Of a stretch of 64,000 nt of DNA, positions 1-64,000 are shown in pieces (within the stretch, counting starts at the first letter, position 1; each line of letters opens with the position of its first letter). Origin of the DNA: Ascaphus truei (Eukaryota > Chordata > Amphibia > Anura > Ascaphidae). The stretch lies in contig WSYH01000662.1 in assembly GCA_036426205.1 (NCBI GenBank), positions 62,001 to 126,000 of the forward strand, read 5' to 3'. The notes beneath the pieces were generated by a model. It searched no databases. It was not told where the DNA came from and was given only the letters and a program-made list of their open reading frames with translations. The translations under genes were made by a program, and so were the position numbers.

Positions 1-1240
1 GCCTGTAATCACACCAATGCTTTGTACATCTTATATGTTGCAATGTATGTTATTAGTAATGCTGTACATTATTAGTAAAGATTACTTTAGCATTCTCACA
101 TGTGTATGTATAAGTCACACATCTGTGTTGATGTGACCTACATGTAACAAGTGTCAAACTGTTAACATAAACCCAGTAGTGTCTCTAATTTTAGTGTCAT
201 TTTGCATTACTAATTTCAGCCAATGAAAATGTTGTTAATATAGTTGTCATGTAATTCATGTCACTTCATCATTATTATGATGATCATTTACAAGTAGTCT
301 CAACATATGAACGTCAATCACGTGCACATTTGCATAGGCACACTTTTCAATACAACTGTTTGTGTCGGTATCAATTTGTGTATTATGCATGTATAACACC
401 GTCAAATGATAACATCAGCTTTATTATGGTAGCTTATATCATCATATTCACTTTACTATGTATGTGTTGAACGTTTAATAAACACAGAAAAATACAGTTA
501 GTTTGCTACAAGAAATATACACATAAACGTAATTGTTTACATGATGTTGACCTAATATTTATAACTGCATGCATTGTAGTTGACCACTACATCTTGCCAA
601 TAACATTCTTTGCAGCAGTCCCAAACCATTTTAACAACATTCCCATGTTACAAGAAATGTTTTACATTAAATGGCTAGTTGGTTGTAAGTCTCCTTTACA
701 TAGTTTCTACATTTATACGTTCCATTACACAATATACTACACAAATGTTTGTTCAGAGTGGGAATGGTTGTTATATATAAAACAGACCATGCCATATAAT
801 GTTAGTACTAAATAAAGAACACACATTAAATTTTCTAACTGCACTGTTTAGCAACATCATTATGTTAATTATGTGCTTATGCAATATAGGCATAATTGGA
901 TCACATTTTGTATTGTTATTTAATATGCGCAATATCAAATATCTAAATAGTTCCATATGTAGTATATTAGTCGGTCGCTCCTCCTCACAATCATCTCATA
1001 TAACGTTAGACTCTTCTGAAATGATACATTGATCCCATTGAATCTTCACCGACATCTCTGAAAAACAGCAAACACATTATGGTCAAAGATGGCACCTTAA
1101 TATATGTGTAGCCGTGACAACGCCTTACACATCTCTATACTGTATGATTGTGTATATCCACGCGTTAATCACTTATATGTTAGAACTACAAGGTTATAAC
1201 TAAACATCATTATTGATCATTTTGTTAATTGTGTTGCACG
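1..1240. other. AT-rich non-coding stretch
   Basis: I see no gene here. The short readings on both strands lack family motifs, splice context and biased composition. The base composition is strongly AT-rich with no clear terminal repeats. Confidence 0.5.
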
Positions 1241-1639
1241 CATAACTATGTATATGAACTGTCCGTTGGCTGTATACTTAAAAATGTGCGCGCACATCTT
1301 ACTGTGCGCACGCACTTCACGCTTGGGTCGACAAAGTGTTAGCGCATGCGCAAAACAATGCGTACATTGTGCGTTCAATACATGTTGTAAATACCATTAA
1401 CCATATAATATTTATTTCAAATCCAATTAAGGCGAAACTACATTCGTTCTAAATGCGTACATCTCTAATCTTTTTAAACAGACATGTGTGGATGGAAAGC
1501 ACGGCCGATCACACAATGCGCAAATCCAATACGTGTGACGTCATGTTATGCCAGCGTGAAGCGCACGCAAACACTCCTCCCACAGAATTAACATTGGGCT
1601 AACGCACAGTGCACGCCCACAAACACAGACGCGCACGCA

Positions 1640-1864
1640 TTACACAGTGCAGTGACCGTAACTATAACAAACCGACACAGCCAATAGGCTTTGACGCACG
1701 CACATCGGTTGGGGGCGGGCCTTACATCCGTAATCCTTTTTAAGGACGCCTTCATAGATCTGGCCCACGTTGGCTTTGTTTTCTTGAGTTGATATGATCG
1801 CCTCTGCAATCATTACTTTATACGCTTTGTGTGGATGCATGTTTAGAAGTACATCCTCAGCCAT
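1640..1864 (-). pseudogene. Forkhead-like domain fragment
   Basis: A 74-codon minus-strand reading contains a helix like the start of a forkhead domain (AYKVMIAEAIIST) followed by a second helix (VGQIYEGVLKK), in the order and spacing of forkhead helices 1 and 2. The recognition helix and wing are missing because the similarity stops near residue 50. A CpG-rich block just upstream in the window (about 1,425-1,480) resembles a block at 45,665-45,745 in the BEN/forkhead transposon. Both have a short 'gtacatctct' motif and then 'ctttttaa' plus 'acag'. This suggests a remnant of a related element, but no terminal repeat was found. A chance helix match remains possible. Confidence 0.4.
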
Positions 1865-1929
1865 TGCAGCGTCTCAAATAATGTGAGTGGAGTTGCACGT
1901 TCTCTCTTGAGAATGTGAAACGAGGTAAA

Positions 1930-2853
1930 TGTTATCTGTTTTGTGGCTTTCTACTCAAGGCCAAAAAAAAAGTTACATGTTTCACTCTTTTTTGCAAACA
2001 CCAATTCCATTGTGTAGAAATAATTGGCAGACATTTGTGGTTTCTGATAGCCATTTCACTGTGAAAGTCAATTTAAGGTTGTTTTATCTTCATTCTCAAA
2101 ACAAGTGTCTTATTTTCATTAAATAACAATGTGGGTGAGTACAAAAACAGTGTTGGCATTATGAAAATAGTGCTTACACAGACATATAATGAGATATACA
2201 CACAGCTGCTAATGTTTTTTTGTGAATGCTTTTTTCCTACATTTCCCTGTGTATGTTTCTGTCTGGTTAACTCCCTGTGTGTGTCACAGATTTTAACTAT
2301 GTGTGTATATGTAGAGATTATCATCAACACATATACATATGTATATTGTACAATATATATATGTCTCTATAACCAATATTTACATATTTGTGTATATAAC
2401 TGTATTTAAAGGCTTATATGTAAACAGGGTTTTTTATATTTCTCTGACTATTTGAAATGGTTACATATTACAGGGTTACTATGTTTGAGGGCCTACTACA
2501 TTCAGCTGTGTCGAATTTAGATTTACCATCAAACAAGGCCTTTTGTTAGTTTATAAGGCCTGTAGTGTTAGAACCTATAATACATCTATTTAATCCAGTT
2601 GTACAATGAACATATTTATGCCACTAAGTAGGCCTTGTATGAAACCTATTTAAATGGTGATCAACATGAGTGAATTATGTTATTAATATTAATTTTAGGC
2701 ACATAGTGTTATAGGCTCAGATTATGTATATTTCACTAACATTAGGCCTTTATAATTATAATACTGTGTTTTAACAAGGAAGAATCAAGTGAATGTTGTG
2801 AGAAAAAAAAAATACCCGTTTAGATAGTTAAAATATATAACTATATATATATA

Positions 2854-2921
<68 letters not shown>

Positions 2922-3400
2922 CTATTAGTGTGTGTACATATATCCCTACATACTACATATATATTACTAAACATTCACAGATATTGGATTGAAACCAGTA
3001 CTCATACATGATGAAAGGACAACGTTAAGAAGGTTCAAGCAAGGTGAAGGTAAGTAATATGTAACACTTCATCCTGCTCTACACGGACAATAAAGATGTT
3101 AGCAGTTAAATAGATGTTTGATTTAAGTTGCATGTGAATAATATTGACATGCAATTACTAGCTTAAATACCTATGAAACACACCCAAATACAATGTTTTG
3201 CAGCCAAGTGAATTGCAGCTTCTCCAAACATAGCAACTGGGTAATGTTGGACCATTAATGAACAGATGATTAATACATAAATATAAATAAAAATATTCAT
3301 TCATTAGGACTGTTAATTTTTCCAAACCTTCACGTGTACAAGGACATACTTGAATGTTTGGAAACAACAGGTCTTCATCATACATACAATATTAATTAGA
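1930..3400. other. Non-coding AT-rich stretch
   Basis: Apart from the TA microsatellite inside it, I see nothing I can name. Short readings on both strands look like chance open frames in AT-rich DNA. Confidence 0.5.
2842..2919. repeat. (TA)n microsatellite
   Basis: Almost uninterrupted TA dinucleotides, with one short 'ac' interruption near the left end. Confidence 0.95.
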
Positions 3401-3456
3401 TAATCTAAAGCGAACAAAACAAGGCCAAATACAGATATAGTTAATTATAACATTTA

Positions 3457-4538
3457 TTATTTTTTTTCCTTTTGAGACCGAGTCACAGGCCTGCTTGTTG
3501 TCTCTTGGATTTTTCTTTTCCGTTTGGCTACAACTTTAAGCACAACAGAGCCACTTTGACTGGCCTGTGGCACTTCAGGGGCACGGCTTGCGGCCTGTGG
3601 CACTTCAGAGGCAGGGCTTGTGTCCAGTGAGTGTTCACGGCCAGAGCTTGTGTCCAGTGAGTGCTCACGGCCAGGGCTTGTGTCCAGTGACTGTTCACGG
3701 GCAGGGCTTGTGTCCAGTGACTGTTCACGGGCAGGGCTTGTGGCCAGTGACTGTTCACGGGCAGGGCTTGTGGCCAGTGACTGTTCACAGGCAGGGCTTG
3801 TGGCCAGTGACTGTTCACGGGCAGGGCTTGTGGTCAGTGACTGTTCACGGGCAGGGCTTGTGGCCAGTGACACTTGTGCACTGTGTACCAACTTGTTCAC
3901 AACTGATGCTTGCTCCGTTTCTTGTTTGAGTTTTTTGGTTTGTGTCCAAAAACTGGTCAGTAGTAACTGCTTGTGCATTTTTGTTTTTGGCTCGTCCTTT
4001 GTAGGTGTCAGTTCCAGATTTTCTACAGATGGCAGCGGTAGGATGTTGTCAGGAACATGCAGAGAACTTTCAGCTACTTTACCGGTAACATCCCGACCTG
4101 GGGAATGAACATCAGATGACTGGGGTGAAAAAGTAGTAGCATGTAAACATCCATACTCTGATGGTGTGAAGCTGAATGGATGTGCTGCTGTAGTCATTCT
4201 CAAGTGATTATCTTGAGTTAGCTGAATAACTATTGCTTCTAATGACGTGTTATTTTTTTGCATTTGTTTAGGCACTTCAATGAACACTCTATGGAGATGT
4301 GACAATTGTGATATCGTTTCTTCCTGCAGTGATATCATCCTTTTGTGCACTGACATCAGATCTGAATGGCGACAATTTTCTGCTTCAACAATTATTTCTT
4401 CAGAAGCTACTATTGCAGCGTATGTGCTAGTTGCTGTAGGAATAGCCTGTGTAACTCTTTGAATGGGAACCTCGTCATGGTCACTTGATTGCATTTCTGT
4501 GTCTTTGGCGGCATCATCATCATGATTATCATCATGTG
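3457..4538 (-). pseudogene. Harbinger-type MYB-like protein, exon 4 (C-terminal)
   Basis: Last coding exon of a minus-strand, four-exon gene. It follows a clean acceptor (TTTTTAG at about 4,539-4,545) in phase with exon 3. It starts with an acidic run (AHDDNHDDDAAKD), then a region with heptad-like leucines and isoleucines (roughly residues 50-110 of the exon), and ends in a basic tail (KRKRKIQ, then RSQKEKK) before TAA. Between these lies a 30-bp coding minisatellite of the pattern SLATSPAREQ. The layout of acidic linker, oligomerising middle and basic tail fits the DNA-binding partner protein of PIF/Harbinger transposons. No Harbinger nuclease is visible nearby. Exon 2 is frameshifted, so the gene as a whole is probably dead. 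Confidence 0.65.
3612..3870 (-). repeat. 30-bp coding minisatellite
   Basis: About nine tandem 30-bp units, each coding for a variant of SLATSPAREQ on the minus strand. Units differ by a few substitutions (SLATSP, SLDTSP, SLTTSP). The exact multiple of three keeps the frame, so copy number could change without breaking the reading. Confidence 0.9.
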
Positions 4539-4905
4539 CTAAAAATAAATGTACACAATGAAATGGCATGTTAATCTGAGCTGTTTTACTATGTAATTAT
4601 ACACTGTGATAACTAACACCTAACATGTTTTCATACGTTTTATAACGTCACATTAAAATGTACCTTGACTTACGAATTCTGTTTGGACTCAGTGTGAAAT
4701 AAGAATGAATGAAAAGTTGTTCAAAACTCACAACTCCTACATGATACTTAACATCACAAACACAATACATGTTGTGTAAAAAAAAATCATTTTCACTGAC
4801 AGTAAGTAATCCTATTTAAATAACATGTGCAAAACAAATAATTAACTTTTTTAACCTAACATATAGAAGTGAACATATTATATTTTATGCACCTCATACA
4901 CTTAC

Positions 4906-4983
4906 CTTCCAGGTGTGATGAGCTACATGACCCAGGTGAAGACACTTGTTCCATCTCAGGTGACACATGTCCTCCAGGAGCAA
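4906..4983 (-). pseudogene. Harbinger-type MYB-like protein, exon 3
   Basis: A 78-bp exon too short for simple open-frame searches. On the minus strand an acceptor (TATATAG) precedes a reading of VAPGGHVSPEMEQVSSPGSC and onward, and a strong donor (GAAG|GTAAGTG) follows. Its phase joins exon 2 upstream and the acidic start of exon 4 downstream without a break. The proline/serine/glutamate-rich content is typical of the linker between the MYB-like domain and the acidic region in this transposon-protein family. Confidence 0.65.
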
Positions 4984-6069
4984 CTATATAGAACAATAAC
5001 ATCAGTTGTTAATTGACATGTGAAAATATTGAAGATAGAGTTACTGTATGTTGAGTTTTTATGGCTAACTAACAGCATCAGTTCCTGAACTGAAAATGTG
5101 TGTGGCAAAGTGAACATAAATATTTGTAATGACAATGTACATGCCAGTGTACTTAGGGCTTTTTAGTTCTGTAACATACAACAAATTATGTTTATGCAGT
5201 AATGCGTTAGGATAATATAATTAATATTGGGCATACACTGCATATGTTGTGTACTCATATCACAATAATAATGTACATAGCTATCATGAGATGAACTTTC
5301 ACAATGCTTATCATTAAGAAAGTCATATTGGAAAAGTAATATTTTTTGTTAGAGGATATGTGTGGTACATTAATAGAAGCTGTTGCACGGCTGAATGTGG
5401 CTGCCACTCAACAACACAACACATGCTGTGTGTGATAATGTGTTGTTGATATCAGTTGAACTATAGATCTGAGTGAACGAATGTGTGACGTACGGTTTCA
5501 TAGCTAATGGCTTGTTGGGTGATTTAGTACCTAGAGTGAACCTTTCAAATGACTGTGATTACCTTCTGTTTTGTTAGTCAGATTGTAAGAACGGTAGTCC
5601 CTCCCCCAAAAACAGTAATCAACCAGACCTTTCAATTACTTGAAGCAGGTGAAAATGGTGTCAACAAAGTTGACCATAACATGACCCTGTTATTTGGCTG
5701 TGTGCTGAACCCCACCCCCTCTGTTGGCGTGTATGCTGTGATTACATATTAATTGCAGCTGCTTTAACACAATGGTAGATGAGCAAAATATTACTCTGAA
5801 GTGTGCAAGCTATGAACACAATGACATAATATATGCGACGTGTGCCTCATTATGATGTCTGTATATGATATGAAGCAAAAAAGGACCTTTTAATAAACCT
5901 CAACACATTTGTTAGTGCAAGTGATGTTTGTTGGCCGTTTCATGTAATATATTAGATGCATGATTTGAAGAGGCAGTAATGTCGTGTTTGTAGGAGTTAA
6001 ATAAATAAAAAAACACATTAATATTATATATATATATATGTTCTGCACCAGTACCTAGTAATATTTTCT

Positions 6070-6175
6070 CATTAGCATGTCTTCCACATGTGTGCTACCC
6101 TGTTGTTCCCCATAATCGTCCACCATAAATTGCTTCCACTGCAGCAAAGGATTGTGGGAATTGACATGCAAATGA
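6070..6175 (+). repeat. Fragment of the hammerhead-associated repeat
   Basis: About 100 bp similar to the 410-420-bp tandem repeat at 57,789-58,860. Shared landmarks are 'cttccactgca', 'ggattctgggaa'-like sequence and 'gacatgcaaatgagcac'. The ribozyme part is absent. It lies in intron 2 of the MYB-like gene. Confidence 0.7.
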
Positions 6176-6246
6176 GCACGCAATGCCACGTGGTATATTA
6201 TTTACTGCTTTTAGTATGATTACAACTTATATGTATATTTAGTTTA

Positions 6247-6248
<2 letters not shown>

Positions 6249-6326
<78 letters not shown>
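6249..6326. repeat. (TA)n(GA)n microsatellite
   Basis: A run of TA dinucleotides passes directly into GA dinucleotides, then into short GACA units. Confidence 0.95.
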
Positions 6327-6330
<4 letters not shown>

Positions 6331-6450
6331 CAGACATATATACATATATAGATGTAGGTATGCTTATATTGGGAAGAAAGTACAAATAGCAGCGGAAATG
6401 TGTAACATAACTGTAAGCAACGACACGCCTAGTACAGTAACATTTCTCAC

Positions 6451-6746
6451 CTGCTGGAAATTGTGAGGAATAAATTCCGATGTCCCTGTCACCGGGCAAA
6501 CCCTCCACGACGACGGGAAGTAATTTTTCACGAAGCAGCTCCTCCAATGGAGTTAAGATGAGACGTTGTGCTGGCGGCCCACCTCCAGTGGCAGAAGTTG
6601 GTCTTGTATTTTCTTTTTTAATTTAGCCCTAATATCATCAAATCTCTTGCGACAATTCAGCTTGTCCCTGACCCGATTCCCACAAGCATTCACACCAATT
6701 ATTATTTTGTCCCACATTTCTTTTTTGCTTGATGAACTTGTCCGCA
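6451..6746 (-). pseudogene. Harbinger-type MYB-like protein, exon 2 (frameshifted)
   Basis: The exon has a good acceptor (TTTCTAG) and donor (CAG|GTGAGA). It completes the MYB/SANT-like DNA-binding domain begun in exon 1: KKEMWDKIIIGVNACGN followed by a basic helix (CRKRFDDIRAKLKKK). Near 6,605-6,620 the frame is broken by one base. Without a frame change the protein stops at about 6,556. In the neighbouring frame the exon continues through a GGGPPAQRLILTPLEELL segment to the donor, which is typical of this family just after the MYB domain. This lesion is the main reason to call the gene a pseudogene. Confidence 0.7.
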
Positions 6747-7097
6747 CTAGAAATACATACAAAATATATGACGTTAATTCATAATAATACAACCACCAGT
6801 TTCCTACACTGCTAGCTGTTCCAAGAGATAGCAAACATGCTGGTTTAGGTGTAATATGTGAAGCACATGAGAATTCACTTCTAAACCTATACATGTAAGG
6901 AAGCTTGCATTAATATTGTATGTAGTTAGCGTAAATTGAACGCCTGAGTTTTCTTGCCGTTGTAACGCATGATAAAAAGATGTGTTTCAACAATAATTAA
7001 CATTGATAGATATTATGGACCCATATTTGCATATTAACAAAACTCACATGACCTAGGATCACATGTATTTGAAGAATGAATGGAAAGGTACACTTAC

Positions 7098-7539
7098 CTA
7101 CTAAATGTCCATACAGACTGTCATAGTGCTCCAGAATCCCATTGACAAGAGCTGTATTTTCCTGGTCATTGAAGCGAGGATTACGTGGATGCTCCACACG
7201 TTTCTTCCAAGCACGTTTAGGCTCAGAGCTTGCCTGCTGCTGACTGGACTCTCCTTGTTCCAATGGAAGAGACTCCAAAAGCTGGCCACCAGCAAGCACG
7301 CCACCACCAGACACCCCATCAGCAACTGAGCCACCAGCAGCACTCGCACTCCCAGCAACAGTACTCGCACTCCCAGCAACAGCACTCACACTCCCAGCAA
7401 CAGCACTCACACTCCCAGCAACAGCACTTGCACTCCTAGCAACATCACTCCCCTGAACAGTACGTTCACTCCGACGCGTACTCACACGAGTAGCACTACC
7501 ACTCACACCAGCATCAATCTTCCCACGCTTTGCGGGCAT
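7098..7539 (-). pseudogene. Harbinger-type MYB-like protein, exon 1 (N-terminal)
   Basis: The proposed start is MPAKRGK at 7,539 because it opens directly into basic, low-complexity sequence; the upstream in-frame part is hydrophobic and unlike the family. A serine/alanine/valine repeat (AVAGS units) is encoded by an imperfect minisatellite at about 7,335-7,440. The exon ends with the first helix of the MYB/SANT-like domain (NPRFNDQENTALVNGILEHY) at a perfect donor (GTAAGT). The tryptophan and the rest of the domain follow in exon 2. Proteins of this kind bind the subterminal DNA of Harbinger transposons and carry the nuclease to the nucleus. Confidence 0.7.
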
Positions 7540-7710
7540 ACTTATAGCACTCACAAAAAACAGAAAACAAATGTACAGCAAATCACACGAAACACTTCCA
7601 CATACAAAACAAGACAAAGATGTAAACAAAACAACAAAGGACAAAGCTCTCACAATACACAACAAGTCTCTCAGTCAATATGCAAATATTAAATCGCCCA
7701 GCTCTGTGCG

Positions 7711-7985
7711 TCTCTCTCTCTCTCACTCCCAACAACACAGAGAATGATTAACAGTACACGTTGCCTTTAAATATGGCGCGCTATCCAATACATGCTTGCT
7801 TCGCCTGATTCAGCAAGAATTTTGATTGGCTAACCTAACAGCACCCCGCCATGCACGCCGATACACCTGTGTGTGATCGGCAAATCATCGTGAGAGTGGG
7901 CGGAATGGTTTTCGGCTTGATTCTGAAGGGATTCGGCATACGGAGAGGGAAAATCGCCAATAACATGGCTAATCGGTAAGCTTGC
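7711..7985 (-). promoter_or_regulatory. Putative promoter region of the MYB-like gene
   Basis: Upstream of exon 1 on the minus strand lies a TATA-like TATTTAAAGG (7,764-7,773), a TC-rich tract (about 7,711-7,726) and a more GC-rich block up to about 7,985. No matching terminal repeat was found on the other side of the gene, so the element boundary is unknown. Confidence 0.3.
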
Positions 7986-8039
7986 CGATTTCACATTTTC
8001 GTCGCTTACTGCATGAGGCCCCTAGTCTGAGTGTAGCGA

Positions 8040-8216
8040 ATATAGCACTAAGATGCTAAGGTATTTACAACAAAGTTTCACTGTTTGCACCTTCTATTTT
8101 ATACAAAAGAGTATGGAAATGTACCCCTTACCACCCCTTTTTATTGTTGTATCCTACCCTTCCCCATCCTAATTATAATTTGTAAAAATCAATAAAAATC
8201 TAAGTTTAAAAAAAAA
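8040..8216 (+). mobile_element. LINE 3' end with poly-A tail
   Basis: Sequence typical of an L1-superfamily 3' UTR: C-rich stretches, then 'aatcaataaaaatct' and a run of A at about 8,206-8,230. No coding part is left. Confidence 0.45.
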
Positions 8217-8229
8217 CAAAAAACGAAAA

Positions 8230-9405
8230 AAACATTTGTTAAAGATGCAATCCCCCATAGTAGATAATTTTTTTAACATTTTTATTTTTCTAAAGAACCT
8301 ATTTTGGAAGGGATCGGACAGGGCAAGATATATTTAATTTAACGTTAATTTTCCTGGCACATAAAAAAGTCTATAGTATATATTGGAAACTGGGGCATCC
8401 CCAAAGCTAGGAATAGCTTGAGATTCAGAAAAAAAAAATTCCAAAAATGGGAGGATTGCTGCTTTAATTATAGAACAAGTCAGTTTTACAGTCTATTTAA
8501 ATCAGTTTAGAGTACATATATTGTCAAATATTTAAATAGAATAACTTTCACGTCTGTTTAAAGTTATGTAGTTTAGAGATTGTTTTTAATATCTTTGAGC
8601 ACTTTCTTAAATACTTGCTAATTAATCTGGTATAATTAAATTCCTTTCTGTGCTCATTTTAGCTGTGTGAATAGTTCCCAGCTTGCTTAGAAACACAATG
8701 TGTGGGTAATGCTAGCAGAGAACAAGCCTTCAGGTATATCTTGATTGGTAGAGCATGTAATTGAAAACAGAAAGCTGAATTGGAACTGAAAGTGGGGTAA
8801 AAGAGAGGCCTTGGGAAATTATATTTCACATTGCAAAAAATAACCAAGCTCAATAGAAATTTTTTACAATGTGTCAAAAACTCTTTTGTCAATGAATGCA
8901 AAGAAAGATACCACTTGTTCATTTTAAGTTGTATTTCCATTACAGTTAATTAGAGTGGGTTGAGATTTTGCATATTTAGATAATATTTGACAATAACAGT
9001 CACATTATTTTCTCATAATGTCATGCATTAATTAATTAAAGGTGTTACTTTTTAATTGTATATGTATAAAAGCCTAATGTAGTTCTTCATTGGTTTTACA
9101 CAAAAGAGACAGGCTAACAACGAGAAGATGAATTAACCAGATACCATACAGTGCTATTTACATTAACAGTACATGCACACAGCAACAGTCTATCTGATAA
9201 TCATAAGGGGTAGAGTTGGTGGTAGGAAGCTACTGAACCACAAGAAATATGATTTTCCCTTTAGAATTACTGCTTCACCTTTACGATACAATATGTCAAT
9301 ACTTAAGACAGAAACTGTTTGTCCCTATAGTATTTAAATATATCTGCAGGGGTTGTAAAAAAAAAATAAGAACATCATTTGAACTTTTCTTGTGCTCTTA
9401 ATATA

Positions 9406-9458
<53 letters not shown>

Positions 9459-10940
9459 AGTTACAGTATTTTTGTCTGCAAAACAATTTATTAAATGATT
9501 TATTATTGCTCCAGTTACAGCTGAAACAACCTGAAATAAAAAATACAAAAATAGTGAACAAGCAGAACTGCTGCTTTAAACAATTGGATTATTTAATGAA
9601 ATATATTACTTTTGATAATTGTTAATGTTGCACGTATGTGGCATTTTTATTGCTTTTATTGATGTGAAAACATGTCACAATATATCCTAATTTAATACTA
9701 ATTTTCCATAAGACTAAATGGTAACCGTAATGCATTTACAGAATGTCATGCCAATATGGACCATTACAGAGGTCAGATTCATATATTTTCATGAATATTT
9801 ATTTATTATTTTTATATTGGTTCAATGAAATGTCTCAGTGTGCAAAGAATACAGATATATGTATTTCTGGGACAATGAGTGTGCTAGTACTGAGACATTT
9901 TTAAAACACAATTTGCTATGAGAGTAAAACACTTGAAAAAAAGTTGTATAGTAAACTTAACCTTTACATTTTGCATTGCAAAATGAAGAGATTGTTGCAG
10001 CATTTGTCTAATTTTTTAAGAAATGTTTTGCTTTACTTACGGCTTTGGAATGATGGGAATTTTATGTTATTGATAGAACAAAATTCTCTTCTGGACTCAT
10101 TAGTGAACTCTGCTATGAAATGCTGAGTAGCAGTTTCTTAAATGTGGCGATATTTTATTATGTACCATAAAAAAAAATATTTTCACAGCTCTTGCTGTAC
10201 CGATTCAGTGGATAAAAATACATGCTGGATGTTAACTCATAATGTACATAACTAATGTCGGTTATTCATAATCCAATTCTTTTCTCAAAACACTATGAAG
10301 TATCTTTTTCTTATAATTTAAGTGATTGGGGGAATCCTTAATATCCCTATACCTAGTTCTCTTATAAATCTGAGAAAAAAAATATATCTTAAAAGTCACT
10401 GTATTTTATTTATAACACTGTACATATTGCAGCTTGATATAATCTTGTCATTGCCAGCACCAGAATGGGTCAGTTTTAGATACAGTGCCCAACTCATTTG
10501 TACTTTTTAAGGTTACCTACATTATTAACAAATAATGTAATTACAACCAATTCTTAGGGGACGTTTAAGAAAATTGTTAATGATAATAGTTGCTGCTGGG
10601 GTGTTACCATACATACAAATGCAACAACAACATCATAACATCACATGTTGCGGCACGTTTTAGATTTGTTTTTCAGATATTTGCGACTGGCAAAAATCTT
10701 GCTGATACCACAAACTTTGCCTAAAAAACTGCAAATATCTTACTCATAAATCATCTTTCACTCCATGGTTCTCCACAAAGAAGGTTATGTTGTGTAAAAT
10801 TTTAGCAAAGCTTACAACAATTGTAAGTTTTACACATTCACATGAAAATCAATAGGTATGAATTGTTGGCCTTGTGAATTGACAAATATTATTCAGCCAA
10901 ACAGTTTACAGTATTACAAATTAATTAAAGTTTTAAAGGA
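8230..10940. other. Non-coding AT-rich stretch
   Basis: No gene or recognisable transposon was found, apart from the TA microsatellite at 9,408-9,455. The open frames are short and AT-rich on both strands. Confidence 0.5.
9408..9455. repeat. (TA)n microsatellite
   Basis: About 24 uninterrupted TA units. Confidence 0.95.
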
Positions 10941-10943
10941 AGT

Positions 10944-11930
10944 TTTTTTTCTCCAAATTGTTTTATTAGGCAATTATACAGTATACATACATTGTACAAT
11001 ATATACAGCCTAATAAAAAAACAATTTAGTTTTAGGGGGAAGAGTAGCAAAAATAATTGCCATAGAAAAGAGGCCTTTCAAGAAGAAAGAAGGCTAGAAA
11101 AAGAAAAGGGAAAAGAGGGAGAGGAGTGGAGGGGAGGGGGGCGGGAAGATACCCTCCCCGGCCGCCGAGTATCTAAATGTATTAATTTAAATTTGAGGTC
11201 AAAGTGACATGGTCCTCCTTTTCTAAAAATTCTATGTCCATATTGGATATATAGGGGTTGGACTTCCCTTATAAAATGATCCAGTGTTCCCAGACTTTAT
11301 AGAAAGCTGTTATATTTTGCTTAAGGAGAGCAGTTAGCTTTTCCATGAGCATCACCTCATTGATCTTCTTTTTTATCATTCTTTTGGAGGGGGTTGTTAA
11401 TTTCTTCCAAGAGGCCGCTATTACGCATCTCAACGCTGTGAGAATGAAGGAGATTAATTTCCTGACTGGTCGGTCAATTTCTTTCATTGGCCTGGCCAGT
11501 AGGTAGCTCAGTGGATCAATAGCTATTTCGAGGTCGGTGGCCTCTTTTATTAAAGTTTGAACCGTGACCCAATATTTTTTAATTTCTGGACATGTCCACC
11601 AAATGTGGGCCATATCTCCCTTTTGTCCACAGCCTCTACAACAGAGGTCGGATGCCAGAGGGTAGATTTGTTGTAATCTCACTGGAGTGAGATACCAGTA
11701 GAATAAAATTTTGTTGATGTTCTCCTTCGTTGTGGTACATATGGAAGTTCCTGAGGCTGCTTCCCAAATATCTTCCCAGTCCTCTCGGTCAATACTTATA
11801 TTAAAATCTGCGGCCCACTTGAGCATATAGTCATGATTTGGAGGGTCCGCTGATATCTCCAATTCAGCGTAAATTTTTGATATTAGACCTTTTTGATCAG
11901 TACTGACTCTACTGTACATAGTTTCTCAAA
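10944..11930 (-). mobile_element. 5'-truncated L1-superfamily LINE (ORF2 C-terminus)
   Basis: The 217-codon minus-strand reading at 11,269-11,919 matches the C-terminal part of L1-type ORF2. It contains the Cys/His cluster (CCRGCGQKGDMAHIWWTCP: C-x2-C, H, C) and a following helix (LTALRCVIAASWKK). The reverse transcriptase is missing. The 3' UTR runs to a T-run at about 10,944-10,951, which would be the poly-A end on the minus strand. A similar C-terminus is present in the L1 at 26-31.9 kb and in the interrupted L1 at 44.4-50.3 kb. Confidence 0.8.
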
Positions 11931-11934
11931 CTTA

Positions 11935-13205
11935 GTTTTAAAGAAAGTTTTGAAAGTTAACTGGGACAGATGTGTACTATGCCTTGAGTCATTGTACAGA
12001 TCTACAGTATGATTCAGTTAATGTAGTTAATATACCAGTAAACTAAAAGTAGATAAACTGTATAGGCTGTTGCCAGGAAATAATGTTTGTTATGAACATT
12101 ACGGGTGAGGTTGATACATTTTACTAAACATTTTTTAAAGATAAATAACAAAATGGCAACATCAGAGTATATTGCCAATTCTGTTTAATAACCTATTTAT
12201 CATAGCCATATCGCCCAGGATAAAATCATTTTCAATAAATATAGGTTTAACTTAAAGAAACACTTTCTGTAGCACAATATCACAAAAAAGTGCATGTGCA
12301 TCTCAGGGCTAAACTCACCCATTGAAGCCAACTTTTCAAAGTTATCAGAGGTGTTTATCTCAAAACAAATACTGAACTCCCATCTCCCAGCATACCCGTA
12401 ATACTGTTTAGAAAAAAGTGTTCCTTCCCATATACACAATGGTACAGGATGGACACACAGGACAGAGCAGATAGAATACAGAAGGAGAGAGACAAAACAG
12501 GACAGGACACACAAAATAGAGCAGAACAGACACATGCAAAACAGGATAGGACAGATATCCACACACAGAGGAAGTGCACAAGAAACATGTGGGGTGTACA
12601 AGGTGGTTGGGCCGCAGCCTGGTTTCGTGATGCCGTCCGAAGTAACTGCTAAAAGACATTAATAGACAGATCTTTTTCTTGCTTTGGGATTGATATCTAT
12701 GTTGGGAACACTCTTTAACTGAATGTGGAATTCCCCTCTGACTGGCTATTTTACTGACTTGTCAATAAAACTGGATTTTCCCTCATTCACGATAAGTATT
12801 GGCGTTATCTTGTTTTCTCTGTTTTCAATCTGGCAGAGCTTCCCTATCTGATGTCTACCCCTGTGGTGGTATTATGATATATCCTTCTCCACAGTTACAT
12901 GATGGGAATAAGGGCTACCATGCAAGTATATCCTGCTGTACAGGTTTTTTTCTGCATTATTATTGCTGGAATAGGTCAGAGAACAAAAAGAGTAGGTGTT
13001 TCCTTTTTGGTTCGCAAAACATTAATATGCTACTGTATGTAGAAAGTATATAGATTAAACAGCACTCTAATAGTGTAAATATAAAAAATTACTGTGGTGC
13101 ACGGGAACCTGGAGGGACCCTATATCCTCCTCAAAGACAACGGTATGGTACCCAGCACTCAAACGAAATAATGAAAGAAAGCCGGAATGTCAAAAATAGA
13201 TTTTA
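11935..13205. other. Gene-free stretch with a degenerate GGACA-rich repeat
   Basis: Nothing coding was recognised. Around 12,450-12,560 there are loose tandem repeats of 'ggacaca/ggacaga' type that create overlapping chance readings. Confidence 0.4.
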
Positions 13206-13210
13206 CTAGT

Positions 13211-13928
13211 GTAGCCATGTATTCTCTTGGCTACAAATCTGCCCTACCTAACACATAAGCCATGGTATCAGCGCAGGCAGTGTTAGGGTTAAATCTATGC
13301 TTCTGCTGCAGCAATAAACAACTCCCTTGAGTGTCAGGGGGTGGGCCTAAGGCCTGTGTACTGCTCTGTCGGGGGCTCAGACCTAGGACCCTCTGCCTTA
13401 GTACAAAAGAGACTGCAGATCCAAATTTAGTAGTTGTTGGAGGTGTGGAGCCAGGACTCTGGCCACCTTCCTTCCTCTCCCTCAGGGGAGTGGGATAACT
13501 ACCCCATACTCCACCAGGGAGCATGGGAGCTAAGGATAGACCTTTGGGTCCTCAAGCCCTGGGAGTTGATTCCAGGAACCAGAGAGTGTACGACACGTGT
13601 TTGTATACTGCTGTGCTGTTGAGGAATAAAGAGCCATCCTTTGTTTTATACTCTTGCCTGAGGCTGCAGTTTTTCGGGGAGAGAGTGAGTGTTTTACACA
13701 GGGGACAGCACCTATCCCTATGGCCCTGTGCGAATGGAGGCGCTGCAACACTAAGTTAAGAGCTGGGAAGATCCCTAAAGACTGTCCTGTTAGTCCATAA
13801 ACTAACTCTGGTGGACACTCAGTATCCTGTAAGCCTAGCAGGTGAGCAGCACAACACCAGGTAACGGTGAAATCTCCAGAGTGTGGGGGAAGTCCTGTTA
13901 CTCTAGAGTATAGCACAAAATACCAGGA
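13211..13928 (+). mobile_element. Possible solo LTR
   Basis: The block starts TGTAGCCATG, contains an AATAAA poly-A signal near 13,625 with GT-rich sequence after it, and can be closed at '...ccaggaca' (TG...CA). No target duplication, primer site or second copy is visible, so this is only a plausible reading of the composition. Confidence 0.25.
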
Positions 13929-14522
13929 CATGTAGCGTCTACTTTGCTGTTACTCAGAGTAGTGCAAATAGCAAAAAGTAGTTTATAGTTATAGTACAAA
14001 CATACAGAGCTGATTAGAGTATTTAGTCGACCGACAGACTTTCTAGTGCTGCTGCCAGAGACATTTCTGGATTTGGGTGCACATAATACTCCTAAACAGC
14101 TAAGTGGTGACTTCACCATTCACTTGACTGACTTCGTTGTTACACTATATTGGCCTTTGCAGCTCACAGCAGCTTATACTTTGAGGTTTGGCTCTTCCAG
14201 CATTGGAGTTTCTAAGCACTATCTGTTTTTATTATCAGCTCTGCTGCAAGTCATTACTGTATGCCTGATATTGCATTATTATTCTTTCTGCCATAGGTAC
14301 ACTTTTTGGCTTACCTTATAGCCATTAGCCCCATTGGGATTTACTCAAATTAGCACTGTTGCTAGTCATTAGGTTGGATTTTGCGTTGTTATCCTTTGTT
14401 CATATGTATACTCATTTCACCCTCTTTGCCTTTGCATTTTTTACTTGTTGGAGACACTGTCCTCATAGGACATAAGGGAAGTACCCTTGATCGCTGTGAT
14501 CTTGGGGAACGGGCCAGAAGAA

Positions 14523-14559
14523 GGCCAGAAGAAGGGGCATTATGCCTCAAAATGTTGCC
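14523..14559 (+). ncRNA. Decayed hammerhead-like motif
   Basis: A hammerhead-like arrangement can be read: stem I GGC/GCC (14,523-25 with 14,557-59), core CAGAAGA in place of CTGANGA, one extra A, stem II GGGGC/GCCTC (five pairs with one G-U), and AAAA in place of GAAA. The changed core bases mean it should not be active. It matters as one of several related motifs in the window. Confidence 0.35.
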
Positions 14560-15204
14560 CCCTTTATCTTTGTCTTGTTCCCTCACCCCCTTTTTCCCTT
14601 GCCTAAGACCCTGAAAAAGCTGTTACAATGGCAAAGCAAATGTAGGGCAGTATCCCTATGCCTCGCATCACAATGGATGCAAGCTGAGAGTCTATTATTA
14701 CCAGGAGAGAATTGTTAGCGTGCCTGCAGGATGCCTTCTCCTTCTGGTATCCAGCTTTTTTAAACATTCATGTTTGCTATTGGCTGTAGTTTCTGCGGCG
14801 GTTGGTTCTCTGCTTAGGGAATGATGGGTCTCTGTAGATACTCACATGCACTGTTATACAGTACCATCTCACATGCAAGTATACATACCTGCTGCTAAGC
14901 AGTTTGCATGAAGCTGGGTAGATTACTTTATAATCTTCCCTATGTACAGTACATTCAGCTAGATACAGACTGATGTTGCTAAGGATTCAGCCATACTGAT
15001 TGTATGTGGATCCCTGACACTAAGTCCTTCCTTAGTTTACCAATAAGGCTATATTAAAAGGGATGTTATACTGTGGAAGATTCTCTTGTTTGACATATAC
15101 CTGTCAAATCAGTCAGTATCCAATTAGTCGCCACTCCCTTCACCTAAGGGCTCAGCAGGGACTACTAAGATTTACCTTCTGACTACTATCTGTCTGTTAC
15201 TGCA

Positions 15205-16026
15205 CTCTAACAATACATAAGGAAAGGGGGAGTGGACTGGGCGCTTCTAAAGTGATAACAAATACATATATTTCTAATGAAATACAAAGTGCAAAGTGAA
15301 TAAACTTCAAATGTGTAATCAACCAATATCCTTCACCAAACCATAGTGAATAATAATAATAAAAAATATATAATGTGAAGTGGAGCTGCTCAACAACCTC
15401 AGTTTTGACTGTTCTGTGTCCCAATCGTACTGTAACAGTCTCTTTTTCTTCTTTGAGAGGAGGAGCGCTGAATGTGTCCAGTGATATATAGAATATAAAA
15501 GAGAGCAAAAATAGTGCAGATGGTATATACTAGTGTTAGATCAGTCTTAAGGCTCTGATAAGGTTGCACTCACAAAACTTCCAGATATAAAAGATATGTC
15601 AGAGATTCTTCTCTCTCTGACTGGAGCCCTTTTGCAAATGGACGGTATGGTCACATGATACCCCTCAGTGTGTATGGTTTGTTGTCATCAAATATGCAAT
15701 AGGAGAGAAATGCCACAATAATGTGTACTGTTTCACCAAATGTATTAAAAAGTACAGGATAAGAATAACAAACTCATATTTTCAAATAATATAACATTCA
15801 TTGGAGAGAACCGCCAACAGAATGGAGCCGGTAGATGCTGCTGTGTATCCCACTCGCGTCTCAGCCTTTCCTTCCATATACGTCACTTCTAGACGACATC
15901 ACAAGTGAGGGCGGAAGGACACCTTGCCTGTGGGTACAGCTCTGGATGCCCGTGTTTCCAAGCTTCAGTTCTCCCAATTAACTAACTCTGACTCAACGCG
16001 TTTCACTCTTTGCTTCCTCGGGACTC
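15205..16026 (-). mobile_element. Decayed Penelope-like terminal repeat (putative)
   Basis: A non-coding repeat that ends in a hammerhead-like motif on the minus strand. Its general make-up (AT-rich body, a GC-rich block near 15,880-15,960, then the motif) resembles the pLTR-like arms at 62.2-64 kb. No reverse transcriptase remains. The left boundary is a guess. Confidence 0.3.
15990..16026 (-). ncRNA. Decayed hammerhead-like motif
   Basis: On the minus strand: GAGTC (stem I), CCGAGGA (CTGANGA with one change), extra A, a weak stem II, GAAA, ACGCGT (palindromic stem III), T, then GAGTC closing stem I with four of five pairs. The core change and weak stem II argue against activity. Confidence 0.35.
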
Positions 16027-16088
16027 AACACTAACAATACAGCCAACACCATTGACCCTCACGTTTTTCTGATTTTATTTAATTTGTC

Positions 16089-16090
<2 letters not shown>

Positions 16091-16122
<32 letters not shown>
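16091..16122. repeat. (TTA)n microsatellite
   Basis: About ten TTA units followed by a T-rich run. Confidence 0.9.
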
Positions 16123-16384
16123 TTTAATAAAAAAAAAACTATTGATCACTTTTTCATATGACTTTTTATGTCAATAAATGGTATGTCAATGAGTGCACAG
16201 TCTGGGATAGTATTTTTTATTTTTCACAGATACCTTATAATGAATATATATCAATTTTCATGTGTAGAAGTTCTATGTGGTGCTTTGTATATTATGTACA
16301 CTAAGGTGTGAGCTTATTTATTGGAGGATTATATTTAGATGTGAACCAATCCAAAATAATTATTTGCCTCTACCTATAAGCCTA

Positions 16385-16505
16385 AAGCACCTAATGACTG
16401 GAATGGTGTACTGGTATCAGACCTAACAGGACTAGAACCCACAAATAGTGATTTTCTAGGCAGCAGCTCTAGCAGTGTGAGCTTCACTGTCACATACATT
16501 TGAGG
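16385..16505 (-). mobile_element. tRNA-derived SINE-like repeat
   Basis: On the minus strand an A-box-like region (gctcacactgctagagctgc) is followed at tRNA spacing by a B-box-like GGTTCTAGTCC. The cloverleaf is not intact. A similar A-box-like block is found near 53,910-53,955. Confidence 0.45.
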
Positions 16506-17186
16506 GCTCACTGCTCACTGATGTAGCTAATTTAGCTAATAGCATATGTCATAGGTATCTCAGGTGTGCTATATAAGGAACATTAAACTGTCAAATAGGA
16601 AGTATAAGTGATCTTCATTTAAAGGAAGCCAGGGGAAGGGATCTACAACAGGAAAGAGCACTGATTTTGGTGATACATGATGTACTGTATATGTACAAAG
16701 GTGGCTGCTGTGTAACAGAACATGGTCACAAATATTCACTGTGCCATCTGCCAGATTGCTAGAAACATACTGAATTGAAATACTTTATTTTAAAGTAAAT
16801 ACAACTCTAGAGACAGCAGGAAGTGATTCGCTGGCTTCCCACAGCACACAAAGTGTTATTGGGTTGACAAGTCTAAGGCACCTTATGAGGAATAAGGAAC
16901 GTAAATGTCCTGTCCAACTCCCTTGATGACCGAATATGGTCCTACAGTATTCCCCTTCATGATGTTGATACCTATGAGGAGATGGTGTTTGGGGGAGCTG
17001 ACAGTCACTTGATTATGCTGCTTCTGACTTAAGTGCGATCAGGAGCAGGATTAATGCTGTCAGGGTCCCATTCAGAAGCATGGATCCCAAAGCTCGATCC
17101 CAGCAGCCACTGTCCCTGGCATCGAAAACATTTTCTTGTTTTTCTATGGTGCCGTGGACAGTAAGTCTTGCTACATCTGTATATAC

Positions 17187-17191
17187 AGTAC
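17187..17191 (+). repeat. Target site duplication, left (AGTAC)
   Basis: AGTAC directly precedes the left LTR and is repeated directly after the right LTR (24,103-24,107). A 5-bp duplication is normal for Ty3/Gypsy integration and shows this is one intact insertion. Confidence 0.85.
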
Positions 17192-18240
17192 TGTAGAGGG
17201 AGAGGGGGGGTTGGCCCGGTATTAAAGGGGTTGCACCCCATATGGCCACCCCCTGACCTCACCAGGGAGGCAAGGGGTTAACTGGACTGCGGTCCAGGAA
17301 TGTGGCTTACACCTTGTCATGTCAGGAAAATGTATGTTCCCCTGTTCCCATGTTTCATTATAATCCTGTATTTTAAAAATGTTTTAAAGTGCATTTCTGT
17401 ATCTCCGGTTCTGGAGGTCACAGAGAGTTGAAATTTGGCCAATATGTAGAGTCACTGTAGGCATTAAAAACTGGCAAATTTCTACCCACTGGGCCCACCA
17501 GAACGGAACTTATTAATATGTGAAGATATTAAAGTGTATATGGTATTTTGGATCTGCTCTGAAAATGCAGACTCCATCGGCTATGCTAATAGGTCAGGAA
17601 GGGCAGCCGGATGATTTAGCATAAGCCCTGTGATCAAAAGTTAACTGCCCTGATTGTTTACACTAGGAAACAAGTACTGATCAAAAGACTCTGCCACTCT
17701 AATTATTTACCTGAGGGCGGAGAAGCATCAAACTGGAGTCGTTTGTAAGTGTTATAGCTACACCTACAAACAATGAAGATCCTGCAAGATACTTCATCTG
17801 GTAGACTGGTCGTCGCCCCTGATTTAATTATGGGGCTACAGAAATAAGACCCTCAGAGTCCCAGTACGCATGGGCTAACTAGCTGGGGGGTATGGGTTAA
17901 ACTGTGTTTCCACGTTAGGGATTGGATACAGATAATTGTTCACCAATAGTCTGTATTCAATGTTAAGAATAGGGTTACAAAGGTATATAAACTGTGTCAA
18001 CCCTACAGTTTTAGTTGTTCTTCTGATTTCACCTGGAATGTCACCGGTATGCTGGAGAATTGCTAGCTGATACTTCTCCATTCCCCAACCCTAAGTAAGT
18101 GTTACCTTCTTGCCTGTTAATTGTACTATATTGCTGTGTTCACCTTTTTAAGAATACATATATTTTATTACATCTTAGCCTCGTTCAGTTCAACCCAGAT
18201 ATTTGGTGTTCATTATATCTTGTCATAAGTTACCGTGACA
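17192..18240 (+). mobile_element. 5' LTR of the Gmr1-type element
   Basis: The 1,049-bp LTR begins TGTAGAGGGA and ends CCGTGACA. It is near-identical to 23,118-24,102 apart from scattered substitutions and a deletion in the right copy that removes most of the segment here at about 17,635-17,700. A TATA-like 'tatataaac' near 17,985 may mark the transcription start. The divergence shows the insertion is not recent. Confidence 0.92.
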
Positions 18241-18254
18241 AGCATATAATTAAC

Positions 18255-18272
18255 TGGTGGCAGCGGCGGGAT
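18255..18272 (+). promoter_or_regulatory. Primer binding site, tRNA-Leu type
   Basis: TGGTGGCAGCGGCGGGAT is complementary to the 3' end of vertebrate tRNA-Leu (AAG type) at all but one position by my recollection of that tRNA. It starts 14 bases after the LTR end, which is further than usual. Confidence 0.7.
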
Positions 18273-18425
18273 TGAACTGAACTTGTAATACAGTGTACTG
18301 CAGGACCCTGTAATATAGTGGGAACTCTAAGGGAATTGCGAGTTCCTGGGACAAAAGATATTGAACACAGTAGTGCAACAGTTAACACAAGTTGTAACAC
18401 CACCTCACTGCTGCGACCGTGAACC

Positions 18426-19440
18426 ATGAGCGAGGCTGAAGGCTCATCCAACATGAGGACCCGAGCTCAGCTGAAAGACAAGTGCCATGAATATGGACTG
18501 CCCTATGAGAATCAGGAGGTCTCTGACATGGTAGACGCAATTGCAGACTGTGAAGCCCGGCTTGCAGAGCCTCAGGATATGGCTCAGCTTGCCCTTGTAC
18601 AGCCACCCGGAGATCAGGGAAGGAACCCAGTGCCGGGGCAGTGGAATCTCGGGGAGGGAACGAGTGCACCTCCCGGGAGCAGTGCAACAGGAGGGGTACT
18701 GGTTGCTGCGGCTACCAGTCCATGCACCCCTGAAATGTTGGTACTGATTACTGCACGGGGAGACAGAGGGACACCAGAGGAGCAGCTGCAGTTTATCACT
18801 ATGGCAGTGAACAGACCCGCTTATTGCCCCCCTGTCCAACCCAACAAAGATGAACTCAAATTGGACCAGCACAGTCTCACCAAGTTCGTGGAAAGTACTG
18901 ATCAGATCGACAGTTTTTTGAAGAACTTCGAAACACAGTGCCGGCGGTACAAAGTGCTTCCCCAGCATAGGGTTGCACGTTTGGACCCCTTACTGTCCGG
19001 CATGGCTAAGCAGACGATGATGGCACTTCCAGATGAGTATGCGGATGACTATGAACACCTGAAAGAACTGTTATTGTTTCAGTACGGTTTTACCCCTGAA
19101 GCCTACCGGGGTAAATTCCGGCAGTAAGAGAGGCAACCCCTAGAGTCCTATGTTACCTACGTGACCCGCATGGCTTTGTATGGGATACGCTGGGTGGAGG
19201 GCTATAAGGCACGGACTTACCAACGCCTGCTGGACCTCATCTTTCAGGAGCAGCTCATGCAGCAGTGCCCGCCGGCGGTGAGGGCTTGGGTGTACGACCA
19301 GAAGCCCAAGACTTACCAGGCGGCGAGGCTTGCAGATGACTATGTGGCCAGCCGAGCCCTGATGCCCGCCAAAGCAGTAGCCAAGGCGGCGGTGGTGGCG
19401 CACCGGCCAAAAAGTCTGCCAATACCCCCCAATGGACTCA
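18426..19440 (+). pseudogene. Gag, capsid part (Gmr1-type), with in-frame stop
   Basis: The reading begins MSEAEGSSNMRTRAQLKD, the first ATG after the primer site. It runs as a Gag-like protein with low-complexity P/G-rich sequence (residues 55-105) and then a capsid-like helical region ending FRQ at a TAA (19,125-19,127). The same frame continues beyond the stop through capsid-like sequence (YVTYVTRMALYG...) to about 19,440. There the nucleocapsid part moves to another frame. The stop alone would truncate Gag before its nucleocapsid. Confidence 0.8.
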
Positions 19441-20271
19441 GAGGCCGCTGGCGGGCAGCAGTCACTGAAGGCGGGGGAGCTCCGGCACGAGCGGCGGTGC
19501 TACAACTGCAACCACCCTGGTCACATCAGGCCAGATTGCCCGGAAACCCTGTGTTCTGGCGGACCCCATCAGGGGTAACGCACCCCAGCTGCGAAGCCGG
19601 TAGCCCACGTGCGGGTGGCTTCCACCAAAGACTCCGGACCGGTCATGGAACCAACTCCCACCGAGACATCCCATGCCACACCTGTCCCGGTTTCATCGGT
19701 GCCTACAGCCAGGAGCAGAGGACATCTCAGCGTGGACCTGCAGCAGACAGATGGCCGGAGCAGACATCTCACCCCGGTCACAGTCGGTGACAGGCAAGCA
19801 GTCGGCTTGATGGATTCAGGAGCTGCAGTGACCCTGGTCCGACCTGATATGGTCCGGCCAGAGGAATTTCTCCCAGGCCCTGGGATACAGATCACTGTGG
19901 CCGACGGAGAGCCACGTTTCCTGCAAGTGGCCAGAATCTTTTTGAATTGGGGGGAGGGCCAGGGTGTGCGGGAGGTGGGGGTTTTACCCGGTTTGGACGC
20001 TGAAGCTCTTCTTGGCAACAATCTGGGTCCAATGACCTGCACCTATGACCGAATGCCCAAACCCGCTGCAGTGGTGGTGGTTACCCGGAGCAAGACAGCA
20101 CCAATGGCGGCGGCGCCAGTCCCCCAGCCTTTGGGACCAACGTTAGTGGAGGGCGCAGAGGAGCCCGGGGAGGTAAGCCAGGATCAGTTACAACCACAGA
20201 CCGACTTACTGTTTCCCCTCACCCTTCCCCATTCTCCGGACAATGACATGACTGGGGGTGGCCAGAATTAG
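19441..20271 (+). pseudogene. Nucleocapsid zinc knuckle and aspartic protease
   Basis: In a frame shifted from the capsid, a CCHC knuckle (CYNCNHPGHIRPDC, 19,498-19,539) is followed by a retropepsin-like protease. The protease active site is in VGLMDSGAAVTLV and a later segment is LPGLDAEALLGNNL. It processes the retrotransposon polyprotein in virus-like particles. Whether the frame change was an original Gag-Pol shift or a later mutation cannot be told from one copy. The reading stops at 20,271; similarity to the following polyprotein region continues in another frame, so more damage lies between 20,265 and 20,430. Confidence 0.8.
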
Positions 20272-20427
20272 GAGCCCAGTTTAGAGAGGCAGTGAAGACA
20301 GACCCTACCCTGGCCGGCGTGAGACTTCGGGGCATCCGAATCTCAGGCAGGGGAAGGCACTGAGCACTGCCTATGGTATAAAGGACTCCTGTATAGAGAA
20401 GAAGGGAACCCAGGGAAAGAGGAGGGA

Positions 20428-22224
20428 TTGACCGGTAAGCGACAGCTAGTAGTGCCCCATGGGTACCAACAGCAACTGTTACGGGTAGCTCACTCTATTC
20501 CGTTAGCGGGACATCAGGGGGTCAACAGAACGCGAGCCCGGTTATTACAGCATTACTACTGGCCGGGGGCATCTCGAGATGTGGGCACTTTCTGCCGCTC
20601 TTGTGATGCCTGCCAGCGAGTGGGTAAGGTGGGCTACCGTGTGAAGGCACCCCTGAAACCCCTACTGATAATAGGGGAACCCTTCCAGAAAGTAGCGATG
20701 GACCTTGTAGGACCCCTTATGATTCCTAGCAGGTCAGGGAAGCGCTACATCCTCACGGTGGTGGATTTTGCCACCCGGTACCCTGAGGCGGTAGCGCTTG
20801 GCACCATAAGTGCCAAGACAGTGGCAGCAGCTTTGCTGAACATTTTCTCTAGGGTAGGTTTCCCTAGTGAGATCCTAACCGATCAGGGGTCGCAGTTCAT
20901 GAGTGAACTGTTACATTGTCTCTGGGATGCATGCAGTGTAGAGCACCGGCGCACTACCCCTTACCATCCCCAGACAAACGGATTATGTGAGAGGTTTAAC
21001 GGTACCCTGAAGCAGATGCTTCGGACTTTTATAGAGGCGGAGGGGAAAGACTGGGAGATTTATTTACAGCACTTGCTGTTTGCCTACCGAGAGGTACCGC
21101 AGGAAACTACAGGCTTCTCCCCCTTTGAGCTACTATATGGCCACAGGGTACGTGGACCTCTGGACATATTCTGTGAGGGATCGGAAGGGGAGGCTACTTC
21201 TACTGATGCTTCAGTGATCCAGTATGTAGTAGATCTCCGAGACTGGTTAGAGATGCTCATGGGGGTGGCCCAGGACCACCTCAGGGCCGCTCAGACCAAG
21301 CAAAAGCAATGGTATGACCGGAATGCCCGTAGCAGGGAATTCATCCCAGGACAGCAGGTGCTTGTTCTCAAACCCACTCGGGAGAACAAGTTGATGGCTG
21401 CCTGGTCGGGACCGTACCCGGTTATCCGAAAGGTGAATGAGTACAACTACGTTGTACAGGTAGAGCCTGAGTGGCATAAGACATATCATGTCAATATGCT
21501 GAAAGAATACAGAGCACCAAGTATGGGAGCAGTAATGGCCATTTGTAGCCCACTGCTGGAGGATCCGGCGAGCAATGCTCTGCCTGATCTCCTAGGGGAG
21601 GTTAGGCAGGGAAACACTGTGGAGCAGGTAGAGATAGGGGCACAGTTGAGTGCTAGGCAGCAGGTAGAAGCCAGGGACATGCTATCTAAGTTTAGAGCCC
21701 TCTTCACTGACATGCCAGGGACCACACATCTCACAAAACACCCAGTGCACACAGGGGATCTGCAGCCTCTGCATAAGTATGCTTATAGAGTGTCAGCAGA
21801 GGTCAAGACCAGTATGGAAAGGGAGATAGAGGAGATGCTGACCCTAGGGGTAATTACTCCGTCCCAGAGTCCTTGGGCAAGCCCGGTAGTTCTAGTCCCT
21901 AAGAAGGACAAGACCACCCGGTTTTGTGTGGACTTCCACTTGCTCAACGCTGGGACGGTGTCAGATGCCTACCCCATGCCCCGCATGGATGAGTTACTGG
22001 ATGAACTCGCGGGGGCAAGGTATCTGACCACTCTGGATTTGAGCAAAGGCTATTGGCAAATCCCACTGACCCTGGAGGCTAGGGAGAAGTCATCATTCAT
22101 CACTCCAAGTGGCCTCTATGAGTTTTTGGTGATGCCATTTGGGATGAAGAATGCCCCGGCTACCTTCCAACGCCTGGTGAATAGGTTACTGGAAGGGATG
22201 CAGAGCTATGCCAGGGCTTACTAA
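20428..22224 (+). pseudogene. Integrase followed by reverse transcriptase N-half (Gmr1-type order)
   Basis: The 598-codon reading starts with the integrase HHCC zinc domain (two His, then CRSCDAC). The DDE core follows: D in MDLVGP, D in TDQGSQF, E in GLCERFN. A C-terminal domain (QQVLVLKP ... WSGPYPVI) comes next. Only after this does the reverse transcriptase begin (VLVPKKDK, then LDLSKGYWQ with the first catalytic Asp, then MPFGMKNAPATFQ). This is protease-integrase-RT-RNaseH order. Ordinary Ty3/Gypsy elements have integrase last. The order is the hallmark of the Gmr1 group described in fish, frogs and other deuterostomes. The frame ends at TAA (22,222-22,224), exactly in the catalytic YxDD box. 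Confidence 0.9.
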
Positions 22225-23107
22225 GATGACATTGCTGTCTTTAGTAATTCCTGGGACTCCCACTTAGGACATGTAGCTGCGGTGCTGGATAGGATCAGGG
22301 AGGCTGGGCTAACCTTGAAACCCACTAAGTGTATGGTAGGGATGGCAGATTTCCTGTACTTAGGTCACAGGGTAGGTGGAGGGCACCTCAAACCAGAGAC
22401 AGCCAAGGTAGAAGCCATAGTTCAGTGGCCTGCTCCAAAAACCAAGAAACAGGTCATGGCATTTTTGGGCACCGCAGGGTACTATAGGAAGTTTGTCCCA
22501 CGGTACAGCGCCGTGGCCAAACCCCTAACTGATTTGACTAAGAAGCAACTACCTGTGCTTATCACCTGGACTCCTGCCTGTGAAACTGCTTTCCAGGCAC
22601 TGAAAACTGCGCTTGCTGGGGCCCCCATACTGGCTGCCCCAGACTATACCAAACATTTCCTTATACAGACTGATGCCTCGGACTATGGCATTGGGGCTGT
22701 GTTGAGCCAAGTGGGGGATGACGGTAGAGAGCACACTGTGGTGTACCTCAGCCGAAAACTACTCCCCAGAGAAGTGGCCTATGTCACCATTGAGAAAGAG
22801 TGCTTGGCCATTGTGTGAGCACTAAAAAAAACTCCAGCCCTATGTGTATGGAAGGGCTTTCACGGTCCTCACAGACCACAACCCCCTGAGTTGGCTGCAG
22901 AGGGCATCAGGGGAGAATGCCAAGTTGCTAAGGTGGAGCTTGGCCTTGCAAGAGTTTGAGTTTACTATTCAGCACAAAAAGGGTAGTGAAAACAGCAATG
23001 CTGATGGACTTTCATGTCAGGACTATCCCTCTGAGATTGAGTTCGTTAAGGATGCCAGCAGTGCCCCACTCCCCGTTAGGGCCAGTGAGCCACAGGTCAC
23101 CCATTAA
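22225..23107 (+). pseudogene. Reverse transcriptase C-half and RNase H
   Basis: Directly after the stop the same frame resumes with DDIAVFSNSW, the aspartates of the YxDD box. It continues through the RT thumb (FLGTAGYYRKFVPRYS) and into RNase H (TDASDYGIGAVLSQ, then IEKECLAIV). A TGA at 22,816-22,818 and a one-base shift in the A-run at about 22,825 break it again. The last RNase H part (LTDHNPLSWLQ ... NADGLSCQD) is in another frame, from about 22,844 to 23,107. With integrase upstream, nothing else is expected before the 3' LTR, and the polypurine tract follows at once. Confidence 0.88.
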
Positions 23108-23117
23108 GAAGGGGAGG
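23106..23117 (+). promoter_or_regulatory. Polypurine tract
   Basis: AAGAAGGGGAGG lies directly before the 3' LTR, the expected primer for plus-strand DNA synthesis. Confidence 0.85.
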
Positions 23118-24102
23118 TGTAGAGGGAGAGGGGGGTTGGCCCGGTATTAAAGGGGTTGCACCCCATATGGCCACCCCCTGACCTCACCAGGGAGGCAAGG
23201 GGTTAACTGGACTGCAGTCCAGGAATGTGGCTTACACCTTGTCATGTCAGGAAAATGTATGTTCCCCTGTTCCCATGTTTCATTATAATCCTGTATTTTA
23301 AAAAATGTTTTAAAGTGCATTTCTGTATCTCCAGTTCTGGAGGTCGCAGAGAGTTGAAATTTGGCCAATATGTAGAGTCACTGTAGGCATTAAAAACTGG
23401 CAAATTTCTACCTACTGGGCCCACCAGAACGGAACTTATTAATATGTGAAGATATTAAAGTGTATATGGTATTTTGGATATGCTCTGAAAATGCAGACTC
23501 TATCTGCTATGCTAATAGGTCAGGAAGGGCAGCCGGATGATTTAGCATAAGCCCTGTGATCAATTGTTTACCTGAGGGCGGAGAAGCATCAAACTGGAGT
23601 GGTTTGTAAGTGTTATATCTACACCTACAAACAATGAAGATCCTGACAGATACTTCATCTGGTAGACTGGTCGTCGCCCCTGATTTAATTATGGGGCTAC
23701 AGAAATAAGACCCTCAGAGTCCCAGTACGCATGGGCTAACTAGCTGGGGGGCATGGGTTAAACTGTGTTTCCACGTTAGGGATTGGATACAGATAATTGT
23801 TCACCAATAGTCTGTATTCAATGTTAAGAATAGGGTTACAAAGGTATATAAACTGTGTCAAACCTACAGTTTTAGTTGTTCTTCTGATTTCACCTGGAAT
23901 GTCACCGGATTGCTGGAGAATTGCTAGCTGATACTTCTCCATTCCCCAACCCTAAGTAAGTGTTACCTTCTTGCCTGTTAATTGTACTATATTGCTGTGT
24001 TCACCTTTTAAAGGAATAAATATATTTTATTATATCTAAGCCTCGTTCAGTTCAACCCAGATATTTGGTGTTCGTTATATTGTGTCATAAGTTACCGTGA
24101 CA
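23118..24102 (+). mobile_element. 3' LTR of the Gmr1-type element
   Basis: The 985-bp LTR (TGTAGAGGGA...CCGTGACA) pairs with the 5' LTR. It is shorter because of a deletion near 23,562 and is followed by the AGTAC duplication at 24,103-24,107. Confidence 0.92.
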
Positions 24103-24107
24103 AGTAC

Positions 24108-24962
24108 ACTTGTAGTTGATTATAAAGAGACTTTTGAGCCACTACGTATGTTTGGATGCTATAAAAATCATTCATTTTGTGTATACTAGATTTGGTTTGT
24201 GTGCTGCTCTCCTAAGAAAGATACAAACAAATATACATCTATTTGGAAGACTAAAGGAACTATTTTTATGAGGAGAAGCAAATGTCGTCCTGACTTTCTG
24301 CTTACCCTACTGAAGCAAAATAATTGTAGTTGCCTATACATTCACAGGCACTTCTCAGCCTACTTGTTAGCCTACAAATCCTTATCCACTCCCCATTTTC
24401 CTTCCATTTGCATTCTAAGTGCTTCACATACTAAGACTTGCATATAGTATGAATAGAGGCCCAAATAATCTAAACAATAATATGTTGCCAAACCTTCTCA
24501 ACTTTTAACATATGCAACAATAACATTTTACCTGTACTGGTGAAGATGAAGTACAGGGTTTATATTAAATCGGGCAAAAGAAAAAGAAAATAAGCTTTCT
24601 ACTGTATGTTCTCACATTTAGAAAGAATCACATGAATTACATACTGTACAGTAGTTATGTATTTATTTCTAAACAAATGCAAATTGTTCTTTTAAAATAA
24701 TAGTTTTTAATCTAACAATTATGTATGTGCTGTAACCAAGTAACATTGATGTTTTGTAACATTTTATATACATTGCACAAATTATTTATTTCACAGTGGA
24801 TATTGCGGAGGAACATTTTGTTTCATACAGTATGTACTATTTGCAGACTGAAAGCAGCAAAACCACATATGTGCATTGGATTAAAATGTGCTTTGTAAGA
24901 TGCAGGTTATTACTACTACTTTTCTGACTGATTAAATGTGTCCTGATTTTTTTTCTTAATAG
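24108..24962 (+). other. Intron of the CNTNAP-like gene (upstream part seen)
   Basis: No coding exon was recognised between the retrotransposon and the next exon. Everything from the window start to 24,962 may belong to one large intron, since no further upstream laminin-G exon could be found. Confidence 0.45.
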
Positions 24963-25181
24963 ATAAAAGTGATGTCGATTTTGAGACTATGAAGGCAAAT
25001 ACACATGGGTTTGTTGGATGTCTTTCGTCAGTGCATTTTAACCAAATTATCCCATTGAAAGCTGCATTGTACCATGAGAAATTATCCCCAGTCACAATAA
25101 AAGGACACATAACAGAGTCCAATTGTGGCTCTTTAAATGAAATAGACTCAACCTCAAGTGAAACAACACATTCATTTGCAG
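24963..25181 (+). CDS. CNTNAP5: CNTNAP5-like gene, third-last exon (end of laminin G domain 4)
   Basis: The exon is flanked by a strong acceptor (TTTTTTTTCTTAATAG) and a donor (GCAG|GTAAAG). It is 219 bp long and phase 1 at both ends. It encodes the end of the last laminin G domain of a contactin-associated protein: GFVGCLSSVHFNQIIPLKAA, then the second domain cysteine in ITESNCG and a serine/threonine-rich stalk. These neurexin-superfamily cell-adhesion proteins act at neuronal membranes. The family assignment is secure. The paralogue CNTNAP5 is preferred over CNTNAP2, 3 and 4 mainly because of the C-terminal tail in the last exon. Confidence 0.88.
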
Positions 25182-25843
25182 GTAAAGTGAGTTTATGGCT
25201 ACTATTAGTTTTATTTAACAACATGTTCAATCTTTCTCATTCCTTTGTTGTGTTTTTCTCTATACATCTTTCTTTCTTTATATATAGTACCATCATGTTT
25301 CTTTATTTTAAAGATTTTTAACTATTGTGCATGATAATCAAATACTTTTCCTGTTGAGGCTAACTTTGCAATTTAATTTAAGAGTACTTCAGTACTAACA
25401 CAACCCAATTTAATGTTCAATCATTTGTTTAATCTCATAAAATTGTGAATTACACTGTAAACATTTCATATAAAATTAATGAACCTCTGCCTTTATTTAA
25501 CAAAAGACTAGAAAAAACATAATTTATAAAGAATTTGAGACTGTAGCACCAATTCTGACATTTGTTTACTTCAAGTTAACCACCATTACATAATTTTTTT
25601 CACAATTCTTCACTTTGAGATGCAATATACTGTATTTATGGAGTTGCTTTGCAAAGTGAAATAAATACGTTATTTAAATATTTGTGTCTGTTTCTCAACA
25701 GTCATGCATCATACATTTGTGATGTCACTGGCAACATACTAGGACTGATACAATGTGACTACACATCTGAGAATATAACAATTACATTTAAGCTGGTTTG
25801 GAGAATCTGTCTCATTTAGCAATTTTTCATTTTGTGATTGTAG

Positions 25844-25915
25844 ATCATTCAGGACCAATACATGAAGGAGAGCCCGTAGCTAATGCAATTAAAAGTGACT
25901 CTGCAGTCATCGGGG
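25844..25915 (+). CDS. CNTNAP5: CNTNAP5-like gene, second-last exon (juxtamembrane)
   Basis: A 72-bp exon, phase 1 at both ends, with acceptor TTTGTGATTGTAG and donor CGGGG|GTAAG. With the split codons it reads DHSGPIHEGEPVANAIKSDS and then AVIGG. The pattern EGEP...AI+SDSAVIGG is the conserved extracellular juxtamembrane segment of CNTNAP2 to CNTNAP5, and the final AVIGG starts the transmembrane segment. It is only 662 bp from the previous exon but 9.1 kb from the next. Confidence 0.92.
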
Positions 25916-26001
25916 GTAAGAAATATTATCAGCTATCAATTCTATTAACTATGTCTTATTGAGTCAACATAAAATACATTTAGATATTTAATATTATAGT
26001 A

Positions 26002-26017
26002 AAGAGTTGTTGTTTTT
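26002..26017. repeat. L1 target site duplication, left copy
   Basis: AAGAGTTGTTGTTTTT here matches 31,863-31,878 at 15 of 16 positions and flanks the L1. The T-run makes the exact edge uncertain. Confidence 0.6.
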
Positions 26018-26203
26018 TTTTTTGTTACTTAAGTTGTTGACAATACAACGGTACAATATTGAAAATAGTCTGATTACACATTAGGAGGGGAGGAGAGTAT
26101 GGGAAGGGGGGAAGGGGACAGCATTTGAAACCATGTAACATATTAAATAACAGATGTGGTACAACATAGATCATAAATCTTAAATCACTCTGTTCCAAAT
26201 AAT

Positions 26204-28416
26204 CTAGTCTAAATATGGGGATATACCTGCATTTCTAAACCAAGGAGCCCATGTCTCTGAGAATTGTGAAGTGGAACCAGTTAGGTAGGCAGTGAGTTTT
26301 TCCATGTAGACTATATGCCAGATTTTGTTATTGATTTGGTTTAAGGATGGGGGAGTCGGTTGTTTCCAGTTTTTGGCGATGGTGCATCTAGTAGCATTTA
26401 GAATTTGGGAGATAACTTTAATTTCTTTTTTGTTACAATTAGCCATTGGTTTTAATAAGACTGTATGTATTGGGTCCTGTGGGACAGTGATTCCAAGAAC
26501 CCTGTGTATTAAAGCAAACATTTCCCTCCATGTTTGCTGAATTTTTGGACACGACCAAAATATGTGCAGTGTATTCCCCCTTTTGCCACAACCACGCCAA
26601 CATAAAGGAGAGACACCTGGGAGAAAAGAGTTCAACCTGGTAGGAGTCATATACCATCTAAATATTAGCTTGTAAATATTCTCCTTAATCACCACACAGG
26701 AAGAATTTTTGGAGGCAGCCTCCCAAACATCTTTCCAGACATCAAAATCCAAATTGGTATTTAACTCCTCCTCCCAGGATGTCATATATTTAGCAGGGAT
26801 TTGGCTATTTTGACGGGTGTCAAACTATGGTATAGCCTGGAAGTAATGCCCTTCATAAGAGGCTGACGTACACACCAGTCTTCATATAGCGTTAACACAT
26901 GTGGTTGGTTTGGCTTGTAAATGGATTGAATATAGTGCCTAATTTGGAGAAATCGGAAAAATTCAGAGGAGGGAATGTCGTGGCTCGTTTGTAACGAGGT
27001 GAATGGAGGGACTTTACCTTTGATGAGAATATCATTAACTCTTAGGAGTCCTTTTTGGACCCAAAGGTTGGATTGTCGGTTATTAGTGTAAAAAGGGAGG
27101 GAGGGATCTGAAAACAGGGGTTGCATGAGGGATGGGGTACCAGTCAGTTGGAACCTAGCTTTAAGGGAGTCCCAAAGATTACATGCGAAAGATAACACCG
27201 GGTTTGTGTAAACCTCAGCTGGTCTGGATTTTCTATTAAGCCAGAGGAGAGTCTTAATTTCGCATGGGAAGCAGATCGATTCTTCTAGTTCGACACATCT
27301 TTTTTCGGTTGGGTTTGAATGCCAACTAACTAGTTGCCCTAGTTGTGCCGCTCTGTAGTACTTTTGTAGGTTTGGAAGGGCTAAGCCCCCTTCTAACTTA
27401 GATTTATAAAGGATAACTTTGCGGACTCTAGGACGTCTATTTTGCCATACAAATTTCAGAATTTTATTTTGAATATTATTTAGGTCCTTCTGACAAATCT
27501 TAACTCGGAGAGTTTGGAAGAGGTACAGGATTCTAGGTAAGATGTTCATTTTAATGGTGGCGATCCTTCCGAACCAAGATATGATGTATGGATTCCAGGT
27601 GGACAAGTCCTTTGCAACTTGGTCGAATAAAGGTTTAAAGTTTATTTTGTATAGGGATGAGTAATCTTTTGTTATTTGAACCCCTAAATATTTAATGTGG
27701 GTCTGATTCCACTTGAAGTCAAAATTAAGTTGAAGTAATTTTACCATATCCTTGGGAAGGTTTAAGCTAAGAGCCATAGATTTAGAGTGGTTAATTTTGT
27801 ATCCTGAGAGGGAGCCAAACTCAGATAGAGCTTGGAAAAGGTTGGGGAGGGAGATATGAGAGTTTGAGAGCGTCAATAGTATGTCATCCGCATAGAGAGC
27901 TATCTTGAATTCCTTCTGTCCAACATTGATACCCGTGATATTGGATTTCATTCTTATCTGGCAGGCTAATGGTTCAATTGCCAAAGCAAATAACAAGGGG
28001 GACAGTGGGCACCCCTGTCTGGTTCCGTTCGATATTGGGAAAGGGTCAGACAAGGAGTTATTCGTTTTTACTATGGCTGTTGGAACAGAGTATAACGTGT
28101 TTATGCTGTTTAAGATTTTGGGAGTAAATCCCATTTGTGAGAGTGTGGCCTTCATAAACTGCCAATCTAGCCGATCAAAAGCTTTTTCAGCGTCTAGTGA
28201 AAGTAATAATGATGAGCGTGAGGTTTGTTTTGCTACATGTATTAAATTCACCGTCCTCCTTGTGTTGTCAAGGGCTTGTCTGCCCAAGACAAAGCCAACC
28301 TGGTCTGAATGGATCAATCTTGGAAGAATATTGTTTAATCTAGTGGCCAAGATTTTTGCGTATAATTTTAGATCTTTATTTAATAAAGATATAGGTCGAT
28401 AGCTAGAGCACATCAT
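26204..28416 (-). pseudogene. L1 ORF2: reverse transcriptase and C-terminal domain
   Basis: The reading at 26,782-28,416 carries the RT core: SSYRPISLLNKDLKLYAKIL, LDAEKAFDRLDW, GTRQGCPLSPLLFALAIEPL and the catalytic box ALYADDILL, which is intact. It breaks at about 26,782 and resumes in another frame at 26,204-26,785 with the C-terminal Cys/His cluster (CWRGCGKRGNTLHIFWSCP). The enzyme would make DNA from L1 RNA at a nicked target. Frame breaks on both sides make this copy inactive. Confidence 0.88.
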
Positions 28417-28445
28417 GGGATCTTTTCCATCTTTCAGGATTACTA

Positions 28446-29999
28446 CTATGGTTGCTCGTAGGGTGGGGGGAGGCCTAAAAGCATCTCATTAAATACTTTG
28501 GTTAAGTTTGGGAGGAGTATTATGGAGAATTTTTTGTAGTAAAGATTTGAAAATCCATCCGGACCAGGGGCCTTCCCATTTTTCAAAGATTTGATAGCCT
28601 CCAAGATTTCAGGGGGTTCTATAGTTTTTTCAAGATTTATTATATCTTCTGGTTCCAGCGTGGGGAGCCGGCATTGAGTTAGAAAGTTTTGAATTTTTTT
28701 CGCTTTTTTGTTTTTAGCCGATTCTTCCACTGGGCCAGGCAGATTGTAAAGAGATGTATAATATTCCTTAAAAGCGTCACTTATAACTTTGGGGCTATTT
28801 TATATCTTTCCATTTTTAGTATAAATATTATGGATCCTAGCTTTAACCTGCTTTTGTTTTAGCTTACGTGCCAGCATTTTATCTGCCTTATTGCTTTTTT
28901 CATAGTATTTCTGTTGGGTCCATCGTATAGCTCTCTCTGCGTTTGTCACTAACAAAAGATGTAATTGCCCTCTAACTGAGATTATTTGTCTATAGTTTTT
29001 TCGGGAGGGATTTGCTTTATGGATACTTTATAGTTCTGATAACCTTTGTGTTAATGTTACAATGTGTTCCACTTTTTCCTTCCTTTTCCAAAAAGCCAGA
29101 GCGATCAGCTTACCTCTAAGCACAGATTTATGGGCCTCCCATAGGGTAAAACGGGAAACGTCCGGGGTGTTATTTATATCAAAATATTGGACCAGTTCCT
29201 CTTCCAATTGTTGGAGATTTTGTGGGTTCGACAATAATGATTCATTTAAGGACCACAACCTTGTTTTGTTTTTGGTGATGAGGCCATCCAGTTTAGTTAT
29301 AATTGTAGAATGGTCCGACCAAGCAGAGGGGGCCATTATTGCTGAGGAAATGTTATCGCTAATTTGTTGGTCAATTAAAATATAGTCTATACGTGAATAG
29401 CTATTATGGGGGTGAGAGAAGAAGGAGAAATCTTTTTCCTTGTTGTTCATTAATCTCCAGGAGTCTACCACCATCAGATCCTTGGTCATGGATACGAGAC
29501 CACGAGTTGAGGGAACTATCTTTTGTGGTAGTGGGAGACTGGGAAATTTATCTAAATTTGGGTCCATGATTGCATTTAAATCCCCTGCAAGAATTAGAAA
29601 ACCTTTCTGGACAGAGTTTATAAAATTTGTGAGCTCCTGGAAAAAGGATTCTTGATTTTCATTAGGGGCATATATGTTAGCTATTGTCACATGGGTAGAG
29701 TCTAGTAATCCTGTAACAATTAAAATTCTCCCAGCAGGGTCATTTTTAATTTTGTCTACTTTGAAATTTAGATTTTTTGTGGAAAAGTGTAGCCACCCCA
29801 TTTTTTTTGTATGGGATGATGAGTGATAGATTAGAGGGTAATCGCTATTGTACAGCAGTGATTGATCCTCCTTTTTCAGATGCGTTTCTTGTAACAAAAT
29901 GATATCTCCTGCTAGTCTTTTGGCCTCTGAAAGGGCTATTCATCTCTTACGTGGGGTATTGAGGCCCTTGGTGTTTTGGGAAATTATATTACTCGGCAT
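28446..29999 (-). pseudogene. L1 ORF2: endonuclease domain and linker
   Basis: The reading at 29,028-29,897 is the AP-like endonuclease (LLQETHLKK, GDLNAIMDP, SRIDYILID, WSDHSTII). The initiation region is upstream at 29,999 (MPSNIISQNTKGLN), separated from it by one in-frame stop. After more frame breaks, 28,446-28,730 gives the segment before RT, including IKSLKNGKAPGPDGF. The domains follow each other as in intact L1 ORF2. Confidence 0.85.
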
Positions 30000-31354
30000 A
30001 GTGATGCTTGAAAGGTCTATGATACAGGTGAACAGAGTGATGACTTATATATAGCAGAAGAAACAGAATCTTAACTATTGTAAACAGTCTGTATCGTGAA
30101 CATACACCTTGAGAGATACACATATTAACTTTCTGCAGTAACAAATGCTTGTAGAATTGGGTGTGGGGGGAGGGTGGACAGGGTAGGGTGGGATAAAAAG
30201 AGGACCCCGGTTTCCAAACTATGTTTGGGGGGACCAACCATCTCAGGTCCCGTGATGCGAGTGTATCGCAGTCACGGGATGCGCAAACCTGTGGGGGGCG
30301 GGTTGCAGCCCAATGGCTTAATGCCACAGTGCTCCTTTGTTTAGGAGCCAAATCTTCAGAAATCAAAAGCAAAAGCAACACCCTGGTAAGTACGGGGTGG
30401 ATTGTATGTGTAGTCTTACACATCAGGATACAGAAAAACGAGGGGGAAATGAAACATCGTAACTATTTACATCACCTTATCTTTCCTTCATTTTCTCACA
30501 TTGAGTAGATCAGACTGGCATCCAGTGCTCGGCCATCTCGAAATCTATATTTAGTCTATAGGGGAAGAGATACACAAACGGAACAGTGCAAAAAATAAAT
30601 AACATAGATATCCTGCAATCAGGACATACTTTTACCTAGAAAACGGTTTCGAATTAGGCCCAGGGTGTCCAAACCCGGGCCCCAAGAGCCACCAGCGGGC
30701 CGCCCCCCAGCACAGGCAGCCCAGCCAGCGACCCAGTCAAAGACAGAGCCACCGTCCGAGCCACCCGCACCGAGACAGGCACACCCCCAGAGGCCGGCAC
30801 GCCGATGGCCCCCGAGGACCGAGCCCGAAAACCCCCAACTTGGGCCAACATGTGTCAACTGCACGAAACATTCAACTTAGATCAGGCTGCCTGTCAGTTT
30901 CTAGGTGCTTTGATACTTTTAGTCCATTTAGAAACACAGTCAATTTTGAAAAAAAACATTTCCAAAGCAACCCTCGTGGAAGCATGTCTTTTAAAACTAA
31001 AACCTTTCACAGTATGGGAAGTTATCTTCGGGAGATTCTTGATAACCAGATTGTCTTGGTCTTTGAGAGTGGTTCGAGTTAGTGAATTGCCAGGTGTCTT
31101 CACTCCTGTTCAAGAAAAAGAGCTTATCTGGAGTAAACGACAAGTTCAGCTATGCCTTATGTTCCGAACAACATTCCGTCAGTCTGTAAAATTAACTGGA
31201 AACTCAACGATTGATCAGCTCCAAATTTCAAGCGGGCTGGTTCTTTTCTCTTCGTGAAGTTGGGGTCTTTACCCATGTAGGCGCTGTTGTTTAGGTGGGG
31301 GCTGAATCTGCCCGGAGGCCTCCATTTCCTCTGGTTCAAGGAGACCCATTGCTC

Positions 31355-31862
31355 TCAATTTCTCTTCGCCTCTTCTGGAGAGAGAAATATATATGTTTTT
31401 TCTTGGTAGAGAAATATTATCTTGCATGGAAAACCCCAACGGTAGCGTATTTTGTTATTTCGCAGTGTGTTTGTGACCTGTGCGAACATTTTACGTTTGT
31501 TCAGCGTGATTTGAGCCAGATCTGGGAAAATGAGAAGCTGAACGTTGTCTTGTTCTATCCTTGGAGCAGATCTAGCGGCTCTCAGTATCTCCTCTTTACT
31601 ACGAAAGTAGTGTAGATGTGTAATCACATCTCGTGTTTTTTTTGGGTCCAGGCCTCTAGGTCTAGGCAGTCTATGTGCTCTGTCCATCTGGAGTTTGTCT
31701 TCCGACATTTCTGGTAACAAAGACCCAAAGAGCTGGATGAGATATGCGTCCAGTTGAGCATTGTCAACTTCCTTCGGGACCCCCCTGATCCACAGATTAT
31801 TGCGTCTTGATCGGTTTTCCGTATCTTCCAATTTTTCAAAATTTGTTTTAACTTGTGCTTTT
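31355..31862 (-). pseudogene. L1 ORF1, RRM part
   Basis: MEDTENRSRRNNLWIRGVPK and the following residues match the start of the RNA-recognition domain of L1 ORF1p (trimeric nucleic-acid chaperone). The region continues to DRAHRLPRP and LHYFRSKEEIL. The coiled coil upstream is cut off by 5' truncation at about 31,862, and the end (EEAKRN) is truncated early. Confidence 0.75.
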
Positions 31863-31910
31863 AAGTGTTGTTGTTTTTAATGAAGTTTTCATACTCTTAT
31901 ATTTTTAGAT

Positions 31911-31923
31911 GTATCCCTGTAAA
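31911..31923 (+). repeat. 13-bp target duplication, left copy
   Basis: GTATCCCTGTAAA here is repeated exactly at 32,980-32,992, flanking the foldback element. Confidence 0.8.
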
Positions 31924-32979
31924 AACAAAGGGTGAACTGCGCTCTAATAATTGTGAATATGTGCTTAAACAGTGAATATTCAGTGATACAATTTAAATAT
32001 AAACCTGTTACTTTAAGTGTGAGGGTATGCTGCTGGATTCGTGGAATGGCTCCACAGACCAAGGCTAAAAGAACAACGACAAAAGAAACAGCGCAAAAAA
32101 CCTCATAGTGTAGTATATAAAAAATTATATTGTGATAAAACAGGTGAGTATTGCACGTACATCAGTTTAAAATTTTACTAGCAGTACATGTATATGGACA
32201 TGTTAAAAAATCAGCAACAGATGGTGGGTAACGGTTACCAGATAGAGTCTCTTCTCCTCTCACGTCTCCCTTGAATACTCTCTGCACAGCTCAGGCCGCC
32301 ATAATGTAGGGCAACATCCCCACGGCGTGGACACAGCAACCCGATGAAATTCGGCTGTCCCACGGCGTACTCACGGCTGCTGTTGCGGGAAAGCAGGCTC
32401 TCACTCACTGGCTTTCAGGCATCTGTCTGCATGTACGGCATCCACTTTGAGCGCGCGTCAATGATGTCATCAAGTGGCGCCAGTAGCTTTACAGTCTCGG
32501 CCGGCCAGAGGAGCAGCGGGTGTAACGGAGATGGAACCGGATAGCAGATAAGGTAAAACCACACAGCGGGTAGTGCTAGGAATGCGCCCTCTTATCCAAC
32601 GCGTTTCGTACTTAGAGTGTACTGACGAAGACAGACGCCTGAAAGCCAGTGAGTGAGAGCCTGCTTTCCCGCAACAGCTGCCGCGAGTACGCCGTGGGAC
32701 AGCTGAATTTCATCGGGTTGCTGTGTCCATGCCGTGGGGCTGCTGCCCTACATCACGGCGGTCTGAGCTGTGCAGAGAGTATTCAAGGGAGACGTGAGAG
32801 GAGAAGAGACTCCATCTGGTGACCGTTACCCACCATCTGTTGCTGATTGGTAACATGTCCATATACATGTACTGCTAGTAAAATTTTAAACTGATGTACG
32901 TGCAATACTCACCTGTTTTATCACAATATAATTTTTTATATACTACACTATGAGGTTTTTTGCGCTGTTTCTTTTGTCG
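31924..32979. mobile_element. Foldback element with about 350-bp inverted arms
   Basis: The left arm (32,077 to about 32,430) and right arm (about 32,627 to 32,979) are inverted copies with only scattered differences, separated by about 200 bp. A unique leader of about 150 bp (31,924-32,076) precedes the left arm. The centre contains an AACGCGTTTCG motif next to CTGACGAAG, similar to pieces of the hammerhead-like repeats but in another arrangement. The exact 13-bp flanking duplication points to retroposition rather than cut-and-paste. A Penelope-like or related retroelement origin is my inference. Confidence 0.75.
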
Positions 32980-34183
32980 GTATCCCTGTAAATAAAGACT
33001 AGTTTGCAACATATACAGTATTAGAATTCCACAATCATGAAAACATTTTTGCCCTTTAAAAGAGCAATTCATGCAATATCCGAGCTGTATTTGTGTGTTT
33101 TTTTCTTCCATAAATCAGTTCTGTAGTATTAGATAATACTTAGTATATTATTATAATTTTTTTTAAATTCAACTCTTAATGCCATTTATAATGAGTTTTA
33201 ATATACTGAACATCCTTTGATTTAAATAGCAGGCTTCAGCACACCTCCCCAACAGTGCAAGATCTTTGCAACACTTTCCTGTTTGTGATAATTTGTTGCC
33301 AATATTCCCAACAGTTTGAGCTGCAGACTGTAACAATAGATAATGTTACCTTAGTAATATAAGAATACCTTGTAGCTGTTGAGATACACTGACTGAAGCA
33401 TTGATTGAAGCTGAAAGGCAGCCATTTAGTGAACACTGGAAGCAGGATCGTTGCTGATCGGCCATGGAGAATATGTCGATCAGCAGATTAGGTAATTTAG
33501 TTTTTTTTTTTAGTTTTTAAATGCTGCTTGGATTGCCTCTTTAATAGAGATGAACACATTTTTGGGATGGATTTGGATCCACAGCGGATCGGCTGGTTCC
33601 TTTGGTCCACGGACCAATCTCAAAAAGGGTTATTCACATTTTGCAGATTTTTTATTTTTATTGCCAATAGAATACGTGGATTTCACAATTCGTTAGTGGA
33701 TTTTTAAGAACCCACCAATGAGTTGCTGAATCCACAGATTGGATTCTACAAATCTGTCAACGGATGTATCTAATCGTGGTTTTTGATGAATCTGTACGGA
33801 TTAAAACCAACCAAATCTGTTTGTGTATTTAACACCGCAAAATGGATTTTAGAGGGGGGGTGGGGAGGGCTGTAAATCCCTTAAATGGATTTGGGATGAT
33901 TCACATACAGTATCTCTACTCTATAACACCATCTCCATCATTTTTAACAAGATCATAAATGAAGATATAGGTATTAGCTTTGTACTGTAAATGATAATTG
34001 AAAACCTACCTGTTAAAATCATGATAAGAATACAGAGCAAAACACACAATACAGATATGCCAGACTTTATTGCTCCCATTAAACATTTCAGCGATGCACA
34101 AATAACATGACAAATTATGTGGGTGTTAAGTAAATGATGCCCTTTATCTTTTGTTTCAATGGAGCCAAATCAAATCTAGCTTT
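32980..34183. other. Intronic stretch with a possible MITE
   Basis: No gene was seen. From about 33,545 to 33,930 lies a block rich in 'ggattt'-type words that starts TAGAGATG and ends near CATACAGTATCTCTA, possibly short inverted ends of a MITE. Confidence 0.3.
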
Positions 34184-34673
34184 AGGCTAAGGCCCCGCTG
34201 CACAGGCTGGTGCGCCTGCCTTGTGTCCCCGGTGGTACGTGCACGGCACTTCCCAGTGAGCTGCAATCTGTAGGGAGCTGTTTTTTGGCATGGGGGGGGC
34301 GTGTCCAAAACGGGTCAGGTGGGCGGTGCCATGGTGGGGGGGGGCGCGGCTATAATGCACATTTTCTGATCCATGTCTGTGTGTGTCTGTGTGTGTGTCT
34401 GTGTGTCTGTGTGTGTGTGTGTGTGTGTCCAGCATTGAGGGCTGAGCATGGTTGAGGAGGGGTCGACCCCCCTGCTGGCGATCTCCACTCCTCATTGGCT
34501 CCCTGCCACACCATGTGACGCGTCGCCGCTCGGGATCACAATCCTATTGTAGCCCCTGCTGGCTGACGCGTCAGTGCGAAGTGAGCCTGGCAGCGAGGAG
34601 AGACTGTGGCCGACTAGGGAGGAAGTAAAGAGCTGGTGAGTGGCGCGCATGCGTTTGCAGCGGGACCAAGCCT
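34184..34673. mobile_element. hAT-like MITE
   Basis: A 490-bp GC-rich element with inverted ends AGGCTAAGGCCCCGCTGCA and (reverse complement) AGGCTTGGTCCCGCTGCA, 15 of 18 positions alike. No clear target duplication is left. A TG microsatellite lies inside. Confidence 0.55.
34378..34430. repeat. (TG)n microsatellite
   Basis: TG dinucleotides interrupted by TCTG units. Confidence 0.9.
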
Positions 34674-35013
34674 AATGGGTGAAATAATGTCTGCTACATC
34701 TGTACATTCTACTTTTGTGAGGAGCAAAAAAATATATGCTGAGGAAACATTGGAGTAAAAACAATGTTGATGTTATCAGAGGGGAGTTAAAAACAGTGTT
34801 TTGAAAACCACAATTATTAGCTGAAAAAGTGGGGCAAGAAGTGGCGCAAAAATGTTGCCCATCTGATAATAAAGTTGATGTGGTGATTTATTATTCCATG
34901 CCATTAAATGCCTCAATTTTTTGTGTACAGACAAACTATACAGTATGTTATTCATCAAATAATAACTAATTTATTCACAGTTTGCTTTTGTTTTGTTTTT
35001 TAAACTTCTTCAG

Positions 35014-35207
35014 GTGTAATATCTGTTGTGGTATTCATCATGTTATGCATCACTGCCATAGCAGTAAGAATTTATCTGCAAAAAAACACGTATAAAAAAA
35101 ATGACGCCAAAGGATCAGAAAATGAGGAGAATGCAGAAACATCACTGAAAAATGAGCACAGTATGCAAAACAGAATCAACGAGAGTCAAAAAGAATACTT
35201 CTTCTAA
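35014..35207 (+). CDS. CNTNAP5: CNTNAP5-like gene, last coding exon (transmembrane and cytoplasmic tail)
   Basis: The acceptor TTAAACTTCTTCAG joins the previous exon in phase to complete a glycine codon. The exon encodes a single transmembrane helix (VISVVVFIMLCITAIAV), a basic juxtamembrane stretch (RIYLQKNTYKKND, the expected band-4.1 binding region), and an acidic linker. It ends in NESQKEYFF and TAA. The hydrophobic C-terminus (EYFF) fits a PDZ ligand. As I recall the family, a KEYFF ending points to CNTNAP5 rather than CNTNAP2 (EYFI) or CNTNAP4 (EWLI). No lesion is visible in the three exons. Confidence 0.92.
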
Positions 35208-35278
35208 TGGGCTCTCATTGTTTCACTAAACAATGAGACTGTCAGACTTTCTTGCTAAGCAAGGGGCGCTGGTTGAAC

Positions 35279-35284
35279 AATAAA
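35279..35284 (+). promoter_or_regulatory. Poly-A signal AATAAA (proximal)
   Basis: AATAAA lies 72 bp after the CNTNAP5-like stop codon; this is very close, so it may be a minor site. Confidence 0.45.
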
Positions 35285-35807
35285 ATCAAAACGCAGTACA
35301 TACACTGAAAGCACACACAATGGGTTGGAGATGTACAGTACACATACTATCCGGTATATGTTCAGTCACAGTGATTACTAGAAGAGGCCTCTAAAAATGA
35401 CATGCATTTGTTAGATTTCATAAATGCATTTTCTGTGAAAGTAATCTCTGTATTGTACACACTTTTGTTGGTAGTTTCAGATTGTTCTGATGTGAACCTT
35501 TAAACCTGCTGAGTACCATATTTAATATAACTTTAAAATACTGGACTGTTCTGAAGTTGCAGCTCTTTTTTATCTGTGTGGTTTGACATTTTCTGTTAAA
35601 GGTAAAAACTGGACTGTAATACACTGCTTCAAAAGACAAGGTTATGTTGTGTTTTACATTGGAATCTTCAGTCACCTAATGAATAATGTAACAACTAGAA
35701 ATGAATCTGTGAATGAGATTAGTTTCTTCCACATCAACTTCTTAGGAATTAAGTATTTCTATTTTTCTCTGAAACAAATATGACATATAAAATGTAAAAC
35801 TACCACA

Positions 35808-35813
35808 AATAAA
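35808..35813 (+). promoter_or_regulatory. Poly-A signal AATAAA (distal)
   Basis: AATAAA about 600 bp after the stop, in AT-rich sequence and before the next repeat. Confidence 0.45.
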
Positions 35814-35884
35814 ACATGTAAAATGACAAAGTATAATGTGTGAAAAACACAGAAAGTTAGTATGATAACTACGAATGTCAGTAT

Positions 35885-36190
35885 TAAGTGATACCTATTT
35901 TATTTGCACTAACAATAGGTACTATAAGACAGGCTTTCCAGAGTTCTCCTCTCTTCCTCAAGTCCCAATACCGGTTTTCAGAGATTCCATGAAACACAGA
36001 TGTAAAAAACCAAAAAACAAGATAGCCATCTAAGGCAGATGATGCAAAGGAAAACAGACAGAAAATCTTTGTAAATCAGTAGTGTTGACCTGAGGAAGAG
36101 AGGAGAACTACCGAAAGCTTGTCTTATAGTATCAATTGTTTGTCCAAATAAAAAAGGTATCACCTAATACGGAAGTACTCACTTATTCTT
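35885..36190. mobile_element. Small foldback with hammerhead-like motif
   Basis: Two inverted copies of one unit: about 35,885-35,965 (minus) and 36,087-36,175 (plus). Both contain the core GAGGAAGAGAGGAGAACT followed by GAAAGC and then 'aaggtatcac' or 'taggtatcac'. The space between holds about 110 bp of other sequence. Confidence 0.65.
36087..36123 (+). ncRNA. Hammerhead-like motif
   Basis: Stem I GAC/GTC, core CTGAGGA, one extra A, a stem II region beginning GAGAG, GAAA, palindromic AGCT, then T before the stem I closing strand. In this copy stem II has lost pairing (ACTACC). In the inverted copy at about 35,950 the same place reads ACTCTG, pairing AGAG/CTCT. Confidence 0.4.
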
Positions 36191-36239
36191 CACTATCACA
36201 ACTGGACTAACATGGCTATTTCTACTTAATTCATGATAA

Positions 36240-38590
36240 CTATGACATTAAATCTACTGTACCCGTTTTAGTCTTTAAAAATGTCGCACAAATCTTACCT
36301 AAATATCGTTGATATATTTATAATAGAATGAAAACAACTACATTATCACCTAATACTACAAAAGTAAAGATATGTTTGAACTAGAAATAGATTATTCCAC
36401 AGAACCACTTTCATGAATATTGCATAAGTAAAAAAAAAAATGGAAGTTATTACCTTCTATTTATAATTTAAATATTAGAAATGTATACTTTTTGCTATGA
36501 CATGCAGGTGATAAATACTCAAGGTTAGAGTATCACTGGTATTATATATTCACTGAAGCCATTGTTACATCAAAGAAAACGATGACAAATATAACACAAC
36601 CGTGGGCCATCTTCAGTTTTAATAGTAGAACCTTAATTTCATGTATTGTTTCTCCAAGGGTGACTTTTCTGGAAGTGTGTGCTTTTTAAAATAAAATTAA
36701 GAAATTGAACTAGAAAACTGAGTTTGGAACCGGAAAAATATGAGTTCTGATATTTAATAGTACAATAAGATGTGTTCATTGGCAAACATTTTTCGTTACA
36801 TGGGTTGTGCCACTGTTGACAATATGCAGCATACATTATTTAGGGAGTTTGTGTTTTATTTCATATGGTTTAAAATTATGGATATAGGTATTTATATTTA
36901 GCATATGTGGATATGGGTACAAATCCTTGAATCCTATTATTATACATTAGAAAATCATTTGAGAGTGTATATATTGAGGTCCTATATTCATAACTCATAA
37001 CACTTTTGATGGGAATATTTAACCATTTTGGTGAAGGAGTGGCTAAATGCTGCTACTACAACAAAGTATGGTGGATTCACCAGCTGGGTGTACTGTTGGG
37101 AATGAGAAGCAGCACTCGTGTACCATTTGAGATTAACTTGTTGTTTTATTCTCTTGTAGGCTGTGATACTTCATGCATCACAACTCAGTACTCCCAAAAG
37201 GCATAACATAACAGTAGTAGTTTATGTCATCTTCACCTTGTATAGATAGGTGAAGATTACATTGGACAGGACAATACAGTTTAAAGCTTATCTCAGGAGC
37301 CCAGACAGACACAGATTATTATTATAGCAGTACATATGGAAGGAATTATACACATAAAAAATGTGGTCGTTTTTGTTTGTTTGTTTATATGTTTAGATTT
37401 AAACTTTTTAGAAATTGCAGATGCTTATGGATGGGCTAAAAATGTGTATAGAAGATTTTCACCTCGAAAGTTGGATACTTACCAAGGACAACCCACAGAG
37501 AATAGAAGAAAAGTACAGTATATTACCCAGTTTAGAATTAAAAAAATAATAAAAAAACAAGTTGGTTTTTGATGATGATTTATTTTCAACCTCGACTACT
37601 ATGTGACTATAAAGTCTAAGTAAAGTGTAACAAAATACTGTATCAATAAGGTGGCATTACTACAATAACACATTCTCATTAAGGTGGTGTCTCCTCTAGA
37701 GGTCAATTTTTTTACTGTGTCCGCTGACTTTTCTACTATATCTTCCCTAGCTCCATGTCAAATGCTGCAAGCATTATTATCTTGACATAATAAAAGCAAA
37801 AATACTCACAGCTGTATCTACAGTACATGTCTTAAACAGATTTTCAAAGTTTGCTTCAGTCTGTAGAACATTACACAGCAATTGGCTTTAAAGAGGAATA
37901 GCACTGAATCTTTGGTCGCTGGAGGGTTTCTGTTACTATTATCTGCAGCCTCCTTCCAGTTTCACAATGTAGAATCTGTATCCAAACTCAAAAAATGTTT
38001 AATGGCTCACTTTAGCTATAATAGTATTACTGGCTGTGTGTTTCTTTAACCCATGGCTAGACTGGGTAAGCTGAGAATATTGCTGGCTTTAGAGGGTGGT
38101 TGCTGCTTAAGTTAAATTGTTAAAGCTGTAGAGTTAAACACAGGCCCATATTTACTAAGCAATGCTAAGCCATAAAGCACTATTTGACCGATTTAGTGAA
38201 GGTTCTTATGGCTTAGCACATGACCCTTAAACATAGATTCACCAAACTCCAATAAACCCGAGTTAAAAATCAGATCTCATTAAAATTAAAGTATGAAATA
38301 TTGCTATATTCACACAGCATTATTCATTAATAAATTGGTGGCAATGAGAAACATGCATTAAGTATTGGGTAAACAACTATATATTTAAAATAATCATTAA
38401 ACATCGCTTGTCATTGAATTGTGTGTGGAGGGATTGGATATCACACTATTCAACCTTTGGGTAATGTAATTAGATTTATTACAACACCCTATGGTAGAAA
38501 ATGATGTAACCTATTTGATGCCTGAGGCAACAGTGTATTAAAAAAAAGTGCCTTAAGGCACCAACAAGGGGTTAAACAACTTCCTAAACA
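36240..38590. other. Gene-free intergenic stretch
   Basis: No gene is recognisable. Near 38,140-38,240 there is a short MITE-like piece (atatttactaagca ... ttagtgaagg). The rest is unassigned AT-rich sequence. Confidence 0.45.
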
Positions 38591-38669
38591 CTCTACAACA
38601 GGCCTGCACAACTCGTAAAGTGAGAAGGGCCGAACTGCTCCAAGGAAAAAAAAATTGGGCCGCACGGGT

Positions 38670-38671
<2 letters not shown>

Positions 38672-38719
<48 letters not shown>
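38672..38719. repeat. (ATC)n microsatellite
   Basis: About 15 perfect ATC units. Confidence 0.95.
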
Positions 38720-39225
38720 AGACTGGGACATGGGGGAGTGAGACTGGGACATGGGGGGGTGAGACTGGGACATGGGGGAGTGAGTGTGAGACTGAGGCAT
38801 GGGGAGGGTGTGAGTGACATGAGGGGGGTGAGAGTGTGAGATGGGGAGGGGGGTGAGAGTGAGTGTGACATGGGGAGGGGGGGGTGAAAGAGCTACATGG
38901 GGATGGGGATGAGAGAGACATTGGTGGGAGGGAGGGAGACACTGGCAGGAGGGAGAGAGACACACAATGGCTGGAGGGAGAGTGTGAGAGAGACACCGGG
39001 TGGAGGGAGAAACAATAGCTGGTTGGAGAGTGCAAGAGAGACACTGGGGGGAGGGAGAGGCAATGGCTGGAAGGAGAGTGAGAGACAATGGAGGGAGGGG
39101 GACACTAGGGGGAGGGAGAAAGAGAGAGAGAGACACACAGGGGGAGGGAAAGAGAGTGGGGGGGGACACGGGGGGAGGGATAGAGAGGGACTGGAGGGGG
39201 AGTGAGAAATACAGGGAGAGACTGG
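38720..39225. repeat. GA-rich minisatellite
   Basis: Degenerate tandem units such as 'gagactgggacatggggg' and 'agagacac(t)ggg(g)ggaggg'. Chance open readings of Ser/Pro/His-rich or Gly/Glu/Arg-rich proteins arise on both strands and are not genes. Confidence 0.85.
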
Positions 39226-39548
39226 AAGAGGTTAGAGAGGTCCTGAGGTGTTCTAATGTGGCGGGAAGAGAGAGATTAATAATACAGCAGAAATGGGAAC
39301 GCTATTAGACAAATATTATAATATTTATTTTTAAGTTATGTAATTTGTGCTATAAATACTTTTTTTGTAGACGCGTGGCGGGGCGTTACAAAGCTGGTTC
39401 GCCCTCAATGGCTGAACCAGCTCACGTGCGCTGACGTCATGTGATTTTGATTACATCAGGCAGGGGGGGCCCGAGAAATTTCATGGATGAAAAGGGGGGC
39501 TCGGCATAAAAAGTTTGCTCACCCCTGATGTAAGGCACCTGTTACTAT

Positions 39549-40880
39549 GGAGGCTATGCATTAAGCAGTGATAAGTCGTTTTAAGAACGCAAAGTGCTCT
39601 TAGAACGTGATGTTCCGCCAAACACGATTCACTAAGCCACGCAAACAGGCACTTTGCGTTCTTAAACTGACTTTTTCCTGGAAAGTCCAACTTTGCTCGT
39701 ACGATAACCTGTTTGCGTTCAATTCTGCCCTTCTCCGGGATTCACTAAGCTATGCAAACTTATCGTACGCGAAAGTTGCGTTCAAAAAAGCTTGCCAGCT
39801 AAAGGCAGGTGATAAAAAAGCTGGACTTTGAAAAATTTCTTTGTTTACATTTTTGCATGCGCAACACCCATACAACAGGCCGGTGGGTGTCCCCGGCTGA
39901 CCCCGCGGGGGTCCCCGGCTCACCAAGTGGGGTCCCTGTGGGAGTCCGGGAATCCCCGTGGGAGTCCGGGCGTCCCCGCAGGAGTCCAGGGGTCCCCGCG
40001 GGAGTCCCGGGGAACCCGCGGTCCTGCGGTATCAATGTTTTACCACCAAAAAAATAAACAATATTTCTAACTAAATACACCCCCCTCCCCCCGCCCCCAG
40101 CCCCCAAACACATACAATACAGTAATGGGCAAAATTACTATTATCCACATATGGATAATAATGCATTTGCCTTTTAAAATACATATAAATTACGATAAAT
40201 ACAGTAAATACATATTACACTTACCTTTTCCAGGCACCCACGGTAAAAGCCGTCTTCATCCTCATCTTCATCCTGCCCATGTCTCTCCAGTGCTGCAAAA
40301 CATACACAACAATCAAAATAGCCAATGTAATGTCCCCTAACCCCTTAATCACCTTAGCGGTCATTAACCGCTACAGTCATTAAGGGGTTAACCCACCCTC
40401 ACCCACCACTCGGGAGGCCTAAATACCCTCCCCCACTACCCATCCCATGAGGCCTAACCACCCTCACCCACTAACCCAGACGGGAGGCCTACCCACATAC
40501 CCTTGGGGCCAATACCACCTTCCCCCACCCCCAGTACCCACAAGAAAAACAATACACAGCCCCACAATAAACATCATTATATTTATTCAATACATAACCC
40601 ACCCCCTGTGCCCCGCCATAAATGCATGGTTTATTATTTTACATACAGGGTTAATACCCAAGGCCCACGGGAATCCCTGGTGGCCCTGATTGGTGTCTGT
40701 ACACCTCACAGTAGCCCAGCACCATGTTTCAAACAGGGTCTGGAGGCCTACGGGTGGTCCCCGTCAGGTGCTGTGGTCCACCAGGTGGTCTCCGCTGGTC
40801 ACCGTGGGCCACAATGGGGTCTCCACGGGTAGGCCCGCGGCTGCCTCGGGGGCCCAGGGTCAGACCCACAGGTATAGAAC
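39549..40880 (+). repeat. Left inverted arm of the giant element
   Basis: Terminal repeat, then GC-rich minisatellites (39,880-40,030 and 40,640-40,870) and a palindrome around 40,345-40,390. The minus strand has an exon-like piece: an acceptor before 40,292, then an Asp/Glu-rich reading, ending at a GTAAGT donor near 40,222. Confidence 0.55.
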
Positions 40881-41550
40881 AGGGAAACCCGGGCGCTACC
40901 TGGAACTAAATAGGAGTTTGGAATGGGGTATACTATCCACCTTGAGAGTGGGCAAAGTGTCCCTCTGTTGCTGTTCCTCCTGCGGCTCAAACCCCAAAGG
41001 AGGATCTACCCAGGATCCTTCAAAGATAGAGGAGACAGAAAAAAGGGGGGATAGGGGAGCACAGGTGGAATGGTATATAGTCTGAACTCAGATATGTGAG
41101 TATACTGTACAAATATATTCAGGGACAGTACAGGGAGCTTTCAAAAGAACTATTCATCCCAAGGAAAGTACAAAGGACTCAGGGGGCATCCCTTAAGGTT
41201 GGAGGAAAGGAGATTTCACCAGCAACAAAGGAAAGGGTTCTTTACAGTAAGGGCAGTTAAAATGTGGAATTCATTACCCATGGAGACTGTGATGGCAGAA
41301 ACAATAGATTTGTTCAATAAAGGTTAGACATCTTTTTGAAGTGAAACTTCTTTAGTGGCACCTATTCTGATGGGGCAAAACTGGAGAGATGGAGACAAAA
41401 TGTGTAACGGAAGTGACGTCACGGCTCCCCCCCGGCAGCGGCGGCGCTCCCCCCACACGGCCGATCACATATGCAGCGGCGCCGCTCCTAACGGCCGCCG
41501 TTCTCCGCCCGCTGCTAACCCGCTGGCATGCCACGCATGCGCAGTTGTGA

Positions 41551-41895
<345 letters not shown>

Positions 41896-42234
41896 ACGTC
41901 CACCATGCCCCCCCGTCCGCTCACATGCGCAGCAGTGATGACGGCAGAAGAGGCCGTTGGTGTTTGCTTGTGCAAGCACAGACATCGGAACGGGGAGTGG
42001 GGGAGTTTGAGCGCGCTGCGTCCCCCACAGCACCATCAGAGGGGGGGGAGGAAGAGCGCTGAGCACCCCACGCACGTTACGGTGCCCTTCTGTAACCCCC
42101 TCGTGGCCCCGTACCTCCGCCGGGGAGCTGGCTGCAGCAGGACACGCAGCTCTACCGGGGCTAGAGAATGGGGGCTGCTCCGCGGTCGTGTACCTCCGGG
42201 GGGGAGTCAGGAGAGAGAGGGCAGGACACAGACA

Positions 42235-42362
42235 GAGAGACATACACAACACACACAGAGACACACACATACACTGACAGACACACATACACACACTGAC
42301 TGACACACATACACACACACTGACGGACACACACACTCACACACATACTGACTGACACACCA
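42235..42362. repeat. (CA)n-rich repeat
   Basis: CA dinucleotides with GA and TGAC interruptions. Confidence 0.85.
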
Positions 42363-43249
42363 TTGCCTATTGTGTACAATGAAGGACTGAACTAACAGGG
42401 AAAGATGGACCCAATAAGAGAGTAGCTAGAGAAACTAGAGCCAGCCTTGAACCGAACCCTTAGTAACTCATTAGCATAAATATCTTGGTCCTAGCTTCTG
42501 CATCCCTTAATGTCCAAAGATATTGAGGTAAATACCTGTGTCCTTATGATAAAGCCTTGTAGGATCCCGTGTGCTGAAGCTATGGTGATACCGAAGCCTC
42601 AGACCGTCCGGGGAAAACTTCAGGCTACTCACATGGAGGTGCCCATCTGCTCTCGGCGTTCTTCCATGAGGTGTAGCAAATTGCCGGAACCTGCGCTGCG
42701 GAAGTGCGTCACTCCAATCGTGGGGCAGTAGAGTTGAAAAAATTGGTGGAACAGCAGGAACCCAGAGAAAGCACCGATCAACTCACCAGAGGTAGCAAAA
42801 AAATAAAAAAGGTTTATTGAATTACATTGTTAAAAACAAAAAACAAACTAACATAAAAAACAAAATCTCCTGTTCAGTAATTTAATTCTGACAAGGCTGC
42901 ATAATGCACGCATGAGCAGAAATGTGATGACACGCATAGGTGTTTCAACAAGGTTCCATTTTGACATACACGCATGCGTGGAATATACTTTTTACATTCG
43001 GAAGAAGAGGTGACATTTTATTTTGTAATATTTATTTTAACTTAATTATCCTGTACAAATAAAACATTTAATTAGTTAAAAATACGTTTTGTTGTGTATG
43101 GTCATATTTTTAATCTTCAAATTACAATTACACACACTTGAACTACTGTACAGGAATAAAAGACAGGTTGCATTGCAGTTAGATTTTTAACAACTGGCGA
43201 TCGCCCACTTGAGTATCGACGGTATTGCAGACAACGATAAAATTTAATT

Positions 43250-43395
43250 TTCTGCACTCGATCAATACACTAGTAAACTCGTGTCTTAACGCGTGAAATT
43301 TTCAAGAAATCACACACCAAGACCGGGTGTACCAAGGAACTTAACAAGCAAAATGATCGGATAACGGTCGCTGCATGTGTATATTCACGTGAACT
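43250..43395 (+). repeat. Duplicated block, copy 1
   Basis: This block starting TTTTCTGCACTCG aligns with 44,165-44,300. Shared words are 'gaaatcac', 'ggtcgctgcat' versus 'ggccgctgcat', and 'gcgtgaaat'. The part before it (42,890-42,960) shares 'gtgatgacacgcat' and 'aaggttcca' with 48,570-48,605 inside the BEN/forkhead transposon. Confidence 0.5.
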
Positions 43396-43449
43396 GTAAA
43401 TATGGACCTATGTATCTCTGCCGTCTCAAAACCAATGGACTAATATACA

Positions 43450-43612
43450 ACTGTATGACTGATCTGAGATGAGAACTCCTGAACCTCCCCCGCCTCTATT
43501 TGTTTTCTATTTTCGGTGCCACCCTTCCCCTCTGCCCTTCTCTCCTTTTACCTTTGTTTGAGCTCATTGTAGTAGACTTACAGAATCTGTTGCAAAACCA
43601 ATAAAATATGAG
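43450..43612 (+). mobile_element. LINE 3' end
   Basis: C/T-rich 3' UTR-like sequence ending 'ccaataaaatatgagtattt'. No coding part. Confidence 0.4.
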
Positions 43613-43925
43613 TATTTAAACATATATAAGAAGACAAAAACAATCAACATTAATATCCTCAAGAATAACATCAGAGAATTCCAACTAGAACTGAAAAATC
43701 GCTTCAGCTTTCTTAAGATGCGTGGGGACATTTAAAAATATTATGAAGAATTTATGAAGATTGTAGTTGAAAGCGCAGAAAAAGGATGATAAATCACTAA
43801 CAAAGAAAAGGATACGGAAATATCTGATATAACAACACAATTAATTAGGTCATGACAAGAAATGAAGCAAGTCCAAGACGCAATAATAAGAATTGAATAT
43901 GTAGAGCTGTGTAAGGCAACCCACA
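43613..43925 (+). pseudogene. RTE-type LINE fragment (between endonuclease and RT)
   Basis: In one main frame this reads NNIREFQLELKNRFSFL, then an EEFMKIVVESAEK-like segment, then DITTQLIRS and IEYVELCKATHK. The pattern LKNRF...ESAE...IEYVELCK is common between endonuclease and RT domains of RTE-type elements. Several stops are present. It ends abruptly where CAGCGGCCG begins at 43,939. Confidence 0.5.
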
Positions 43926-44164
43926 AACCTACAGATACAGCGGCCGTTATTCGAACAAATCATGGAACCTTTTTTTTGTGCTCTGCTGTATTCCATGTAG
44001 CATTAACGTGGCCAATCACACAAGGCACCTGTGTTTAGCGTGGTTGCTTTGTTTGAATTTCATGGATTCTGTTTCTTTATGTGCAATGAAATGAATTGTA
44101 ATGTGTACAGTATTGTGCTACTGTGTCAATTTCAGTTGTTTAAAAACCAGAATACTAAAATGCC

Positions 44165-44300
44165 ATTTTCTGCACTCGGGTCTTAAGGCGGTAAGGTTAG
44201 AAGAAATCACGCGCCATGACATGGGTATTCCGAGGTATACAACGCGTGAAATGTTCGATTAATGGCCGCTGCATCTGTATAGATGTAAGAAAAATTAGCT
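44165..44300 (+). repeat. Duplicated block, copy 2
   Basis: Diverged copy of 43,250-43,395. Confidence 0.5.
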
Positions 44301-44429
44301 GTAATATGGGGTACACAATCGAAGATAAAAAAAATCTTAAAGAAGACAAAGCAGTGACTTATGTTAGGGAAGAAGCATATCATTGCACTCAAAGGGGCCT
44401 ATTATAGAACTGTAGCTTCGATAACTAAC

Positions 44430-45051
44430 TCATCAAGCTTTTATTTTTTGTAACTTACATTTTTATTTTCAAAAAGCAATGATACAATATGATATCCGTA
44501 CAATACACAACATTTACCGACAACAATTGCATTGTATCCAAAGCACATTCCGTACAAAACGCTCTACAAATATGCTAACATAAACCAATTTGAGAGTGTG
44601 GGGGAGGGATTTTGAGGAGGGAGGTGGGAATACCAGAACCTCCGCATTGGAATCACTTCAAAGTAATATTTGGGATGCCTAAATTTACTGGATATTCGTC
44701 TGCTACTCTAAGCTATCCCAGATCTCACTTGTTTCTCACCTTGTATGTACAGAATAGATAACCTGAGTAATAGAACTGATAATGGCCCTCTGACCGCCTC
44801 TCTCCTCTGTCTCCAAGTGAGAACGCACCTAAGACTATAATTACATTATTGTGGCCAAACTCACCCCATGTATGTCTGATTGGGCTAGCCACGGCTTCCA
44901 CACCTTTTAGAATTTAGTGCCTGTGTCATTTACCAGGATAGTGAGCATCTCCATCTGACAAATAAACCAAATGTTGTTCCTAATTTTGCAATTACTGGAG
45001 AGTCTTTTTGTTTCCACAATGCTGCGATCTCACACCTCGTTACTGTTGCTA
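44430..45051 (-). mobile_element. Interrupted L1, 3' part
   Basis: 3' UTR and last ORF2 codons of an L1 on the minus strand (ATVTRCEIAALWKQKDSP). The frame continues into 49,783-50,270 once the 4.73-kb insert is removed. Confidence 0.85.
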
Positions 45052-45893
45052 CAGCTGCGGCCGCCTTTATCCTAGTGCGGCCGTAGCGGCGCAACTCTGA
45101 TAACCGCGGGCAGATGCAGTATGTTTTTTTTTTTCGGAATATGTTGCGGTATTTTAGCGCTCGTAATATTAGCATTTTATTAGCGCTGTCTGCAATACTG
45201 CAATACCGTCTAAAAACTCAGGGGGCATTCGAGAGCTGTTGTCTTCAAAGTCTAATACTTTAGCAGTTCAACCTACAGTACGTCAGTACACAGTCTGCGT
45301 GTGCGCGCGCAGTAATTGTAAATTTGCATATTTATACATGCATGTGCAGTGCTGTATGTCTCATTTGAACATTGTTGAAACGCATAAGCGTGTACTGTAA
45401 CAGTATCTCATTTCGGCATACACAGCGCTCTCCCCTCGCTCGCCCCCGCACACACACAGGCTAATTTACTGCACTGCAGTATTTCAACTTCTTATCTTAT
45501 CTACAGTACAGAACACTTCTCCCACACCATTCCTTTGAATGTGTGTCTTTCTGGTTTCAATCACATTCCTGTCATCACATTCCTGCTTGCTAGCTGATGA
45601 TTACTGCACATGCGTCTATAACTTCACCAATGCTTGCTTGCGAAGTTCAAGCGTTGGATATCTGCAATTCGTTGTCCGCTCGTGTACATCTCTTTAATTC
45701 TCATGCTGAGATCCTTTGAAATCTTTTTAACAGGCATTGCAGCGAGTAGAAAGAAATACAAGCACTAGAATGTATTTTCGATGTTTAGTCGATGTGTATT
45801 CAATGTGCAGTGAATCCACAAAATGGATGGTGTATTTATATGTTAATGACACATTAGAGTACGCCCACTTTTAACAACTGTACCTCGTCGCCA

Positions 45894-45903
45894 TGCATAA
45901 AAG
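45894..45903 (+). promoter_or_regulatory. TATA box of the BEN gene
   Basis: GCATAAAAGG lies 86-95 bases before the chosen start codon. This is why the ATG overlapping it (45,893) is rejected as the start. Confidence 0.55.
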
Positions 45904-45988
45904 GTTACACACTTTGCATAGCCTCCCACTTGATGATCTGTATCTGAACTTGCCCTTGTCCAGATACTGCATTGTGCCATCTGCTTCC

Positions 45989-47301
45989 ATGGATCAACCT
46001 CGATTCTATGGACGCAAGAAGCCACTCGCCTCTGCCGTGCCTATCACACAGAAAAAGCGAAAGGCGGCAGCCATTTCCAAGCCAAGGCCAAAGCGACAGG
46101 CTAAGGCTAATAAAAAAACCTTCTGCTGACCCCAAAGGCTAAGGGTTTTAATACACGTAAGCCTTATTATGTCAAGAAGAAATTCGGTGATGTACACTCA
46201 TGGCAAATCAAATGGCAGCCAACCCATCGAACCCGCAGGCCACTTCCTCGATTACGCTTCGACGACTCTCCCGGAACTCCACAGCCCATCTTCTCCACTG
46301 CTCTTCGACGATGCTGCCGCTGGTCTCCCGGAAATCCACGGGTCACTTTCTCCATTACGCTTAGACGACGCTGCCGCTTCTCTCCCGGAAATCCACAGGT
46401 CACCTCCTCCATCCTTCTTCGACGATGCTGCCGCTTCTCTCCAGGGAACCCCCATCTCATCCTCCGTAGCACCCATCCACCCAGATGTCCACAGCATGCC
46501 ATGCACAAGAACCAGCTCATTAGACCGCATGCTGAATGGGTTAAGTGTGGATATCCCCGGGAACTCTACTATGCTGGTAAAGATAGATTTGCTTTTAGAG
46601 ACCATGCTAAATATGGATCAACGGATGGAGAAGATAGAGACTGACATAGCGGGGATACATAATTTGCTCGGTGTTCATTCCCCTGTATCCCGACGCCGGA
46701 GCATGAGGGTGGCATGGATGTGATGAATGGGACCTTCGACAGCCTTCCAACACCAAGTACACCGCCTCCACCAGAAGAATTTGTGTACATGTATGCCGTT
46801 GAGGAGGAGGATAACATGACAACCCCGTCAAGACAACGCCAGGAGACAACACGGCGACCAAGACACCCAGACAACCTACCCTCGCCCGCCGCCACAAGCA
46901 CACCCGCTCCCAGAAGCACATCTGCTTCCAGAATCCAACCTACATACGCTTGCATCGATACGGTGCCCGACATCATCCTGCGCGAGCTGCCACCGGCACT
47001 CAGGGAGAAGTATAAGGTGATGAGTGCTGGTTTACCCCAGAAGTATGGCATGTTAATTTTTAAACACCACGTGTCCTACTTGGTGTACTGCGGGTGGGAC
47101 AAAAATGTAAACTACAAAGGAAATCACGAAAAAAGGGCGCTTCCTGAAAATTTAAGAAGGACTATTGTGGAGGAATTGCGGCGCTATTGTTCAATTTCAG
47201 ATCCTTTAATGAAAATCATTAGAGACTCCATTAATGGCATTTTGCGCCATACAAGGCATAGGCCCTGGAAGAACAATCTGGTGGGGATCGAATTTGCGTG
47301 A
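45989..47301 (+). pseudogene. BEN-domain DNA-binding protein of the transposon
   Basis: The start MDQPRFYGRKKP follows a TATA box and opens into a lysine/arginine-rich nuclear-localisation-like region (KKRKAAAISKPRPKRQAK). A TGA at 46,127-46,129 and a frame change near 46,690-46,715 break the reading. The middle has three roughly 18-residue repeats (FDDAAAGLPEIHGS type, 46,290-46,440) and a short coiled coil (KIDLLLETMLNMDQRMEKI). The last part (46,714-47,301) is a BEN domain: KYGMLIFKHHVSYLVYCGW, NYKG, KRALPENLRRTIVEEL, then IRDSINGILRHTRHR. BEN domains bind DNA and occur in chromatin regulators and some viral proteins. A poly-A signal follows at 47,353. Confidence 0.75.
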
Positions 47302-47352
47302 CTGTTCAACTGTTGTTTATTTTTTTACTTTTTGCTTGTTTTAACTTCTATT

Positions 47353-47358
47353 AATAAA
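47353..47358 (+). promoter_or_regulatory. Poly-A signal of the BEN gene
   Basis: AATAAA 52 bases after the stop. Further AATAAA signals occur in tandemly repeated 3' sequence near 47,532, 47,633 and 47,667. Confidence 0.6.
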
Positions 47359-47387
47359 GAAATCTTTTTACTTACACAAGACATGCA

Positions 47388-47484
47388 CAATTCCAGTCTT
47401 CGAGGCCGCAAACATGCCCGGTTTTCAGGATAAAACCAGTCCTGTTTGCGGCCCTCGAGGGCTGGAGTTGTGCAGGCCTGACTG
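47388..47484. mobile_element. Palindromic MITE, copy 1
   Basis: A hairpin of about 95 bp: TGCACAATTCCAGTCTTCGAG at one end and its near-complement CTCGAGGGCTGGAGTTGTGCA at the other, around a 'ttcaggataaa' loop. Confidence 0.7.
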
Positions 47485-47691
47485 ACTGTTCTGTACACCA
47501 TCCTACTGTAAATGATTTCACTTTCTGTACTTTAATAAAGGAAATGTTGCGTGTTTTAAATTTTATGATTATAGAATTTTTTTTACTAACACCATACTGT
47601 TGTGCTGTACATGTTTTGACTTTCTGTACTTTAATAAAGGAGATGTTGCGTGTTTTAACTTGTATTAATAAAGAAATGTTTTTTATTACAC

Positions 47692-47790
47692 AAGACTGCA
47701 CAACTCCAGTCCTCGAGGGCCGCAAACAGGCCCGGGTTTCAGGATAAAACGGGCCTGTTTGGGCCCTCGAGGACTGGAGTTGTGCAGGCG
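47692..47790. mobile_element. Palindromic MITE, copy 2
   Basis: The same hairpin as at 47,388, with better arm pairing (TGCACAACTCCAGTCCTCGAG and its complement). The two copies sit in a duplicated 3' region: 'ctttctgtactttaataaagg' and 'gtattaataaagaaat' words repeat between and around them. Confidence 0.75.
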
Positions 47791-48761
47791 TGGACTGACT
47801 GTACGTACACCATCCTACTGTAAATGATTTGACTTTCTGTACATTAATGTTTTCACTAGCAGTAAACCATACACCTGTTAATGTTTTGAATTGCTGTACA
47901 CTTTAAATGTTTTTCAATTGTATTTGTAAATAAATGTTTTTGTACTTACTCCACCAATAAAATAAAATGTTGATTTGTTTTAAATTGTTCCATTGTCTCC
48001 TTTTATACTGTAACAAAATACAGTGTTTCTAGAATGTACAGTACTGTCCAGGCATACTGTATACTGTAGGCACGCTCAGTACTGTACATCACAAGAGTAT
48101 TAAAACAATACACGCTGAACGGGTATAGAATACACATATGTACCGAAATAAATGTAGAATAAAGGCATACTTTTTTTTCGGGTTTATTATACAGTATATA
48201 TAAAAAAGTATTGTATACGGTCTGAAAACAACAGCATACTGTTTCAGGTTTTCTATGAAGCTCTCAGTTACAGTATTCTATCCTAATCAATAACAACGGC
48301 CACTAAACTGTAGACTCCGGTACGTGGTTTTTTAAATCCGATTCAGCAATGTGCAGGCATTGTAACACAAAGCGATATTATCCATCGAAATCCCTCCATT
48401 TGCCGTTTTCTGCATGAGATGACAAAGTTTTCTTTTCTGAGGAAAAACAAAAGTACAAGTTTTACTGTAATGGTCAGTCAGTCCCCTAAAGAAGTTCCCA
48501 CAGTCAGTCACACCAATAATTTTCTCGGGGGGCGTCTCAGGTTCACATGCGCATGCGCCTACTGTCGATGTGATGACACGCATATGCGTTTCAAGAAGGT
48601 TCCAAAGCGCATGCGCCTAGCTTTCCACCAATTGTTCAGTATCAACTGTAGAAGCTGCTCAGCCAATGATATTGCTTACAGGAGATATTGCTTACAGGAG
48701 AATCGCTTGACTGTGCATTGAATTGATATTTCAAAAACAGATAAAAATACAGCAACATTAC

Positions 48762-49387
48762 TCACCATAGACTTTGCCAATCAGCTGGCGCCGAGCCACT
48801 GCCAGTCCTATATTCTTGATTATACACGTAGTTGACAGGTGACTGCGGGACTACTACACCTGTAGTCAGCTGATGAGGCTGGAAATTGCTTAGGTACATG
48901 CAAGCTTGCTGGAATCTGAACGCGAATTCCGGCTCAGGCTGCAGGTATCCGGGCGGGGACAGACAGCAAGGGTTGTCGGGCACCAGATTTTCACTGAAGT
49001 CGGACCGTTATTGAAAGCCGGTGCTGGTGCTGGCGCATTGCTTGCCTGCGACTGACATTTCTTAGTTGGTTTTAACATGACCTTTCGCCTTTTGAAGTCT
49101 CCATGATCATAGATATGGGAAAAATCCGGTGATACACACCAATACCCTCCAATAACACCGGGATCAATACGAAAAAAACACGGATCGATACATAACTTTT
49201 TCCTTATTGCACGCTTCCACACATGAGCATCTGGTGAAAAATTGTAAAAGTCATAGTTTTCGATAAAATACTGATAAATTTGAACAACTGTTGCCATCTT
49301 ATCATCTGTTGCATTGATCGCGGCCCATATTAAATAAGCGTACGTTCTATCGGGTTTTTGGAACACGGACTGCAGTTGTGCACTCAT
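48762..49387 (-). pseudogene. Forkhead-domain protein of the transposon
   Basis: The start MSAQLQSVFQKPDR is chosen because a TATA-like TTTAAAAG lies about 130 bases upstream (49,516-49,523). An in-frame ATG at 49,462 is an alternative. Residues 11 to about 105 form a forkhead (winged-helix) domain: TYAYLIWAAINATDDKMATV, QIYQYFIENYDFY, recognition helix WKRAIRKKLC, then CFFRIDP, GGYWCVSPDF, YDHGDFKRRK. Canonical forkheads have W-x-N-S-I-R-H-N-L-S; here the Asn and His that contact bases are Arg and Lys. A frameshift near 49,000 moves the tail to the frame ending SAPADWQSLW at 48,762. The gene converges on the BEN gene. Confidence 0.78.
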
Positions 49388-49515
49388 CTCGGAACTCTCA
49401 GGACAATAGAACACCAGACACTGCGCATTTAGTTTTAATATGAAAAGCCTAAATTGATACATTATTGTAACTTCTTCAGTCCAAGGGCCAATTTACAATG
49501 GACCACTGTGGTATT

Positions 49516-49523
49516 CTTTTAAA
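49516..49523 (-). promoter_or_regulatory. TATA-like box of the forkhead gene
   Basis: TTTAAAAG on the minus strand, upstream of the forkhead reading and inside the right end of the transposon. Confidence 0.4.
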
Positions 49524-49782
49524 CACCTTCAAGTCGACACATTACTGAAGCGCATGCGCATTACAATTCATGAATATCTGCCATCTGGCGGATACGCGAA
49601 GAATTGCAACCAATTAAATCCGAAACCATTATCAATAAACACATAAACCGCGGGTGTGAATGCAACATGAATGCGGTATGAATGCGGTCAGAATGAGGCA
49701 TGAACGTGGTGAAATGCGTGGCATTCGGAAAAAATCCCCGAAAAAATTCGGAGATGTTGGAGAATAAAAGGGGCCGCGGCTG

Positions 49783-50270
49783 TATATGCAAAATAAGTTT
49801 ATTTTCTTCTCTGGATAGCTGCTGTGCTGGCCTATTCAGTAGGAACAGCCATGGATCAAATGGTATCTCGAGGTCCAAATTCCTCTGTAGCCAAATATGA
49901 ATTTCCTTCCAGGGGGTTAAATCCGAGGGCAAGACCACAGCATGCGCAACAAGTCTGCTTGCTCTCCGCATTGTTTGGGACACAATGGGGAGTACCCTTC
50001 GATGAATTTGGATAATTTTAGCGGGGTGACGTACCACCTCATCATTACTTTATATGCATTCTCCTTTAGTGACGTGCAGATTGAGCTTTTCGCAGTGGCC
50101 AAAAATATCTCCTCGCAGTCTGTTACTTCTAGTGTTTCCCCTAGAACTTCATCCCATTGAGCCGTGTAATAAGGAGGCCGACAGTGCTCTCATCCAGAAC
50201 AGGCTATCTCTTTGTACATTTGAGAAGTAAGTCCCTGGTGTCTGTTTCCAGTAGTTAGAAATTTGTCAGT
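49783..50270 (-). mobile_element. Interrupted L1, 5' part seen (ORF2)
   Basis: Minus-strand ORF2 sequence: SSICTSLKENAYKVMMRWYV, the Cys-rich motif CPKQCGEQADLLRMLWSCP, and LNRPAQQLSREENKLILHI, at whose end the transposon is inserted. The L1 itself is cut off at about 50,270, next to an LTR-like start. Confidence 0.82.
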
Positions 50271-50275
50271 GGGTG

Positions 50276-51030
50276 TAAGGAATCGGGGAACACGTCCCTT
50301 GCGACGTGTTCCCTCCTTACCTGTCATCTCTCAGACATCCGCTCTGGCCCCAGCGCGTGCGAGCACCCATGCTCTGCTTACAGAGCGCACGCACGCGCAG
50401 CTCTTCAAGTGTGCCACAGAGCTTAGCTCTGCCTCCTCGGATGTGCCGCGCTTCTCTCACAAGCGGTGCGCACACGTGACGACGTGCACCGCTCCCCAGA
50501 TGCGTGGCAAGTATTCGTTTAGCCCACTTGTCTCCTGCATCCAATCCTTGCCTCTGCGGAAGCTGCGCCTCTGCTCTGATTCCCTTGCTACTGGTTCCTG
50601 TGAGCTACAAATACCCTGCACTTCCTTTCCTATCTTGCTGAGCATAACTTGTTGTAGCCTTGAGCTCCTGCGTCTGTTGTGCCTTGCTCTTTGTCCTGTG
50701 TAATTTTTGTAGTTTAACTCTTCGTGTACCAACCCGGCTTGACTTTGGAACCCCTCTGGATACTAACCCCGGCTTACCCTCAACTATGCTGATATCTCCA
50801 TGATTCTGAACTCTCCAACCCCAGTCCACGGCTAACAGACTTGACTATTCTGTACTCTCCATTCCAAGACCTTGGCAAGTATCAACAAACCCACTCTCTC
50901 CAACCCAGACCCGGCTACTTTGACAATCCGCCTGCCAGGCACAGCTTCCGCTGCTGTGGGTGCGTGGTTTACTACTTCCCCACCTCAGTACCGGGATCCT
51001 GTCTTCCTCGTGGGCAGCGCAAGCATTACA
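50276..51030 (+). mobile_element. LTR and leader of a Sushi-ichi-type element (putative)
   Basis: TGTAAGGAATCGGGG at the start, promoter-like and CT-rich sequence, and a following gag gene fit a 5' LTR plus leader. A right LTR was not found. Confidence 0.4.
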
Positions 51031-51966
51031 GTATGCTCAGCCCAATGAACATGGACCCCCCTGAGGTGGACCAAGCCCTGTCTTCGATTTCTGAGCATTT
51101 CCAATACCTGGATAATCAGATTGCTTTCCTTACTCAAAACCAGGCCACGGTTTCCCTTAACCAATCAAAATCCAGAATTATTAGATCTACTACCTTGTCT
51201 GTTTCTTCCCCTGAAGACTCTCTCTCCCTTGAGCCACGTCTCCCCACTTCCAATTGATATGCGGGAGATCCTCATGGATGCCGAGGTTTACTCAACCAAT
51301 GTGACGTACAGCTCGAGTTAACCCCTTCCCGCTTCTCTTCTGATAGATTTAAGGTGGGGTATATTATCGCTTTATTAACCAGAGACGCACTGGAATGGGC
51401 ATCCCCCATCTGGGAGAAGAGACCGGAGCTTATCCAAGACTTCCCACGCTTGAAGAAGGAATTTAAGCAAGTCTTTGATACCCCTGGCTATAGGATTACT
51501 GCTGCTTCTTCTTTATTTCACATTTGTCAGGGTCACAGACCGGTTACAAAATACGCTCTGGAATTTCAGACCATCGCAGCAGAGACAGGCTGGAATGATG
51601 AGGCGCTATCTGCAGCTTTCTGACAAGGTCTCTCCGAGACTTTAAAGAATGAATTTGCTGCTCAAGAAAGACTTACGGTGCTTGAGGATCTTATTGCCAT
51701 GTGTATTAGGGTGGATCAATGCCTTCAAGAAAAGAGGCTTGAACGCAATCACTCACGTTCTCTCACACACCTTGCTCTTGTTCCCAGTCTGTCTCCTTCC
51801 TTTTCCAGCTCTTGAGGCTCTAGAACCAATGCAGTTAGGAAGTCACCAGCTCTCGCCTTCAGAGAAACAAAGTCGGAGAACTGGAGGATTATGTCTTTAC
51901 TGCGGACTGCCGGGTAACCTGGTGCTTCACTGTCCCACGAAGCCGGGAAATGTCAACACCCAATGA
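51031..51966 (+). pseudogene. Gag of Sushi-ichi/PEG10-type Ty3/Gypsy element
   Basis: The reading starts MLSPMNMDPPEVDQ and continues in broken frames. The capsid part is clear: KVGYIIALLTRDALEWASPI, then KEFKQVFDTPGYRITAASSL, VTKYALEFQTIAAETGWNDE and LIAMCIRVDQCLQEKR. This is the Gag type shared with domesticated PEG10/RTL genes. Stops and frame changes (after PTSN near 51,257; after LSAAF at 51,623) and the absence of protease and pol make it a remnant. The CCHC-like end (CLYCGLPGNLVLHCP) is in yet another frame. Gag would form the particle shell. Confidence 0.78.
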
Positions 51967-52089
51967 GGTATAAGGGGGTCTCATTGGGTATCATTTCTTC
52001 TTCCCCTCCTAGTAAGAGAGATCTACCTACCAGGACCATGCTGTCTATCTTCCTTGTGGGTTCTGGCTTCCTAGTTCCTGCCTCTGCCT

Positions 52090-53891
52090 TCGACTCCAGA
52101 GGGTAGGTTAACCCCTTAATTACTTTTGTGGTTATTAACCGCTAAGGTGATTAAGGGGTTAGGGGACATTAGATTGTATTTTGCTATGTATTTTTCTGGC
52201 AGCAGAGGATAGGGACCTGCAGTAATCCTGATGAGGACACCCTACATAATGCCAGGGGTAAGTAGAACTGTATTTATTTACTTTATTTATGCTGGCTAAT
52301 GTGTTTAATAATGGGCAAATAATCTATGATCCATGTCTGGATAATATTTATTATGCCCATTACTGTACTGCATGTATTTGGTGGTGGCGGTGGTTGGGTG
52401 TATTTATTTAAATGACGGCCATGTTTTATTTTTTACATACAGGATTGGTACCGCAGGGCAGCAGGGTCCCATGGAGAACAACTGAGGATTCCTGGACTCC
52501 CATGGGTACCACCTGAGGACCCCTGGACATCTACGGGTACCACCTGAGGACTCACGTGGGACACCTGTGGGGAAGAACTGGGGCCCCAAAGCTGTGCGGG
52601 ACCCGCGTACCGCAGGGACCACCCAAGGGACACAAGACCCATGTGGGAACAACCCGAGGGCCCCCAGACCCACATGGGAACATACCCGAGCACCCCCAGA
52701 CACCTGTGGGGACAACCCTGGAACCCCCAGACAACTACAGGGACCACCACCAGACTACCATGGGGACCACCTGGAGGCCCACGGAGCTTAGCGGGGACCA
52801 CCAGGTGGCCCCCAGACACCTGTGGGCAACCCTCAGAGTGCACTGTGTGGCCTGCGGACACCCGTTGGGACCACCGGGGACCCCCTTCAGTCTGGGATAT
52901 TAATCCTGTATGTAAAAAAATGAATTATGTTTTTATGTGGGGGCACAGGAGGTGGGTGGGTTGTGTATTGGTGTTTATTAAATATTGTAATGTTTATTGT
53001 GGGCCAAAGAGATGGGTAGTGGGGCTGTCATGTGTATTGTTTTTATTGTGGGTAGCGGGGGTGTGTGAAGGGGGTATTGTCCCCAAGGATGGGTGGTTAG
53101 GCCTACCAGGTGGGTGGTGTGGGCGGGTGGGTTAACCCCTTAATTACTATAGCAGTTAATAACCGCTAAGTTTATTAAGGGGTTAGGAGATATTAGATTG
53201 TCTCTTTTTATACTTCTGTATTGTTTGTGGCAGTGGGGGACATGGACTGTGATAAGGATGAGGACGGCCTTCATCGTGGCAGCCTGGCAGGGGTGAGTGC
53301 AAGATGTATTTACTTATTTATGCTGCTTAATGTATTTTAAATGGGCATGTGCACTATTATCCATATGTGGATAATAGTAATTTTGCCCATTATTGTAATG
53401 TATGTGTTAGGGGGCAGGGGGGTGTATTTATTTTAAAGCATTGTTTATTTTTGGGGGGCACACCATTGGTATTGCAGGCCAATGGGGACCCCCGGACACC
53501 CACGGGGATCAAGCAGGTACCCCTGCGGGGATCAGCCGGGAACACCCGCTGGCCTGTTTTATGAATTGTGTGCCTGAAAAAAGGTAAACACATTTATTTT
53601 CTATATACAGCTTCTTTTGCACCTGCCTTTAGCTGGTGCGTTTTTCCAGCAGACTTTTAAAGCACTATTGACTTAGCGCTGTTTAGTGAATCCCGCCGAC
53701 TGGCAAAAAATGGTGCGTTTGTCGATTTTTGCCTAATCGGATGGATTTTTTTCACATGGCTGAAAAAATGCCTTTTAAGGCCGATGAAGTGTTGTTCTCA
53801 CTGCTTAGTAAATCAAGCAGCAGGCTGTATTGGCCTTAAAAGCCACTTTGCGCTCTTAAAACCACTTATCACAGCTTAGTGCATAGCCCCC
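52090..53891 (-). repeat. Right inverted arm of the giant element (internally duplicated)
   Basis: An inverted counterpart of 39,549-40,880. The segment with the AACCCCTTAAT...ATTAAGGGGTTA palindrome occurs twice (52,105-52,165 and 53,133-53,185), so this arm has a tandem duplication. GC-rich minisatellites lie at 52,440-52,890 and 53,470-53,550. A donor-like GGGGTGAGTG follows an Asp/Glu-coding stretch (about 53,245-53,292), mirroring the left arm. Confidence 0.55.
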
Positions 53892-53894
53892 AGT

Positions 53895-55400
53895 ATCTTT
53901 TATTCAGCACAACAGCTCTAGCCGTGTGAGCTAAACCAGCTGATGGGCTGCAGCACATACTGTCTACTAACAGCATACCTCCAAGGGATATCTATTCTTG
54001 CTGATTGTATTTGTAACCTTGAAATCACTTCAAACACAAAGTAAAAATATGTTGTGAGGTTTGTGAGGGCTGTGAGGGCTGTGAGTTACTAAGGCTAGGT
54101 GACATTAAATAAAAGTTGAACAGAACATGGGCAACCTCATTCTACTGGGTTAGAAGAAAATGGGTATCACTTATGATTCAAGCAATTACTATTATTCTTT
54201 GTAGACGAATATTCTTGGTACTATCTGGATGTTATACATTTTCATCTTATTAGACCAGATCGGTGCAATCTCGTTTATATACTGTAGCTTATACAGGAGG
54301 CATCAAATCACTTTAATCTCACTAAATTTCAGTGCATTTCCGACATTCATTAAGGACAGTGGAATCAACTACTGTAGGTCAAGACACCTCCAGAGTAAGT
54401 AACTGTATTATGCACTAGTACAGTATACTATTAACTGTAGTACTGCTGTGTGTGTGTTTGTTTTATTCTTTTCAATAACCACACTGTATTTGTCTTTATA
54501 CATATACTGTAGATGCCTTGACTTGAACCTCATTGGATTATTCTGACATGCATTAATGCATCGTCTGCACAAACATTTTAAGCCTATGAACAAAGATGAA
54601 CTAGCGAAGGGGCTAAAGAATTACTGGAATTAATTTTTAAGACTGGAAACTTGCAATAACTACAAAAATCATATAATAAATGTGGTGGGTGTGAATGGTT
54701 TATTTAGATTTGCACTTTTTACCAGATGAGGGAAATGGGCCAGTATTCAGATGTGTTCTAATCTCCCAATTCACATGCAGGACTATGATGGAGTGATAAA
54801 GGCTCTGTACCATTCCTGGATTTACAGTAAGCAGCGTGTCTCGGTGCTCTTAAGAACTGTGGATACAAGGTCAGATTTAACAAAGAAAAACTATGTCTCA
54901 TACTATACATTTCTAGTGCCATTGTTACATTGTATCTTGTATAGAAACACGTGTAGTTTTTTGCAAGTTCAACATAGCTTTGGTAAATATACTGTATTTA
55001 GCGCAACATCTACCGTACACAATAATTAAATCACACAGAATACAATCATACTGGCCAAATGTTTTACTCTTTTTAAAGAAGTAGCAAGACTTACTGTTTT
55101 CAGTGCCACACATACCCAAGTTTAAATCCCAGGAATATATTTGCAATTTGTGGCAGCACTGCGATCGCTACTGTCAGAATCATACTGTACAGTAGTGTAC
55201 TTCTTAAGTCCCTTATAAATTCTACCTATGTCCCTAGTAGTACAAGTCACACACTCTAGGAACCATTACACAAATTCATTCATCTTTTTCAAAACCATAA
55301 AAGGTAGGAATTCATTGTAATGTAAAATAAATAAAACTTGATTTAGCAGCCCTCTTTTTGGCTGGTGTTATAAGTCTTGAACATTTTCTTTTTGTCTCAC
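53895..55400. other. Gene-free stretch with a SINE-like piece
   Basis: At about 53,905-53,960 the minus strand has an A-box-like 'ggtttagctcacacggctagagc'. Otherwise nothing is recognised. Confidence 0.4.
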
Positions 55401-55492
55401 CTGGAGGAGGGGTCAGGATCAGGCTTCACATGAACAATGGATGGGTATTCCTCCTCCTCCTCACGCAGGGGGAGTAGGATCCAAAATTCAAG
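55401..55492 (-). CDS. Exon of unrecognised protein (second)
   Basis: A 92-bp minus-strand exon with acceptor AAACTTCAG and donor CCAG|GTGAGA. Joined in phase 0 to the preceding exon, it reads LEFWILLPLREEEEEYPSIV followed by HVKPDPDPSS. No family was recognised; a run of five Glu and a Pro/Asp-rich end are the only features. Confidence 0.45.
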
Positions 55493-55579
55493 CTGAAGTT
55501 TTAAAAGAAAAGAAGTAATTCAATACACATTCAGCAATTAGCACTTAGTAAAGTACAACACACAGACGACAATACTCAC

Positions 55580-55774
55580 GGGATCAGTAAAGATAATATC
55601 CCAGTCCGCATCCAGCTCCTCATAATTGCCTTTCCCCTCCTCCAGCCACCATAGGTGGTCATTGTCCCCAACCCCCTCAGTGCCATGGCTATGCCAGGGT
55701 GTCAATCCCTGCTCCTCCTCCTTCTGGTCACTGACCAATAGAAGGAGGAGCGTGTTTGCTTTGGCAGTGTCCCT
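55580..55774 (-). CDS. Exon of unrecognised protein (first)
   Basis: A 195-bp minus-strand exon (65 codons, phase 0 at both ends) with acceptor TTTTGTAG and donor CCC|GTGAGT. It reads RDTAKANTLLLLLVSDQKEE, then a His/Gly/Asp-rich part, then GNYEELDADWDIIFTDP. The open phase on both sides and consistent splice sites support real coding history. Whether this is a host gene or a transposon gene is not known. Another possible exon end lies near 55,880 (donor GTAAAT). Confidence 0.45.
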
Positions 55775-55799
55775 CTACAAAACATAAAGTGATAAGAGA

Positions 55800-57290
55800 G
55801 TTTAAACACAACAGTAGATTGTATAAATAATATGAATATAAACACACAAAACATGCCATTATTTAACTACTGCATTTACCATATTCACACACTTTGGTCG
55901 GAAAACAAAAATCCCCATGCTCCATTGAATCTGCCGGACACATACCGAATTGCAAGTACATAAAAAAACCCACAAATATTTCTGACAGTTTATCCCAACC
56001 TGACTGCTTTTCATTTCAGAGAATATATTTAGTATAGCATAATGTGTTGTAGAATATGTTCAATACATTCTGAGTATTATGGATAAACGTTAATTTCTGC
56101 AGCTTGTTTTTTTTCTTTTTTCTTTTGATCATGCTAATGCATATCTCTTGCTTCTTCTCTTGTTTTATCCATTCCCATTGATTTTTAGCTTTTGTGTTGG
56201 TGATGTTCTGAAGACTGAAAGTCTTAAAGATCAAATACATTCTACTGAAGATATCTTTAGAGTGCAAAGTGATTAAAAACAAAACCTTTGTTTTTAAACA
56301 AAAATATAACAAAGTGATTGCCCACTGCAGTATGAAGATAATAATGTATTCTACTGCAATTTAGATGTTATCACAGATGTAGAAAATAAAAACATAGAAC
56401 TTTATGGCAGATAACAACCTCTTGTTTGCTTTATTTAAAAAAAAAAAGAAGCTTTTTATGCATGCTGCACTGTGTTTTACCTTCCTTGTTGTGCCATAAC
56501 AATTTAGAGATTCTGTTAAAGTATTTTACAAATTTGATCCCTTTTCTACAAAATTGAATATGTTTCTTCACAAATAAGAACTGGTATTTGGTATGATAAA
56601 AAGTTTAAAATGTAACCTTTGGTGAATTGGGAAAAGGAAAAAGTGTTATTGTTCTCTGTGGGGCACAGGAATAACTCATGCAATATTCAATAAAATTACT
56701 CATTGTGTGAGATATAAACAAAAAATGGTTAAGTAATTGCATATCACTGAATTAAATACAGTAGACAAAGTGCTGGAGATGGGCACAAATTGAGAGAAAA
56801 AGCAAATATCCTAAGAGGAGCATTAGACCATCTAAACTGCAACAGTTATTCAGAACAAAGCTGATTCGGCAAGGCATTTTTAATAAATAACAAAACTAGA
56901 AAGACACAGTTAGACACTAACCCAAAGTTAATATGGGAAAAGTAAAGATGTGATCAATAAAAAGACCTAATCATTTGTGTCTTCTGTTTATTTTTACCAA
57001 TATTATGTGTTTGGCTTAAAATTAATGTTATATTGGTTAAACTCATAATATTTTTAAAGAAATAACATACCGTATAAGAAAAAAAACCTCAACAATATAC
57101 TGATATACTGTAGTAAACCTAAATAAATGAAATCTCCTTGCTCAGCGAGTATAATAAAGTAGTTAGATAAAAGGTGCATCAACAGGATAAATGAAAGAGA
57201 TAATAAAAAAGAGAAAGTCTCTGTATATTGCACTATGTTAAAAATGTACTTTTAATACACAAGTTAAAATAATGTCAAATAATAGAACAT
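55800..57290. other. Gene-free AT-rich stretch
   Basis: No feature recognised beyond short A-runs and T-runs. Confidence 0.45.
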
Positions 57291-57299
57291 GGACTTACA

Positions 57300-57350
57300 G
57301 TAACAGTGTGGAACAGTGAAGAAAAAACGAAGCACCAAGTCCAGCTGTAG

Positions 57351-57381
<31 letters not shown>

Positions 57382-57735
57382 CACTATATTAATCAACGAC
57401 AAATTCAGTCAACACACTGTAATTGACAGATGGTATTAGCAGATGCTAGTCCCATAGAGAGTAAATATGATACGAAACCAATCCAAAGACCAGTAAAGGA
57501 GACAGCAGACTGAGCTTCTGGGTTTAATCCAAAAGGCTATATTCACAACATGAAATACACGTAAGCCAACGTTTCGGTCCCTCAGAGAGACCTCTGCACG
57601 GCCCTGAGGAAGGTCTCTCTGTGGGACCGAAACGTTGGCTTACGGTGTATTTCATGTGTGAATATAGACTTTTGGATTAACCCCGAGCGGATGCCTGCTG
57701 TCTCTTTACTGGTCTTTGGATTGGTTTCGTATCAT
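57300..57735. mobile_element. Foldback related to the Penelope-like element
   Basis: The left arm (about 57,470-57,585, minus) and right arm (about 57,605-57,735, plus) are inverted copies. Before them, 57,318-57,354 shares 'gaagcaccaagtcca' and its flanks with 62,500-62,537 in the Penelope-like element, which ties the two families together. A TA microsatellite (57,354-57,382) interrupts the left side. Confidence 0.6.
57599..57640 (+). ncRNA. Hammerhead-like motif
   Basis: Stem I GGCC/GGCT (57,600-603 with 57,637-640; one G-U pair), core CTGAGGA, one extra A, stem II GGTC/GACC (57,612-615 with 57,625-628), GAAA (57,629-632), palindromic ACGT and T before the stem I strand. The extra A before stem II departs from known active hammerheads. 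Confidence 0.45.
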
Positions 57736-58035
57736 TAATATATACTATATATATATATATATTATATTATATTATATATGTATATAGATTGCACTATAAC
57801 TGTATGCTCATCTGCATGTCTTTGGCAGGTCTGCGCACCCCCGCCTTTCCCATTATCACCCACATACGCACTTCCACTGCACAAGGGATTCTGGGAAATG
57901 ACATGCAAATGAGCACACAGTGTCCACTTTTTGTCCTCAAAAACCCATTTTTAACAGTTCCCTATAGGCTTACTGTCATCTGCTCACTGGTCACAGCTTT
58001 GACACAGCCAGTATAAGGGCTGACCCAGAAAACCA

Positions 58036-58084
58036 CCCACAGACAGCCGTTTCGTCGACCTTGATGGGTCTCATCAGTGTGGGG
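58036..58084 (-). ncRNA. Hammerhead ribozyme, copy 1
   Basis: Reading the minus strand: CCCACA (stem I), CTGATGA (core), GACC-CATCAA-GGTC (stem II), GAC (three extra bases), GAAA, CGGCTGTC ending in the cleavage triplet GTC, then TGTGGG closing stem I with six perfect pairs. Stem III (ACGGCTGT) is a near-palindrome like that of the newt satellite hammerhead, which acts best as a dimer. The three extra bases before GAAA should weaken or abolish activity in this copy. Confidence 0.8.
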
Positions 58085-58453
58085 TTTGATTTTATATGGG
58101 AATGCAAGAGAGGCTAGTGGGATAGGCTAAACCATAATACTGAGTTAAGGTTATGGTGAGTAAAAAAAGTGAAACAAAAAAAACCTCCTCACAGGAGCAA
58201 AGTATGCATTAACTGCATGCTCGTCTGCAATGTCTTTAGCAGGTCTTCAACCACCCGCCTTTCCCCATTATCACCAGCATACCAGCACTTCCACTGTCAG
58301 CAAAGGGATTCTGGGGAAATGACATGCAAATGAGCACACAGTGTCACTTTTCGCCTCAATAACCAGTTTTAACATGGTTCCCTATAGGCTTAGTGCTTGC
58401 TCGCATGGTCACACTTTGAGCACAGCCAGGGTTAAGGTGCATACCCAGAAAAC

Positions 58454-58501
58454 CACCCACGCCATGCCCGTTTCGACCTTGATGGGTCTCATCAGTGTGG
58501 G
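58454..58501 (-). ncRNA. Hammerhead ribozyme, copy 2
   Basis: The minus strand has a perfect core: CTGATGA, GACC-CATCAA-GGTC, GAAA with no extra bases. Stem I strands (CCCAC and GTGGG) are kept, but the cleavage triplet region has changed (ATGGC in place of TGTC), so cleavage is not expected. Copies 1 and 2 together define an intact ancestral ribozyme. Confidence 0.8.
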
Positions 58502-58869
58502 TTGATTTTACTGGGAATGCAGAGAGGCTATGGATAGGCTAAACCTAATACTGAGTAAGTTTGGTGAGTAAAAAAAGTGACAAAAACCCTCCACAGAAAG
58601 CGAATATGCAAATATAACTGTATGCTCATCTTGCATGTCTTAGGCAGGTCTGTCAACCCCCGCCTTTCCCCATTTCACCCCCACAAATAGCAGCACTTCC
58701 ACTGCAGTCAAGGGATTCTGGGAAATGACATGGCAATGCCACACAGTGTGCACTTTTTATGCGGTCAATATAGCCTACAATCTCCTTGTTTAACATGGTT
58801 CCCCTCTAGTCTGAAGCTTGCTGCATGGTCAGTCCAGCTTTGGCACAGCCAGCATAATATATATGCATG

Positions 58870-59840
58870 ATCAACCAATTCAAAGAAATGGTAAGGATAT
58901 GCATGCTGAAATATATTCCAAATAATCAAACAGCACCAAGCCAAATCAATATCTACATTGCAAATGAAACAATCAAATCCTAAAAACAAACTATCTGAAA
59001 AATAATCTATGGTTAAAGTAACCACCAGTGACTAATCTAACTTTCCAAAATAAGCCATTAAAATCACTTTGCAAACACGCCTTTAAAATAACATTGAATA
59101 AATAACATGTACTTTACAAACACATTTTTACCAAAGCAGCAAATTACATAAAAAAAAAACATCAAACAAGTTTTATTATACCTATATGATTTCCATCTAT
59201 AGTTCACATACATACATACAGGTGCAAAAAAAGAGCATACAAAACAATTAATAACATTAAAATAAACATCACATACATCCAGTGACTGTCCCTGTACGTT
59301 GTATGTCCAGTACATACATAAATTCAAGGCCAATAATGGACATACAAAAAAAGAAAGGATGACATGAAAAAATGCAAACAAAAACCATGTAAGTAAATAA
59401 CATACATTTTGTGTGTGGTTTAACTTACCATTAGATGACAACCACACCTAATCCCGTTGAACCGGATGTGTTGAATAAATATCAAAGAACAGGTAACCAG
59501 GAACCATAAAAAATAATAACCATTACAATCTTAAAGTGTGTCTGTGTCTTCTTTCTTCTGATTTGTAATCCATAGTGGGGGTCTTCATTGTATCATTCTC
59601 CGTCTCATCTGGTATCTTTTCCGTCTTTTTCCAGGTCTTCTTATTTCATTGGCCAAACCCAGCTGTTCTTCTTCTTTGGGGAAGGTCCTTCCTCCTCGGC
59701 GTCTGGTTTGAAAATATGAACACATAGGCTTTTTTTTTTAGGCCTTAGAAGTCACATTTCGTCATATGGTTTCCCACGGCCCATTGATTTGGCCGTGCAA
59801 ACCATGTTATTTTGCGAAAACAAAAAAAAAAATTTGATGA
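58870..59840. other. Gene-free stretch, possible transposon exon
   Basis: A minus-strand purine-rich reading near 59,570-59,710 (RPGKRRKRYQMRRRM) resembles basic tails of transposon proteins, but I cannot support it as a gene. Confidence 0.3.
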
Positions 59841-60130
59841 CATCATTTAAGGCAATGACGCTCAAACCAATCAGAATTGCTGTGCGCTTTGCCTTAAGAC
59901 GTCACCCGGCACCAACAAACACGCCGGCCTCTATATGGTACGGTAGCCAATCAGAGCGTGGGGAACTCAATCCCAACTCTGATTGTGGCTCTGGAAGACA
60001 ATAGTGACTGAGACTTTTGCTTCAACCAATCAGAGTTGGGATTTCATTCCCATGCTCTGATGCTACCGTACCGAAGGTGTTGCGCGGCCATCTTTGTTGT
60101 GATGACGTCATCTTAAAGGCAAGTGAAGCT
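59840..60130. repeat. Nested direct and inverted repeats
   Basis: A 45-50-bp direct repeat begins GATGACATCAT at 59,838 and GATGACGTCAT at 60,099. Between them an inverted repeat of about 50 bp pairs 59,937-59,990 with 60,022-60,072 (ccaatcagag...tctgattg types). Confidence 0.6.
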
Positions 60131-60164
60131 CAAGCCATTCTGATTGGCTGCATCATTGCACTCC

Positions 60165-60632
60165 CCGGGGGACCCTGCATTGTGAGCCCGGGAGCCCCCG
60201 ACCCCGCGGGGTCAGCCGGGGACACTTGCATGACCCCCGGCCTCCCTCAGGGAACCCCGGCGGGGTCGCCGGGGACACCCGCGGCCTGTTGTATGGGTTG
60301 TGCGCACGCAAAACTGTAAACAAATACATTTCAAAGTCCAACTTTTTTTCACACCTGCCTTGAGCTGGTGATCTTCTTTGAACGCAACTCTTTCGCGTAC
60401 GATAACTTTGCGTAGCTTAGTGAATCCCGGAGAAGGCAGAATTAACGCAAACAGTTTATCGTACGAGCAAAGTTTGGACTTTGAAAAATTTCCAGGAAAA
60501 AGTCACTTTAAAAAGCAAAGTGCCTGTTTTTGTGTGGCTTAGTGAATCGTTTTTTCGACGTAACATCACGTTCTAAGAGCACTTTGCGCTCTATAAACAC
60601 GACTTACGGAGCTATATGCATAGCCCCTAGTG
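60165..60632 (-). mobile_element. Harbinger-like MITE end, related to 39,549
   Basis: The reverse complement begins CTAGGGGCTATGCATATAGC and follows the left end of the giant element through the GTACGATAA blocks and the GC-rich minisatellite (60,165-60,285). It is a second copy of that end in opposite orientation. Confidence 0.65.
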
Positions 60633-61034
60633 TACTACAGTATATACATCTATATATGTCTAACCCATAATGGGCTGCTGTTTATGTTACCCTTTGCTCA
60701 ATACCAGGTAGCTACATGAGGTTTACTTTATACCCACCTATTAGTCAACTATAGACATGCAGCGGATTATTAGCTACTCTGTGTAAAGGCCAGTTTACTT
60801 TACCATCTTCTCTATCCTGTGTCTAAATATATATATAGCAGTTTTCATTATACTGCTCAAAACATTATTACTGCAGATACTATCTGTGCTATTTAGCCAG
60901 GGTTTCTTCCCAGTTTGTTGTGAATTATTGTTTATCTTGTCTACTTTCCTGAACCGAAGTTTACCATTCTATTATTAGCAATAGCGCAGGTCCAGTATCA
61001 GTGGGCCATTTAGCCTAATTTTGTAACACTAGTG

Positions 61035-61535
61035 TGATTCTTAGGCTTGTTTTATAGTTGGCCTGTGCGAACGCTCGTGCACGTGATGCCACTTTTTGTG
61101 TGCACGGGTCCGTGCTCTGTGAGCGACAGGCTTGAAGTGGTATGTGTGTTTGTGTGTCACTGGGGAAGCTGTGGTTGTGGTGTGTGTGTGTTGTGTGTGT
61201 GTGGTGTGTGTGTGTGGTGTGTGTGTGTGGTGTGTGTGTGTGTGTGTGTTTGTGTGTTGTGTGTGTGTGTGTGGTGTTGTGTGTGTGTGTGTGTATGTGT
61301 GTCTACGGTGTGATCATTTACCATTTTTATCCTCCTTTTTTAATCAAGCCCTAGATATTATCCCTTATGCACGTTCTATAATATATAATACACACACATA
61401 CACTACAACATACATAATCCATCACATAAACACGTTGAAAGGGGTGTAGTGCGCGAAAAATTCTTTGGGATCTTCCCCCCGATCGGCCGGCTCCACGCTC
61501 ACTGCCTTGCGCGCGCGTGTAGCCTTAGTATAGGA
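61035..61535. mobile_element. Possible MITE around a TG repeat
   Basis: The ends TTAGGCTTG and, reverse-complemented, CTAAGGCTAC bracket a GC-rich block with a TG microsatellite. Similar in style to the MITE at 34,184 but not closely alike. Confidence 0.3.
61176..61302. repeat. (TG)n microsatellite
   Basis: TG dinucleotides with TTG and GG interruptions. Confidence 0.92.
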
Positions 61536-62607
61536 CGGCTGGCTAACCACAACCAATTATAAGTGCCAAGCACGCACGGCGGAGCAAGCGCCCCCACTAT
61601 ATTATGGTCCTTATACCAGTCATCTTTACTCCACACACAGAGGATTTAATACAGCTAAAGTGCGTTCATGAGTGAACCTTCTAGTCCACCTCCTTTTAGT
61701 GCTCATATTGTTGGGTTATACCTAGTTATTACCAATATCTACCTATTTATTTGGTTCAGGCACACAGTTGTTATTTGGTGTGTGCTTCACTGTATACAGT
61801 GGCGACACAGTTTATTCTAATGCGGCTAGAGCCGCAAGCCGCGAGGTTTCCCGGCTTTTTTATTGAATTCCCTCGGTATGCCGCGCATCACCGATGCGCG
61901 GTCACGCTTCATCGGGAGCGTGCGCGCACGGCGTGAGTGCCCAGGGCTCGCCGAAAGGAGCCCTGGTGTCCTGAGATGTGGGGATGGCGGTGGGCGGCAC
62001 CGGGGGACCCGGTGGACCCGGAGAGGGGAGGGGGGTGCCTCGATCAGAGGACCGATCTTCCGAGGCTCCGGCATGCGCACGGGACACCTCGGCGTGCGCC
62101 CGGTATCTGTTGTGGCCGAGACCGGGCAAATGTAAGAATAAACTTTGGCGGTACAATATATCTGTTCACTGTTACTGTAAGAAAAAATGTGTGTGGTGCT
62201 CTCAAAACAATACTTAAGCCAGATATGTATATAACAGGAAAACAACCCTTGGATAAGTATATATAATGTCTCTAGGAATGTAGCCCGGTAATGACAAACC
62301 CACAAACCATGCAGTAAGGAAATGCAATAATACCAGCAGGTGACCGGAGATGAAACATTCCGATGACTTGAAACAATATAATGCGACAATATGGAACAAA
62401 CTCACTTGGGAATCTTCATCCACCATCAGCAGCAAGTCAATTAGTTCCAATGTCCAGGGTTGAATGTGCATCCGTAGAAAGTACTCAGAGGTGGAACGTG
62501 AAGAAAAAACGAAGCACCAAGTCCACGCTGTAGAATAGCAATGACACCAACAGGGATACGTACCAAAAAATAAGCTGTTTAATAGGATCCAGACAAATTA
62601 ACAAACA

Positions 62608-62648
62608 CACCTACGCGTTTTCGGACCTCAACAGTCCTTTACAAGGTG
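62608..62648 (-). ncRNA. Hammerhead-like motif, left arm
   Basis: On the minus strand: CACC, a degraded core (TTGTAAA), GGAC-stem-GTCC, GAAA, ACGCGT, A, GGTG closing stem I (four pairs). Confidence 0.4.
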
Positions 62649-63087
62649 AATACAAACCGTAAGTAATGGAGCGCCATTTATACTCACTTAAACCGATGTA
62701 GCCCAATCGCGGAACATATTCCCATACGTCACGCGGTCGCGTAGATAACCTGTGACCCATGACGTGCGTCGCGTAGTTACGCTGCATAATGCGTGCCCTG
62801 GGGTGGCGCCATGCGCGAAGGGGGTGGGAGAATCACTGCACCCGCGCATGAGCACATGCACCCGATGCTAGTGCCTCCCACTCCATGGAAAGATAGACGC
62901 TTGACGTCACTCCCGTCACGAACATGTGACCACAAAGGTCAATGCTAGGCGCAGCTAGGCAAGCGAGCCCAATGCGTCCCAAAGTGCATAATACAAAACA
63001 AACACACTCTTTATTGACATACAAAAAAAAATTATAAAACACTCCTAATGAGGAAATATTGTACAAATGATGAGGACTTTGTAAACA

Positions 63088-63475
63088 CAATCTGAGGAGC
63101 TGATGGAGCGTTTTGAAGCTAGAGGTTATCCAAAAGACGATCTCAAAAGACACTCAGGAAGTAAGAAATTTGGATAGATCTGCTTTGCTCAAAAGAGTAC
63201 AAAATAGGAAAGATAAAAAATCTACCAATTTTCATATTTTGTTTACTCAACATAACAATCAATCTAACAACATTGAGAATCCATTTCACAAACATTGGGG
63301 AGTGCTAAGCGCAGATCCTTTATAAAAACTGTATGACGAGGGTCCTAAGATAGTATTCAGTAGAGCTAAAACATTGCGAACTTGTATCTGGCAGTTGTTC
63401 ACTTCAGACAAATCAGTGATAAGAAATTACCTAAGGGCAACTATGCATGTTCAAAGTGCGATTAGGCTACATGCG
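63088..63475 (+). pseudogene. Penelope-like reverse transcriptase C-terminal fragment
   Basis: ELMERFEARGYPKDDLK is followed, after a one-base frame change near 63,145, by DRSALLKRVQNRK, FHILFTQHNNQSNNI and HKHWGVLSADPL. After an in-frame TAA it continues GPKIVFSRAKTLRTC. Another frame change gives the zinc-finger-like KGNYACSKCD. The order RGYP, FxTQ, KHW.xLxxDP, P+IxF.RAxTLR, CxxC is that of the RT thumb and linker in Penelope-like elements (Neptune/Poseidon type). The GIY-YIG endonuclease is not seen. Confidence 0.75.
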
Positions 63476-63520
63476 GTTAAGTGAGTATAAATGGCGCTCC
63501 ATTTACTTACAGTGTGTTTT

Positions 63521-63560
63521 CACCTTGATATAGGACGCTGAGGTCCGAAACGCATAGGTG
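63521..63560 (+). ncRNA. Hammerhead-like motif, right arm
   Basis: CACC (63,521-524), degraded core TTGATATA, stem II GGAC/GTCC (63,533-536 with 63,543-546), GAAA (63,547-550), then GGTG (63,557-560) pairing with CACC. Confidence 0.45.
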
Positions 63561-64000
63561 TGTTTGTTACTTTGTCTGGATCCTATTAACACATCTTATT
63601 TTGGTACGTATCCCTGTTGGTGTCATTGCTATTCTACAGCTGGAACTTGGTGCTTCGTTTTTTTTCACTGTTCCACATTCTGAGTACTGTCTACGGATGC
63701 ACATTCAACCCTGACATTGGACTCAATTGACTTGCTGCTGATGGTGGATGAAGATTCCCAATGAGTTCGTTCCATATGTCCCATTATATTGTTTCAAGTC
63801 ATAGGATGTTTCATCTACCGGTCACCTGCTGGTGTTATTGACATTTCCTTACTGCATGTTTGTGGGTTTGTCATTACCGGGCTACATTCCTAGAGACATT
63901 ATAATACTATCCAAGGGTTGTTTTCCTGTTATATACATATCTGGCTTAGTATTGTCTTGAGAGCACACACACATTTTTTCCAATAGTATCTCTTAGTGTG

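Follow-up and report, generated by a model that had tools for sequence, protein, structure and literature searches.

Tc1/mariner elements are regarded as the simplest animal transposons, with one gene and two short repeats. They are compact one-gene elements of 1-5 kb, and their transposase has an N-terminal helix-turn-helix DNA-binding domain and a DD34E or DD34D catalytic spacing. PIF/Harbinger elements encode a separate DNA-binding accessory protein, and Polintons/Mavericks are large multi-gene elements. An element in the frog Ascaphus truei very probably represents an autonomous Tc1/mariner lineage of ∼8.5 kb with three genes, which encode a DDE transposase, a forkhead protein and a ∼470-amino-acid protein with a KEN motif. 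A forkhead gene together with a second conserved gene is an unusual cargo for so simple a transposon class. Among the literature matches listed, including passages of PMC12822217, none describes a transposon that carries a forkhead or BEN gene.

The window (the whole 64,000-nucleotide stretch of DNA analysed) contains a deleted copy of this element. The insert is 4,731 bp and has TA directly outside each end. Its terminal inverted repeats, CAGCTGCGGCCGCCTTTATCCT and CAGCCGCGGCCCCTTTTATTCT, are 22 bp and imperfect, with 18 of 22 positions identical in an ungapped alignment. The end alignment is not rare by itself, as 10 of 2,000 random pairs of 60-mers from the window score as high. The boundaries are established independently of it, because genomic matches cross the junction formed by the joined flanks (both sides of the insert with one TA removed). 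Of 4,129 candidate matches in the 2.8 Gb host genome, 40 were scored; 38 of these are such empty sites, with 79-93% identity, and the other two are the window's own two halves. The exact bounds and imperfect ends given in the first-pass annotation thus stand, and the reading frame, putatively L1 ORF2, rejoins upon excision of the insert and one TA, as was claimed there. The copy has the following layout in window coordinates:

45052-49782, plus strand: whole element, an internal-deletion copy, defined by its ends and TA and by the empty-site matches.
45050-45051, unstranded: left TA target-site duplication, from the window sequence; TA precedes 21 of 22 distinct left ends of copies.
49783-49784, unstranded: right TA target-site duplication, from the window sequence.
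45052-45073, plus strand: left terminal inverted repeat, from the end alignment.
49761-49782, minus strand: right terminal inverted repeat, from the end alignment.
45651-45737, minus strand: transposase exon 1 remnant of 29 codons (MPVKKISKDLSM...IADIQR), read identically in longer copies.
45650-45654, unstranded: internal-deletion joint with a 5-bp microhomology common to both blocks, from comparison with longer copies.
45989-47301, plus strand: second gene (the "BEN" gene of the first-pass annotation), with 57-bp internal repeats and a conserved C-terminal domain; its frames are broken here.
46954-47301, plus strand: conserved C-terminal domain of the second protein (BEN unproven), from alignment and a dN/dS of 0.29 (L033 versus L030).
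47382-47480, unstranded: first copy of a palindromic repeat in the interval that separates the convergent genes, from the window sequence.
47691-47792, unstranded: palindromic repeat copy 2, from the window sequence.
48762-49387, minus strand: forkhead gene, here with the C-terminal part out of frame; comparison with relatives sets its start and stop.
49118-49360, minus strand: forkhead domain, a Pfam PF00250 match to residues 35-115 of the open reading frame at 48890-49462.

The window copy is an internally deleted form of a longer transposon and has lost most of the transposase. Element positions 1-603 and those from 599 onward lie kilobases apart in longer copies, e.g., L010, L026 and L027. 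Compared with these, the window copy lacks the left spacer and the remainder of the transposase. The convergent orientation of the two window genes was correctly described. The statement that there is no visible transposase holds for an intact one, but 29 codons of exon 1 remain. The window copy would move only if transposase were supplied by another copy.

The family is abundant in the frog genome, and the window insert is one of its shortened copies. The longer, transposase-bearing copies with shared ends whose search had been proposed do exist. Locus L026 (869-9400) is an 8,532 bp element that is flanked by TA at either end, displays the window's ends and holds the full set of three genes. 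L014 (1298-9791), an element of subfamily B, is 8,494 bp; it too is flanked by TA at either end and has the three genes. It is nested in a copy of subfamily A, the two parts of which have a 3-bp overlap at 769-771. L014 aligns piecewise and in order with L026 (positions 94 to 8529), with 73-83% identity. The extra genes are not separate insertions, because this ordered alignment extends over nearly the whole length. A different gene order, forkhead (plus), transposase (minus) and second gene (plus), is found between the TA-flanked ends of L033/L034. Both L014 and L033/L034 are complete, represent two diverged subfamilies and have three genes each. The original reading of a multi-copy, TA-flanked family of Tc1/mariner type, in which the forkhead and second genes travel together, is upheld.

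No forkhead match is present in any of the 7,961 bases of L030 or in the unmasked part of L029; in L031/L032, of the same subfamily, a forkhead gene is upstream of the second gene. L031/L032, which holds 6,179 N, has no transposase match. L013 is decayed beyond use and displays distant pieces of the second gene (33-35%) and transposase (37-55%) on one strand. The left spacer of 3 kb was examined for a fourth gene, which was rejected: the 45 frames of at least 45 codons taken from subfamilies A and B yielded short translated matches only, on either strand, and no convincing long frame.

The transposase of the longer copies is modelled as five exons with GT-AG splicing, and the GT-AG borders of introns 2-4 are present in A and B loci. 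Spliced exons 3-5 from L023 match DDE_3 (3.4e-15) and Sleeping Beauty (1e-12). The joined exons 1-2 of L025 have no match to a DNA-binding Pfam family. The spacing between the second and third catalytic residues is 32 under the splice model, and an alignment with Sleeping Beauty likewise gives a shorter spacing.

As with other members of the IS630-Tc1-mariner group, e.g., Sleeping Beauty, the frog element has a duplicated TA target site, ends that start with CAG and a DDE_3-type transposase between them. Unlike these, it is 8.5 kb long and carries two extra genes, so that the usual layout of a single transposase gene is replaced by three genes in L026, L014 and L033/L034; its transposase is modelled with five exons and a catalytic spacing of 32, not 34. 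The frog element appears to resemble PIF/Harbinger in pairing its own transposase with a partner protein of putative DNA-binding type, but transposase superfamily, target site and accessory domains all differ. Several genes are enclosed by one pair of ends, as in Polintons/Mavericks; however, the target site is the 2-bp TA, and neither a polymerase nor a capsid gene was noticed in passing.

The forkhead assignment, proposed at first by inspection, was confirmed by Pfam PF00250 (1.8e-14; 54 bits against a cut-off of 27). The identity of the domain is certain, and its recognition helix is altered. The closest PDB relatives are FOXA2, FOXC2 and FOXL2. The helix WQNSIRHNL of FOXL2 is WKRAVRKRL in protein P0002 and WKRAIRKKL in the window. 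In forkhead proteins the conserved N and H of this helix contact bases, and neither is conserved here. The transposon protein is thus like host FOX factors in its domain, but it is ∼200 amino acids long, has a changed recognition helix and is located inside a transposon. Enrichment of the canonical forkhead motif, RYAAAYA, was rejected, with 9 sites observed and 9.0 expected across the element and no part of it enriched. The idea that the regulators bind the element's own ends stays a suggestion, because the sites are unenriched and the recognition helix is unlike that of host forkheads.

The second protein, of ∼470 amino acids, has a KEN motif, possibly a cell-cycle-related KEN box, and a conserved C-terminal domain. 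Its frame is open over 465-475 codons in L033, L029 and L030. By hand count, no stop is present inside 124 of the best 150 of 23,594 candidate genomic matches. KEN is retained in 12 of 14 non-window loci with the neighbouring NLLL(T/A)PK, which the scan itself requires.

Viral proteins with a BEN domain exist, and a BEN domain had also been assigned to this protein. It is possible but doubtful that the protein is a genuine, strongly diverged member of the BEN-domain proteins. The C-terminal domain, compared by eye with a BEN consensus, displays a pattern like that of BEN-domain proteins such as BEND3. However, BEN (PF10523) has no Pfam match on single copies or in any of nine members; weak UBM matches occur in four of the nine, under the cut-off, the best with an E of 0.042. 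A PDB profile search gave no support for BEN. The hhalign score against four host BEN domains was 10.6, below 18.3, the best of 100 column-shuffled controls. AlphaFold models have a pLDDT of 47.2 (two sequences) and 55.6 (nine sequences), and neither Foldseek nor VIA-align gave a clear fold match for the latter, low-confidence model; the absence of BEN from the VIA-align rows is not evidence either way. A BEN search of the frog's own genome lists six matches, four of them in one host frame, although copies of the element are many. The BEN label is unsupported, having failed all of the profile tests.

Sequence comparison shows less divergence in most coding parts than in introns and spacers. 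Between L026 and L014, differences are 11.3% in transposase exons, 14.6% in the forkhead gene and 14.9% in the C-terminal half of the second gene, versus 24.3% in transposase introns and 42.8% in the left spacer. Pooled dN/dS for the transposase is 0.32 (0.19-0.55). The selection test proposed for the two accessory genes had a divided outcome. The C-terminal domain of the second protein gives 0.29 (0.14-0.60) for L033/L030, 0.37 (0.20-0.70) for L030/L014 and 0.43 (0.23-0.75) for L030/L018. Elsewhere the second gene is near 1, with 1.20 (0.75-2.08) for A versus L014 and 1.12 (0.71-1.86) for L018 versus L033, and the forkhead gene gives 0.69 (0.39-1.35); these three intervals include neutrality. 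Most variants within A are singletons, and their bias among codon positions is slight.

The family was first described as split or inherently non-autonomous, with two regulators in place of a transposase. This is true only of deletion copies, such as that in the window, where no intact transposase is left; two further loci, L015 and L024, keep the forkhead but have no transposase match. For the family the description is refuted and has very little probability, as transposase matches are in 15 of 20 fetched 9.9-kb loci, part of exon 1 survives even in the window, and the complete elements L026, L014 and L033/L034 each include a transposase. Passenger genes, captured once and carried without benefit to the element, would fit the dN/dS values of about 1 in several A-B comparisons and the neutral appearance of variation within A. 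They are nevertheless an improbable explanation: divergence is lower in the coding parts than in the left spacer and the introns of the transposase, the C-terminal domain has low dN/dS in three comparisons, all three genes survive the rearrangement in L033/L034, and open frames are many among the best-scoring copies of the second protein.

The preferred reading is the autonomous three-gene lineage. Shared ends, TA sites and transposase are present in the longer copies, and three genes in diverged complete elements. Against this reading stand the dN/dS intervals that include neutrality, the pattern of variants within A, the unenriched forkhead sites, the missing forkhead match in L030 and in the unmasked part of L029, and the failure of transposase exons 1-2 to match a DNA-binding family. 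The transposase would cut and paste the element at TA. The forkhead and second proteins would serve in the nucleus as accessory factors, either at subterminal DNA or on the short divergent promoter (∼250 bp) that separates the transposase from the second gene, and may be retained because they help the element to spread. One tentative proposal, itself rather unlikely, is a three-gene regulatory unit in which a forkhead protein with a re-aimed recognition helix and a cell-cycle-timed KEN protein would bind within the element itself and link the expression of transposase, or the assembly of the ends, to the cell-cycle or developmental state. Alternatively, the two proteins may be anti-silencing or host-manipulating cargo and target host chromatin or the cell cycle, not element DNA. 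The retained KEN and the unenriched canonical forkhead sites are consistent with such cargo, but the motif is short; this alternative is considered unlikely.

If the two genes have been retained through subfamily divergence and rearrangement, Tc1/mariner elements can carry and keep regulatory cargo. In the frog family one can ask in concrete terms what use a transposon would have for transcription-factor-like proteins of its own, and the family may supply the host with ready-made regulators.

The insert lies between two TA dinucleotides and is listed first below, with the principal features of its relatives in other loci of the same genome (L026, L014 and L033/L034).

Features of the insert and of related elements
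Window, 45052-49782, 4,731 bp: whole insert, between two TA dinucleotides
Window, 45651-45737, minus strand: transposase exon 1 remnant, 29 codons kept
L026, 869-9400, 8,532 bp: complete copy of subfamily A, both ends present, TA on each side
L026, gene order in element orientation: left end, spacer, transposase, second gene, forkhead, right end
L026, left spacer, 3 kb: with tandem repeats
L026, element positions about 3141-4786, minus strand: transposase (exon 5 limits from frames and homology)
L026, element positions about 5040-6399, plus strand: second gene
L026, element positions about 7536-8145, minus strand: forkhead (limits from frames and homology)
L014, 1298-9791, 8,494 bp: element of subfamily B, TA on each side, right end poorly preserved
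L033/L034, between TA-flanked ends: forkhead (plus), transposase (minus), second gene (plus)

The 22-bp inverted ends of the insert are identical at 18 of 22 positions, ungapped, a match not rare by itself (10 of 2,000 random pairs score equally high). The exact TA-flanked boundaries proposed in the first-pass annotation are confirmed by the empty site: with the flanks fused minus one TA, 38 of 40 scored matches (4,129 candidates) span the junction, and the other two are the window's own halves. The interrupted sequence is itself a repeat, as the joined flanks match many genomic sites across the junction, and removal of the insert with one TA does restore the reading frame of that repeat. Of the family's 22 distinct left ends, 21 are preceded by TA and one (L017) by AA; this count leaves out double listings of one place, a duplicated neighbour in L023 and the ends of other families. 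Two left ends in L023, at 3339 and 9400, share the same 8 bases of flanking sequence, which suggests a local duplication.

Searches of 2.82 Gb of genome gave 3,053 candidates with the left 349 bp and 3,477 with the right 303 bp; these totals are first-look candidates, and verified matches are only among the 40 scored for each. Apart from the window, the matches scored are nearly full length, at 95-97% identity for left ends and 92-96% for right ends. A TA-flanked 245-bp miniature element with related ends (CAGTGGCGGCCGCC...) at L003 603-847 is a possible MITE from the same lineage.

Of the 40 left ends that were scored, 20, most of them on long contigs, supplied stretches of 9.9 kb. In many of these loci the match to the window element is split: 1-603 forms one block and the part from 599 on another, kilobases away, and the two share 5 bp, a microhomology at the deletion joint. 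The segment absent from the window copy codes for a transposase on the minus strand, for which the model has five exons. Exons 3-5 of L023, when joined, match DDE_3 (3.4e-15) and Sleeping Beauty (1e-12), and exons 1-2 matched no DNA-binding family in Pfam. In a scan of nine loci, introns 2-4 have GT-AG borders in every case in which the pattern could be located, with one exception; the donor of intron 2 is lost in L014. Spacing between catalytic residues two and three is 32 under the five-exon GT-AG model. The separated blocks, the transposase in the gap and the 29 remaining exon 1 codons show the window copy to be an internal-deletion derivative. Thus the report of no visible transposase holds for an intact one in this copy, but not for the exon 1 remnant. 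The idea of a transposase-less family fails, since transposase matches are present in 15 of the 20 loci (in L014 those of a nested element, in L013 partly those of a decayed relative) and L026 is complete, a longer copy with shared ends and a transposase of the kind that had been proposed for search.

Several frames of the L026 copy are broken. Its left spacer carries ∼180-bp tandem repeats at element positions about 2250-2970, their number varying between copies. The L014 element aligns with L026 in pieces from 94 to 8529 at 73-83% identity; it is nested in an A copy, which it splits into two parts with a 3-bp overlap, and TA insertion is here seen directly for a second time. In L033/L034 the transposase/second-gene block is turned relative to the ends, and the forkhead frame is broken. 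All three genes occur in these three complete elements, which upholds the view that the two extra genes travel together in one multi-copy element. Matches to the second gene's C-terminal domain occur in at least 11 of the 20 loci (one being the L013 remnant) and matches to the forkhead in at least eight, both lower bounds because many stretches stop before the forkhead position. One further subfamily (L029, L030, L031/L032) is variable in gene content. L030 (7,961 bases) has transposase and second gene, and no forkhead was found there or in the unmasked part of L029; in L031/L032 a forkhead is located immediately upstream of the second gene, with no transposase match in a sequence containing 6,179 N. 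One strand of L013 (5693-5910 and 6970-7390) has decayed, distantly related versions of the second protein and the transposase, possibly of an older lineage.

The forkhead gene is as first described, its domain being certain by Pfam. Its recognition helix, in the window and B elements alike, differs from host forkheads at the positions that usually contact bases, which would fit an altered DNA specificity without proving it; canonical forkhead sites are not enriched in the window element. The BEN assignment of the second gene is unsupported: Pfam, PDB profile and hhalign tests failed, and fold comparisons of a low-confidence model gave no clear match. Visual inspection gives the protein a basic N-terminal region, a set of acidic repeats and, probably, a coiled coil; the gene contains 57-bp repeats. 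KEN precedes LLLTPK in 12 of the 14 non-window loci where NLLL(T/A)PK was found. With this protein as query, the best 150 of 23,594 first-look candidates have frames of 211-554 aa, 124 by our own count lacking internal stops, a figure biased towards intact copies as only the best-scoring were taken. Open frames reach 475 codons in L029 and L030 and 465 in L033. A separate 745-aa frame with four BEN domains, a layout we take to be BEND3-like, is presumably a host gene (L035, G000:C11422:56400-58250). The region between the convergent genes of the window has two palindromic repeats of ∼100 bp, flanked by duplications (47382-47480 and 47691-47792), with further matches in other element copies.

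Between L026 and L014, differences are 11.3% in transposase exons (4% gap columns), 14.9% and 14.3% in the C- and N-terminal halves of the second gene (4% and 32%, the L014 copy being shortened in the latter) and 14.6% in the forkhead (7%), against 24.3% in transposase introns (15%), 29.1% in the left end (13%), 42.8% in the left spacer (29%) and 24.4% in the right end (7%). Counter to a simple coding/noncoding contrast, the DNA separating the second gene from the forkhead shows a difference of 18.0% (39% gap columns), and only 28 bases are alignable between transposase and second gene. Pooled dN/dS is 0.32 (0.19-0.55) for the transposase, a sign of clear constraint. The proposed dN/dS check on the extra genes gave a divided answer. 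Values for the C-terminal domain of 0.29 (0.14-0.60; L033/L030), 0.37 (0.20-0.70; L030/L014) and 0.43 (0.23-0.75; L030/L018) make constraint probable, but other pairs are higher (L033/L014, 0.70; L033/L018, 0.93; L014/L018, 1.24), and the forkhead value of 0.69 (0.39-1.35) is suggestive. Most variants within subfamily A are singletons, and their codon bias is slight, as expected of copies decaying after a burst.

The three genes are inherited together, copies have common ends and TA insertion, and longer copies encode a DDE transposase. This transposase would mobilise both intact and deleted copies. The forkhead and second protein may be nuclear accessory factors, kept because they help the element; they might regulate the short promoter from which transposase and second gene would diverge, the two start codons being 251 bp apart in the window, or alternatively act at subterminal DNA. 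The main alternative to such accessory roles is that the extra proteins target the cell cycle or the chromatin of the host. Protein relatives found (one for the second protein, five for the forkhead) are all Ascaphus truei entries, and published papers, among the matches listed, contain no description of such an element; "undescribed" here refers to those listed papers. Target site, ends and transposase place the element in Tc1/mariner; what is new for that group is its size, its division into exons and the retention of two extra genes.
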